Assembly (NCBI RefSeq): GCF_905475395.1
Contig: NC_058339.1
Coordinates: 39,875,172-39,939,171, forward strand
Reading direction: 5' to 3'
Source: Chrysoperla carnea
Taxonomy: Eukaryota; Arthropoda; Insecta; Neuroptera; Chrysopidae
DNA length: 64,000 bases
Positions 1 to 64,000 of this stretch are shown piece after piece. The stretch's first letter is position 1, and the number at the start of each line of letters is the position of its first letter. The notes under the pieces are model-generated. The model saw nothing but the letters and a program-made list of their open reading frames with translations. It had not been told where the DNA came from and ran no database searches. The position numbers and the translations under genes are program-made.

Positions 1-3000
1 TTTAAAACATGCAGTATCGGTATGCCGTACTCGTCTTGTTCACTAAAATGTCCTACCGCTCACGCTGTATAATGGCTGCAATTCTTAGCCGATACACATA
101 AATCATACTGCCCCATTATTATATGGCTTTGCACATTCAATGTTTTTTTGCGTTGGCGCAGGGTAGTAACGCGCATTTTTCTTTCGATCAGTATGGTTTT
201 CATTTTACAAGTTTTACTTCATTATAATATGAATTAACATTTGGATGTTGGAGCTTTATTTTCTTTTTAAGAAATTTTTGGAATCAATTTTTGACAGTTG
301 AAAGAGGTTTCATTCAAGCTGTGTGGTCTTCATTTCACTTCAATACTATGTATATTCGCAAACTAAATGGCTTTGAGCAAATTACACCGTACGATCTTTG
401 TTGAAAACCGAATTTTGCAAAAATATAGAATACGACATGAATTATCGTTGGAGGTTTTATTCGTTTATTTGCTTGCGCTGGGAAGTATTGTGTTTTTTTC
501 TTTAAACAAATAATTTTTGAATCAATTTTTGGCGATTGAAAGACGTTTTATTCGAGCTGGTGGTCACTGGAAACGTGTATTAGTGACTATGTTTGAACTT
601 TAGGCGCAAAATGTCAAAAATTTATAGTTATTTATCTTCGGGCCTATGGACACAAACTATTAAAAGCCACAGTTTCGAGAGTTATTAGGATTGTAGGAAG
701 GAGATGTCTTTCATAATTGAGTTTTTTTATTATAGTTTTATTGTCTTCTACCTCTTATAGTTTGAAAGAGTTAAGTTTCTCTGGGTTTCCTTTTTTGTAT
801 TTTGGCTATGGAATTTAATGACAAAGAAAAAGACACATAAATACACAAATAATTGTAATGATGGAAATAGACGGACTACGTCAGCTCATTTTGTGAAATT
901 TCTTCACAAAAAACAGGATAAAATAACAATCTTGATTTCAAACTGTTGAAATCGTATATGGTTAAATTATTTTACTGGTGGGTTAATATCGCTTAATTTA
1001 TTGTCTCCGTTTCCATGTAAAAAAGGATATATTGGAATAGGATAAAAGCAAAATATTTGGAATTTGTCTGCTATTATAAGCAAAATATAATTGTTTTTAG
1101 AAGACATATTGTTGATTATAGGTGTTACTACATTTTATCACAGCAACATTGTTTCTATAATGTCGAATTAATACTGATATTTATGATTTAAATCCGATTT
1201 CTATCTTAAGTTTACTCAATTTCATCCGCTCTCTTTCTGTCTTTATGCCAAATTTTTTAAATATAATTTCGGTAATGCATGCTAAAAGGACATGAATATA
1301 TTTTTAAACTAAGTGTACACAGAATAAAGCTACCAACATACAAGTTAACATAAGCACAATATAGTTATATGTATACCAAAAGTAAGCATATATTCTATAC
1401 AAATATAAAACGTATGTATATTCAAACAATAGTTTTCAAACCACAAATATAATAAAAGAATAATAATATTAGGTATTAGTATTGTTATTATAACTTTAAA
1501 CCGCTTATGAATAAATAATATTATTAATAATATTTATTAAATAAAGATAGATATATATCATTATACTTATATGTCGATATCTGTTTAATAAATATAGAGA
1601 TTTTACAGATGTTTCGTGTTATAATAATACGGGAAAGTTTAATACCTTTGCCACTAATGAGATATCAATTATATGAATACAACTTTAGTTACTAAAAGAA
1701 AAGCAACACACAGAATGATTATCCATGTGCATTTGTTTTCCAATAATAGAAACAGAAATGACATGCTTAAACACAAAATTTTGCTTTTACCATTCATTTA
1801 ATTACAAGTTGACTATTGTGTTTTGTGGACTAAATGTGGTTTTACATAGCTTTTTTTTAAGCGCTATTTTTTGGTGGACATTTTATTATATTTTCAAAAT
1901 ATAACGTAAGGTTATGAGGAGGTAAAGATTCAATAGACAAGCGCTTAAGTTTACAATTTTTTTCTCTTTTATTATATTTAGCGTACTAAGTAAAGGTTAT
2001 CGTAGGTCAAAGGTCAAAGCATGGAAAAAAAGTCACTATTATTAGGCGCTCAAAGATTAGACAGCCTGTAAGAATCACTTGTACGGTTTTTAATTTTTTA
2101 ATCAAATAAATTATATTATGCTGTCTTTTGATTGAACAGTAAAGATTACATATTTAATAGAGCACTGTCAGTTATGAACCATGGTACATTATGTTGATGT
2201 ACCATAGTTTACACAACTTGTACCATTAATGATATTTTCGGAAAAATACATAGTGTTGATGAATAATAGTGGTATAAAAATAAATTATTTTGATTGTATA
2301 TTATTATTTGAAAAAAAGGCTTTAAAAATATATTGATATAAATTTTGATCACTGGTACTACACTTTCCACTATAATATTTTTGAAATAAAAATTTTGATC
2401 CCAGTAGTATGTGTAGATATTATATTTACTGTTCTCACTGAATAATAATAAATTTAATAAAATTTATGATTATGTTTTTGTTCATGTAAGTTTTAATGTA
2501 AACTTTTTATATTATTTACTATCATCAATAATATTTAATTTGAAGGGAGGTAACCGGAATTATATAATATATATATATATTGGATTTTTGCGAAAATTTT
2601 TGCAATTTGAATTATAAATCATTTGTGTTATTTTTATTTTTAGAATTATGGATTGAGCAGATTTACTTAATTCTATAACAAACACGTGTTTAGTTAAAAT
2701 TATTGACGAAATTCAATAAAATTCAAATTTCATATGTAATATAACCCCTTATAAAAAAATTGTCCAAAAAAGTGGAATTAAAAAGCTGTATTTGGTATCT
2801 CCTTTATCAAAAATTTTTTTAACATGTGTGCCTATACCATGTTTTTGAAAGATTTTTGGAGCCCGAAAATATGAGACTATTTTACAACAGAAATATTAAA
2901 ATAATATTTTATTAGCTATATGTTACAACAAGTAAAACTTTTATTAATAACTTCTTTTTAGACAATGTGATTCTGCTATTTATAGGGTTACATAAGTTTA

Positions 3001-3780
3001 GCAAAATAACTCCCATTTCAGTGGTAACATCTTATTGAATAGCTCTGTATACTAGCACCGTTTATATCTCCGAAAAAATTATCAATTTTTTGATACTAAA
3101 AAAAGTAATCTGTAAAGCTTATTAAATTCCTTAAGAAACTTCTTCAACCGTCCTAAAAAAATATCATAATATTTGAAATGATCTATATTTTATCGAATTT
3201 AAGTTGGATTAAAAATATTAAATCCTATAATCACGATGGGTATTATATTATTTTTGTACTAAAATATTAAACTTGAAATTATTAATCAAATAAATTGCAG
3301 ATTACGAATGTATTTTAAGATGTAAAACCTAAATAAATATTACCAAAAAATATATAATAAAAAAATCTTAAATCTATTATTATGTGTGTGACAAATTTTA
3401 TTTGGTCAAAATATTAATAATATTATTTATTTACATTTATGTAATTCTATTCAATAAAAATTTTTTATATAAAATATACACAGTTTTTAAGAAGTGGGGT
3501 GCATATAAAAATTATTTGATGTTTATTTTGGAGACAAAAGCATATTTAAGTAGAATACCTACTTCATGCCCTTTTTTGGTTAAACTTGTACACTTCTGTA
3601 CAAAAATTAACGGAATTCGCAACTAATGTGTAAAAAATATAATAAAAAGTATCGTGTATAAATCATTTTCCAATTTAAAAATTAATCTGGTCAAATTTGC
3701 TTACAAATATTCGGATGTTTTCCACACCAACCTGACTATTTGGTAAACTAAGTAAATAAAAAAATTCTTTTAATAATAAA
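1..3780. other. AT-rich intergenic DNA, no gene seen
   Basis: No convincing coding sequence, RNA gene or complete element is visible. Open frames are short, low-complexity and AT-driven. Minor structure: a direct repeat with copies near 281-328 and 519-564, a short perfect hairpin (9-bp arms 2181-2189 and 2197-2205), and a TA run near 2566-2580. Confidence 0.6.
281..564. repeat. Two-copy direct repeat, offset about 238 bp
   Basis: The segment starting GAATCAATTTTTGACAGTTG at 281 recurs as GAATCAATTTTTGGCGATTG at 519. Similarity continues for about 45 bp (GAAAGA-GTTT-ATTC-AGCTG-TGGTC in both). It looks like an old local duplication or two fragments of one repeat; no coding potential is seen. 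Confidence 0.5.
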
Positions 3781-3981
3781 AATTTTGGATCCCAGTTACG
3801 CAGATTAGCTCCCGTACTCCTCCTAAACAGATGGACCGATTTTGATGATACTTTGTGTGTGTGTTCAAGTGGATCCGATGGTGGTTTCGAATTACTATCC
3901 GGACCACTACAACCTTTTTTGAGGGTTACGCACCAAAAAAACTGAAATTCCTTAAATGGTGGGAGCGCATATAAATTATAT
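3781..3981 (+). repeat. Dispersed repeat family B, left part (split by the DIRS insertion)
   Basis: The text around 3832-3862 (GACCGATTTTGATGATACTT followed by a TG run), the 'gagggttacgcaccaaaaaaactgaaat' type stretch and the closing GGGAGCGCATATAAATTATA match, in order, the repeat at 39325-39690. The matching right part follows the DIRS element at 9110-9245. The family is unnamed here and non-coding. Confidence 0.6.
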
Positions 3982-4124
3982 ATTATACTGCAATTTTCGC
4001 CTCATGATTACATGAGTAGTGACATCTCTTGTTGCTACTTATAACCACGTTTTTTAGAGTTCAAGTTTTGAACTTGGCGCCTTCCTTAGAGGTAGCGGCC
4101 TTTTACTGTAACTATCTTCATAAC
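3982..4124 (+). repeat. DIRS left inverted terminal repeat
   Basis: From ATGATTACATGAGTAGTGAC to CTATCTTCATAAC this stretch is the near-exact reverse complement of 8918-9040. The outermost about 25 bases (ATTATACTGCAATTTTCGCC) are shorter than, and partly different from, the right end, as expected when the two DIRS ends are non-identical outside the shared repeat. Confidence 0.92.
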
Positions 4125-4619
4125 ATTTTTTCGTGCGAACATAACACACGTGTTGAATGTTACTGTGATAAATTTATAATTTAAAATTTTTTATATTAAC
4201 TGTGGATAGTAAAATAACCGTGTATTTATATATTACTTATATATAAAAATGGGTGGTCACAAGAGAAAACACTCCGACCACGGTAAATATGAAAAATGGG
4301 AAAAACAACTTCGAAGAATGAAACGCAAATTGAAAAATACAACAAACAGAGGGATAGTGTCAGTGCCGATAAAGAAAATTTAGAAGAAACAACTCCTCTG
4401 AATCGCTCAATAGATCATGGCAAGTGCATATTGGAATTATCTATTATTTAATTAAAAATATTGCATGTTATAAGTGATGCGTAAAATAAACAATATTAAA
4501 TAATTTTGAGATCCAGTCGAAAAATAATAAATTTAGTTTATTTATATAATATATTCAATCATAATATATTTTATTAAATTATTTTACGTATGTCATGCAT
4601 TTCCAAGAAGAAATATGAA

Positions 4620-4734
4620 ATTATAGACGTATTAAATATTTAATCATAGATATACAAAATATTTAGTCATAGACATATGAAATATATAACTATAGACGTT
4701 CAAAATATTTTACCATAGATTTACAAAATCATTT
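4620..4734 (+). repeat. 23-bp tandem repeat, five degenerate copies
   Basis: Five consecutive 23-bp units start at 4620, 4643, 4666, 4689 and 4712, each of the type A-(T/C)-(T/C)-ATAGA-(C/T)-...-AAATATTTA. The last unit overlaps the beginning of the first 201-bp unit (4726). All three frames contain stops, so the block is not an extension of gag. Confidence 0.85.
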
Positions 4735-5328
4735 AATTTAAATTAGTAACACCTGATTCTGATATGTCGCCATTATGTATAAAACTGTCAATAAATAAAC
4801 AATACCGTTGAGGTTATGCGAGACATAACACAATACGGAAATACACACGGCTGAGCTTATACGAGAGATAAGACATAGCCGAAGACATATGGTTGAACTT
4901 ACACGAGAGGTAAGGCATAACCAAATAAATCATTTAATTTAAATTAGTAACATCAGATTCTGATATGTCGCCATTATGTATAAAACTGTCAATAAATAAA
5001 CAATACCGTTGAGGTTATGCGAGACATAGCACAATACGGAAATACACACGGCTGAGCTTATACGAGAGATAAGACATAGCCGAAGACATATGGTTGAACT
5101 TACACGAGAGGTAAGGCATAACCAAATAAATCATTTAATTTAAATTAGTAACATCAGATTCTGATATGTCACCATTATGTATAAAACTGTCAATAAATAA
5201 ACAATACCGTTGAGGTTATGCGAGACATAACACAATACGGAAATACACACGGCTGAGCTTATACGAGAGATAAGACATAGCCGAAGACATATGGTTGAAC
5301 TTACACGAGAGGTAAGGCATAACCAAAT
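4726..5328 (+). repeat. 201-bp tandem repeat, three near-identical units, each with three stem-loops
   Basis: Units span 4726-4926, 4927-5127 and 5128-5328. They differ from each other at only a few positions, such as ACACCTGATT against ACATCAGATT, CATAACAC against CATAGCAC, and GTCGCC against GTCACC. Every unit contains three imperfect palindromes spaced by 10 nt; in unit 1 these are 4805-4838, 4849-4880 and 4891-4922. Each has a 4-bp outer stem, an internal loop of 3-5 nt per side, an inner stem of 5-6 bp and a loop with the core CGAGA. Stems differ between the three hairpins but pairing is kept: GGCT/AGCC, GGTT/AACC and CCGT/ACGG outside; CTTAT/ATAAG, CTTAC/GTAAG and GTTATG/CATAAC inside. 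All plus-strand frames are closed. The block may be an insertion, a satellite seed, or a cis-element of the retrotransposon. Confidence 0.92.
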
Positions 5329-5838
5329 AAATTATTTTCTTCTCTTCTCACAAAGATGGTACAAGGCCAGACAGACGACATATTAGAAATCGTAGATCGA
5401 GAATCTAATCAAGAGGCATTGTCGACAAATAACGAATTAGACAGAGAAATATTAAAAATTATCGGGGAAACACCGTCAGCAGAACCGCAAGAATTAAAGT
5501 TATCCTAGCATATTTCAACTCGGTAGAAAGCCTGGTTGAAAACAGGACGAACAAAAGAGATAAAAGAATTTCTTCTCCAAAAATACCCAAAATTAAACCC
5601 AGAATTATTCGCCTCACTCAATGATGGCTCCCTAAAAAGGGACAAATATTTTTCATACACTAAAAATTTAGCTTTCTCCGTATTATCAGAATTAAGTCTT
5701 GTTATAGAACCTCCTTTGAAAAAGAATAAAGAGGAAATTGGTTTTAAAATAATGCTATTACAATTGTGGGATACATCACAAATTTTAATTGACTTGTATC
5801 GGGGACAAACTGTAGCTAGAAAAGCTTGTATTCCTTGA

Positions 5839-6640
5839 GTCCAAAATCACGAAATCAAGACAATTCAAGCCAACAAGAATTCGTCGACACTAACTGAGGA
5901 ATCTGAGGTAAAAATCGCAGGGAGATTAAGCTCGTTCCTCAATAGATGGGCTACAATAACATCAGACCCTTTTATATTGCAATGCGTTAAGGGCTATAAA
6001 ATACCTTTTATAACGAAACCATATTATCGGAACCATCACCGGAGCGTAAATGGACAAAACCTGAAACTCTTGCATTAAAGTTAGAGATTCAAAGATTATT
6101 AAATCTAGGTGCACAGTTGAGGATCAATTTATTTCACCCTTCTTTATAGTTCCAAAATCTGATGGATTCAACAAGTTTATACTAAACCTTAAAAATATCA
6201 ATCAATACATTGCTATAGACCATTTTAAAACCGTCTGTAGGTTAATAGCACCAAGAATTTGTATGGGAACTATTGATCTTAAGGACGCCTATTTTTTGAT
6301 TCAGGGCATAAGTCATGTAGAAAATATTTATGGGTGTGGATTATGAATTTGAGTGCTTAGCGTTTGGCATTGCCAACGCGCCCTTTGTATTTACCAAAAT
6401 GTTAAAACCAGTTATTAATATTCTTAGAGAGAAAGGGTTTTTATCCGTAGTATATCTTGATGATTTCCTCTGCGTAGCCTTATATGACAATTCTTGCATA
6501 AAGAATTTAAGAGCAATGACAGAATTACTAACTTCTCTTGGGTTCATTATCAATTGGGATAAAAGTAATTTAAAACCTAGCACATGATTGATTTGGGGTT
6601 CTATATTGACACAGAAAAATTCTGTTTGGAGCTAACTGAT
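5839..6640 (+). pseudogene. DIRS reverse transcriptase domain remnant
   Basis: The frame after the gag TGA reads ...IAGRLSSFLNRW...GYKIPF (about 5918-6010), an N-terminal RT feature of DIRS elements. After frameshifts near 6010 and 6120 come SPFFIVPKSDGFNKF (about 6135-6180), MGTIDLKDAYF with the first catalytic aspartate (about 6262-6295), ECLAFGIANAP (about 6351-6385) and the YLDD active-site box at 6453-6464. GFIINWDKSNLKPS follows before a stop at 6585-6587. The domain would copy element RNA into DNA. At least three frame breaks and stops separate these blocks, so it cannot be translated as one protein. The order of motifs and the downstream RNase H and tyrosine recombinase exclude a Ty3/Gypsy element. 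Confidence 0.88.
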
Positions 6641-6749
6641 AAAAAACGAGAGCTTATCTTAAACCAAATAAATACCTTGATGACGAAATGATCTTGTAAA
6701 ATAATATTATTTGCTCAAATAATCGGTTCATTAATAGCTGCATGTCCAA

Positions 6750-7545
6750 CAGTTGAATACTGTATTTTGCATTGTAAGTTATTAGAAAAAGCTAAAACAG
6801 AAGCTCTTGCGCATAACAAAGAAGATTTCGATAAAAGTATGAAGCTACCAAATTATATCTTAGATGATTTAAGATGGTGGAAGGAAAATAAACCCAAAAC
6901 GTCACGAAAGATTAGAATGGCTATTTATAAAAAAGAAATTTTCTCAGACGCTTCGCTAACCGGATGGGGAGCATATTGTGATGGCAAGCAAGCTCATGGT
7001 TGGTGGAAATCAGAAGAAAAAGTGTTACATATTAATAACCTGGAACTTCGAGCTACCTTCCTAGCATTAAAATGTCTCGCAGCTGATCTCTTCCATTGCG
7101 AAATTTTGATCAGAGTTGATAATTCAACAGCAAAAGCATATATAAATAAAATGGGTGGATCACAATACCTAAACTTACACTTACTTGCCAAAGAAATTTA
7201 GGAGTGGTGCGAAGAGCGCAAAATTTGGCTTTATGCCTCTTATACTGCATCAAAAGACAATAAAGAAGCAGATAAACAATCTCGCATAAAAAATATAGAC
7301 ATGGAATGGAGTTTGGCAGATTACTCATGTAAACAAATCATAAAACAATTAGAACAAATCATATTTCAATTGATTTATTTGCGTCACGAGTAAACTCTAA
7401 ATGTAAAAAATATTGCGCCTTCAAGCGTGATCCAGATGCTATTGCTATAGATGTTTTTACAATTAACTGGGAAAGTCATTATTTTTATGCCTTTCAACTT
7501 TTTGCCTTAATAACACGAGTACTTCAAAAATAATCAACGACAAGG
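6750..7545 (+). pseudogene. DIRS RNase H and connecting domain remnant
   Basis: An open stretch (6767-7198) contains FSDASLTGWGAYCDG with the first acidic residue, HINNLELRATFLAL with the glutamate, and IRVDNSTAKAYINKMGG with the second aspartate. TAG at 7199-7201 stands where a tryptophan codon is expected (KEI-stop-EWCEERKIW). The same frame continues through ASYTASKDNKEADKQSR, which carries the last aspartate of the domain. Another frame then reads IDLFASRVNSKCKKYCAF and IDVFTINWESHYFYAF (about 7365-7500), the spacer typical between RNase H and recombinase in DIRS elements. RNase H removes the RNA strand during cDNA synthesis. No adenine methyltransferase motif was recognised, but decay prevents excluding one. 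Confidence 0.85.
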
Positions 7546-7639
7546 CTTCAAGTGTTATTGTAATATTCAAACCTAATAAATATCTTTTAACGTCTCCGCT
7601 TAGCAATCATCACCATCATCCAATGGTCCAAACACTTAT

Positions 7640-8591
7640 CCTGGCGGCCGCCAGGTTATCAGGGAAGAGAACCAGTAATAGATATTTTAACAGCGTCCCT
7701 AGCGGACTCAACATTAAAGCAATGCAATAGCGCATTAAAAAATTGGTGGATATTTTCTATAGGAAACGGACGTGATTCTTTCAATATTGATCCAAACGCA
7801 GTTCTGGAATTTTTATCACAAAAATTTAAAAATGGTGCAACATATGGGACGCTGAACACTGCAAGATCTGTTTTTTCGATAATATCAACAAAAATATTGT
7901 TTATGATCCATACATTTAGCGTTTTTTCAAAGGAATTTTCAAACTTAGACCCATAAAGCCAAAATATGATTCAACCTGGGACACAGAACCAGTTCTAAGT
8001 AAAACAGCCAATTTGTACCCGTTAACCCAATTATCTTTACAGCAATTAACGGTAAAATTGATAATCCTGCTGGCTTTAGGAACAGGACATAGAATGCAAA
8101 CCTTTGCCTTAATCTCAATAGACAATATCCCACAATACGAAGACAGCGTTCGAATAAAATTCCAGCTATCATAAAAACTTCTAGACCAGGAGCTTTGCAA
8201 CCGATTTTACATATCCCGTTCTTCGCGGATAAACCAGAACTCTGCGTGGCGAGCACGCTACTCAGATCCCTTGTCACAAAATCTTTAAGAGCCGATGAAA
8301 AAAGACTATTAATATCTATTCGCTACACAATGCTGGTTCATTTCTAACATTAAGTCGTTGCATAAAGGCTTATTTAACAGAGTGTGGAGTACATGAAAAA
8401 TTGTATGCCAATAGTAAGCGACATGCATCCACATCAAAAGCAGAAATCTAGATCTCATACGAAAAACAGCAGGATAATCCGAGAGATCGCAGGAGTTTGC
8501 CAGATTTTACGAAATACCAATAACAAGTCGATTTAATGACTTTGCGGAAGCAGTTCTTCTTAACTCTTCCAATGAAAACATATCGAAATAG
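7640..8591 (+). pseudogene. DIRS tyrosine recombinase (YR) remnant
   Basis: The N-terminal core-binding region reads REPVIDILTASLADSTLKQ and a following NSALKNWW block (about 7663-7745) up to about 7910. A frame change near 7915 leads to YPLTQLSLQQL and LGTGHRMQTFAL, whose arginine (codon 8092-8094) is the expected catalytic Arg I of the family. Later frames give SRPGALQPILHIPFF (about 8180-8225), SKRHASTSKAE (about 8415-8447) with the histidine and arginine of the second catalytic group, and EFARFYEIPITSRF with the nucleophile tyrosine codon at 8508-8510. The frame ends with TAG at 8589-8591. Such enzymes join the circular DNA intermediate to the target through a 3'-phosphotyrosine bond. Stops and at least three frameshifts inactivate this copy. 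The GC-rich palindrome CTGGCGGCCGCCAG lies at its start (7641-7654). Confidence 0.88.
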
Positions 8592-8643
8592 TCACTTATT
8601 TAATAATTATGACTATTAACAGATTGACAATTAGAGTAAATTG

Positions 8644-8645
<2 letters not shown>

Positions 8646-8698
<53 letters not shown>
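8646..8698 (+). repeat. 53-base A homopolymer inside the DIRS element
   Basis: An uninterrupted run of A lies between the recombinase stop (8591) and the internal complementary region (8722). DIRS elements do not normally carry a poly(A) tail here. It may be a homopolymer expansion, or poly(A) captured from an RNA intermediate. Long-read or PCR error could also alter its length. Confidence 0.95.
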
Positions 8699-8701
<3 letters not shown>

Positions 8702-8721
8702 TTCTCAGGCTCTGAACATCT

Positions 8722-8830
8722 ACTCATGTAATCATGAGGCGAAAATTGCAGTATAATTAAACGATCAAACGAACTTACCTGTACGTGAAGTTCGATCGTA
8801 ATTATACGATATTTTCGCCGAAATGATTAC
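8722..8830 (-). repeat. DIRS internal complementary region (ICR)
   Basis: Its first part (8722-8756) is the reverse complement of the outer left end (about 3982-4016). The second part (about 8751-8830) is the reverse complement of the outer right end (about 9030-9109). The two halves overlap in TATAAT, the probable junction core. In DIRS elements this region acts as the template that joins both ends into a circle. It confirms the element's boundaries independently of the coding remnants. Confidence 0.92.
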
Positions 8831-8917
8831 AGTCCCACCCATACACTAAATCCCTAGGAAATTCTTAAAGAATATCCTTTCCCATAATTCTCTCGAACAA
8901 TTTTTTAGGCTTTGAAA

Positions 8918-9109
8918 GTTATGAAGATAGTTACAGTAAAAGGCCGCTACCTCTAAGGAAGGCGCCAAGTTCAAAACTTGAACTCTAAAAAACGTGGTTA
9001 TAAGTAGCAACAAGAGATGTCACTACTCATGTAATCATTTCGGCGAAAATATCGTATAATTACGATCGAACTTCACGTACAGGTAAGTTCGTTTGATCGT
9101 TTAATTATA
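8918..9109 (-). repeat. DIRS right inverted terminal repeat with extended outer end
   Basis: 8918-9040 is the reverse complement of the left repeat. It then continues about 70 bases further through ATCATTTCGGCGAAAATATC to GTTTGATCGTTTAATTATA. The extra outer part holds an imperfect palindrome with GATCGAACTT opposite AAGTTCGTTTGATC, a plausible recombinase-binding arrangement. The element ends near 9109, where the surrounding family B repeat resumes. Confidence 0.92.
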
Positions 9110-9245
9110 TTATATTACAAAATATTATGTACCATGTATTTTTGATTGAGGGATTATTTATTATTATTCAGATATCTGAAAATGAATTTATAACAGCTAT
9201 ATGCAAGCGCAATGAGCTTCACTGCTGAAGGCTCTGTCGAGGCCA
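9110..9245 (+). repeat. Dispersed repeat family B, right part
   Basis: GGATTATTTATTATTATTCAG, AGCTATATGCAAGCGCAATGAGC and CACTGCTGAAGGC match the second copy at 39590-39660 (ATTATTTATTATTATTCAG, AGCTATATGCGAGCGTAGTGACC, TACTGCCGAAGAC). With 3781-3981 it reconstitutes one family B element interrupted by the DIRS insertion. Confidence 0.65.
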
Positions 9246-9261
9246 AAGGGAAGTTGTGCAA

Positions 9262-9435
9262 TGGATAGGAGTAAAATTTCGGCTTAACGGGATGGGATGA
9301 GATTTAGCTCGATGGGGACAGATTTAGTAGAAGGGGATGGGGTTTAGCGAGATCGGAAGGAGTTAAGCAGAATTAAATGAGGCTATGCGGGATGGGTTAA
9401 GCAGAATGTGTTTAGCGAGCCTCAAGGGATGGGCT
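9262..9435 (+). repeat. G-rich degenerate repeat
   Basis: Repeated short motifs of the type TTTAGC(G/T)(G/A)GATGGG and GGGATGGG occur about eight times, giving a G-rich, C-poor strand in an otherwise AT-rich region. Guanine runs are mostly 3-4 long. It may be a decayed minisatellite attached to family B. Confidence 0.6.
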
Positions 9436-11929
9436 AGTGGGTGAGCATAATGTAATTGTTGATTGATGAACCGGTAATGTAAACTAAATTTATACTTGAA
9501 GGTAGGGAAATTTAAGTATCCTTTAATTAAAATAAATGATTGAGTCGCTTTTATACGAAACGTGAAGCTTTTTCAGGTTGAAGCATATTATTACAATTTT
9601 CTTTTTATTTATTGTATCTATCTACCATAGCCGAGAGTTTAATTTACCCATACTTGTCTAGAAATATTAATTATAATTTTTATTAAATTATAAAGCATAT
9701 TCCCATTAATTACAATACAAAATGAGGGTGATATCAAAATGATATTTACTAAGTCAATGACAATCATTGACGATTATTAACAAGTATTAAGAATATGTTC
9801 CATATGTTGTTTGGGAAAGAGAAGTGATAACTCTCGCAAGCTTACTGCTTAAATACGCATTTCATATGAATTATAGGGTTCGAATCTGTAGTATTCTTGA
9901 CTCGAAGTATATTATTGGGTGATTGGATAAAGATGAATGTTCATATCGTTTATCACAAACAATAAAAGATATATCATCCAAATCTACCTATATCACCCAC
10001 ACACATAAAGATATATAATAATTCTCACATTCAACCAAACACCAAACAATACAAGATATAGTAGACAATCTGATCGTAGTAAACCCTCCCTGCATTATAG
10101 TCGTACCAAAAAATTTCTAAAACTAAAGCAATTCCAATTAAAATAGGACTAGAGTTAGGAGAATAGGACCAAGGGTAGTAAAAATAGAAAGAAATAATTC
10201 AAAAGAAAAAGCGCAAATCATTGTTAAAAAGAAGATATTTGAAATGAAAAAAATTAATTTAAAGTTTCAATAAATAAAATATCCATAGTTGGTTGGGATT
10301 ATAATTCCGATCCTTGAGTTGGGGAAGAGTACACAGGGGCATATTCTTAAATTTTTTTCCTAAGTTTTGTGTGTCCACATTTTGGCATACAGTAGATCCG
10401 CGGTAATCACAGAGGCTAGTCTAATCTAACACCCTTTGTAATCCGACATAAGTATAACGGTAATTATTATATAGATTTATTGTAAATTCATGAATTCTTC
10501 GTGGCTGAAATTAGAAAATGTTTGAAATCTTATCATTTTGGTATGTAAATTGTCGGATTTTAAGATATTCTTTTCCTAAAAGTTCCAGACTACAAGGGGT
10601 TTATGGCAGTAGGTACTCTATAGTCCGACAAATTCGATTCTTCGACATCACCTTGCACTCCCACCTTGCACTGGTTGTTACACACAAAAATTACACCACT
10701 AAATAAAAGACTATAGACCTGATTTGGAAACGCACGAAAAAACGTTTTATTTTCATGTAGGCAATCGGAACATATATAGGGTAAGAGCACACAAGCGTTT
10801 TTCCAGCAGCCACACATCTTAGTAGTGACTGTTGTGACTGTTTCGTTTCGTCAAGTATGTATAGAACTTTAGAATTCATTTATTTATACAATTTACGCTA
10901 TTTTGTTAGAAATTTTTAAATAAACTTCATTTCATATCATTTTATTAATATTAATTGCAATTTCCAGACAGTTTTGTCGTTGCTAACACGCCAGAGACTA
11001 ATAATAACTTTAAAAAGGTTTTATAATCCTTTCATTTGAGTTGAGTATGATTTTGTTAAGCTCTCAAGTTCAATGAGCAAAATTCTTGTTGTTAGTCGAA
11101 CATAACACAGATACAATTTTTTACGAACTATTTTAAAGCATCGAAATTAATGATTTAGGTATTACGATAATCAGTACTAAGCCAGTTTTAATCAAAATTT
11201 ACATATCTTGATAGACTTACATATGTTATATATATGGAGAGCTTACTATGGCCAGTTCTTGGACCAATAGCTACCAATACGAATACGTCTACCATGGGAA
11301 TATCTAACAACGTACTTTGTAATGTAGTAAGTTATGTGTATTGATTGTATGGTATGTATGATATTTACAATGACGTAAAATTATTGAATTTTTTGACAGA
11401 TATGTCTTGTTTGAAGATCACTAACCGTTCGATGTCACATTCCAATGTTGTGAACATTATTTAATATACACCATCATACAACAATACATTCGTATTTATT
11501 ATATAATATACAAAGAGCTTTTAAGATGGGAAATTTATTATTCTTTTGGGTAGGAATGTGTAAAACAAACGATAAAATGTGTTCTTCGGATAAAAAGTTC
11601 AGAGTTCAACTAAAAATTTCATATAATCATCGGCCAACTAGCCTTCATCGATAGTTTTTTTAACCGAATCTATCTTCGGCAGATAAACACCAAATATTAA
11701 TAAAACCTTATTCTTCTATCTTTAAGAAAAAAATCATTTCACACATATTGTTCAACTTATCTTTGCTTTCATGAAAGGGGGGGGGGTCGAGATTTGGCTT
11801 GGCCTTGATTTTACAAGTGCTTGCTATTCTTTAATGTAGAGCAAATTTTATCTCCATCGGTTAAGTTCTTCAGAACAATATATGCGACCTTATACTCGTA
11901 TACCTTTTCATTAGCTATTCGTAAATTTA
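9436..11929. other. Intergenic DNA, nothing recognised
   Basis: No gene, tRNA or complete element is supported. Short open frames near 10518-10880 overlap each other on both strands and show no family motif. A run of ten G lies at 11777-11786. Confidence 0.55.
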
Positions 11930-11937
11930 TGATATTA

Positions 11938-12455
11938 TTACACCATGTATATATGTAATATATATCAAGGTATACTAAGTTTAGTCCCAAGTTTGTAACG
12001 GTTCACAATATTGATGCTACGAACCAAATTTTGGTATAGGTCGGTCCGTCCGTCCTTCCATCTGTGAACACGATAATTAAAAAACGAAAGAAGATATCAA
12101 GCTGCAATTTTTACAGCGTACACAGGACGTAAAAAGTGAGGCTGAGTTCGTAAATGAGCAACATAGGCTAATTGGGTCTTGTAAATCTTGTTAATCGTTA
12201 GAGATAGAACAAAAGTTTTAGTGTAAAAAATGTTCCTTACAAAAATAAACAACTTTTGTTTGAAACATTTTTTCGTAAACATCACTGTTTACCCGTGAGG
12301 GCGCAAATTAAGCGCAAATTGAATAGTATGTATTATACGGGAGTATCAGTTATGTATGTGTGACAAGTATATATGTGTAATGTGATAGAGTAATAAACAC
12401 CGTCTATACATAGTATTTAAACAATTAACCCAACCAGTTGTTTGTTTTCACTTGT
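11938..12455 (+). repeat. Dispersed repeat family A, copy A1 (near full length)
   Basis: This copy begins CACCATGTATATATG at about 11941. It carries the recurrent blocks GGTATACTAAGTTTAGTCCC, AAGTTTGTAACG, a (C/T)CGTC run near 12045, ACGATAATTAAAAAACGAAA, CAGCGTACACAGGACGTAAA, GAGCAACATAGGCTAATTGG, AACAACTTTTGTTTGAAACA and TTTACCCGTGAGGGCGCAAA. It ends near GTTTTCACTTGTTT at about 12446-12455. There is no coding potential and no clear terminal inverted repeat. It serves as the reference copy for the other A copies. Confidence 0.85.
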
Positions 12456-12663
12456 TTATATTAGTCAATTGCTAGTCCACAATAATATCAATTGATAGTT
12501 TTATAATACCAATGTTTATTATCCCATCGATGCCAATACAGTAATTTATGGTCTTCGTTTAAAGGATGAGAAGTATAAATATTTTATATAAGTTATATAT
12601 AATGTTTATTTTAACTAATGTTTACATAATGTTAATTAACACTACACTTATCGTGTAATTCCG

Positions 12664-12858
12664 GTGAAATATTGTTTCGTAGAATTTACAATATTTGCAT
12701 TGTTGAGTATCTTATTGATGTTTAACGCAGTAATATTTATTATTATTTTTGATTCTATCGGCTTTCTTTCTTACTTTACTTGGAACGAGTCGAAATATAA
12801 AACAACTTGTTTATATGAACGCGGTCCTTATGCTGTTGATGATCCCCTTTACAGATAA
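12664..12858 (+). other. Possible small membrane-peptide reading frame, unrecognised
   Basis: An open frame that begins with GTG rather than ATG runs to TAA at 12856-12858. It reads a hydrophobic segment of about 25 residues followed by a polar tail ending GPYAVDDPLYR, with base composition closer to 50:50 than its surroundings. The first ATG in frame is 12717. It could be an exon, a fragment of a decayed gene, or chance. No family is recognised and no matching exon is seen nearby. Confidence 0.15.
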
Positions 12859-12872
12859 TCTATATTACTAAT

Positions 12873-13238
12873 AATTATATCCTGTATATATGTAATATAT
12901 GTCAAGGAATATTGAGTTTAGTTCCCAGTTTGTAACGCTTAAAAATATTGATGCTACGAACAAATTTTTGGTATCGGTGTTCAAAAATCCTCTAACTAGT
13001 CCATTTTTGGTTGTCTGCCCGTCTGCCCGTCTGTCTGTGGACACGAAAACTCAAAATGAGATATCAATTTAAAACTTTATAGCGTGATCAGGACGTAAAA
13101 AGTGAAGCTTACTTTGTAAATGATCATCATAGGTCAATTGGGTCTTGGGTCCGTAGAATCTTGTAAACCGTAAGAAATAGAACAAAAGTTCAAATATAAA
13201 AAATGTTTCTTGTGTAAAAATAAACAACTTTTGTTTTT
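12873..13238 (+). repeat. Family A repeat, copy A2 (3' truncated)
   Basis: It contains the A blocks in the same order as A1: CTGTATATATGTAATATATG, TTTAGTTCCCAGTTTGTAACGC, GGTATCGGTGTTC, a GTCTGCCCGTCTGTCTGTGG run, GAGATATCAATTTAAAAC, TCAGGACGTAAAAAGTG, GGTCTTGGGTCCGTAG and AAACAACTTTTGTTTTTGC. It stops before the distal A1 sequence. Confidence 0.85.
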
Positions 13239-13608
13239 GCTTCTTTTTCTTAATGCACTTCAGGTCAAGTACTCAATATAATTTCTTGTTCATTTCAATA
13301 TAAATAAAAAAGATAAATTTTGGCCCTTATTTTTTTGAATAAAAAAAATTTTAATCACTTCATACAGAATGTGAGAATTAAAAATTCAGGCGGTAAATCA
13401 TCTTTATATGAAGTGTGTGAAACTCTTCAATACTCACTAAGATTTTCTAAATTATTACTATTTGAAATAAGTAGGAAACATTAATAAAGAAGTTAAAACA
13501 TTTCAGTTTCACACACGTATTTATAGTAATATTTCTTCTTATTAATTATAATATTTGAATACATATTTTGCCAATTACTCCTACCTAATGTTTAAAATAT
13601 ATAGGTAA

Positions 13609-14165
13609 TATAAGTGACAGAGAAGATGAGACACTGTCTCCTTCTCCTCCACACTATGACAGCTCCTGCAATAGTCGTGATACAATGTCAGGCCCAGGCA
13701 TTCAGCAAGCCTACCACCCAGTCAATGTCCTGTAATAGCCGCGACAATTTTGCTAATAGAGGCCCTCGGAAGCGATTTTAGATCTTCGGAACGCCTACGA
13801 TTGTACTCAGACCATATCTGCCTTGACGTACCACAAGTATCTTCCTCCCTCCATCTAAGATTGGCCCTTTTTAAGATATCCTTTTTAAGGAGCAGCTTGC
13901 AGTTTGTGAACGAAACTCCTGGATGCATATTGATTCCTGTGTGTGACAGCATAGTGGCACTTCTAGCAAGCTTATTAGCATCACAATTTCCTGGAATGTC
14001 ACTGTGTCCCGGTACCCATACCAGGTTAACATTCATTTATTCCGCCAGCTTTTTTAAGGACGTACGGCAGTTCCCTGCTACCTTTGAGCTTAGATAAACT
14101 GAGCTGAAGGATATAGGTGATGCTTGGCTGTCACTCAAGATAGTAATGTCGCTGCACCTGAGACT
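13609..14165 (-). pseudogene. LINE remnant: RNase H domain plus C-terminal CCHC-like end (I/LOA-type)
   Basis: On the minus strand one frame reads ITILSDSQAS (conserved aspartate, about 14125-14153), VYLSSKVAGNCRTSLKKLAE and a TAA stop (14037-14039). It continues with VNLVWVPGHSDIPGN, DANKLARSA and a basic linker, then TGA (13722-13724) exactly where a cysteine codon is usual (ITGH-stop-LGGRLAECLGL). It ends with YCRSCHSVEEKETVSHLL, a Cys-x2-Cys...His...Cys pattern. This is the usual order at the C-terminus of I- and LOA/R1-like non-LTR retrotransposon pol proteins, where RNase H degrades RNA after target-primed reverse transcription. The first RNase H strand and the whole RT are absent. Two in-frame stops show it is dead. 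The exact clade is inference. Confidence 0.85.
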
Positions 14166-15034
14166 GTTTTTGGCTCTATATTTACAGCCCACACCACGAC
14201 AATAAAAATACAATTGATAGGTAGGCCAGGCTGTGAAGAATTTATTGGCTAGATAGGGTAAAAAGGTAATTTAAAACTATTTGAGCCTGTTACTAGACTT
14301 GACTAAATTAATCGAAACAATTCATTTTTTAGCAAAAATAATCTAGAATATAGTCTTTTGGTATCTTATGTCATACAACGTTTACTTATCAAGAATCTTT
14401 TTCTCTATTACAAATTTTATTTCCTGATACAAAATATACTTTGCCAAAGAATACATTTACTTAAACATCATCATATATTTATAGATAACTTTATAAAGAG
14501 TCAAAAATTTTATCTAAACCTTAATTGAAAGTAATAATAAAAATGTATATTTTCTACATGATACTATTATTTTCACGCCTATATGAATGAAAACAATTGT
14601 ATAATTAATCAAATTTTAGGTCATTTACCATCGATACGAACACTATCAAAAATAATGTTAATGTTAAAAAAAAAGTTTTTGTGAATGTGAACCACTCCCA
14701 AATTATGTCCAAAAAAAAAGTTTAAATATATTGTTAGTAAATACTGTCGAATAAAGAAAACATGTCTTAGATTAGATCATAACATTGTATGAATTAAATA
14801 GACATTTTAAAATGTAATGTATAAAACAAAATAATATGGGGTAACGTTATAATATTTAATCTTATAGAAATTTTAAACAAAAAAATTGTGTGATATCTTT
14901 TTTGTTTCGTCTTAAGGTCGAAAGAGCTGATGGATATTAATATAACTTAGAAAAAAATGCTTTAAGTTAAAATAAAATCTTTAAGCTGTTCAAATCTTAT
15001 CTTAAACTTTTGCCTGTACTTTTAAATAGCAGTG
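14166..15034. other. AT-rich intergenic DNA, nothing recognised
   Basis: No open frame above background, RNA gene or repeat boundary is visible. The stretch directly upstream of the LINE remnant shows no RT motif. Confidence 0.55.
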
Positions 15035-15326
15035 TTTCTGGCTTTCCGTCTGTGCAGTTCTCTACACGATAACTAAAAAACGAAAAGACACATCGAGTCG
15101 AAATTTTAATAGCGTACTCGGGACGTATGTTTGAATGTGTATGTGAACAACATCGTACAATTAAGTCATGGGTTTGTAGGACTTATTTTGCAAACCGCAA
15201 GAGATAGAACTAAAGTTAAAGAGTAAAAAATGTTCTTTATAAAATAATAAACAACTTTTGCCTGAATCATTTTTTAGTAAACAATCATTATTTTTTCGCG
15301 AGGGAACAAATTTGTGCAAATTTTGG
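15035..15326 (+). repeat. Family A repeat, copy A3 (5' truncated)
   Basis: It starts inside the pyrimidine run (TTCCGTCTGTGCAG) and keeps ACGATAACTAAAAAACGAAA, AGCGTACTCGGGACGTATG, AACAACATCGTACAATTAAG, AACAACTTTTGCCTGAATCA and the GCGAGGGAACAAATTTG end. Confidence 0.8.
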
Positions 15327-16522
15327 TTTCCAAATATAAAAGATAGAGAGTTGAAAATTTAATGGAAGCTTCAACAAGTGAGTCTTGTAAGAGGTCAAAG
15401 AAGAGATCTTGAAAGTGTAAAAGCTACATGGCAGGGTACAAGGCCTGCTCTTTTAGAACTTGTAATGAAAATAGATTTTTATTTTTGGTTGACAGTCCGC
15501 GGAGAATGTGTAACGATGATTTAAACAACACAATGCGTGATCTTGCTATTCGCTGTTTAAGCAGTCTTTTTAGAATATTACCATATAAAAAAGATGCTAT
15601 TGTGATTTTTCATTAAGATACTTTTGGGATCTCTGGTCTTATGAGCTATGAGCTCAATCACATAAAAAATGGCAAAGTATTTTTTATTTTCAAAAGAACT
15701 ACATGTTATAATAATTTTAATTTGGTGAAAGGTTTAACAGGTTTTTAAAATAAATATACACACGATTTTTTATTAAAATTTTTAATATATTTTACTTTTA
15801 CCCAAATTAAAAATCGATTCATCAGCATTTAATGGCAAACATTTTTATTAAAAATATCTTTTAAAATTATTTTAATGTAAAATAAAATTTGTTAATAATC
15901 ATAAATTAACAAAAACAGTTGTTGACTTTAATATCAATTAAAATTCCAAAATTAATATTTTTACCTTATTAAAAAGTTTTTTTTTTCCGTTTGTTTGTTT
16001 GTTAATAAACCTATATCATTTGCGGTTGGATTATTTCAGTAGATACAATGTGTCACAAAAGTAACAAAAAAAACTTCCCACATAAGCAAGTTTTGAAATT
16101 GTTCCTTATCACACATTTTTATTTGTTTCTGAGGGTGGTAAAACCTAGAATAGAAAAATATAACATAAAAACATAATTTTTCATTTAAAAATATGAGTTG
16201 TGATACTGAGTTATCAGAAGAAGATAATAGAGATTATTTAAAGTAAGCACAAGAAAATTTTATGTTATAATAAATATCCTGATCAAACCAAATGTAATGT
16301 GCGAACATGTTTATCGGTTTACTACTAAACCAAAAGTATGTGTCTTTTAAACTAGTATACATTCATACAGTTTAAATTAAAAGTCAAATTAAATGTTTTA
16401 AAGAATAAAACAAGTATTTGACTTCTAAAATTAATATCTTAAATTTTTAGATAAATATCATGTAAATAAAAATGTAAAGGCTACATTTATAATGTACGAA
16501 GGTACGAAAGGAATATAAATCC
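15327..16522. other. AT-rich intergenic DNA, no supported gene
   Basis: One open frame (15428-15616) lacks any recognised motif and has no splice-site context that would make it an exon. The remainder is low-complexity A/T sequence. Confidence 0.5.
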
Positions 16523-17185
16523 TACCGGGTGTCCCACGACATTTTTTTAGTCCAATGGTCTGTTAGTATTCTAATTATGCTGTGAAAAGTAGAATACTAT
16601 ACTTTAAATGAAACGGAGCAGGTGAATTATCGATAAGGTAAGTATGAAAGCGTTTGTTGACAGATTTGGCCTACTTTTTTACAGTCTGAGAATAATATTA
16701 GCTGTTAAATTCGTTAAATTCTATCGAAAAGTGGGTTTAACCATGGTTTTAGCATAGGAACTGCAAATACCATTTTGAAAATACCCTAAATAATTTTTAA
16801 CCAGGAAACAGATGGTGGCTTTAATTTTGACCTTGATCCTTTCATTGAAGGCATATTTAGATATGTTTTGGTCCAGTGAAATTTTATTTTTAAATTTTAA
16901 CATCAAAATCAAAATTAAAATCATCGCGTTAAATTTCTCATTCAAAATTTAAGAACTATAACGTAACAGAATTTATTTGCTCCATAACTCATAGATAGAA
17001 TTATGCTTTGAAATTCTGCCGAAACTAATCAAATCGTAAAAAAATATTTCGAATAATGGAAAATATATGCAAAAATGGGAAAAAAAATGTGCTCACTAAA
17101 AACATTTCTGTAACCCTTAAAATTTTTGTTTGAAAAATTAAAAAAAAAAAAAATATTCAATGACTTTTGTGACACCCGTCACCTG
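16523..17185. mobile_element. Possible TIR element with CGGGTGTC ends
   Basis: The left edge CCGGGTGTCCCACGACAT (about 16524) and the reverse complement of the right edge ATGACTTTTGTGACACCCG (about 17160-17178) share the pattern CGGGTGTC-CA-...-ACAT/-GTCAT. The interior of about 640 bp is AT-rich and has no transposase. Such short ends also occur in fragments of other elements, so the call is tentative. Confidence 0.3.
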
Positions 17186-19339
17186 ATATACTCACACAAT
17201 ACAAAACTCACCTGCTAATTATTAATTATAAATATTAACAAATGTAAATTTAATTTATGTAATTGTTTAAAACGTAATCAGTTTAACAAATCAATATATT
17301 AATTTATTAAATTATGTATACTTTATATTGTATGGATATGTATTATATTCATAATATGGAATTTTGATGCTTAAACTTTGATTACATCAATCGATTTAGT
17401 TTGATACACATTTCGTATTGTAATTTCAAAACGAAAACCTGTTGAAAATCAACATTTTGCTTCTTGTCAATTCTTCTGTGCCTTTGGAATATTTTCTTTT
17501 GTATTAGTACCTAGGAAAAATTTATTTTAAGTTAATAATTAATTATTATAATAAAAGCTTAATTATGTTATTATTTTAGAGCCAAAGTAAACTATTACCT
17601 CGTAAATCATTGAAGAAATGTTAACAAAAACCATGCCTGCTTAATTCTTTCTAGCCAACACTTTAAATGATGAAAAAAAACCTTATTATTTTTTTGAACT
17701 AAATATGAACTCATACTACTAATTCCTATTTTCCTTATAGGCCTCCGCTTCACATCGTTTTTAGGAATTTTTAAGTTTTAAGTTAATTTATATGAGGTTT
17801 TCTTATATTGTCTTTTTATCGAATATCGTAGTCACACATTTCAAGAAATAACATATTTGTAACGCATTTACCTATTGGAATTCCCACTTTTAGTCTACTT
17901 TTAAAAGTCAAACATATTTTCGTTAACCAGAACAAGCAATCGAATACATTGTGGCATCAAGGTTATATACATATCCGTTATTAAAAGATCCTAAGCAGGT
18001 GATTTGTATGATTTAACATTGGTAATATATTTTTGAAGAATAAGTGCTATGATTTGGAAGTCTAACATTCAATATGACGACCAACATACGCCATATTGTG
18101 AAAATGTGTGTTCCTATGTGGGACACTAGAGACCAATCGCGTGGACCGATTTTGATGATTCTGTTGTCAATCGATTTGTATTAACCTTGCAAGTGCTACT
18201 GAAGATGTGGCAATAATAAAAATTTAATATGGCGACCACCAAACATCCCATTGTGAAAAAGCAAACAATGTAAGGCGGCCAACTATGTCAAGTACGAAAG
18301 GACCAAACATGCATACATAGGCTGAAAATAAAGGTCGACAAACTATGGTAAGTGGGATATTGTTGAATAAGTATTTGAAAATAAAATAAAAATTATTTAA
18401 AAATAAAAATTCCAGTAGTTTACATAGCGACTCATTTTTCCAAAAATGTGCCCCCTCTGTTAAAATCGCAAGGTAAATTGCTAGACTTGTTTTCTTTATT
18501 TTCAATTTATATTTATCTCAATCGGGTGTTTTATTTTTTAATATTTGCTTTAAGATTGTTTACTAGACATGGTTCTTAGCAAAATCTTTTAGGGCATTTA
18601 AACATTCTAGACTTGTTCTCAGTTATAAAGTCCACTCAGTTAAAACTAAGCAGGTTATTTCATTAATCGCACTCATCTGAAATAAAATTGAATATATCCA
18701 GCTTGGAACTCTCGTTCAACGGAGGAATTATGGTATTTACCTTTTTTGAAGAGTACAAATTAATTTGATAAATTGAAAACTTACTTAAAGGGGTTACATT
18801 GTTATGGTAAGAACAACAAACTCGGATATTTATCAATTAAAGCTCATGGTACAATGAATCAGATCCTAAACCTAGAAATTGTAGAATCGTATGGAATGCA
18901 GTACAGTGTTTTGTTATGACATATCCCAACAATTTCTTTATACCCACTATATAATAAAAAATAATAGGTACAAAAGTGAGAAGTAATAATAATTTTTGGT
19001 AGTTGTCGATATAATACTTGTATAAAAATTTAACAATGATCTTTATCAACACTAAAAATATGATTAAAAAGCTTGTTTTAATTTTTTATTAAAATTATTA
19101 TAAATGAATATTATATTACGGTAGTATAAGATAATAAAAATACAACCAAACTAAATATAATTATATAGCGATTATATTTTATTATGTATCTATTTATTAT
19201 TTTCTATTAATAAAAAAGATCATTTATTTGAAGCTATTACATACACAAATACAAATGTAATTTTTCTTGTCTATTGTTTTGTTTTTGATATACTTTTAAT
19301 AATTATATTTATTAATGTTATATTAATCTCCAATTTTGA
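17186..19339. other. AT-rich intergenic DNA with small repeat fragments
   Basis: There is no gene. Two related segments near 18071-18110 (AATATGACGACCAACATACGCCATATTGTG) and 18228-18262 (AATATGGCGACCACCAAACATCCCATTGTG) form a local direct repeat. Between them, GTGGACCGATTTTGATGATT resembles the family B motif. Confidence 0.5.
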
Positions 19340-19690
19340 CAAAACTCAGTATATAAGGTAGTTTTGACCCAAAAAGTACATAAATCGGGCGCATTTGTTG
19401 ACTGGTCGATTAATTTTTGTGATACGGACCAAAATTACCCCCACCAACGAGTTCCATCAAATTCCAAAACAAAAAATATATTTGTCTATAAAATTATTAA
19501 CATGGGTTTCCCGTATACGAAATTCACATCCCCTTTTTTATCCTTTAGGGCATGAATTTTAAAAATTTCCCTTCTTAGTTCTCTCTTACGTCATTCAGGG
19601 AACGTGTGTACAAAATTTCAGGCTTCTAGACCCAGTGGTTTGAACTGTGCGTTGATCGATCAGTCAGCTTGAATTCTTATATATATAGAT
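19340..19690 (+). repeat. Transposable-element 3'-end-like fragment
   Basis: The stretch includes ACAAAATTTCAGGCTTCTAGACCCAGTGG, then TGAACTGTGCGTTGATCGATCAGTCAG, and finishes with a TATATATATAG run at about 19680-19690. Sequence of this kind (fixed stretch, GATCAGTCAG, then a short TA tail) resembles the ends of dispersed insect repeats. No coding part is recognised. Confidence 0.4.
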
Positions 19691-21302
19691 TGAAAAGATA
19701 CCATTAAAATGACTACTTCCCGAAAACAAAGATGAAATATTATTTTCTTATTCAAAACCATTAAAAAAAAAAACAATAAAGAGAATACTATAACCATATA
19801 GAATCAAAAGAATTCATTTTAACCATAAATTTTTACACATAAACACATTTAAATAATTAAAAACAAACTCCCCTCAATAGATTATTAAATCATAATTTAC
19901 CTATTTCTACTTCATGCGATTAAAATGACTACGTTAAGACAGCATACCCCACAAATCCTTTTTCATTAAATAATATAATTAAATAGGTTTTAATGCAAGC
20001 AAAAATGAATAAAACATTCATAAAATCTGTACAAGACATTTTTAAACAAAAATTTGCATTAAATTTAAAACAATAATATTATGTCATTTACAGACCTTTT
20101 TTACAAAATAAAATTATGAACATAAATATTAAAATACATACTCTAAACTGCTTTAAAAACCTTTTCACTGTTTTTATAGTTTTATAAAATAATATAATTA
20201 TTAATACATAAATATTTTAAAATATACCCAATTTGGCTTAAAGATTAAAATCGCCCGTTATTTTATTAACTGCTTACATAATTATTTTCAGCAATGAACA
20301 TATAATAAGTAGGTATAAGATCAAATACCCTCTCTAACATTTTTATATATGTTTTGTGTAATCTACAATTATATGCATACATACTACTACGAAGTTCATT
20401 CAGACTCATTTACTTTTTATCAAACATTTTCTAATTACTTGTTGTTTGAGAATATTGTGCGGAGTATTGTAAAAAGGTTGACACGAAATAAATATGTTAA
20501 GGTAGTACCTACACGAAAGTGATATTCCAAGAATTTCTCAAAACTCAGAATATAAAATATTTAATTCATAATACACTTGCTGTTAAAATTAGAAGATGAT
20601 TTACCATGTCATACATGAGATATTAGCAATTAAAAGTGACGCAATTTGTACGTGTACATGGTAGAAGCGTATAAAAATACACAAATTTACAAATATTATA
20701 TTTATTTATCAATGAATGACGTCCACCATCTCTATGAAAAACTAGTATAATGTAGAATACTATATTTAGAAAATATATTTAAAAAAATAAAAATTATTTA
20801 CCACATAGTTTCGATAAAAAACTTAAATAAATAACTCGTTTTAGCGATGATTTTTGTGGAAAGGATATAAAGACTAATGGTAAAGGTATATATCATAGTG
20901 TGTGTGTTTATACGTATAGGAGATATAATAGTGAGTAACTACAGTCTTGTGAAAATAATATATGGTATATGTATAATAGTCATAGCACAGTTAATGCGCT
21001 GAATGATAGTATTAGTCCAAAACTTTTTGACTGGACTGTCGCGGAGGAACTACCTTAATAGTCTCAATGGTATAAAGGTCTCCACACTTTTAGTGAATGA
21101 ATAGTGCAGCAAGATTTGTCAGAGTTGACTATAATGTTGGCTGTATATAATAACTAGCAGTTTCAAAATCGCATCGTCACGTTAATTAAATTAAAAATAC
21201 AAATACTATTGCGTTATAACTCTCACTTTAGTTGCCATCACTTTCCGTTTATGTGTACAATTTCTTTAATTTTAATTTTTTGGTGTGGAGTTCTTCTTTA
21301 TT
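19691..21302. other. AT-rich intergenic DNA, nothing recognised
   Basis: Long A/T tracts without an open frame or RNA gene that can be supported. Confidence 0.55.
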
Positions 21303-21782
21303 CAAAACAAGTGAAAACAAAAAATTGACTGAGTTAATTGTTGAAATACCATATATAGACAGTCTTGATGACTCTTATCACATTACACATACATTCATGT
21401 CACCATATAATACATACTACACAATTTGCGCCTTATTTGTACCCTCACGGACAATCAGTGATGTTTACGAAAAAATGTTTCAAACAAAATTTGTTTATTT
21501 TTTTTATGAGGAACATTTCTCACGTTTAAATTTTTGTTCTACCTCTATCGGCTTACAAAATGGGTCTTACGGACCCAGGAGCTAATTGCCCTATGTTGCT
21601 CATTTACTCGATCTCACTTTTTACATTTTGAGTACGCTGTATCTAGCTTGATATCTTTTTTCGTTTTTGAGTTATCATGTTGACAGACGGACGGACGTAC
21701 AACCGAAAAGCATCAATATTTTAAAGCGATTCAAACTTGGGACTAAACTTAGCATACCTTGTATAATACAAATATGGTATAA
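21303..21782 (-). repeat. Family A repeat, copy A4 (near full length, inverted)
   Basis: Read on the minus strand it starts TATACCATATTTGTATTATA, passes CTAAGTTTAGTCCCAAGTTT, CAACATGATAACTCAAAAAC, GGGCAATTAGCTCCTGGGTC, AAACAAATTTTGTTTGAAACA and CCGTGAGGGTACAAATAAGG. It ends GTTTTCACTTG like A1 and A9. The reading frame on the opposite strand here is incidental. Confidence 0.85.
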
Positions 21783-22232
21783 AAATATTTTTTTGAATAT
21801 AATATTCAGCCCATGTTACTCGCTGATAATGCAGATTTTTATAGTTGAAACAATTCTTAAAATCCGTTTGTGGTGGTTTCTAGTTTGCATATTATAATGT
21901 ATCGTTAAACGTTCAACACCTTTTTCACCAACTAACAAGTAAGAATCAGCAAAAAAAAATTGAGGTAGACCATACTCACGTTCATTCTTTTCAAAGTCAG
22001 AAATATTTCATGACGCAGTCCTGCCATGTTCTGATAGAAGGGTATATCTCTAGAAAAGTTGTAATTCTATTTTAATCTCTATATATACATCACTGTATAT
22101 TAAATAGAAAAAAAACTTAAAGAGAAAATAACTCTTTTCATGTACACCATCAGGACATGGAAGAAACTCGTCTTTTGTAGGATCTCACGGTCTACATTAT
22201 CATATTTTTGAAGGTACGTTGAACCCTTTTTC

Positions 22233-22348
22233 GCTCCATACATACCACATTGAAAACAATGGTTATCCTCCGGTCACTGCAGTTTAGAAACATTGAGCGC
22301 ACTCAATTCAAGGATGGGTGACCGCTTGAAAACACTCTGTGTTGTTGC
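22233..22348 (+). pseudogene. 5S rRNA-like pseudogene (or 5S-derived SINE head)
   Basis: About 116 nt follow the 5S rRNA plan. CATACCAC lies near the start, then TCCGGTCACTG, GTTTAGAAACATTGAGCGC (compare the GTTAAGCAAC...GGGCGC part of 5S), GGATGGGTGACCGCTTGAAA covering the C box of the internal promoter, and an end CTCTGTGTTGTTGC. A T run (22350-22356) follows, as at Pol III terminators. Many substitutions relative to the well-conserved eukaryotic 5S, and the weak complementarity of its two ends, argue against a working rRNA gene. It could be a retroposed 5S copy or the head of a 5S-derived SINE. Confidence 0.75.
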
Positions 22349-23218
22349 ATTTTTTTATTATTTATAAGTTTTTAAGACATCCGTTAATAATTGCTATTTA
22401 CAAATTATGAAATTTTAATTATTTACACTATCATTAAGTAAAAAACTTAGTTCTATTTCAAAATTTATTTATTATTATAAATTTATTTATTACTTAGCAG
22501 TTATTTCAAAATTTGAAGTTTTGACTAACGTCGATAATACCCACAACTGATTATATTTTCTTTCCTGTTTTCAATTTAAGATATATTTGATAAGTGAGAT
22601 AGTCAGATTTTTCCATATTAAACGTCTTGTGGCGCTCAAAACTTGGGACCTAAAAAGACTTGCTTTTTGAATAAATGATATATTATTTTAGAATTTTTTG
22701 ATCGTAAGCAATTTATACAAAACTGTGTTAAACTTATTTTATCATTTGAACAATAATTATTATTTGTACAATGGGTATTATATTGCTTTATTTGCAATGA
22801 GAGAGAGTATTACACAAGCTGACTAAAAAGCACACTTTAAAAGCAATTAAAAACACAACGAATTTACAGAAAAAGGGTGTAAATATTACTTGAATTTTTT
22901 CGTACATACAAGCACACCAACCATTATTCAATATTATTCTATTCATTTTAAAACATTTGGTTTTTCTTCATGTTAACCCAAAAAAACAAAACCTAAAAAT
23001 TTGAATTGCAAAAACACTTCAAAAACATATTAACAACATTGATTCGTAATACCTACTCTACTATGTGGATACTGTTTGCATATTAAATACAGAATGAGTA
23101 GAAATTTGTTAAAACTTGAATATTGAAGTGAAGTGGATATTTTCTGGGGAAGCTCTTAATTGATTCTAGCTCTTAGAGTCGTATTATTGCAATATCTTTC
23201 AATCCATTATAGAGGATC
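22349..23218. other. AT-rich intergenic DNA, nothing recognised
   Basis: No coding or RNA feature is visible apart from the T run that follows the 5S-like sequence. Confidence 0.5.
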
Positions 23219-23439
23219 TCATTTACGAACTCGATCTTACTTTTTACGTCCTGAGTACGCTGTAAAAATTACAGCTTGATATCTTATTTCGTTTTTGAGT
23301 TATCGTGTTGACAGACAGACGGACAGACAACCGAAAATGGACTAATAAGGTGACTTTATAAACACCTATACCAAAATTTTGTTCATAGCATCCATATTTT
23401 TAAGCGTTACAAACTTGGGACTAAACTTAGTATACTTTT
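23219..23439 (-). repeat. Family A repeat, copy A5 (truncated)
   Basis: It contains the reverse-strand blocks TTTTTACGTCCTGAGTACGC, TCGTTTTTGAGTTATCGTG, GACAGACAGACGGACAGAC, ACACCTATACCAAAATTTTG and CAAACTTGGGACTAAACTTAG. Only the 5' half of the family (in A1 orientation) is present. Confidence 0.85.
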
Positions 23440-26257
23440 CTAAATTAAAAAACGAGAATTTAATTTTGTCTTATCTCTAAACTGGTATAGCGGATCGGAA
23501 GCATTTTGTGACGTTTTATATTTGTATGTTCGTATATTATTGTATTATTCGAATGACATTACGGAACACCCAGCAGATCATAGTCCTAGTTGGGGTCAGA
23601 GTAGCTATGGGACTTGTCGCGGGACCAAATGATACAATTTGAGTACCATTTTTTTTTATATTATCCTGACCTTTAAAAGTTTTCTTTATCTTCGTTTCAT
23701 TTCTATAGTTTAAAGTTATCGTTTCGCATAAGCAGCTCTACTAATAGCCGAATTAGGGGACTGTCTTGGGCTGTAAACTTAAGGGGGCAGCAAAATAGGG
23801 TAAAGTTTTGTTTCGACGACAATCAATGGAAAAAGTTCAAAATCGTAGGTTGGCACATTATTGCTGTGATTTTCATAAGTTCGTATTTTTTATTGAAAGA
23901 AAATAGTGTTAAATGATTGTCAAAGGTTTTGCGTATCAGATTTTAAACAATTATTCCGAAGCATAAGTTCGCAGAGCGTATTTTGTATCATGAAACTTTA
24001 TTGTTACTATTTTTTTTATTCAACCTAGAGCCCTAAGTTTATTTAAGCCAGCCCTGCCTTCTCACCTCGTTTCGTTTTTGAAGTTGAAGACCAAGACATC
24101 AATAATTGCCTAAGTTGTAAATTAACGTAGTGAATTTTTATATTTTATTATAATAAATCAGCAATATCTTAGATAGTCTCCTAATCTTGTGCATTGGATT
24201 ACTCAAAAAACATGCAAATGTAAGTAATTAAAATACCCACCTGAAATTTTTCAGAAATAGATACCATAACTCATTCTAATTATACATTATCTATTTCTGT
24301 GTGCAAAAAAACCACGTAAATGATGATCATGTATTTGGGAAAAAAATTCACACTAACAAGCAACAAACGCCCGCCGTGTTTTGTCTTTCAAATAATTTAT
24401 TATTTCAAATTGACAAATTCTTCGTTTTTTTCTCTACCAAAAAATAAATAAAAATAAATAAAAATTGGGAAAAAAATAAAAATGCGGAAAAAAACATTAT
24501 AACGACAACCAAATACTCCGATACAAACATAAAATAGTTTGTCAACATAAATCTATCAACAGGGCGTGAAATCTGGAATGCATTCATTTTAAACGCGTAT
24601 GCATGTATATATGTATATGTATATGTTTTGTTAGGCAGAAAAGACCTTCCTCTGTGTATTACGGATACAATCCCACAGGATACAAATAATAGTGAACTGT
24701 TTATTTCCTGTTTGTATATGATACACAAATATATACATTTATTGCATGTATTATAGGTAAACCTATCGATATACCTGATCAATTGATTTAATAATATTAT
24801 TTCGTTCTAATAGATCTGGAGAGGCTGCCACGAAATTTCAAGTAATTTGCTAATAATATGACGACTCTTAATAGGTTAAATTACTTATTGGAAGGTTAAT
24901 GAATAGGCTTAATTTTATTTATTACTGGCTTAGTATAAATCTTGAATGTAGATATATTATTCAAACGATTAAATATTTAAGAGTAGACAAGTATTGAGTT
25001 GAAAAATATTAAAGCACCAGCCTTTTTGTTGAAAAGTATAATTAAGGAGTAAAATTTAATTATTTAGAATTGAATTACTCAATTAGAATAGTTTTATTTA
25101 TGTTCAAAAACGGCAAACTAGTAAAATAAAGAGTAATATTTTGTATGCACGAGAAAATATGACAAGACGATTTTAAAAAATAGCAACAAATGAAATAAAA
25201 GCTTTAACAAAGTTCGATTAATCGACCTATGATTAAGAATTGACGATCAGCGCTGTGGTCGTTCAATAATAATGGTATTCGAATCATTGAAGAAATAAAT
25301 GGCTTAATTTTTTTTTCAGTATCTCCAAGTCTACTATTATTTCGTTTCTAATAAAAAAGTGGGATTATTTCTATTTAAGTTTTTTGTTTCATAAATAACT
25401 TTTAAGAGATTTTCCGGTGAGTCCCAATATGTCAATGAATATTTATACTAAATTGTTCTGAATTAATAAATAATCTAGTCAAATAATTGAATAATTTATA
25501 CACAAATTCGAATATTTATAGAACCATTATTTACTTACCAGTAAAAATAAGTCAATAAGTCTAGGGTACGAAAATACAAAACGATCCATACCGTTTGAGC
25601 AAAAATTTATGAGCAATATGAAATAGCACCTAATTGACAAAAAATTTGTGACTTCCGAATTTTGGTTCCTCAGCCCAAAAAAATTTACATAAGCTAAAGC
25701 TTCAAATAAAAATGTATTGAAAAAGTATTTGAGTTTGTATGAAATTCTGTCTACTTGTCCAAAAGATGGCATCAAAGTTGTTGTTAGGAGGCAGGTGGAA
25801 TGAATAATACCATGTGATGGAATTGTTTTTAAAGTTGGTAAAATTCTCTATATTGTGAGTGTTGAAATTTTCCAGCGAAGTGGATGGGTTATTGCTAGTA
25901 ATTAATTAATTTATATCGTTTCCTACATCACATCAATTTACCTCTCAACTATAATAAAAATTAAAAAAAAAATTGTTTATTAAAAACACTGAGTGTATAT
26001 TTATTTCAATGTACAATATTTATTTAATAATTTGGTACTACTACTTCATAAAAAATAATAAATCACTGTTACCAACATAACTAAATAAATATCACTAGAA
26101 TACATCGGAGCGGTCACACAGATTGCTTTGTTAGTTAATATTATAAACACAAATATCATTCATTTACTACATTTACAACTACAAAGACCAAAAAAAAAGA
26201 TACCGTATGTTCGTTGAAAGTTGCATATACATATATTTGAAAAGTTTCTGAAACATA
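23440..26257. other. AT-rich intergenic DNA, nothing recognised
   Basis: No supported gene. Open frames on the minus strand near 24405-24782 and 25527-25775 are rich in Phe, Ile, Lys and Tyr, as expected for chance frames in AT-rich DNA. Confidence 0.5.
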
Positions 26258-26679
26258 CAGTGCAACCTTAATATAACGAACCTCAATATAACGAATTCCT
26301 CGATTTAACGAATTTTTCGCAATCCCCTTGAATTGTCCATAAGAGTCAATATAAAATATACCTCTACATTACGAATATTTTTTGCGAACAGCCTCTATAT
26401 AACGAATTTTCAACTACATAAAAAATTTAAATACCTCTATATAACGAAATTCGTCAATTCAAAACCTTTATATAACGTATAAAGTCCCACCAATATATGA
26501 CAGTTAGTATACTCCATAGTATGTAATTCATGTCGCGAGAGGTTCCGACACTTTTTACCTCTTTATAACGAATTTTAGACCAACTTAACCTCAATATAAC
26601 AAACCTCAGTTTAACGAATTACTTGATATAACGAATATTTACTGGTTCCTTTCAGATTCGTTATATCGAGGTTGCACTG
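26258..26679. mobile_element. Complete 422-bp MITE with CAGTGCAACCT termini and TA target duplication
   Basis: The left end CAGTGCAACCTTAATATAACGAA (26258) and right end TTCGTTATATCGAGGTTGCACTG (ending 26679) are inverted repeats. TA precedes (26256-26257) and follows (26680-26681), as expected for Tc1/mariner-pogo type insertion. The interior holds about a dozen copies of ATAACGAA or close variants (for example at 26274, 26289, 26401 and 26446), some near each end. There is no transposase frame. An autonomous pogo/Tigger-like transposase elsewhere would be needed to mobilise it. The superfamily is inferred from the TA duplication and CAGT end. Confidence 0.88.
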
Positions 26680-26681
26680 TA

Positions 26682-27658
26682 TAAACTTCTTGATCTCATT
26701 ACACACAAGTTCTCAGTAAGAATATTTTTCGGAAATGAATAGGACAAGGGCCAGACTTAAGGTAGCGATATTTGTATTTGTAGAAATAATTGTAAAGTTT
26801 ACCCCGAAACCAATACGTAAGATTATATTTGTGACAAACAAATATCGTGCGATAAAGAACATTCCAAAACTCCAAAACTCCAATCTTAGAACAGCCGTTT
26901 TTTACATCCTCTTCGGGTTGAAACCTATCGAGGTATAGATCAACAGTCATTTTTAAGTAAAAATGGACGCAATGTATAAAATCATATACTATTTTACCAC
27001 CATGAAGAAGTTTATCAAATTGTTGCAGCACGCACATATATATATAATAGAGTTCATTTTAATTAACTCACACCAATTTGAAGGCCTATACAGAGTTTTC
27101 GGGGTCAAATAAAACCCATTCATAACAACGACTACATATACATATATATTTTATATATGTACCTAAATATAATGCTGGTGGAGATGAATTAGTTTGTAAT
27201 GCACATAAAATATATGCTAGGCAATTCTGTATACACTGACGTGTGGCAAATATCAGGCGATCTATCTAAAGGTTCATGACAGGCCTGTAAACAAATGTTT
27301 TATTTGAAAATACACAAATAAAATATATAGTTATTTAATTCAGTTATATGATTTTTTTTTACTTTTAAATTAAAAATATTCATTAAATCCAAACAAAATA
27401 AATTATTCAATGTTTTGTTATTTAAAAAAAAAGTTAATGTTATTTAAAATAATAAATATTAAAAAAAAATCAAATCAATACATTGTATTTGTCTAGCTTA
27501 AATAGGTAGGGGAAACAAAATAAGTAAACGTCAGAAAAACAAGTTTAGGATTTCTTTTTTAAACACTCACTCGCAGTAAAGTTTCGTGGTAAAGCGTGAG
27601 GTTCTCGGTATCGACTTTGTTAAATGCTTGATATCAGTTTCTCACATTTAAAAATTTT
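26682..27658. other. AT-rich intergenic DNA, nothing recognised
   Basis: Overlapping opposite-strand frames near 26699-27037 have no family motif. The rest is A/T-rich filler. Confidence 0.5.
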
Positions 27659-27807
27659 TTTTTCACTCAAAACTTTTTTATTAATTACAGAACATATGTT
27701 TCGGATATTCGTCCATCTTCATACTGACGATGGACTAATATCAGTATGAAGATGGACTAACATCCGAAACATATGTCCTGTAATTAATAAAAAACATTCG
27801 AGTGAAA
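27659..27807. repeat. Fold-back (snap-back) element with arms of about 67 bp
   Basis: The left arm 27659-27727 (TTTTTCACTC ... TCCATCTTCATACTGA) is inverted at 27741-27807 (TCAGTATGAAGATGGA ... GAGTGAAAAA), around a loop of 13 bases. Pairing is broken only by small indels and a few mismatches. There is no coding capacity. A transcript through it would fold into a long hairpin. Confidence 0.9.
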
Positions 27808-29220
27808 AAAAGCGATATTTATTTATTTTAATATTTCAACATGAAAATGAATTTTCACAAATTAGGAATCTAAACAAAAATTTATATCGGTTTTAATTTT
27901 TTTTATTTCAATAAAAGCCTATTGTAATTTGAAACTATAATTTGTGTTATTTGAGACAAAAAAAAGATATTTATTTACATTTTTTCTAAGCGTTTCTGCA
28001 GGGAAGCTAACTTCCCAGAATATTTTCGATAAATATGATAAAGATATAATCTCAGAATCGGCAAGCAAATATTTTCTATGATAAATACATGTCTTTAAAT
28101 TCTTAAAAGGATTATGGTTAGACCAACAACTCTTTCGTCTAAAAAATTATTGTAACTGAAGCTATGCCCTCCTATGCCCTCTTTTGACTTAATTAAGTTG
28201 ACTGAATGTTCCTTGAAGTTCTATAAACACGTTACAAAAATATGCATTTAAATCGGTGCTGTTTCTCAACTTTCTCATGCATCCCGGCTTATTAATTGTA
28301 CTAAAAATATAGATGGAAAAATTTGATTTCACTACAAATTGGATACAAAAAGGCACAATTAGAATTGGAAGCCTTTTGCTGTTATGTCTTTAGTAATATA
28401 AGGTTTAGATGACAAAGAACGCTTGAGAAGTTTGAAACTCATTTTAAGCATAGCATTTTTTTTTTTTTGAAAATTCATTGAAGGCCTTAATAAATTAAAA
28501 ATAACAAAAAATTGTTATTTATAAACACGTACAATAAGATATACAAACGTAAATTTCTATAAACATTGCAAAATTGAAGAAAACAAAAAAAGAAGACAAC
28601 TTTTATTTGTCTCTCGCTGCATCGCAGTCATATGTTAGTTATGTTCGAAAACTGGGTGTGCAGGTACTCTCATAGTCCCAGGAGTTATATAGGTGTCTGT
28701 ATATATGCCTGGCCAGTTTATAATACAAGACAACATTTCTTATAGATAATATCAGTGCCATGTAGTTAATTATATTTTAAGTTGAATGTGGTATATCATT
28801 CTAGGGTGTTAAAAAACGAGCGTACTTTGTTTACTACAAAACAATTTGAGGTCCAACTTTATCCTTAGTTATTTGATGCTACATTGATGACGCAAAAGAC
28901 TTGCGTTGGAGTAGTTAAAAGCAATTCAAGTTATATTCTGATCTTAGCACTTTTATAATACACAATCAAATAGTTAGAACCTCTGCTGGATATCGGAATA
29001 TCTATATCCCCGGTAAAAAAATTATAATACCTACTTATTTAATACTAATTTGATATTTTGGCATAAACTTACGACTGTTTTAATATAGAGCAAATTAGGT
29101 AGCATCGAAGGTATTTGATAAGAGCCTTCAAAATCATTATGTTAAAGTGAATAAAGTTAAAACGAATAAATGTTCATAAACATAATCACATTTTTACATT
29201 ATTTAAGTATGACTTACTTT
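27808..29220. other. AT-rich intergenic DNA, nothing recognised
   Basis: No gene or element boundary is supported in this stretch. Confidence 0.5.
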
Positions 29221-29866
29221 TTATACCATGCATATATGAAATATATCAAGGTATAATAAGTTTAGTCTCAAGTTTTAACGCTTAAAAATCGTGATGCTAC
29301 GAACAAAATTTTGATATCGGTGTTATTTAAATACATTTCAGTTTGCAAACACTATAACTCAAAAAACGAAAAACGAGATATCAATTTAATTTTATAGCAA
29401 GCTTGGGACGTAAAAAGTTAGACCGAGTTCGTAAATGAAAAACATAGGTCACTTGGCTCTTGGGTACGTAGGATCCATCTTGTAAACCTTTAGAACAAGA
29501 TAAAAAAAATGTCCCTTATAAACAAATAAACAACTTTTGGTTGAAATATTTTTTCGTAAACATCATTGTTTACCTGTGAGGGCAAATTAGGTTAGAAACA
29601 TTACATGGTATCTATACAGATATTGTATATATTTTAAATTTATACGTTATATATATAATGCATGTTTTTGTTTGTTTACAATATATACTATTAAATACTG
29701 CGGAAGTAAGAAGAAAGATAATCTTATTACTTTGTGTGTAAGAGTGGCTAAATTTCTTTACTTACATGACACACAGTAAAAACACAGGGATTGCGTAATC
29801 AACACGGTCTATATATGGTATTTCAATTAACTCAGTCATTTCAAATGCATATTTTCACTTGATAAT
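29221..29866 (+). repeat. Family A repeat, copy A6
   Basis: It begins TATACCATGCATATATGAAATATATCAAGG and follows A1 through GGGACGTAAAAAGTTAG, TTGGCTCTTGGGTACGTAGG, CAACTTTTGGTTGAAATATT and TTTACCTGTGAGGGCAAATTAGG. A longer distal part then ends ACGGTCTATATATGGTATTTC...ATTTTCACTTG. The (CCGTC)n run is missing. The distal part is longer than in A1, suggesting either a fuller copy or a secondary insertion. Confidence 0.8.
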
Positions 29867-32390
29867 AGAAAGTTGTATGTTCACAAAAAACACAAACAAA
29901 TTTCTTGAATATAACTTTACTTTTAATTTACAATCTAAATATTTTCAATAGCTTTACTATTGAAGTGACATTTTGAAAATATCGAAAAAAAAGTTATTTC
30001 AATTGAAAATTTGAGCTGGTGGTGCTTTGAGGTGCTATTAGAGTCATTTTCGTCGAAATTATCAAAAGTACCTATCAATTGTTAAAATGAGATTTTGGTG
30101 CATACAAAAATGTACCAAATTAACAAGTTTCTGGTTTGACATGCAAAATTCATATGAACTTAAGTCTCTTCTTTTTTTTACTCCATGTAAAATCGTACGT
30201 ATACGCATCTGATAAGACAATCTAAGTTTGTGATTTTAAAAACATGAAGTTTTATTATCTATAATCCACCCAGTTATAAGTTAAAAACTTCCTTGTATGA
30301 GTGTAAATAATTTTTTTTTTTTTGTAGTTTTGCTAAGAAAAATTGGTTCACGTTTACCTTAAGACCTTAAAGTTTTTATAAAATAAAATTCATTCATGTT
30401 TTTAAATAAATATTTCGCACTTTGTTCCACCTTGACATATACACACATAATTTAAATAAATTACAGATTGCATCTAATTAAAAGTCATATTTTAATCACT
30501 TTGTACAAAAACACAATGTTCATGTTTCGAAGTATTAAACAAATTGTTTATCTTAAAGTGTTTTCGTTTAATTTTTGTTAAAAATTCAAAATATGGGTAA
30601 TGATTCCTTAACTGTTTGAAAAACGAGCCATCAAGACACTTAGGAAATTTTCCTAAAAACAAAAAAGTAGAGTTTGCCTTTAAATGTGAATATAATCAAA
30701 TAAAAAGTATATTTAAATAAGCGTTCATAGTTTTATTTTTTTTTCTTTAAGTCTATTCTTGACATCAAAACAATACAAAGAAGGTATGAATAATGTGAAT
30801 TGGACAAGATTCACTTCGGAGCTACTGTCATCGCAAATTTCAGTGCTTGTTCGAAATATTTCTGCTAATACACGAAGTTTCAGCACAAGTACGAAATAGC
30901 TCATGAAATAAGTGCTGGCTGTAGCTCCGAATCGTAATGCTTTCATGACATAAATAAATTCCTATGCTAACATCGTATGTTAAAGAATATACCGTAACTG
31001 TGAGGCTATGCAGTGCATCGAAAAAGCCTTTCTATACAATGTTGAATTGAAACAAATTTTCATGATTTTCCTCTGCAGTTTTTGAATGGAAAACCTACCG
31101 CTATTAAAAATTCCCAAAGCGGGTTCAAATTATTGTCAGCTCTACCATATTATTTTTATTTATATATTCTCCAATGTCTGTGAAATGGATGATTGAATGA
31201 ATGTTTTAAAAATTTTGCGTAGGTTTAATGAAAACTGTATGCATCCATTTTACTGAAAAATCATATGAATGTCAAAATTTAGTTTACTTTGTAAAAGTAT
31301 ATTTGGAGCTACAAGATGCACCTTGCAACGAAAGCGACAAAAACCGGTTAAAAAGATTAGAAAGCAAGGATACGCAAAGGGGGTAAAAAACTATTTTTAG
31401 ATTTGTTTTTTGCGAAAAATTAAAAAGAAATACCACTTTGTGATAAATGCGACTTGAAAAAAATAAAAATGGTACGTAAGAAGTAAAAATTAAAAAATTT
31501 TAATATTTCTAGTATATGAATTACTATATCATTTTTTTAATTTGCAAGTCTCTTTAAAAAAATACTTAAAACCGCAGTCGGTTGTAGAATAAAAGTTTTT
31601 CCCCTAAAGAAGTAGTAATCACCATATTGTCCGAGTGGTCTCTCACTTCATTTCATATAAAGATACTAAACTTCGTAAACCCGTATAAAGTAACTACTAT
31701 CCCCTGAAATGTGATGAAATGAATGTTAAATAAACATATCAACACAGTTATGAAAAGAAAAAAATTTTATGCGTAATAACTCTTCATAGAAAATTTATTC
31801 GACTTTTTCTAGCTTCAAAAAAAATACAACCTTAAGTGCTACTTAAAAGTCAAGGGTGGCAGACGTAAAAAATATGTGTATATTATATAAGTGGATAACT
31901 CATACGTCCATCGTCGTGTTTTTTCATTCCTCGAGAGTTGAGTTGGTTGATTTCACTAATCTTAGGCGCAATCTATCTTGATTAAAATATAGGATTATCA
32001 TAACTGTATATACCCTCTTACGTACTGTACCACAGTTTTATTTTATTTTTTTACTATTCAAGTTATATACACTCAAGTTTTGCTATATATTCAAGGATAA
32101 TTTTCCATATAACTTCTTATAAAATGTGTATATACATATAAAAATATAATATCCTTTATACAGAGTGGCTTCCGAAACTAAACCTGATATACTCAATAGG
32201 CATTTGACTAATTTTTTTCACTTCGGGTGAAGAATTCTCACTACACGGGCTGAAAATGAAGTTGGTTTTAGAAAATCTTTAGAAATACGCAAATTATGAA
32301 CGTTTAAAATTTTTTATTTAAACAAAGAAGACGATATATGGTAATAAGAGACAGCCAACAATCTTTGAATGCTTATAACTTCCTTGTTAA
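29867..32390. other. AT-rich intergenic DNA, no supported gene
   Basis: Frames on both strands at about 30755-30946 are less AT-biased than their surroundings, and a pyrimidine tract with AG ends at about 30751. No motif or matching donor was recognised, so no gene is called. Confidence 0.45.
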
Positions 32391-32715
32391 TGTATATGAA
32401 ATATACTAAGGTATATTAAGTTTAGTCCCAGGTTTGTAACGCTTAAAAATATTGATACAGAACAAAATTTTGGTGTAGGTGTTCATAAAATCACCAAATT
32501 AGTCCATTTCCGGTTGTCTGTCTGTCTGTCTGTCGTCTGTCCGTCTGTTATAACTCAAAAACGAAAAAAGATATCAAGTTGTAATTTTTGTAGCGTGATG
32601 AGGCCGTTAAAAGTGAGATCGAGTTCGTAAATGAGCAACATAGCTCAATTGGGTCTTGTAAACCGTTAGAGATTGAACAAAAGTTTAAATGTAAAAAATG
32701 TTCCTTTAAATATAA
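32391..32715 (+). repeat. Family A repeat, copy A7 (3' truncated)
   Basis: It runs from TGTATATGAAATATACTAAGG through TTTAGTCCCAGGTTTGTAACGC, (CTGT)n-type GTCTGTCTGTCTGTC, AAACGAAAAAAGATATCAAG and GAGCAACATAGCTCAATTGG to TTTAAATGTAAAAAATGTTCC. Confidence 0.85.
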
Positions 32716-35700
32716 AAAATATTCTACACATGGTGGAGAGACGGCGTATATTAGACATCGTTTTCCGAACTTTATGTGAAAATGAATTCTCTATTCAAAG
32801 TTATCCGTACAACGACAAGTAACTGATCATTCCTTGAATGAGCAAAATGATTGAATGTGTAAATTGTTCTAGAAACTATAGCTTTTTAAAAGCTATGACT
32901 ATTTAATTAAGGAGTATTATAATTAAGGAGTATTATTATATTATTAGTTGTATTTAGCGGATTTAGTGTTATTCTCAGCGCTATTTTAATAATAGTGTTT
33001 GATCACCATTGCTTCAATTTTTTTTTGGACTTGGTTCAATTGCATAAGATATCATCTTCACAATCTCAAAAACAGTATTTTCTTTGGTAGTTTCTGGTCG
33101 ATAATCATTATATTCCCGTTTTTATGGACCATTCAGTATTATAAAGTATTTTTGTGGATGATGATTCTTGTATATAAGATAAAATTATCCAAATAATAAA
33201 AAGTCTATATACTTAAATTGGTATATTATAACCTTAAAATGAATTTTTATAAATGTTTACATTGTTATTACTACACAATATATACTGTATATTGTGTAGT
33301 ATATTTAATAAAAAAAGTTTTTTTTAATAAAAAAGAAATTTATAAATAAAAAATATTATATTTACCACTGATAAAGTATATTTTTTTATAGTTCCTTTAT
33401 TTTCTATATGACAATGAAAAAATAAAAGTCGGGGAAACATATATATAAACATATATACCTATCTAATACCAAGTTGCTAAATTAAAAACTTTCACGCTTT
33501 CACGCTAAACTACAGAGTGGATTTGAATGAAATTGTATAGCAATATAGCTCATACATCAGAATAACACATGAGCTATAATTTATAAATATATACTTAAAA
33601 TTTAAAACCATAAATTAAAGATTTCTGTAAAAATTTATAACAGCAAATGTCAAACAATTCATGGCCTTCTTTTCTGATATACTCAATGAATTATGACTAT
33701 TTTACACTTAAAAAAAATTGAAAATCGTGAAATATTTCAGCTGTGTAAAGCAATTCCTTCGAGTGTTATGGAAGGGGAAATAGTGAGATCAAAAGAGGTG
33801 GAGGCTATAAAGCGGTGTGTTTTACTTTTAAAACCAGCGAAGCGGGTTGGTATCAAGCTAGTATTCTTCTAAAGTTTCCTTTTAAATCTAAATAGAATTC
33901 CAAGTTATAATTGTAATTCTAAACAAGATTCCAGCACGGTTACGGCTCCAAAGTTTTTTGGGAAAAATTTGATATTTCTCGTAAGAATTGGTAAGAAATT
34001 AAAATTTGGTATGAACATCACATTTTAGTATTAAGTAAAAAAACATCATGGAGTACCTGCCAATCTTGACTATGTAATCTTGATCAACTGGGTTTGTCTA
34101 TATAATATTTTTCATTGGAGATTTTTCTAAACGTACCTAACTATTTCTGCTGATATTTTCCAGTATATTTTCTTTTGGGGATCTGTAGCTCTGAAACCAA
34201 AGATTTTTATGATCCCATTTACAATCGGAACTTAGTCAATAAGTTATGTTGATATAGTATAACAAAACTCTAAGATGAAAAGCAGACTGTTATTGGCTAA
34301 TTCAAAAAGTATCATAAGTTATTTATACTTATAAATGAAGCAGAAAAAATACATCAATGTTTTAAGATGACGTCTATATAAAATAAATAATAATAATAAA
34401 AATAATAATATAATAAATAAGATGAAACCAATATAAACATCTTGTTGCCAAATCAAACACGGTCACATCGTTATATTATAAAAACTACTTTGATCAGAAT
34501 CGAACAAGCAATTCTGTAAATACCATATGAAAAGAAGCAATAAATATTAGAAATGAAACTATTATAATAATAGTTTTATTATAATAATATATGTAACTAT
34601 TTATAAAGGGAAAATCACAATTTCTTTTAAGTCTTTATATTGATTATACATTAGTTTGATTATTTTTGAATTGGACACGAAATATAGGTATGCATTTCAT
34701 AAATGTTTATTGGTTCCGCTTCAGGTTCAAAATGCTAATTGAACATTGAGTAATCGGTAATAGCTATTTTTCTCTTGGCAAAGCACATTTTTCACTTTTG
34801 TAATTTATGAAAATTTGATTTTATAGTAGCACGAGCTAGCTCTTTTTAAGGTTAAAACTTTTTACTTCCAAGAATATTTTAAGGCTTCTCTGGGGAGCAA
34901 ACTGGTAGAAATCGTTACGTAAGCATGTGAGACATTGATGAGACATGAAAGCTGAAAATTTCAATTTCTGATGTATTGATACTCTTAAGAACTAACAATT
35001 GTAAAGAAAAGAATAAATATCATAAAAAATAAATAAATGAATGTTAAGAGTAATTTGCAATACACTTGTCGGTTTGTTGTCGGTATGATTAAAAAACTTA
35101 CAAGGTACATGCATAATGTTCACGTTGTCAGTACATACATACTGTACCGGTTGGGATACAATAGTGAACGATTTTGAAAATGCTGTAAATCACAAAAATT
35201 TTTAACCAATATAAACTATGTAAAAGACATTTAAAGAAATTTGTGTTTTTTTTTAGACTAAATTGAGAAGTCCTTTTCATTTAAAGTTACGAGAGGTTTA
35301 GTTTTTGTCAGAAACCTACTCAAGTGACCAAAAATAAATTCCTTTTATCTCTGCCACACAGCTCTCTTATTTGACAAAGAACAAAGTTATTGGTTATTTG
35401 TTTATTGGAGTTTTTTCAAATATATACTGTCCGAAACAAAAACAAATTGTACCTACTTAAAAAAAACGTCGATTATAATTTGTATTGATTTAATTTAGCA
35501 AATGCAATTTAATTCATTATCAGTGTTGTTTTCCAGAAGATAACGTTCGCCTTGGTGTGACCACCCTTGCAGGCAAGTCTGGAAGTTATTCAAGCCATGT
35601 CATTGGGCCTTGGATTACTTTTCTGATCCAGTCTTTTAGTGATTCGATATTGTTTTGATAATGTGTTTTCAAAATCACATACTTGTCTGTTCCATCTTGT

Positions 35701-36680
35701 ATACTCACGTACAGTACCAAAAGGTATATCATAAGTTGTACATTAACAAGTATAAGTTAGTTCTTCCTGTTTCGTAGTGATGTTAAATAAATAAATATTA
35801 TATAAAATATTTTCATCGTAATGTATGTATACATATACATCATCATCGTTACGAATGTCCCTTATTAATATATCGTCAATACTTAATAATACACACTAAC
35901 AACGACACAACATCCAAATCAAACATTGGATACAGGGTGTAAAATGTGATCAAGTATGGGCTAAAATAAAAAAATAAAAAGGAAGGCTCAACACTGTTTG
36001 TTTGTTTGTTTTTTTTTTTTTTTTAACCCGACGCATTTTCCACATATTGCTTTGTTAGGTAAAAAACACCAATCACCCCACGAAACAACCTCTCTTCTTT
36101 TAGAAAAACTATTCTGTAAAAGTATGATATGCGTTTCATAGCCGTATAATTGTCGACATATGAACATTTTTGTATTTAAGCGGCCATCGTACTATTTAAT
36201 TGAATTCAAACCTTACAATTCACATGCAACTTACTGTATTCTTGTAAAAAATACGTCACATATATAAATATAAAAATAAAAATATTCGCTTACAAAATCA
36301 CTTATATATTGACAGTGAATAATTTTACAGCTATACAACGCACATACAAGTAAAATTTACAAAATTTAAATACCCTCGATAAATGTTTCGACCTGAAACG
36401 TATCTAGGAACACTGTCCATAAATTACCTTTTTCTATTGAGCCTTCTTCAAACTAAACCGATCATCGCCAATTTTTTAGTTGTTCCGGGTACGGAACCAT
36501 AAACTCGCACTTAAAACATAGCTAAGAACACTCACCATTAAATTACTTTTCAAGCGAAACAAAAAAAATTCAATTTGGTTTATCCGTTTAGGAAGCTACG
36601 AGCACATTTTCAACTCCGTTTTCTTTTAGAATTTTTTGAGAAAATGGCCACTAAATAATGAGAACATTTTTAAGATTGAA
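32716..36680. other. AT-rich intergenic DNA, nothing recognised
   Basis: No supported gene in almost 4 kb. A short near-perfect hairpin (14-bp arms, 33269-33282 and 33288-33301) and a (GTTT)n/T tract near 35997-36024 are the only marked features. Confidence 0.55.
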
Positions 36681-36945
36681 ATCTTTGTTTTGTCGGTAAT
36701 GGTTTACAAGATGAATCCTACCCAAGACACCCAATTAACTTTTGTTGCTCATTTACGAGATCAAACTCAACTTTTTCGTCTTGAGCACGCTATAAAAATT
36801 TCAGCTTGATATTTTTTTTCGTTTTTGAATAATTATTGAGTAGACACCTATATCAAATTTTTTCCTATCATCAAATACTTTTAACTTTTACAAACTTGGG
36901 ACTAAAATAAGTATACTGTGGTATTTATTTCATATATACAGAGCA
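36681..36945 (-). repeat. Family A repeat, copy A8 (truncated, diverged)
   Basis: The reverse-strand blocks GGTTTACAAGATG, CCAATTAACTTTTGTTGCTC, GCACGCTATAAAAATTTCAGC, CGTTTTTGAATAATTATTG, ACACCTATATCAAATTTTTT and CAAACTTGGGACTAAAATAAG are present in family order. The (CCGTC)n run is lost. Confidence 0.8.
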
Positions 36946-38033
36946 TACAAAAACAGTTAATAAAAGGCGTGTGATTCTCCAGGACAAACATTAAACTTAT
37001 TTGACTTTTTACAAATATCTTTAATTTTCCGATTACCAAGACAACATTGCAGTCTTTTTTACCTTTTAAATTTGTCCTCGTAGAGCTTAAAAGGTCCAAA
37101 AATAACAAAGTTACAACTTTGATAATATTTTGTATTTTTCATATAACAAAAAGTCTTTATTTTTTAGTGTATTGCTAAATAAACAGCCTGTATATGTAAT
37201 AAATATATAAAACAACTCCATATTATTATATAGCATATGAATCTGATGACCAAAGTGCTTTGTAAATAATAAATATATCATTTAATTGAAAACTTAGTCA
37301 TGTCTCTAAGTTTACCGATTGATTGAAATAAATATCAGTTTGCATAGATGTTGATGTATTTTATAAATAGGTAGGTATTAATTCTAAATTCTATCTTTGT
37401 TTTGAATATTTTCATGTTTTCTTTTATCGCCATCTTTTTCTTCTTTAATAACAAGTCAATATTATTTAGTTCACCATACATTTTACATAAATTAAATTAC
37501 AAATATGTTGCAAATTCAGCTCAAAAATTTCGATAACTTTTCTAAATTAATGGTTTCAACATAGAATCGCTCCAAAACCTGTACAGGAAAAGAGATAAAG
37601 TTTTTCTGTATAAACTTTACTCACCCAGTTTTTAAAGGAACCCGATTGTTTTACTATTTGACCAAAGTTTCCCTATATACCAACTTTCACCAAAATTTTC
37701 GATTTTGTTAAAAAAGAAGCTTTTTTTTTTTGAAAAACTTTCTTGTGAGAAAGTTGAAAATCGGGATATTTTTTTTGTGTCTCAATTTGGGAAAAAACGA
37801 TTTGAAAAAAAATCAGGTTTCTTTGAAGTTAAAACGACTAGTTTCTGATATATCAACTAAAATGGTGTACAAGGTATACACGGCATCAAGGAAGGGCTTT
37901 CTCAGAAATTTGTGGTTTCACTGTATTATCAACTAGGTTTCAAATATAAATATTATCAAAAATAATAAATGAGATCTCAAGGACATTGCAAAATAAATTC
38001 CGATTTTTGCCCCTATTTCCTAGATCAAGTTTT
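36946..38033. other. AT-rich intergenic DNA, nothing recognised
   Basis: Small open frames at 36902-37108 (overlapping copy A8) and 37730-37936 lack motifs and are judged chance. Confidence 0.5.
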
Positions 38034-38421
38034 GTATTATATAAATACGTATTTCGATTGCCAAGTAGGCATCATGAGTAAGAATTAGCTGATCGTAATT
38101 ACTCTTATTGTGTATGTTACTCGTTGCTTATTTGGTGACGGTCTGTGCACTCACCGTTTCAGGTGCCTACAATTTATAATGTTCTTATTGCACTAGTCAC
38201 TTAGTCACCTAGTCACCTCAAGCACTACTCACCTGGTCAATGCTGATTCACTGTCATCACAATTTGGCAGATACTTATCACAGTATAAATTGTAGGCACA
38301 TGAAACGATGTTTGTGAAGACCGCAATCAGCAACGGGTAACATACACAATAAGAGTAATTACGATTAGGTAACTCATACTGATGATGACTTAGGTAGTCG
38401 AAATACGTATTTTTATAATAC
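38034..38421. mobile_element. Fold-back/TIR element, arms of about 140 bp
   Basis: The left arm 38034-38179 starts GTATTATATAAATACGTATTTCGA. It includes CGTAATTACTCTTATTGTGTATGTTAC and ends GGTGCCTACAATTTATA. The right arm 38282-38421 carries the inverse: TATAAATTGTAGGCACATGAAACG, then GTAACATACACAATAAGAGTAATTACG, then TCGAAATACGTATTTTTATAATAC. The central about 100 bp include three AGTCACCT/AGTCACTT-type repeats (38196-38220). There is no coding frame. This is a non-autonomous palindromic element of unknown superfamily. Confidence 0.88.
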
Positions 38422-39324
38422 AAAAATCTGGGAACTTTGGGTAAAAGTAGTATTTCATTAGGCTTTTAAGTCTTTGTACAAAAAAAATGTACTTTTTTGT
38501 CTTTTTTGATAGCAATGCTATGCAAATAAAGATGAGAAAATTACCAATTTGTTTCAACAATAAAATATATCGATTGATTAAATGTAGATATTTATAAAAG
38601 AAAAAAAAAAAGAAAAGAAAAACCAGCAGAACTAAACTTAAAGATAGAAAATTGTTTTTCAAATACATAAACATAGCGTAGACGTATTTATAAATGACAT
38701 ACACAAAAGACTTTTCAGAAAAACAAACCACATAACTAGACGGCGGAACTGGTAAATGTGTGTAAGAAAGCTTTAAAAGAAATCAATTTTACCGATCAAC
38801 ACAATACAAACAATACTAACAAGAAAGAAAAACCTTTTACACTGCTCTACAATCATATACTTATTATTACAATATACGTACATGAATGTAATACGTTTGT
38901 ATGACAAGAATAGAAGTACTACATGTATGTGGAAACTATCAACCATCTTTATCTTTAATGTTCCATGTATATTCAATTCAATCTCATGTTCAAAATAATG
39001 TTGGTTGTACATTGTATATAAGTGAGTATAACCTCAAATTTGCAACAGAAAACCAAACTAGTCAAGTCCTAGTAGTCCTTACCATGTCATCAAAAAGTGT
39101 GTAAATTTGATTTCTAGCCACAGCCACGTATTAAATAGATACTAAAATTTTGGAAACGACTTTTGGAAAATTATATCCGCCATTGAAAAATGTCAACGAG
39201 AACTTCTTTTGCAATATTTGGTTTGGAAAAAGTATATTAGGAAGTGAAAACTTCTTTTGGCACTTTGAGCACGTTTGAGAGAACAAAAATCATGGAACAC
39301 GCGTCATTGATGTTTACAATTATC
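38422..39324. other. AT-rich intergenic DNA, nothing recognised
   Basis: There is a purine-rich A/G tract near 38599-38622. No supported gene. Confidence 0.5.
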
Positions 39325-39690
39325 CTAATCGAATGGTATGATTTTGATGAACTTTGTGTGTGTGTGTGTGTTAAAGAGGATGCGAGGATAGTTTTGATTT
39401 GCAATTGGGCCTAGTACAAAATGTTTTAGAGGGCTTCGAACCAAAAAATTAAAACCCATGAAATAAATCTTGGAAACACATACAAATATTATATTATACT
39501 ACATCTTAGAATTCAAATGTATTTATTTGCGCTCCCACCATATTTATCTAAAATTATGAACAGCTATTTGAATAGTATTGAGGTATTATTTATTATTATT
39601 CAGAGCTATATGCGAGCGTAGTGACCTCTACTGCCGAAGACACCAGTCAGGCTGAAGGCCGGGGCAAAGATGTCGACAGTCCCCACGACT
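39325..39690 (+). repeat. Dispersed repeat family B, uninterrupted copy
   Basis: It contains ATGATTTTGATGAACTTTG with a following TG run, AGAGGGCTTCGAACCAAAAAA, GCGCTCCCACCATATTTATC, ATTATTTATTATTATTCAG, and AGCTATATGCGAGCG through CCGAAGACACCAGTCAGGC. The same blocks flank the DIRS element. There is no coding frame. Confidence 0.65.
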
Positions 39691-40186
39691 GACCATCTTT
39701 TTTTCTCTGTAACAGAAGAAAATTCATGTGAATGACACAATTTTTTATATCTAGACTTACGGAAATTTATTCATTTGTCATTAATGTTTACTTACATTCT
39801 CAGAATTGTACTTTGTGCTTACACTTAAGCCTTAGCCCCATTATACCTAGCTACAATTGTCTTGCATAATTGGGTATTGTCCTTGTATACAAATGCAAAA
39901 CCAAAGAAGACATACAAGATCAACATTAAGAATCAATGCAAATCTTTTTCTAACAGCCATACTAGACATGAAAATTTTTCCCGAGTACGGGCTCAATTAC
40001 AATTTTTTCCTTATATTTTATTGCAGTCTTCGGTATCTTTAGAACCTTCTTTAGGATGATTGATAAAATATTCGTCAGCATTTTTGTTTCCAATGATTCT
40101 TTAACGTCATGTAACTTGGCCGATAGTATTTCTTTGCCGGCAAAAAAGAGTTCTGTAGATTTTTTGACGTCACGGTAAGAGCTATA

Positions 40187-40187
<1 letters not shown>
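39691..40187. other. Intergenic DNA, nothing recognised
   Basis: Two overlapping plus-strand frames at 39857-40059 in different phases are mutually inconsistent and have no motif. Confidence 0.45.

Positions 40188-40237
<50 letters not shown>
40188..40237. repeat. (AT)n microsatellite, 25 repeats
   Basis: An uninterrupted AT dinucleotide run of 50 bases, flanked by GCTATAGT and AACTATATC. Confidence 0.97.
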
Positions 40238-40238
<1 letters not shown>

Positions 40239-42240
40239 CTATATCATTGGTAGGTAGTAGTGCTCTTCTGTAACAACATTTACTTGTATATACCGTTGTT
40301 TATCAATAAACAACAAATGTATATAACTATACACTAAACATATACACTGTGTTAAATAAAGTAAAATAGATACAAATGTGTGTATCACTTTTATGTATTA
40401 CTTTGTTATATACTTCTTTTTTTACAAATTCTTCCATATGCACTGATAGACCGATATTTTGCCCCAAGTAATGGCAAATGATTCACAGTCTGCTCTGATA
40501 ATTATTTTTCACGCTTACTTTTCACTTTGTCTACAGTCTGAACTGTGAGATTTTTTTTAAATAAATGATAATTTGATTTTGATAGACATTTTGATTTGAC
40601 TTTTATAGATAAAATTGGGAGCTTATATCTAGTGAAATATTCACTTGTTAAAGTCTTTTACAATTTGATAAAATAACTTTTAAATTTGGAGATTGGAAAA
40701 ATCTGGAGTAAGAAGCTCCAGCAATTGAAATCCAATCAATAAAAACCTTTACTCGTACACACTTTTATATCTTTCCCCAAGTTCTCTTTGATCAAGACTT
40801 GTGGATTATAAGCAAAATACAGATCATATGTAATTTGAGCAATGGCCTTTGCCACAAAAGGCTTCTATTTAAAACTGCAATTAAATTTCATAAGCTGACT
40901 GTCTTCTATATGTATTCGAGCTAGTTTGCTAATAAATAAAATAAATAATATAAATTTTTATTTTAATTAATTTATTATTTTGAGATTTAAAGCATAAATG
41001 ATTAACACCAATTGTAAAACAATAAATATTATGGAAGTAAAAGCGAAACGAAAAAAAAAAAAGAGAAATAAATTGAATAAACTAATATTTTCATATATTG
41101 CTATCCTATGCTATGGATTCAGATACATATACAACATACATAAATTTATCGGACAGGGTATTTCAAAGACTTGAGCCAAGTTTTAGGTAAAAAAGAAGAT
41201 ACGATTTTTTTTAAAATTTGTAGTGATAAAATGAACAAATCAAATACTTAAATATTCGAGATCGCTGACTGAAATATTTACTTGTGGTGAGCGCACCAAA
41301 TCAAGACAAAATCCAGTCAAGACAAAATTGCAGGTAAGATTGCAAGTACTTGCTTCCACTATAAGTTGTTCTTTTCAGCTACCGAATTGTTGTTTTCTTA
41401 TAAAAATACAAACATTAAGTGGGGAGAAACCCTCAAATTACTAAAACATTCGGCTACTTTCAAATAATTTCCGTTCGCTTTAAGAAAAAGAGCCTGAACT
41501 TGAAAACCATATTATAGCTGTTTTTACGAAAATACCGCTCACGCAACCGTCCGTGGGCTGGAGAGGTAATGCTAAGTTTTTAAATTGAACGGAAGGTTGA
41601 GTGATAACTAATTTTTGTGGAATAGCGAAGATTTAAGAGTAGGTGGATTTAGTGTTTTTTAGTTACATTAAGCGAATAAAAATCAAGCACATACAAATAC
41701 ATCAGAAGGTGTAGAATAGATGAATAATGTGGAGAGGACGAGTCATTGATTTGTTGTCTTAACTATAACCCAAACATATTCCCATGTACATATCCACATG
41801 TACCTGCACACACACTCTTAGGCCCCTCTAGTGTACGTACGTGCGATTCTGTATTCTTAATGTAACAAAAAACTACTGAAACCAACTTGAGGTAACGAAT
41901 TTGTCCTAAATTTCTTGTATTTGTCTTGAAAAACACATTCTAATCAACTGTCACTATAGGACTGCTTGATCAGTTTTGTCGTAAAGCGATCCATTGTCGC
42001 CCTCTTGCACTGATAAAAATTTCAGAAACATTCGGAAATCATTTGAGGGTTGCCGAACTTTTTCCCATCACTGTATTTTGTCAGAAACATCGCCAATAAA
42101 AATTCTAACCTCTTCTATTTTGTGAATGCAATTTTAAGGTATGTTGCTTGAACACCCTGTATATAGTATCCAACAAGATAGTGAATAACATAAAATGTTG
42201 TGAGTTTTTCCATCATGACGGTGGTGGTAATGGTTGCTAT

Positions 42241-42274
42241 GTGTTTGTGTGTGTGTGTGTGTATGTGTGTGTGT
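42241..42274. repeat. (GT)n microsatellite
   Basis: An imperfect GT run interrupted by TTT and TAT. Confidence 0.95.
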
Positions 42275-43608
42275 TATGCTGGATGGTGGCGTATGTTATT
42301 CCCGTTGGATAAGTGATTTTCCACTACTATGGGGATAAATATTGTTATCTACACGATCCACCAACGTCTCGACATTGAACGGACGCCTGCCTATCCATAT
42401 ATACATACATACACACATATAATACATATATAGATAGAAAAACGTTCTTTATTCGTAAATACTTGCAAGGATATTGTATTTTTATCTACTTTGTATTCAT
42501 AGATTGCTGTTTGTGTCATAACTTGCCTGTCTCATATACATATAGAAAATAAAGTGTGGCTTGTGTACTTATATATAAATTCGTTCATACGGCGTTGATA
42601 CCTATATACCGTGAGCCCATAATCAACAGAAATTTCCATAATTCTGAAAATTGGAGGTAAGAAGGTAACTTTGGTATAAAAAAAACATATGTTAATTGTG
42701 ACCGAAGTGTCAAATTTTTAGCAAGATATCTAAACCAATTTCTATTTTTCGTATTAAAACGATGTTCTTTTGCCTCAAATCCTTTTTAGAAGCTTTCAAC
42801 TATCAAAAGAGTTGTAAAGTGGAATGCAATTTTTCAATTTTTGATATGTTTTGAGCTTTTGAAAACTTTCTACCGAGGTTTCTGAATATTGTGATGTCAA
42901 TGACTTTTTTTAAAACAAATATCAGGCATTTAGATATGAAACATTCATTTCCATAAATTTGACACTTTAGCATAGTTGACACAGTTGACAAACCTCATTT
43001 GTCTCTCTTACCAAACTTAAAATTTGCAATCCTTCAAATGGCAGATAAAAAGGATCCTAGAAATTTTGCTTCATTATGGGCTAACGGTTAAAATAGTATA
43101 TACATTACTATAAGTCTAACATTCATCTACGTATTATTATAATACACTTGCACTTATTCACATCTAAAAAATTTTATATACTACACTTTGAAAATTGTAA
43201 TAATCATATAATTTTCTCCGAAAACTTTTTGTAAAATTGATATTGTTTATTTTGGGTTTATAAGGATATATATACACCGTAAGTGTATGTGTACATGACT
43301 ATTTGAAACCCTGTTCAAATACTACCAACATTCAAACAAACTAACTACCATTTCCCCGTTGTGCAATATTTTCAAATAGTTGTTTAAAATTTCAGATCTG
43401 AATATCAAAGAACGGAACTACTAATTAAATTCAACGGTTTACCCCTGCTATGAACGTACATGCTTAGGGATACCGCAATAAGTCCCTCTTTTCTTACTCC
43501 ACTGAATTTTTGCTCAGAAGCGGCCTTTTTGGGGTTTTTGCCCCACTCAAACTTCATTCTGTCGAGATATTATTTTCGTATAACCAATCCCAGGTTCACG
43601 CTTCTTGT

Positions 43609-43669
43609 CCTATAGCATAATGTGGTCCTATAGCATAATAGTGGACCCTATAGCATAATAGTGGACCCC
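43609..43669 (+). repeat. Short tandem repeat CCTATAGCATAAT(AG)TGGAC, three copies
   Basis: Copies start at 43609, 43627 and 43647, giving spacings of 18 and 20 bp. The first copy lacks two bases. Confidence 0.9.
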
Positions 43670-45416
43670 ATTTACTTCTCATGGATCTCATATTTATTTT
43701 AAATTCACCAAAGAGTAGACTTAATTTTAGCAATGACATTATTTCTCGACCTCCCAATGAATTAGTATTTCCTAATTTGAGTATTTTATATAAAAATTTT
43801 TAAACTCATGTTATCAACAACAAAATATTTTTTGATTTTTTAGTATTATAAAGCAATCTTTAAAAAGAAAATAGCCTCGGTTAGAAAGTGGCAGACCAAA
43901 TATGAACTCTCGATGTTAGATGGCATTGGACCAATAAGTATCCTTTCTTATAAGCATTTAGCTATAATGCCGTGATTGTACTTTTGATTTACAACCCATC
44001 ACAATGACTTCTGTGTAATAAATATGTTACTTACTTGTATTACGCAAGGTAATTTTAAAAGATATATGTATACTTATAAAACATCCATGACTACAATGGA
44101 CACCAAAAGTATCTACATGGACACACAATCCACAACAATAGAGGGAATACCTAGAACATATAAATTATTTTTAAATACTATTTTGTTAGCTAATAATAAG
44201 GTTTTTATCAGAAATATTTATGGGTTCCTCTTTTTCTTTTTCTCTTAAAATACAGTAACAAGATGTTCTCCATTAGATTTAAATACTATAACTGAACATA
44301 AATATTATTCAAAACTCTATATGAAAAAAAACTAAATAATTTTTTTTTTCGAGTTACAACTTAATACAAAAATGTAAAAATTTCTTGTATAGGGTAATGT
44401 GTAGTACCCCGTATACCATGTAATTTGATTCACTCTATTCTTCCTTAACAGATATTGCTGTACTGAGGCAAAATTTATATACCTAAAGACAAGCAACATA
44501 CAGCATAATAGTCCATGTGCATTTATTATACGAAAATAAACAAACAATTTGTTTTCAACTACTATTCGCTTATTTACAAATAGAGAATTGTGCTAAACTA
44601 CTGCAAAGAGTCTATTTTATTATACCATATTTCAGTTCTAAGCTAACGTAAATTGTCTAGGAAATCCATTTGGAAGAAAACCACCGTGATGTACATTTCA
44701 TCAGAAAAACTAGATTTTCATTGTTTCAATCATTTACTTTACATGTTGTTATTCTACAGATTGAACTGTAAAAAAAAACCAGATTGAACTGAAAATTGCA
44801 CGTTGAAGTGAACACCTTCGAATACAACCCGTGAACGAGTAATCCAACCTACATGATGGAGAGCTACGTTTATAAATAACAGTACAGCTATAGAAATAAT
44901 AGTCAAAATTACAGTCAAAATTGTTTAGAATCACATTGAAGGGTCTAAGAATCATAGCCGTTATGACCGAAATCGTGAATAACTGAAACCGTTATAATCG
45001 TGAATCTTTGAATGGATTAATGTTTGTTACTCAATTACATCACAATTGCTGTACGAAATTTATCACAAAGATAGATTATAGTCTAGAATAGCACATAGGC
45101 TGCTTTTTATTGCGGTACAATGTATGGTGTATGGGATAGATTTGTTTTAATTTTTTAACGAGCAAAGGATCGACATGATTGTTTTCATAGCTAGTAGGAG
45201 TTTAGTGTTCAGAAAATGACATAGGCTAATTTATTTCCCGGAAAAAAGTACTGTTCCTATGTCATAACATAGTATACAGAAACCGTTTTTCTCAAGATGG
45301 CTTGATTAGTTTACACTGTGACGATAAAAATTCTCAAAATGCCTCTTAATTGCGTGAAACATGGTTTTTGTTTAAAAGGAGAAGTATGCGCACATGTACA
45401 CATATTATAAGTTAAA

Positions 45417-46057
45417 CAAGTGAAAACAAACAATTGACTGAGTTAATTGTTGAAATACCATGCATAGTCAGTGTTGATTTCTTTATCACATAACACATGT
45501 ATAGACAGTATGTATAAAATGTATAGACAGTGTTGATGCGCAATCATTTGTTTTTTTGACGTCACGTAAATAACAAAAGATATTCACTTTTAAATAAACA
45601 CACATACAACATACAAACACTATAAAATTTGCACCTAATTAACGCCCTCGTGGGTAAACAGTGATGTTTACAAAAAAATGTTTCAAACAAAAGTTGTTTA
45701 TTTTTTTATAAGGAACATTTTTTACATTTAAACTTTTATTCTATCTCTAACGGTTTACAAGACCGGTACTACGGACCCATGACCCAATTGACCCATGTTG
45801 CTCATTTACGAACTTGACCTCACTTTTTACGTCCTAAGCACGCTGTAAAAATTTCAGCTTGATATCTCTTTTCGTTTTTGAGTAATCGTGACCACAGACG
45901 GACGGACGGACGGACGGACAACCGGAAATGGATTAATTAGGTGATTTTATGAACACCTATACCAATTTTTTTTTTGTAGCATCAATATTTTTAGGCGTTA
46001 CAAACTTGGGACTAAACTTATAATACTATGTATATTTCATATATACATGGTATAAAA
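45417..46057 (-). repeat. Family A repeat, copy A9 (near full length)
   Basis: On the minus strand it begins TATACCATGTATATATGAAATATAC, shows AAGTTTAGTCCCAAGTTTG and (CCGT)n, and carries CTCAAAAACGAAAAGAGATATCAAG, GTAAAAAGTGAGGTCAAG, CCATGGGTCCGTAG-type sequence and TGTTTACCCACGAGGGCGTTAATTAGG. It ends TTGTTTGTTTTCACTTG at 45417. Both ends agree with A1 and A4, so this copy helps define the family limits. Confidence 0.88.
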
Positions 46058-46739
46058 ATAAGTAAACTTCAATGTAAATCCGTGGTACAACTCTCTTCCG
46101 TATTTATTTGTTTAGACTGCACAGCTCATAAATAATTTTAATAATCTAAAAAACATTATGACTACTACTGGTTATATGATAATAATTATTATATTATACA
46201 GTAGGTAGTTGTTATGCATCTCCGGAAACATTTATTCAAAACAGGATCTTTTGTGTGTATCTTATAATATTATTGTAGTCTTTTTTACTCTTTTATTTTG
46301 ACTTACAGTGAAACCTGATCTTTACGAAGGTATGCATGTAATTGATCACCAAGGGATATTAAATATAGAAAATTTGTTTTATGAGAAGAAGTAAAAAGGG
46401 TCCAGCAGAAGTAAAATTTACAGTAACTTTTGATACAGTGCAGAAGGTTCGTGATTTTGACAAGAGAAATACTGTTTTTCCTCTTTCCTTAAAATGAGCG
46501 TTAGAACTTGGCTAGAAGGTCATGACATGGCTGTGTCCAATTCGACAACATCTCGGGGAAAGAAAACAAATTAAAAAATGATGTAATCTTAATAAAGACA
46601 AACTTTCAACGACTCGGTCAAATTTTGTAACAACGAACAAATTATTTTCATGAAATATATAACTCTAATCTTCAAGTTATAAAATAAAAGTATTGCTATT
46701 GTATTGCTGGATTTTAGGGAAAGAAATACCTATGTTGCC
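46058..46739. other. Intergenic DNA, nothing recognised
   Basis: Region between two minus-strand family A copies. No frame or RNA feature is supported. Confidence 0.5.
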
Positions 46740-46998
46740 AGACCCAATAGACCTATGTTGCCCATTTGCGAACTCGACTTCAAATTTCAACTTGATATCA
46801 TTTTTCGTTTTTGAGTTTTCGTGTTCATAGACAGTGGGACAGACGGGCAGACGGACAGACCGAAAATGGGTGATATTCTATTCTAATTAGGTGATATTCT
46901 CTACCAAAATTTTGTTCGTAACATCAATATTTTTAGCGTTACAAACTTGGGACTAAACTTAATATACTATGATATATTTCGTATATACATGTTATTAA
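46740..46998 (-). repeat. Family A repeat, copy A10 (3' truncated)
   Basis: It contains GACCCAATAGACCTATGTTGCC, TTGATATCATTTTTCGTTTTTGAG, GACGGGCAGACGGACAGACC, ACCAAAATTTTGTTCG and CAAACTTGGGACTAAACTTAATATAC. A small internal duplication of GTGATATTCT occurs at about 46889 and 46911. Confidence 0.85.
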
Positions 46999-47703
46999 AA
47001 TTTCACTTTACAACTAATGCTGTATCAGAATGAAAAAAATGACGAAGTGTAAACTTTCGTGACTATAGACTATACAATTCTTTTCAGGGATGGATAATAG
47101 CATAGCATCTATTTCAAGGCTATGTCCACATAAAATATATTTCCTAAAATTTTAGATTGTGTGATTAGTTTCCCGTGCGTATCCTTTAAGCTACACATCC
47201 TTGTTAGAATTAAATAATTAATAGTGCAGTATATTATGCCTTAAAAAATATTTAATTTGGCTTAATTCTAATATTCTAGGAAATGGATGTTGTGAACCAT
47301 AAGGATTGCACACACATGAACGGCTTGTTTCATTATTCCAATCTTCTTCCATATATAATTAATAAGTACCTACACAATTGAACTGTACACACAAATAACA
47401 ACACATTACACACCCAATTTACGGTCATTATATTTATATGGCATTACCTTATATGGTAGATTGAACAACAAACACATTCTATAAGTATATTTATCCATAA
47501 TATATTCATAATTTTTGAATGAAAAAAAAACATAACGTATGTCTATAGAAAAAAATCCCAAAATATACGATAATTTTATTCCAACATTTTACAAAATAAT
47601 ACTCAAATTACTAACCTGAGACAAATTTGATAAGAGGCAAACCATGACGGAAATGATCTATTGGTGTCAGATCAGTAGTTTTCTATAAAAACTAAGAAAG
47701 ACT

Positions 47704-47830
47704 TAGTTATTGAAATAAAAACCACGATACTCAAAATAAAATTGTAAATGTTTTTTAATTGTATCTTTTAAATAAAATTTCCTAATATACAATTTTATTT
47801 CCAGCATCGTGGTATTAATTTCAATAACTA
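47704..47830. repeat. Perfect-edged hairpin: 43-bp inverted arms, 41-base loop
   Basis: Arms 47704-47746 and 47788-47830 pair over their full length with five mismatched positions and no gap. They share TAGTTATTGAAAT, ACCACGAT and AAATAAAATTGTA. It could be a tiny fold-back element or, if transcribed, a pre-miRNA-like hairpin. Confidence 0.88.
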
Positions 47831-48069
47831 TGTCTCAACTCGAAGTCAATAAAATTCATCCTTATAAGAAAAACTTTTTTAGCGTACAGGCTAAAAAGTA
47901 GATAATGATTTTGATGGAAATTTCAATATTATTGAGCGTCGGGTGGTGTATTTTTGTTAAATAGACTGAATACTACAATGATTGTACAGATAGACCTCCC
48001 CACTTTGCTTTCAGAACAATTAAAATTATTACAAAATACTTATACAAAATTGTAGAAAAATGTATTTTT

Positions 48070-48390
48070 AACCCCCGAACTAAAAAAAAAGGGGTGTAAT
48101 AAGTTTGACCGCTATGTGCGTGTGTCTGTCTGTGTGTGGCATCGTAGCGCCTAAACGGATGAAGCTATTTTAATTTTTTTGATTTCATTTGAAAGGTAAC
48201 TTAATAGAGTGTGTCTTGAATGGGAGGTTTCAAGTGTGCGCTTAGGGTTATGTAACCAAAAAAACTGAAAAATTGGTGATGATGTTCAAAATCGGCTCAG
48301 TTTGGAAAAGGTTTTAAGGAAAACTGTAATTTAATGGACAATCGTCATAGATATGTTTCAAGTGATAGTTTAGGGTTCCGTACCCGAAAA
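48070..48390 (+). repeat. Dispersed repeat family C, copy C1
   Basis: Marked by TAATAAGTTTGACCGCTATG, a GTGTCTGTCTGTG run, GGCATCGTAGCGCCTAAACGG, TTTTTTGATTTCATTTGAAAGGTAAC, and later GTTATGTAACCAAAAAAACTG. It shares these blocks in order with 51350-51545. Confidence 0.75.
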
Positions 48391-50307
48391 ATTTGAAGAG
48401 GTTTTTTAAAATTGTAAATTTCACTTGTGTACAGCTTTGCTTATAGTAAATAATATTTCCATTATGCTAATAAAAACGGGAAATGTTAAAAATTTGTTTT
48501 TCTCAATAATATATAATCAAATATATATTGCTCTAAAAATATTGGATCTACATAATGCCTCAAAGGTCTCCATCAGTGCCATACGCTCTTAGCTACACTA
48601 GCTATAAAAATATTTTCGATTTTCTAGGTGAAATAACAATTTTTTACACAAAGTTACTACTCACTGAAACATTCAATTATTGTATCTCTTTTCAATAACA
48701 AATAATATACAGTTTTTATCTCTATTTTATGCATCGTTTAAACTTTTGTTAATTCCATTAACAAAAAACTATTTTATATCTTTATTTACATTATTAGATT
48801 ATATATCTAACTATTTTTATTTATTTGATTTGCATATATTAAATATTAAGGTATTTTTTCTGCTTTACCTTCTGTGTTATTTATCTGATTTAGGTTTTTT
48901 TTTTCAAAGGTGGTCTTTATACATATGATAAATGTAATTTTCGTGGCCATAAAGGGGGTTTCGTGTTTTTATCTATCTAGATATAGATACTTTTATAAAC
49001 AGTAGCTCTTTTTCGTGTCATTTTAATTGTATTTTTATTCCAACAATTGTTTACTTTAAATTTATGTATCTACTTCGGTTTTCTCTCTAAAAATATGATT
49101 AAACAGAATATGAAACATCACAGAAGTAAGATCTTCACTGAATTATAGTGGAGCCCAATAATATTAATTGTTACATGTTATATTATAAAAATATTTGTTT
49201 GCTTCACCATAATTCATAATAGTTTCAAGTATTTTTATATTTCTGAGCAAAGATTATATTTATGTCTTAATTAATTAAATTTTATTCTTAAATGGTAGTT
49301 GAATGAATGTGGCATGGATAAATAATGAATAATTACGTTTTCGTCGTGATTACATGGCTAAATCTTTATTTTTTTTAAATGAGACTTGTATCATTTTAAT
49401 TCTTTTATCCTTATGTTAATTCAAATTTAATGATATATTTAATTATGTTTTCACTTACTCACGAAACCTGAATAACTTGGAACTTTACCAAACAATCGAT
49501 GACAGTATCATTATGTGACTCGAGTTACCGAATAGCTACATGTAATTCGAAAATTAGATTGGTGGAAGTAATGGGAACATAAATATTTGGACAGCACTAA
49601 AAATCAATTTGAATGTTCCCATATGAACATTTTCTTTGAACATATTGTGAATGAAGAAATATATCAAATTCATTAAAATTTTCGGGTAAAAACCGTATTT
49701 TCCCATTTTTAAATCCTGCTTTGAAAATATGTATTTCTATTAGAGAATTGTTTTTAAGATAAAATCTTTAATAGAAAAAAGGTAGGTAGCGAATTGTATT
49801 TCATACATAAATTTGATATAATAAAGTTAGTAACAGGTATAAGACGCGTTGGAAAAAATTTTAAGTAGTTAAAAATTTTAATATCTTCTTTTTTTTTTTT
49901 CTTTTGCTATTTTGCACTAACGGTTGATAAACAGAAATATTTCAAAGAACTTATAAAAATAATATAGAAACACAAATAAATTTTTATCTTATTTGAATTC
50001 TTATAATTTTTAATTCAAAGATTCAAAAACATGATTAAAAACCACCAAAGACGATTTGTTTGTATATAAAGTTCATTCATGGATTAGCAGCATACCAATG
50101 TTTAATATATCTATAATATAGATGACTGGTTTAAGTTAGGTAGTTAGTAAGACTAACTAGTCTTATCGTAGTTGATCTTAATTCATAGTATTTTATATAT
50201 CATAAATAGTAATATTACACGGTAGTTATGACATATTTATATAAATTAATATTAAATATTTATTTTTGATTTTAATTTTTTTTAAATTTATTTATTTCGA
50301 ATTTATA
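48391..50307. other. AT-rich intergenic DNA, nothing recognised
   Basis: The open frame 48680-48928 is nearly all Phe, Leu, Ile, Tyr and Ser and is typical of chance frames in AT-rich DNA. Confidence 0.5.
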
Positions 50308-50632
50308 TTATACCATTTACATATGAAATATACATAGTATATTAAGCTTAGTCCCAAGTTTGTAACGCTTAAAAATATTGATGCTACAAAACAATTTTGT
50401 ATAGGTGTTCATAGAATGATCTAATTAGTCCATTTTTGGCTCAAACTCAAAAACGAAAAAAGATTTCAAGCTGAAATTTTTACAGCGTACTCAGGACGTA
50501 AAAAGTGAGGTCGAGTTGGTAATTGAGCAACATAGGTCAATTGGGTCTTGAGTCCATAGAACCCATCCTGTAAACCGTTAGAGAACAAAAGTTTAAATGT
50601 AAAAAATGTTTCTTTTCAAAAAATAAACAATT
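50308..50632 (+). repeat. Family A repeat, copy A11 (3' truncated)
   Basis: It begins ATTATACCATTTACATATGAAATATAC. Then come AAGCTTAGTCCCAAGTTTGTAACGC, ACTCAAAAACGAAAAAAGATTTCAAG, CAGCGTACTCAGGACGTAAA, AATTGAGCAACATAGGTCAATTGG and AAGTTTAAATGTAAAAAATG. The (CCGTC)n run is deleted (TTTTTGGCTCAAACTC). Confidence 0.85.
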
Positions 50633-51349
50633 CTTAATTTTATAGCTAAACAACGTAACGGATATTCAACAATTTATAGCTTGGGGGCTCTATTTTAAAT
50701 TAACGGACCACGTTAAAGAATACGCTTTACTACCGTGAAAACAAATTTGCAACTGAAATGTAGTTAATAAGTATTTTAAAGCCAGGTCAATGAACTACAA
50801 TCTACACCAAGGCTTTTCTGAAGGTCAGTCTAATTCTATTTTATCTGTAACAATTCGACAAAGTAGTTATTCAAAATGTTGTCACGACTCCAAGAATAAA
50901 TCCATCCATCCCAAAAATCGGTATCAATAAATAATAATCAAAACTTTATGTGTCATGGCATACCAAAATAGATATAATTATTGTAAACATTAATATTGGT
51001 TGTAATTACAGTTGTTAAATATTATATCAGTGATACCAAAACATTTACATACATTAGTCGATAATAATACATTTGTGTTACACAGGGTGTGGCAAAAATA
51101 AACTTAGAAAATCTTCTAAGAATACTTTATAAATTTAAGGAAAACGGTTTAAAAGAAGTTGGTTGTAGAATCTCTCGCATGTATATTCTAGATAAATTGG
51201 TAAAGAAATATACATACCACAAATATAAAATTTTAATCAATACTTTGCACCTTGATTTCGACTAAAATTTCAAAAAACAAGCATTATTCAAATTATCGAA
51301 CATAACTATTTATTATTAATTATTTTTAACTTCAAAAAAAAAAGAAAAA
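50633..51349. other. Intergenic DNA, nothing recognised
   Basis: A possible element end ACACAGGGTGTGGCAAAAAT lies at about 51082; no partner end is identified. Confidence 0.4.
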
Positions 51350-51545
51350 AAAACTGTGTTATAAGTTTGACCGCTTTGTGTATGTGTCTGCGTGTTTGTC
51401 TGTCTGTGGCATCGTAGCGCCTAAGCGGGTGAATCGATTTTAATTTTTTTTGGTATCATTTGAAAGGTAATTTAACCTAAAGTGTTCTTAGCTATGTTTC
51501 AAGTGCAAACTTAGAGTTACGTTCTCAAAAAAACTAAAAAAGTAT
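51350..51545 (+). repeat. Dispersed repeat family C, copy C2
   Basis: TTATAAGTTTGACCGCTTTG, a TGTCTGTCTGTGGCATCGTAGCG run, CCTAAGCGGGTGAATCGATTTT, ATCATTTGAAAGGTAATTTAA and GTTACGTTCTCAAAAAAACT follow the order of C1. Confidence 0.78.
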
Positions 51546-51811
51546 ATGCATGACGTATAGTTTTAACATATAAATAATTAGTATGGAAATAGTTGGCCAA
51601 ATAAAGCTGGCTCATTTCATTTTGAAAAGTGAAATGTTAAAATAATTAGGTAATTCAAAACAATAATTCAAAAGAACAAACTCAACTCAAGTATTTCAAT
51701 TTCATTTAAAATAGTTCCAAAAATTTGTCCCAAAAAATAATAGCTCTCTAAATATCCTTTTCATCTCATCTAATGTCCTTGACCATCACTTTGATAATGA
51801 TTTAAAAAGGA

Positions 51812-51960
51812 GTGTTATAAGTTTCAAGTGTTTATCAGTGCGTCTGTGTGTTTGTCAGTGGCATCGTAGCCCCTAAACAATCGAACTGACTTGATTGAGA
51901 ACATTTTATAGCTTAGTTTCCAAAAATAGGTTTACAAGAATGAAATCGAATTTGTCCGAG
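51812..51960 (+). repeat. Dispersed repeat family C, fragment C3
   Basis: TTATAAGTTTCAAGTGTTTATC, CGTCTGTGTGTTTGTCAGTGG, CATCGTAGCCCCTAAACAATCG match C1 and C2. The rest is diverged. Confidence 0.55.
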
Positions 51961-54066
51961 GTTTTTTAATTTTAGGTGTTTAATTTTATATCTCTTTCAG
52001 AGATATAACCTCTGGTACTTAATGAGTATACTAAATGCTGTTAGTACATAAAAGTTTGCCCTTTTTACAACAATAAAACCTACCTACCTGTAACTTATGC
52101 CGTGCGTTTGGAAAAACTTAGGAATATTAACAATTTATAAAGTTCCAAAGAAAAAGTTTTAGCTTTTGTAGTCTTTTATTCTCTTTGCACTACAACATAA
52201 GTACAAACTATAAACTATACAGTATAAAGTACATTTTGTCTTCTCAATTCTAATTATATGCTTTTTATAACATTATTTATTGAAGTGGGCCTTTAAATGA
52301 AGCTGGTACATTAGTACATCCTGTACATACACAATCAATTAAAACAATTTGTGAAATAAATTTCAAATATCTATTTTATACATATACATAAACTTTAAAC
52401 CATTATACATATATATACATTATATACAAACTAATACATATAATCTATAATTCTATATATATATATATATAGTTATTTTAAGTGATAATTGTTTCAACAA
52501 ACTAAACAAATATAATCACATGATGTTGAAAGCATTTCCTAATTTATAATTAACACATCAATTTATTTCTATTTCTAGTAATTATTTATTCATTTTTCTA
52601 GTCTAGCTTATATAACGAAATACCGATATACATAATTGTAATTTTGTGGTTTGTTTTCAGGCTAATTGTGTTGTTTACTATTTACAAATATTTATTATAA
52701 TAATAAACTTTTTTCTTATTAGGGAATATTCATGAAACTTTAATTTGGATCAAATATTTATTTTCCGTATCTATATTGGCTGGACATTTTAACGAAACCA
52801 TTATTTCCAATTTTTAAAACGGACATGACGTTATAGTATTGGCTTGTCAAATTCGTTGACATACTGTATGGTATTAATTACTTATATTTTGTATGGTATT
52901 ACATTGAGTTATATTATTCTACGACTTTTTTTTAGAAAACTTAATAATAACGAGCGTAAATTCTGTGTTGTAAATTCATTATTTAAGAGCGCTAGAAGAC
53001 TGCGTTTAAACATATCAAAATTATTCTGTATTTTAAATATTTTTTACACTTAACTAACGCATTTTTAAACAGTATTTATATTTTTTATATGTTTAAACGG
53101 TGTAAACAATGAATTAAAAATATTAAAAAAATACATGAATATTCCCTTTTGCTTACTATTTCAAGCAATGAAGAATTATTATTTAATTATGAGTATATTT
53201 AGGTAGAGAGACATACTACCTTAAGGTACGGGTTTATTACATCATTAGGAAAAAGCTTGAAGCTTAAAAGGGTAAAGGAGTAATAATATCTTCCAAGATT
53301 AGCAGACTTGTGAATAAGGAAGGAAGAGATATAGAGGATCATCTCAGTGTATGAAAAAGTGTCCGTCGTAAAGCATTAAATAAGGATGGTGTTGCTGTAG
53401 CACAGGTGCACATCGTAGTTTCAAAGAAGTGTGCAAAGTTATAAAAGTAGTATAAAGAATTTCACAACAACAACACAATCTCCTTACACAAGCGCCAATT
53501 TGGTTGATTCCAGAACTTTTATTTATTGCTTTAGCTACTTTTTTCTGAATCCTCTTTAAGATGACCCTCCTTAGCATTCTATATTCACAGTTTTTAGTAG
53601 GAATAATACACGCACACACACACACACACACTTACACGTACGAACAAACCTTTACACACGCATGCGCACGCACATACACTCATCAAGAAATTCTTCACAA
53701 GTCACAAGTCAATTTCTTTTTTAAATTATTATATTTCCAGAAGAAATATTCTTGATTCAAGCTAATACTTCTTGAGCCAAGAAATTCTTTGTAGTGTTAA
53801 ATGTGTAAACGTGAAAAAAAAATTAGAATGACGCTACAACCGAAAGTTTTTGGAGAAAATTGTAATCAATTTTCATGAATGGAAAAATTCAATTAGCTTG
53901 AATGAAAAAAATTGATATTTTAATGAGTTCTAATTTTAAAAAAAATAAACTCCAAGGTTAAAGATATGACTAGTACAAGTTGCTTATCAAACTGATAATT
54001 TCCTCACTAAATACTTCACGGCACACATAACACTTTTGATATAATACAATGTCACTATTAATGACT
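51961..54066. other. Intergenic DNA downstream of UGT1
   Basis: No further gene is seen. A CA microsatellite (53607-53632) lies inside it. Opposite-strand matches to AATAAA for UGT1 polyadenylation occur only far downstream (53518-53527), so the UGT1 3' end is not defined. Confidence 0.5.
53607..53632. repeat. (CA)n microsatellite
   Basis: An ACACGCACACACACACACACACACACTT-type run, imperfect at its left end. Confidence 0.95.
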
Positions 54067-55994
54067 TCATTCTGTTTTATCTTTTAATTTTTTTAAAGAT
54101 GCTATTCTTAATATAAATTTAACTACAAAAATCAATACTGTAATTGATAGAATAACAATTCCGGCAATAAATCCAAGTATATCCAATAAATAAAACTTAT
54201 ACCACGATAAATCAGCTGCCGGAGACCGTAAATGTTGAGCACCTTTATGTCTAATTACGTATTCAATCCACCAAATAGCACGATCCAGTGGTTTGGTTAT
54301 TTGATCTCCATATATTTCCGATAATTTTGTTATATTCTTTTTATAATTTGGATTTGTAATAACTTCCGTTAGAGTTTTAACCAATAAGTCAGTTGTTAAA
54401 CACTCTAAGTGTAGTTCTTTTCCAATTCCAAGATCTTGTGCCCTATGAATATTAAATTCTTGATCTGCGCCGAATGGAATTCCTATAATGGGAACTTTAC
54501 TGTTGATAGCTTCTTCCAATGAATGTAGACCTCCGTGAGTTACAAACGCTTTCAAATTTGGATGATCTGAAAATAATGATAAAGTTTATCAAAATCGTTC
54601 AAATATTATTTCGATGGCGTGGGTGCATTTTAGGAACTCATTTCAATAAGGATACAAATTTTAGAGGTTTTGTACATGTCGTGAATAACACCTTTTTTTG
54701 CTTTGACAATTCTGATAGGCAAGGCATCATCTTTCTGGAATAAAAATCACTATTTCTACTCTGAGGATACAAAATTTGCCATATAGACTTTAATAACAGA
54801 TCTTCAGATTTATGTGTTAATGAGTTGCCAAAATGTACCTTGTACCACTATTGTCTTTGATTTGAACTCACTTAAAAGATCTGGTTGGGGTAACCATTTT
54901 TTTAGTAACACATTTTTGGGTTTTCCAGGTAAAGATTCGGTTTCCCATTTCCATATAATGTTGTAAGGTAGTAGTTTGAAAGCATTTAACATATTTTCCC
55001 TGACATTGCTTGGTAAATTGGCACTTTTAAGATTGGAACCTAAACTAATATATATAACACCATTTTTAGAACTATCCAAGTATTCTTTTAGATCCTAAAA
55101 ATAAAAAATTGGTTATTTAATATCAACTGTTTGGGTGTTTTTTAAATTCATTACCTGTGGAAGTGGCTTTCGTTCTCGATCATATACACCACCTATTTGA
55201 ATAAAATTTGGAACGATTGGCCTGGGAATATTAAACACTGGATTTGAATTTGTTAATATTAAGTCCATAGATTTTTCTAATTCCCAAGCATCTTTTGTCT
55301 TTATATTAAAATGTTTTGCCATTAATTTATTCGCCAGCGGAAGAAAGTCCCAGAAATAATACATGTTAAAGTCAATATGATGCCATAAAAGATGCAGTCT
55401 TTCCCAAATATTCAAATTTGGACCGCCTATTACATTGACACCTGCATAATAGTTAGGATGAGGGGGCATTCCAATTGCATACTGCCCATTCAAAGTTTGA
55501 TCTATTGACGTAAGAGCAATTACAGGACAGTTGAAATGTTCTTTAAATGCCAGGAAATGTGCATTAAACATGAACATTTCATTTATGAATACATCGAAAT
55601 GTTCTTTCGGGTTTACAATAAGCTCTTTTACTTTCGGAGAATTTAAAACATTGTCAGATAGTTCGATGAAATTTGGTAAAAAATTTCGTATTGTATTAAC
55701 AGGACCAGGTTTACGTTTTTTTCCATCTTCTAAAAACTTAGAAACGTCAAAAGCACCGTAGGTTTCATTATGAATATCAATCTCAGTTAAGGTTTTTAAA
55801 GTTTTATCATTTATAGGATCTGAAGTAATTGAAACGACTTCATGTCCACGTTTCGACAGTTCTTTAATGATGGGTCGATAAAATAAATGATGACTTAACG
55901 ATGGTGCCGGACACAAAATTAATATTCTCGCACTAAAACATATTTGCACAAAACACAACAATAAAGCTAACAATACTTTTATGTTAAAAAACAT
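54067..55994 (-). CDS. UDP-glycosyltransferase (UGT1), three exons
   Basis: This membrane enzyme of the endoplasmic reticulum would transfer sugar from a UDP-sugar to small lipophilic acceptors (detoxification, pigment or hormone conjugation); the acceptor is unknown. Exons are 55155-55994 (840 bp), 54872-55094 (223 bp) and 54067-54566 (500 bp). All junctions are GT-AG, with intron phases 0 and 1 and intron lengths 60 and 305 bp. They encode 520 residues, normal for the family. ATG at 55994 has AAA before it. Residues 1-22 form a signal peptide. His35 in PSLSHH is the expected catalytic base. HNET is a likely glycosylation site. The donor-binding signature runs from WLPQPDLL through FVTHGG (364-367 THGG) to PFGADQ (Asp389-Gln390). 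One membrane helix lies near 482-505, followed by a basic tail ending KDKTE, a KxKxx-type ER retention signal. No frameshift or stop is seen. Its neighbour is its divergent paralogue UGT2. Confidence 0.95.
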
Positions 55995-56029
55995 TTTGAA
56001 TAAATTTTCGTCAACACAATACTAAATAT

Positions 56030-56064
56030 TTTTACATTTGTGTGAATTTTCAGTTGTTTATATA
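56030..56064 (-). promoter_or_regulatory. Candidate UGT1 core promoter with TATA box
   Basis: TATATAAAC on the minus strand (56056-56064) lies about 61 bases before the UGT1 start codon, a suitable distance for a TATA box with a short leader. Within the presumed leader or just at its start is ATGTAA (minus strand, 56032-56037), a minimal start-stop uORF if transcribed. TATA-like strings are frequent in this AT-rich DNA, so the evidence is weak. Confidence 0.3.
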
Positions 56065-58554
56065 CATACTGAGATATTTTCTTAAACAAATTACAAAAAA
56101 ATACATGTGTTGATAGAAATTTTTTTACTGATAATCTAAAAATAATTTAGTTTATTATATTCAATATTGATTATTTATTTTCATATACATAATAAATACT
56201 AAAATGTTTTAGAAATTTGAATAATTATTAAGGACACAATTAATATTGAATGGGATATTTTCCTGAGCAAAAAATTGAAAATGTATAAAAATATTGTAAT
56301 GAGTGTTTTATTGTAGGCGGCCTTGGATCAGTTTAGAAAATAATGAAATAGACCTTTTCATCGATTTTCTTTTGTTTCGGACAGTTGTCAAAAAATTATT
56401 TAACCTTAGAAAGCAAAATATATTTTGTCTCTTTCAAGCAGTGCTTTTTGACAAGGATAGAAGATATAAGATATGTCATTACTTGATTGGAAACAGTCCG
56501 AAACAAAAAAGAATCATTTTTTAAATGAAAAGCCCTATTACGTCTGTCATCTAAGGTAGCTGTGGAAATAATAAATATAGAACGTGGTATACATGAAAAC
56601 GGCGTGTATGCACGAGCGAAAGTTTGGGTTTGGTGGAAAAATAACAGTCAGCGGATATGGAGAGTTCAATATGGACAGTTGATACGAATAGTACAGCACG
56701 TAGAGTCGTTACGAGTGTTTGGATACAGAACTATTACATTATATTTAAAGTGAATACATTTTTCAAATCAAAAATTGTAAAATAAATGTAAATGAGCATT
56801 TGTTAATCAGGATTATACATCAAAGCTTCAAAGAACTCACCCAGTGATGTTTTTATACTATAAAATCTTCGGAAAGGTGCATTTTTATTAAACAGGAATG
56901 TATATCAAAATTTCAAAGATATCACCCTATATTACATATAGATGTCAGGAAATTATATATTTTTCTAATGTACTTCCAAAAATCCAATATAGCCAGATGT
57001 ATTCTAGCCCATTATAAAACAAGTTCCAATTTCACAATTAAATGCAGTATATGGGTAAGGAAAAGATAATGAATGTAAGGATTAAATTGGTTATGGATTC
57101 AAAGCCTGCAGAAAATTAAAAATCGTGTCACTGGCGGTAATAGGAGCGTTATATTTTCAGGCTGTTCAAAGTACACAATAGGTTTTTTCCGGATTCAAAG
57201 GTATCTAGCATGTGTGGTTACAATTCTGTAAGTACGGTTATCTAGTACGTGTAGCTAGAAGCCAGCGATTTTTTAAATGCATGCGTAATGATATGTATGA
57301 TATGATAACACTTTTTGTCATTTTTTTTACAATAATTACAATTTGAAATTATATTATTAATTCTTCAATTAGCTACTTTATTCTTGACGTATTGCCGCTA
57401 AAAATTAAAATTTTCCCAATTATATGTTAATTTTTAAAAAGGGACGCATTTTAAAGAATTATCCAAAATGCCAAATGCCAAAAATAATTGTGTAATGATA
57501 ACTATCGTGAAGATCATTGCAGAAAACTTTTGAAGTACGCTGACAGTATATAAAATTTTTAAAATTTATCTTAAAAAAAATAATTTAAACTTCAAACTTT
57601 TTTATCTTGAATAATATACAACATTTAAGTGCTATTTATATTAACTATTTACAAGGTGTTAAGAGTTTCTCACTCAATTATTAATTATTAAAATGCTTTA
57701 TAATTGCTAATAGTTTATTTTTGTGCATTACGTAATACCTCCAAAATTACATTTTATTGTGCAATTGGCTTTACTTCGGTAAAGGCATAGCAATTTTATA
57801 AATATATATTGCAATCCTTAAGCCTTTACTCCTCCTTATCTTTAAGCCAAATCATAATTCATTATTTTATACTTGTTTTACACGATTGTCAACAAGACTG
57901 TCGTTTTATAGTTTTGAATAAATTATTTTGCAGAATTCCAGAACCTCACTGCGTATGAATTCCTGGAATTACCCCTTCCTTTTTTGCATTAAAATCAGGA
58001 ATTTAATGTAATATGAAACAAGGTTCAATATTTACTTTTATGATTATTTTAATAACATTTTTAGGAAACATTGCATGAATTCCACATATAGCCCATTCCA
58101 CATATAGCCCATATTTTCTATCAAATTTGCACCTCCTTTCTACTTCAGATCCTATTGAAATATTTATGAAAAACAAGGACACTCTATGTACGGTATACTA
58201 TTTCTCTCAAAACAATTGAGTTAAATCAAACTTTTTTTACGTTTTATATTTTGGTTTGCAAGCTAGTTTTCACCCTTAAAGTACTTCATATTTTCTATAT
58301 AATCCCGGCTTATTGATCAAGAAATTGATAATGGCAAGACTTTATACGCACAAAAAACAAAATTATTTACTTTTTTGTAAAAATAATCTCAAATATACAA
58401 CCATTATCTTTTATATTGTTAAAAAATTGAAACATTTTTTTTGCTTTGTGCTTTGTTTTCTTTGTAATAATTCATAAACTCAGCCACAGTTGTCAATTTT
58501 ATACAAATTGGATCACGGTACCCAAGTCGATAAACTTATATTAAAACTAAAATT

Positions 58555-58607
58555 TAAAAAACAAACAAATGACTGAGTTAACTGTTGAAATACCCTGTAT
58601 GTCAGTG
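58555..58607 (-). repeat. Family A 3'-end fragment
   Basis: AAACAAATGACTGAGTTAAC, TGTTGAAATACCCTGTATG and TCAGTG match the distal end of A4 and A9 (AATTGACTGAGTTAATTGTTGAAATACCATA). Only about 50 bp are recognisable. Confidence 0.65.
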
Positions 58608-59060
58608 CACCGAAAAACGAAATATCTTTTTTTCATCTCTTTGTTTATTACTTTTGCAATTTTTATGTGCTGAAAAACTTCTGGCACATTTTTCTAGCCA
58701 TCATTCCGAATCCGACGAGTTATTACATGTATTTTTACGACTATTATTTCTAAATTTCACCAATTTGAACTTGTCGACTAGACTATGTATATCTCTTCTT
58801 AATATCCTCTCCAATAGTTACTTTAAGGTGTACTAAGAGACAATATTATCACAGACAAAGACAAAAGTACAAAGGGTTCATGCACAGAGCCAAGTATAGA
58901 ATCTAGAACGTTAGGAGTGTTAGGGAGATATTTCCTTCCGTGTAAAACCTAAAGACTAGAAATTTTTATAATGGTCTCGGGCACCAGCTAGTTTGTGATA
59001 AGTTTTGATAAAGAAATCATATTAATTTTTCATTAGTCATTGTACTCATGTCGATTGAAA

Positions 59061-61125
59061 ATGTTTGTTTTTACAAAATTGTGGATAGTTATTCTATGTT
59101 TTGTTCAAGTGACAATCAGTGCAAGAATCTTAATTTTATGTACAGCACCATCCATAAGCCATCATTTATTTTATCGCAAAATAATCAGGGAACTGTCGTT
59201 AAATGGACATGAAGTTGTTTCCATTACGCCAGATCCCATGAATGATGCAACTTTAACGAATTTAACAGAAATTGATATTCACAATGAAACTTATGGTGCT
59301 TTCAGTGCAAGGCAGATTTTGGAGGAGAGTAAAAGCGAACCAAAAAGTATCGTGAATATGTTTAGAAAATATTTACCAATAGCTGGCGTGGAATTATCTC
59401 ACAGAGTATTAAATTCATCAAAAGTAAAGGAATTAATTACAAATCCTAATGAACATTTCGATGTATTTATAAATGAATTGTTTATGACGAATGCTCATTT
59501 TTTCGCTTTTAAAGAACACTTTAACTGCCCAGCAATTGCAATTTCATCTGTTGATGCAGTACCAAACGTAAGGGACGCAATTGGTAATCCGCCACATCCA
59601 AATTATTACGGCAGTGTGTTGATTAAAGGTGGTTCAAAACTGACTTTTTGGGAACGCTTAGAACTACTATGGCTGAATGTTGACTTCAGAATGTATTATT
59701 TTTGGGATTACCTTCCAGAGGCAAATAAAATAATAAAAAAACATTTCAAAATCAAAACCAACGATGCTTGGGAACTAGAAAAGTCGGTTGATTTAGTATT
59801 AGCTAATGCAAATCCAATATTCAATATTCCTCAGCCTCTTGTTCCTAATTATATACAGATAGGTGGCTACTACGAACGTAAACACATACCACTTCCACAG
59901 GTAAATAATGCTTAAATATATTGCTTTAACTTGATTCTCACAGTTAACCGCTTTTTTAGGATTTAAAAGAATTTTTGGACAATTCTCCAAATGGTGTAGT
60001 GTATTTTAGTTTGGGATCTAATATACAAAGTGGAAATTTACCAAATAAAATTAAAAAAAGTATCTTAGAAGCATTTGACCAAATACCATATAATATCATA
60101 TGGAAATTCGATAAAGAAAACTTAGCTGATATATCATCAAATGTGTTGCTGAAAAAATGGTTACCACAGCCAGATTTGTTAGGTAATATTTTTTAATCGA
60201 GTCAAAACTGAATAATTCATTCCACTTACGGGTGAATGAATTAATAAATGACATCAAACTTAAAATCAATTTTTCACACCTGATGACGAGGGCAGCAAAA
60301 AAGGGCCATGCGAGGTGGTTGAGTCGATATTTTAATATTAGTCAAGGATATCCTTCAATCAGTCAACTTACTCTAAGATTTGATCTCACAGTCCAAATTA
60401 CCTTGTATTTAGAACTGGATTAAAATTACTTTGGGAAGGCTTAGACTTCTAATCTTCAGCTACCTACACGAAATTCATTATTTTGGAAAGCGTTTGGGAT
60501 TTATATTACCTTTTTAATTGGCGTTACGCAGCTATCTCGCTCAAACTTTTTATCCCAAACAGCCAAATCCCAATTGCATAGTTTTCTTCCGTAATAATTT
60601 TGATAATAATTATCACAATTTACAGATCATCCAAATGTAAAAGCGTTTATAACTCATGGTGGTATTCACTCAGTAGAAGAAGCCATTGATAGTGGTGTTC
60701 CAATTATTGGCGTTCCATTTGGTGCAGATCAAGATTTCAACATTTACAGAGTGGTAGATCTGGAAATTGGGAGAGAACTTCAATTAGAAGACATAACCAC
60801 TGAATCATTAGTTAAAGCAATTACGGATGTTGTAAACAATCCGAAGTATAAAAATAATATAAAGAAACTGTCAGAGCTGAATAGAGATCAAATAATTAAA
60901 CCTTTGGATCGTGCTATTTGGTGGATTGAATACGTAATCAGACATAAAGGTGCTAAACAATTACGCAGTCCAGCAGCTGATTTACCGTGGTATAAGTTTC
61001 TTTTATTAGATATTATTGGATTCGTTGTAGGAACTCTTGTTTTATCTACTATCGCATTTATTTATTTAATAAAAATAATTTTAAGGTTGCTTATTTTTAG
61101 AAACTTAAAAAATAAAACGGAATGA
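59061..61125 (+). CDS. UDP-glycosyltransferase (UGT2), three exons
   Basis: This is a paralogue of UGT1 with the same predicted role: UDP-sugar transfer in the ER lumen. Exons are 59061-59900 (840 bp), 59960-60182 (223 bp) and 60626-61125 (500 bp). Introns are 59 and 443 bp, GT-AG, phases 0 and 1, and the product is 520 residues. ATG 59061 is chosen because it is the first in-frame ATG (the upstream frame opens with TTG), has GAAA before it, and gives an exon 1 of exactly UGT1 length. A signal peptide covers residues 1-21. The SISHH motif has the catalytic His34, and HNET is kept. The donor signature runs WLPQPDLL ... FITHGG ... PFGADQ, with Asp389-Gln390. A C-terminal helix is followed by a tail ending KNKTE. 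One noticeable change is LEIGRE where UGT1 has LGIGKE, after the signature. About two thirds of residues match UGT1 by eye. Nothing is broken. AATAAA at 61540-61545 is a possible distal poly(A) signal. Confidence 0.95.
60183..60625 (+). other. UGT2 intron 2
   Basis: GTAATATTTT donor and TTTACAG acceptor. Intron 2 is longer than in UGT1 (443 against 305 bp) and unrelated in sequence by eye. It carries a small inverted pair, GTTTGGGA (about 60490) and TCCCAAAC (about 60552). Confidence 0.85.
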
Positions 61126-64000
61126 CATCATTTTAATGATATAGAATAGGATAGTATAGAATAGATTATATATTTATTGTATTTAAAGCCCAATGGCCTT
61201 CTACAATGGTCAGTAACAAGACAGAAAAAAAATTAGTAAAAGAAACATAAATACATATTACTTTTTTTTTTTTTTTACTTTAAACATGCATACGATATTT
61301 ATTTACATCATGGTTTCTCAGTGTAAACTAAATATTGACAAATATCTTGTCTAGTAATCTTAATTAAAAATTGAAAAAATACATACTTCTTATGTAACGA
61401 AAGCAACTAAATTATAAATATTACTCCTTAATTAGATAAGATCTTGTTTGAAGTATGTTCAGAATAAGATGGAAAATGTCATTCAGTTCAATATTAGATA
61501 TGTTCAACAAGAATACACAATAATTGTTTAACGCAATTCAATAAAATAACTGTTAATCATTTTAACTGATTGATTGATTTTTTATCCATTTCTATATACA
61601 AATTTTCAATACAACCGCCATCCCATCCTAAATAGTTCGAGTTTTCGATAGTGGTGTCTCTTATCAATTTTATTTATGCTTTTTTTTTCGCAAAAAGCAC
61701 AGTATTTCACAATAGAAAGAGAAAAAGATGGAGGGGATTCAACACCCCTAAAAGGTAGTTCCTGGACACTAATTTTTGTGTACAAATTTTAAACTATTTT
61801 ACTTAATTGGATGGCGTAGTATAAGTGCGCAAAATTTTAAAAACTGTGAAAGAGGTTTTTGTTTGGAAATTCATTCAAAATTGCATAAATTAACCTACTT
61901 TTTTTATAAAATTGCTTCCCGTTTTACAAAAACTACACACGCCGGCATTCAAGCTCAGTTAAACTAAATAAGACACTCGCTTGGTATTTTCAAATCGTCC
62001 CTTCAATCCTCTACTTACACCTTCCTGATAGTGCATAAACCATTATTTTTGGGGCGTATGATTCATTATACATAAAAGTATCAAATTAGAATTTTATCAA
62101 TAACCTTCTTTTATTCAATTATCTTTTGAAATAGATAAGAATTCTTATCTAATCTATGTGAACGCAGAACATGTTTCGAAGGATTAAATTTTTATAAAAT
62201 CTTAAAGTGGTTGGCATTGAATTTTTCATCTGTTTGTAAGCATTGCGTTCATAGGCGCACTAATTGAGGTTTAATCAAAATGAAATTATATAAATTACTG
62301 ATATGCTTTAGGCAATTGAAAGATGAAATTCCTAAATAACCAAAATTATAACGTAGGTTTTAACTCACGATATACATGTTTACTCTATAAATTACACTCT
62401 TTGAAATTAAGATAAAAGTGTTTTTCTCTAAACGAACTTATAGGTTTGAACTCCTACTAATAAATGATTAAATGTATTACTTACATTTTGATTGACGGCA
62501 CTCAATTAGTGTATTTTATATTGAAAAAGTGTTGGCCTATAGGGTGATCAAATTGGATTTATATATTATTAGTTTGAAATAAACGTAAAATGGTATGAGA
62601 TATCAATGTGAGTTCTTATTAATTTTATTACCGATGAAAGATTTTCCTTTTCTATTACCTTTCCTTTAGCTTCATTAAAACAGCTTCTAGGTATTTAAAG
62701 AAGGCCATTACTAAGTATTTTCTTTAAAATTCTTCATGAAATAAATTAAATCCGCTAACAGTCTCTTATGGTTTATTCAAACTAGCACATAAATAATTCT
62801 GAGGAATATCCTTGTAACAAATCCCTCCCATTTATTATGAGAGGGATTCATTCATTCATTTCATTAGGTAAAGGATGTTGCTTGTCCTTACCTCCGCTAA
62901 AACATAAAATTATAATTCCGCTAGAATATACTAAACAAATTTGAATAAAAGATTTGCATTCGAAATATATCCACAACTGATTTCAGAAAGAATTAGTCTT
63001 GAAAACCAACAGCAAACAAAATAATAATAGTTTCATATCTGAAGTTTCAACGGCAACAGTTTAAACGATAAAGTAAAAGAGAACGACTTGTATTTATATA
63101 AAACTGAAAAAACGTATCGAACAAACAGCTTTGAAATAAGTGAATTCTTATATTTATACACACATAGACCTTCTGTCAATCTTAATGAATACAGTAAAGG
63201 TATCGACAGATCAAGATGCACCCTCGTTAACTTTGTGGTTAACGGCCGGAAGTATTAACGCTATCAGCTACTAAATTACGTCACTTTATCGTTTTTCTTA
63301 TTTTATTTATGAGTTTAAAAACATTTTTTATATATTTTTATTATACCTATCTCTGCAACTACTATTGCACTGTAACCCTTTAAAATTGTTTATAAATAAA
63401 ATATTGATGGATAATTATATGGACGACTTTTAAAACGACATTTATTATAAAATCGTTTTAATTTAAGAATATATTTATCTTAAGGGTGCAGTTTTTTTTT
63501 TTATCTATAAAATTTAAAACAAAAACTGTTGATTGGTTTGTAATAAAACTAATTATTACCCTGCATCTGATCGTAAAAACTATGTATTATAGATACGGAA
63601 AGTAAGTTTATTAAATAATACGGATGTTTTCTGATTTGCTGCGTCGTTTTTAACAAGCTGGTTATATTATACGCCATAAAAGTGGTTGTTTTTTTACCTC
63701 AATGGATACGTGAATTGATCGTAATATCATGATAGACTTTGGTCTCTCATTTCCTAGCCTCTATATTGGAGGAGATTAAAAACTATTTCAATATTGACCA
63801 AATTCGTGAGTCGATTGCACGGATAATAATATTTGCAAAATTAATTTCTATGCACTTTTTCGGGGGTTTGCCACATGCCTATAAAATTAACACAATGTTG
63901 TATATCAAAGAAATATTTTCAATCTCTGAACCCCTTAAAAGAGGCTAAAAATTAAAAATACCTATCTATCTACCTACTTATAACTGTACAATAAATACCT
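61126..64000. other. AT-rich intergenic DNA downstream of UGT2
   Basis: No further gene is supported. GATAGAATAGGATAGTATAGAATAGA (61137-61163, ATAGAATAG-type repeats) follows the UGT2 stop. A T tract lies at 61262-61276. The open frame 63739-63948 has no recognised motif and no splice context. Confidence 0.5.

Follow-up and report, generated by a model that had tools for sequence, protein, structure and literature searches.

What is a tandem array of hairpins doing inside the gag gene of a retrotransposon: is it a signal that belongs to the element, or foreign DNA that landed there by chance? The question is raised by a locus within the 64,000-nt stretch of DNA analyzed here (hereafter the window), where three 201-bp units, each with three hairpins (H1, H2, and H3), lie between the start and the core of a broken gag gene. 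The features of this locus are as follows, with P0001-P0007 denoting the proteins related to the gag core:

3982..4124, plus strand: left ITR; its body (4004-4124) is the reverse complement of 8918-9038
4249..4440, plus strand: 5' part of gag (MGGHKRK...), from tblastn to P0001, P0002 and P0004 and from reading frames; holds a frame switch; right border approximate
4441..4725, no strand: AT-rich insert 5' of the array, with most of a 23-bp minisatellite; left border approximate
4726..4926, plus strand: 201-bp unit 1 (H1 4804-4839, H2 4847-4882, H3 4889-4924)
4927..5127, plus strand: 201-bp unit 2 (hairpins 5005-5040, 5048-5083, 5090-5125)
5128..5328, plus strand: 201-bp unit 3 (hairpins 5206-5241, 5249-5284, 5291-5326)
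5359..5835, plus strand: gag restart and core, similar to proteins of Neodiprion, Cotesia and Eretmocerus; two stops in frame
6000..7390, plus strand: reverse transcriptase / RNase H region, spread over several frames
7591..8588, plus strand: presumed tyrosine recombinase region, by position; broken into several frames
8720..8831, no strand: internal complementary regions (ICRs), 38/38 bases to the left end and 80/80 to the right end
8918..9109, minus strand: right ITR

The host element and its state

By its ITRs, its ICRs matching each end and a Pfam reverse transcriptase match (RVT_1 in 6321-6584, E 8.8e-11), the element (~3982-9109) is a DIRS1-like retrotransposon, which agrees with the DIRS setting originally predicted for the array. 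The ITR body is complementary at 121 of 121 bases, the outermost 22 bases differ between the two ITRs with each matching its own ICR, and the two arms, taken over 146 nt, reach 92% complementarity. The Pfam match to RNase_H (6692-7198) reaches only E 0.033, below its cut-off, and none of the four frame pieces tried from 7591-8448 gave a Pfam match; by position and motifs, 7591-8588 is presumed to encode the tyrosine recombinase. A run of 53 A (8646-8698) stands just before the ICRs. The element itself sits within another repeat, its flanks (3821-3992 and 9145-9172) resembling 39323-39604, where 39323-39503 is ~70% identical to the left flank and 39577-39604 is a 28-base match to the right one. 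DIRS1-like elements are not known to make a target-site duplication, and this second copy of the flanking repeat, which aligns to both flanks, is too divergent to fix the insertion junction. The same ITRs, ICRs (left and right), gag-like ORF and RT/RNase H are described for the DIRS1-like elements of Hymenoptera, which are reported to be abundant in wasps and ants (PMC3266345). The difference is that here an array splits gag, whereas the words "tandem" and "hairpin" occur 0 times in the main text of that paper.

The original prediction called this element decayed. Its genes are indeed broken, by five stops and, on a count by eye, at least nine frame switches (those of the pol region without intact relatives), yet the word misleads: over the 447 ITR/ICR bases compared, the repeat arms show 0 differences, with the arms delimited where identity stops. 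This bounds the divergence since insertion at ~0.7% or less (95% bound from the 447 identical bases). The stops and switches exceed what this time would predict: assuming an indel rate of 15% of substitutions and no gene conversion between arms, they have probabilities of ~0.013 and 0.009 at this bound, and of 0.05 and 0.08 at 1% divergence. Identical repeat arms despite broken genes point to a recent move of an already defective copy, which was thus probably inserted recently, already broken, and moved by proteins made elsewhere; gene conversion between the arms could by itself keep the ITRs identical.

Hairpin design and paired changes in the stems

TRF reports the block as one tandem array (4726-5337, period 201, 3.0 copies, 98% matches), and the three comparisons between its units give 3, 3, and 2 base differences, so that the claim of three near-identical 201-bp units splitting gag within a DIRS element stands. 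Elsewhere within the 64-kb window the unit has no convincing match. The array, originally given as the whole of the extra DNA in gag, is a part of it: ~285 AT-rich nt stand before the array (their left border was set by the reading frame and is approximate). They include most of a 23-bp minisatellite (4611-4737, 5.5 copies) that passes straight into the first 201-bp unit.

Each unit carries three hairpins of one design, as had been claimed: H1, H2, and H3 of unit 1 align over 36 columns without gaps and recur at +201 and +402, giving nine in total. A covariance model was built on H1, H2, H3, and the H1 variant of unit 2, the remaining five hairpins being identical copies. It recovered all nine from the 64-kb window (E 2.8e-12 to 2.3e-11) and found no further hairpin of this design, the other 7 of 16 rows lying at E 1.7 to 8.5. 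The details of the design differ from those first given. What was described as 12-bp arms around a 7-bp spacer consists of an outer stem of 4-5 bp, an internal loop, an inner stem of 5-6 bp and a CGAGA loop, and the supposed 10-nt spacers are gaps of 7 and 6 nt between the 36-mers (9 and 8 nt from outer pair to outer pair). An alternative drawing of the loop, open to H2 and H3, is a GAGA tetraloop with a C-G closing pair and one bulged A, a GNRA-like form. The complement between GCATAACC and GGTTATGC, proposed to let units pair with one another, is present; forcing this pairing between H1 and H3 costs ~5 kcal/mol relative to the local hairpins (-28.2 vs. -33.1), and we rejected it as the main fold.

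Folding of the 201-nt unit gives -40.1 kcal/mol (z -3.19), a stability reached by 0 of 200 shuffles. Single-hairpin stability is ordinary: with a threshold of -9.5 kcal/mol, the plus strand of the window has 86 clusters as stable or more so, and the array hairpins account for nine. The unusual feature is the common design together with the paired changes, not the stability of one hairpin. A preference for the plus strand, the sense of gag, follows from three observations: the energies of H2 and H3, a strand scan at the same threshold (9 of 9 array hairpins on plus vs. 5 of 9 on minus), and the sole between-unit base change within a hairpin (H1 of unit 2), which retains a U.G pair on the plus strand. 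H1 departs from this, being slightly more stable on the minus strand (-10.2 vs. -9.7). Rfam gave no match for 4200-9200 at E up to 5, nor for the window at gathering scores, on which we rejected a known RNA family and find less support for a known ribozyme.

That the stems differ and still pair was borne out across the three hairpin types: both sides have changed in 5 of 10 pairs, and among the remaining five only pair 6-31 is broken, in H1. As many double-changed pairs were reached by 6 of 500 shuffles. The covariation score was 0.617 against 0.283 (sd 0.079) in shuffles, none of 500 being as high, and six slid structures scored at most 0.229; this test has four rows, two of them H1 variants, hence three independent hairpin types only, and structure and test share the same sequences. 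With the fold of a single hairpin as reference, each of six overlapping comparisons held 3-4 double compensations (p 0.0006-0.003). The number of pairs kept (G.U counted as paired) was significant with the H1 fold as reference (p 0.03 and 0.01) and not with that of H2 or H3 (p 0.10-0.31), and standard pair types were no more frequent than in shuffles (331 of 500 as high). Under uniform mutation, 48 of 200000 simulations had no broken pair and none of these also had five double changes, a null that is too kind given that structure and consensus come from the same three sequences.

The 8 positions that differ between H2 and H3 form four partner pairs, comprising three Watson-Crick swaps and one swap of G.A for A.G in the internal loop (column 9/27), while the CGAGA loop and the internal-loop bases G7, A8, C28, and A29 are invariant across the three hairpin types. 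Changed stems around fixed loop bases are the pattern of a putatively folded and recognized RNA, and the matched stem changes suggest a working RNA signal, not stray satellite DNA. The competing account, which we consider possible but doubtful, is that gag was invaded by a palindromic satellite or minisatellite and the array spread by unequal exchange, with DNA templating (template switching within the quasi-palindrome) instead of selection keeping the arms complementary. The near-identical tandem units, the adjoining minisatellite and the AT-rich remainder of the unit, in which every frame is closed, all speak for it, and the Watson-Crick swaps could indeed be explained by such arm-copying. 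The kept mismatches could not: templating should repair them, yet G7.A29 and A8.C28 persist in all three hairpin types, and column 9/27 exchanges one mismatch for its mirror image.

The paired changes also bear on the idea that the hairpins form an array of sites for the tyrosine recombinase of the element or another DNA-binding protein. The inverted arms around a short asymmetric center fit such sites, and DIRS elements do encode a tyrosine recombinase (PMC3266345). A double-strand site should keep its arm sequence, however, whereas here the arms change, the pairing is kept and the loop is fixed, and the hairpin model found no match at ITRs or ICRs (E up to 10). We thus consider this proposed role less supported and very improbable.

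Gag relatives and the Cotesia match

A protein search with the gag core returned 7 relatives, five from named species (Neodiprion lecontei, N. virginianus, Cotesia congregata, C. typhae, and Eretmocerus hayati, all three genera Hymenoptera, judged on one species of each) and two from unnamed ones. We call the gene gag for its position in the element; these relatives carry the annotation uncharacterized or unknown, and Pfam has no match to P0002. The start of gag (4249) matches P0001, P0002, and P0004, while the proteins matched from 5359/5401 onward include P0001-P0004, so that the claim of a block dividing gag is right in outline. P0001, P0002, and P0004 begin with MGGHKRK like the window at 4249 and continue into the core without the block; P0005, P0006, and P0007 have different starts and no block peptide.

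The gag-like protein P0003 of C. congregata differs from all of these, as it opens with the peptide that hairpin 2 and its upstream neighbor would encode (14 of 19 residues identical), a match found in all three units. Compared singly, window 5030-5140 and P0003 align at E 2e-7, whereas tblastn of the whole protein against the 64-kb window gives the hairpin-peptide match E 0.003 only. The match scores 68, whereas 2000 dinucleotide shuffles reached at most 47 and the other six relatives 24-30; window 5030-5140 gave no alignment to P0004. From the end of the match to the gag restart there are 68 nt in the window (hairpin 3 included) and 7 residues in P0003, whose far end extends into a stretch aligning to the pol region (6590-6760). 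P0003 is a predicted protein, not DNA, whose first residues may be a gene-model artefact, and the peptide match says nothing on whether a hairpin would pair in Cotesia.

Common descent of the block within one DIRS lineage is the simplest reading of this match: a related sequence directly ahead of the gag core of a second species favors a module carried by the lineage over a chance satellite insertion. The original prediction held that sibling copies with a continuous gag and no block, together with a genome full of the unit as ordinary satellite without compensatory changes, would reduce the array to such an insertion. With relatives from other species standing in for siblings, the outcome is mixed: P0001, P0002, and P0004 lack the block and run on unbroken, as a satellite would have it, and the piece in P0003 opposes chance. 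A chance satellite origin is thus weakened, as far as comparison of these proteins can tell.

P0003 also shows that, in a predicted protein at least, the block sequence is readable as part of a gag-like protein, and the block could accordingly descend from a coding repeat of the Gag N-terminus (14 residues, like TAELIREIRxxRRH), the hairpins being a by-product of its codons. The spacing of H2 and H3, 42 nt apart and in the same frame, agrees with this. H1 does not, as it lies 43 nt from H2 and out of frame with it, and searches among proteins of ~170-540 and of 105-335 residues gave P0003 as the only one with the block peptide (1 candidate; 1 of 21 candidates). Further, 6 of the 8 changes between H2 and H3 alter a residue and 2 are silent, without sign of peptide selection, so the peptide is not what H2 and H3 conserve. 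Stops close all three forward frames in each unit, which rules out a translated repeat in the present copy, and we hold descent from a coding repeat to be unlikely.

Searches of other collections had little to add. A hairpin pattern had one 16-base match in viral contigs, whose neighborhood was by eye unlike the unit, and two further patterns had none; genome contigs had none either (these collections are prokaryotic or viral, with little bearing on insects). Gag relatives gave 262 and 160 pattern stretches in the viral and genome contigs (again prokaryotic or viral), none confirmed, and an RT/RNase H piece gave 7 stretches in viral contigs, none confirmed, and none in solved structures. No phage record matched 4400-5400.

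Candidate roles and known systems

Our preferred reading, a tentative one with a substantial chance of being right, sees in the block a plus-strand module of structured RNA that belongs to one hymenopteran DIRS lineage and is placed where the variable N-terminus of gag meets the conserved core. A 36-nt hairpin would have been duplicated at steps of 42-43 bp, its copies would have diverged under constraint on the fold and the loop bases, and the resulting three-hairpin unit of 201 bp would then have tripled. Of the roles first proposed, an RNA signal is supported as a possible one by the paired changes and fixed loop bases, and the hairpins would be candidate binding sites in the genomic RNA, for packaging by Gag, dimerization or control of gag translation. 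A copy living on borrowed proteins would depend on its cis signals, which makes multiplied hairpins of particular interest: several of them may favor the movement of a coding-dead element by the proteins of intact relatives. It is tempting to extend this to a copy that parasitizes such relatives through nine Gag-binding hairpins acting as a multiplied packaging or recruitment signal, a scenario that we regard as a long shot.

To our knowledge, no structured cis-acting RNA module is known for DIRS elements, and we know of essentially no account of how they recognize their own RNA; among the literature matches listed (titles and starts of abstracts), none described such a module. A compact hairpin with a fixed loop and swappable stems, adjoining gag and apparently common to a Cotesia element, therefore offers a concrete candidate signal. 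If true, the module would be the first of its kind described for DIRS elements, non-autonomous DIRS copies could profit from multiplying a cis signal, and hairpin copy number would be a weapon between element copies.

Several purine-rich-loop hairpins near the gag start are also a feature of retroviral packaging, a likeness that we draw as an analogy without claiming homology. The palindromic elements of Rickettsia are bacterial hairpin DNA able to sit in a coding frame, which is their likeness to the block; they are longer and dispersed, whereas the array hairpins are short, tandem and inside a retrotransposon. In the 5' domain of Ty1, hairpins in the 5' part of the retrotransposon RNA can serve dimerization and packaging, as tested in a system where a helper Ty1 mobilizes a mini-Ty1 and where compensatory changes that restored pairing rescued function (PMC5454406). 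Ty1 differs in being an LTR element with a pseudoknot and kissing hairpins and no tandem array (PMC5454406), and the CGAGA loops of the present array are not self-complementary.

Far from the element, two other features of the window deserve mention. UDP-glucuronosyltransferase genes or fragments lie on both strands at 54067-61125 (Pfam UDPGT in all three ORFs tested of four), and a very stable minus-strand hairpin is found at 62809-62859 (-19.3 kcal/mol in 36 nt).
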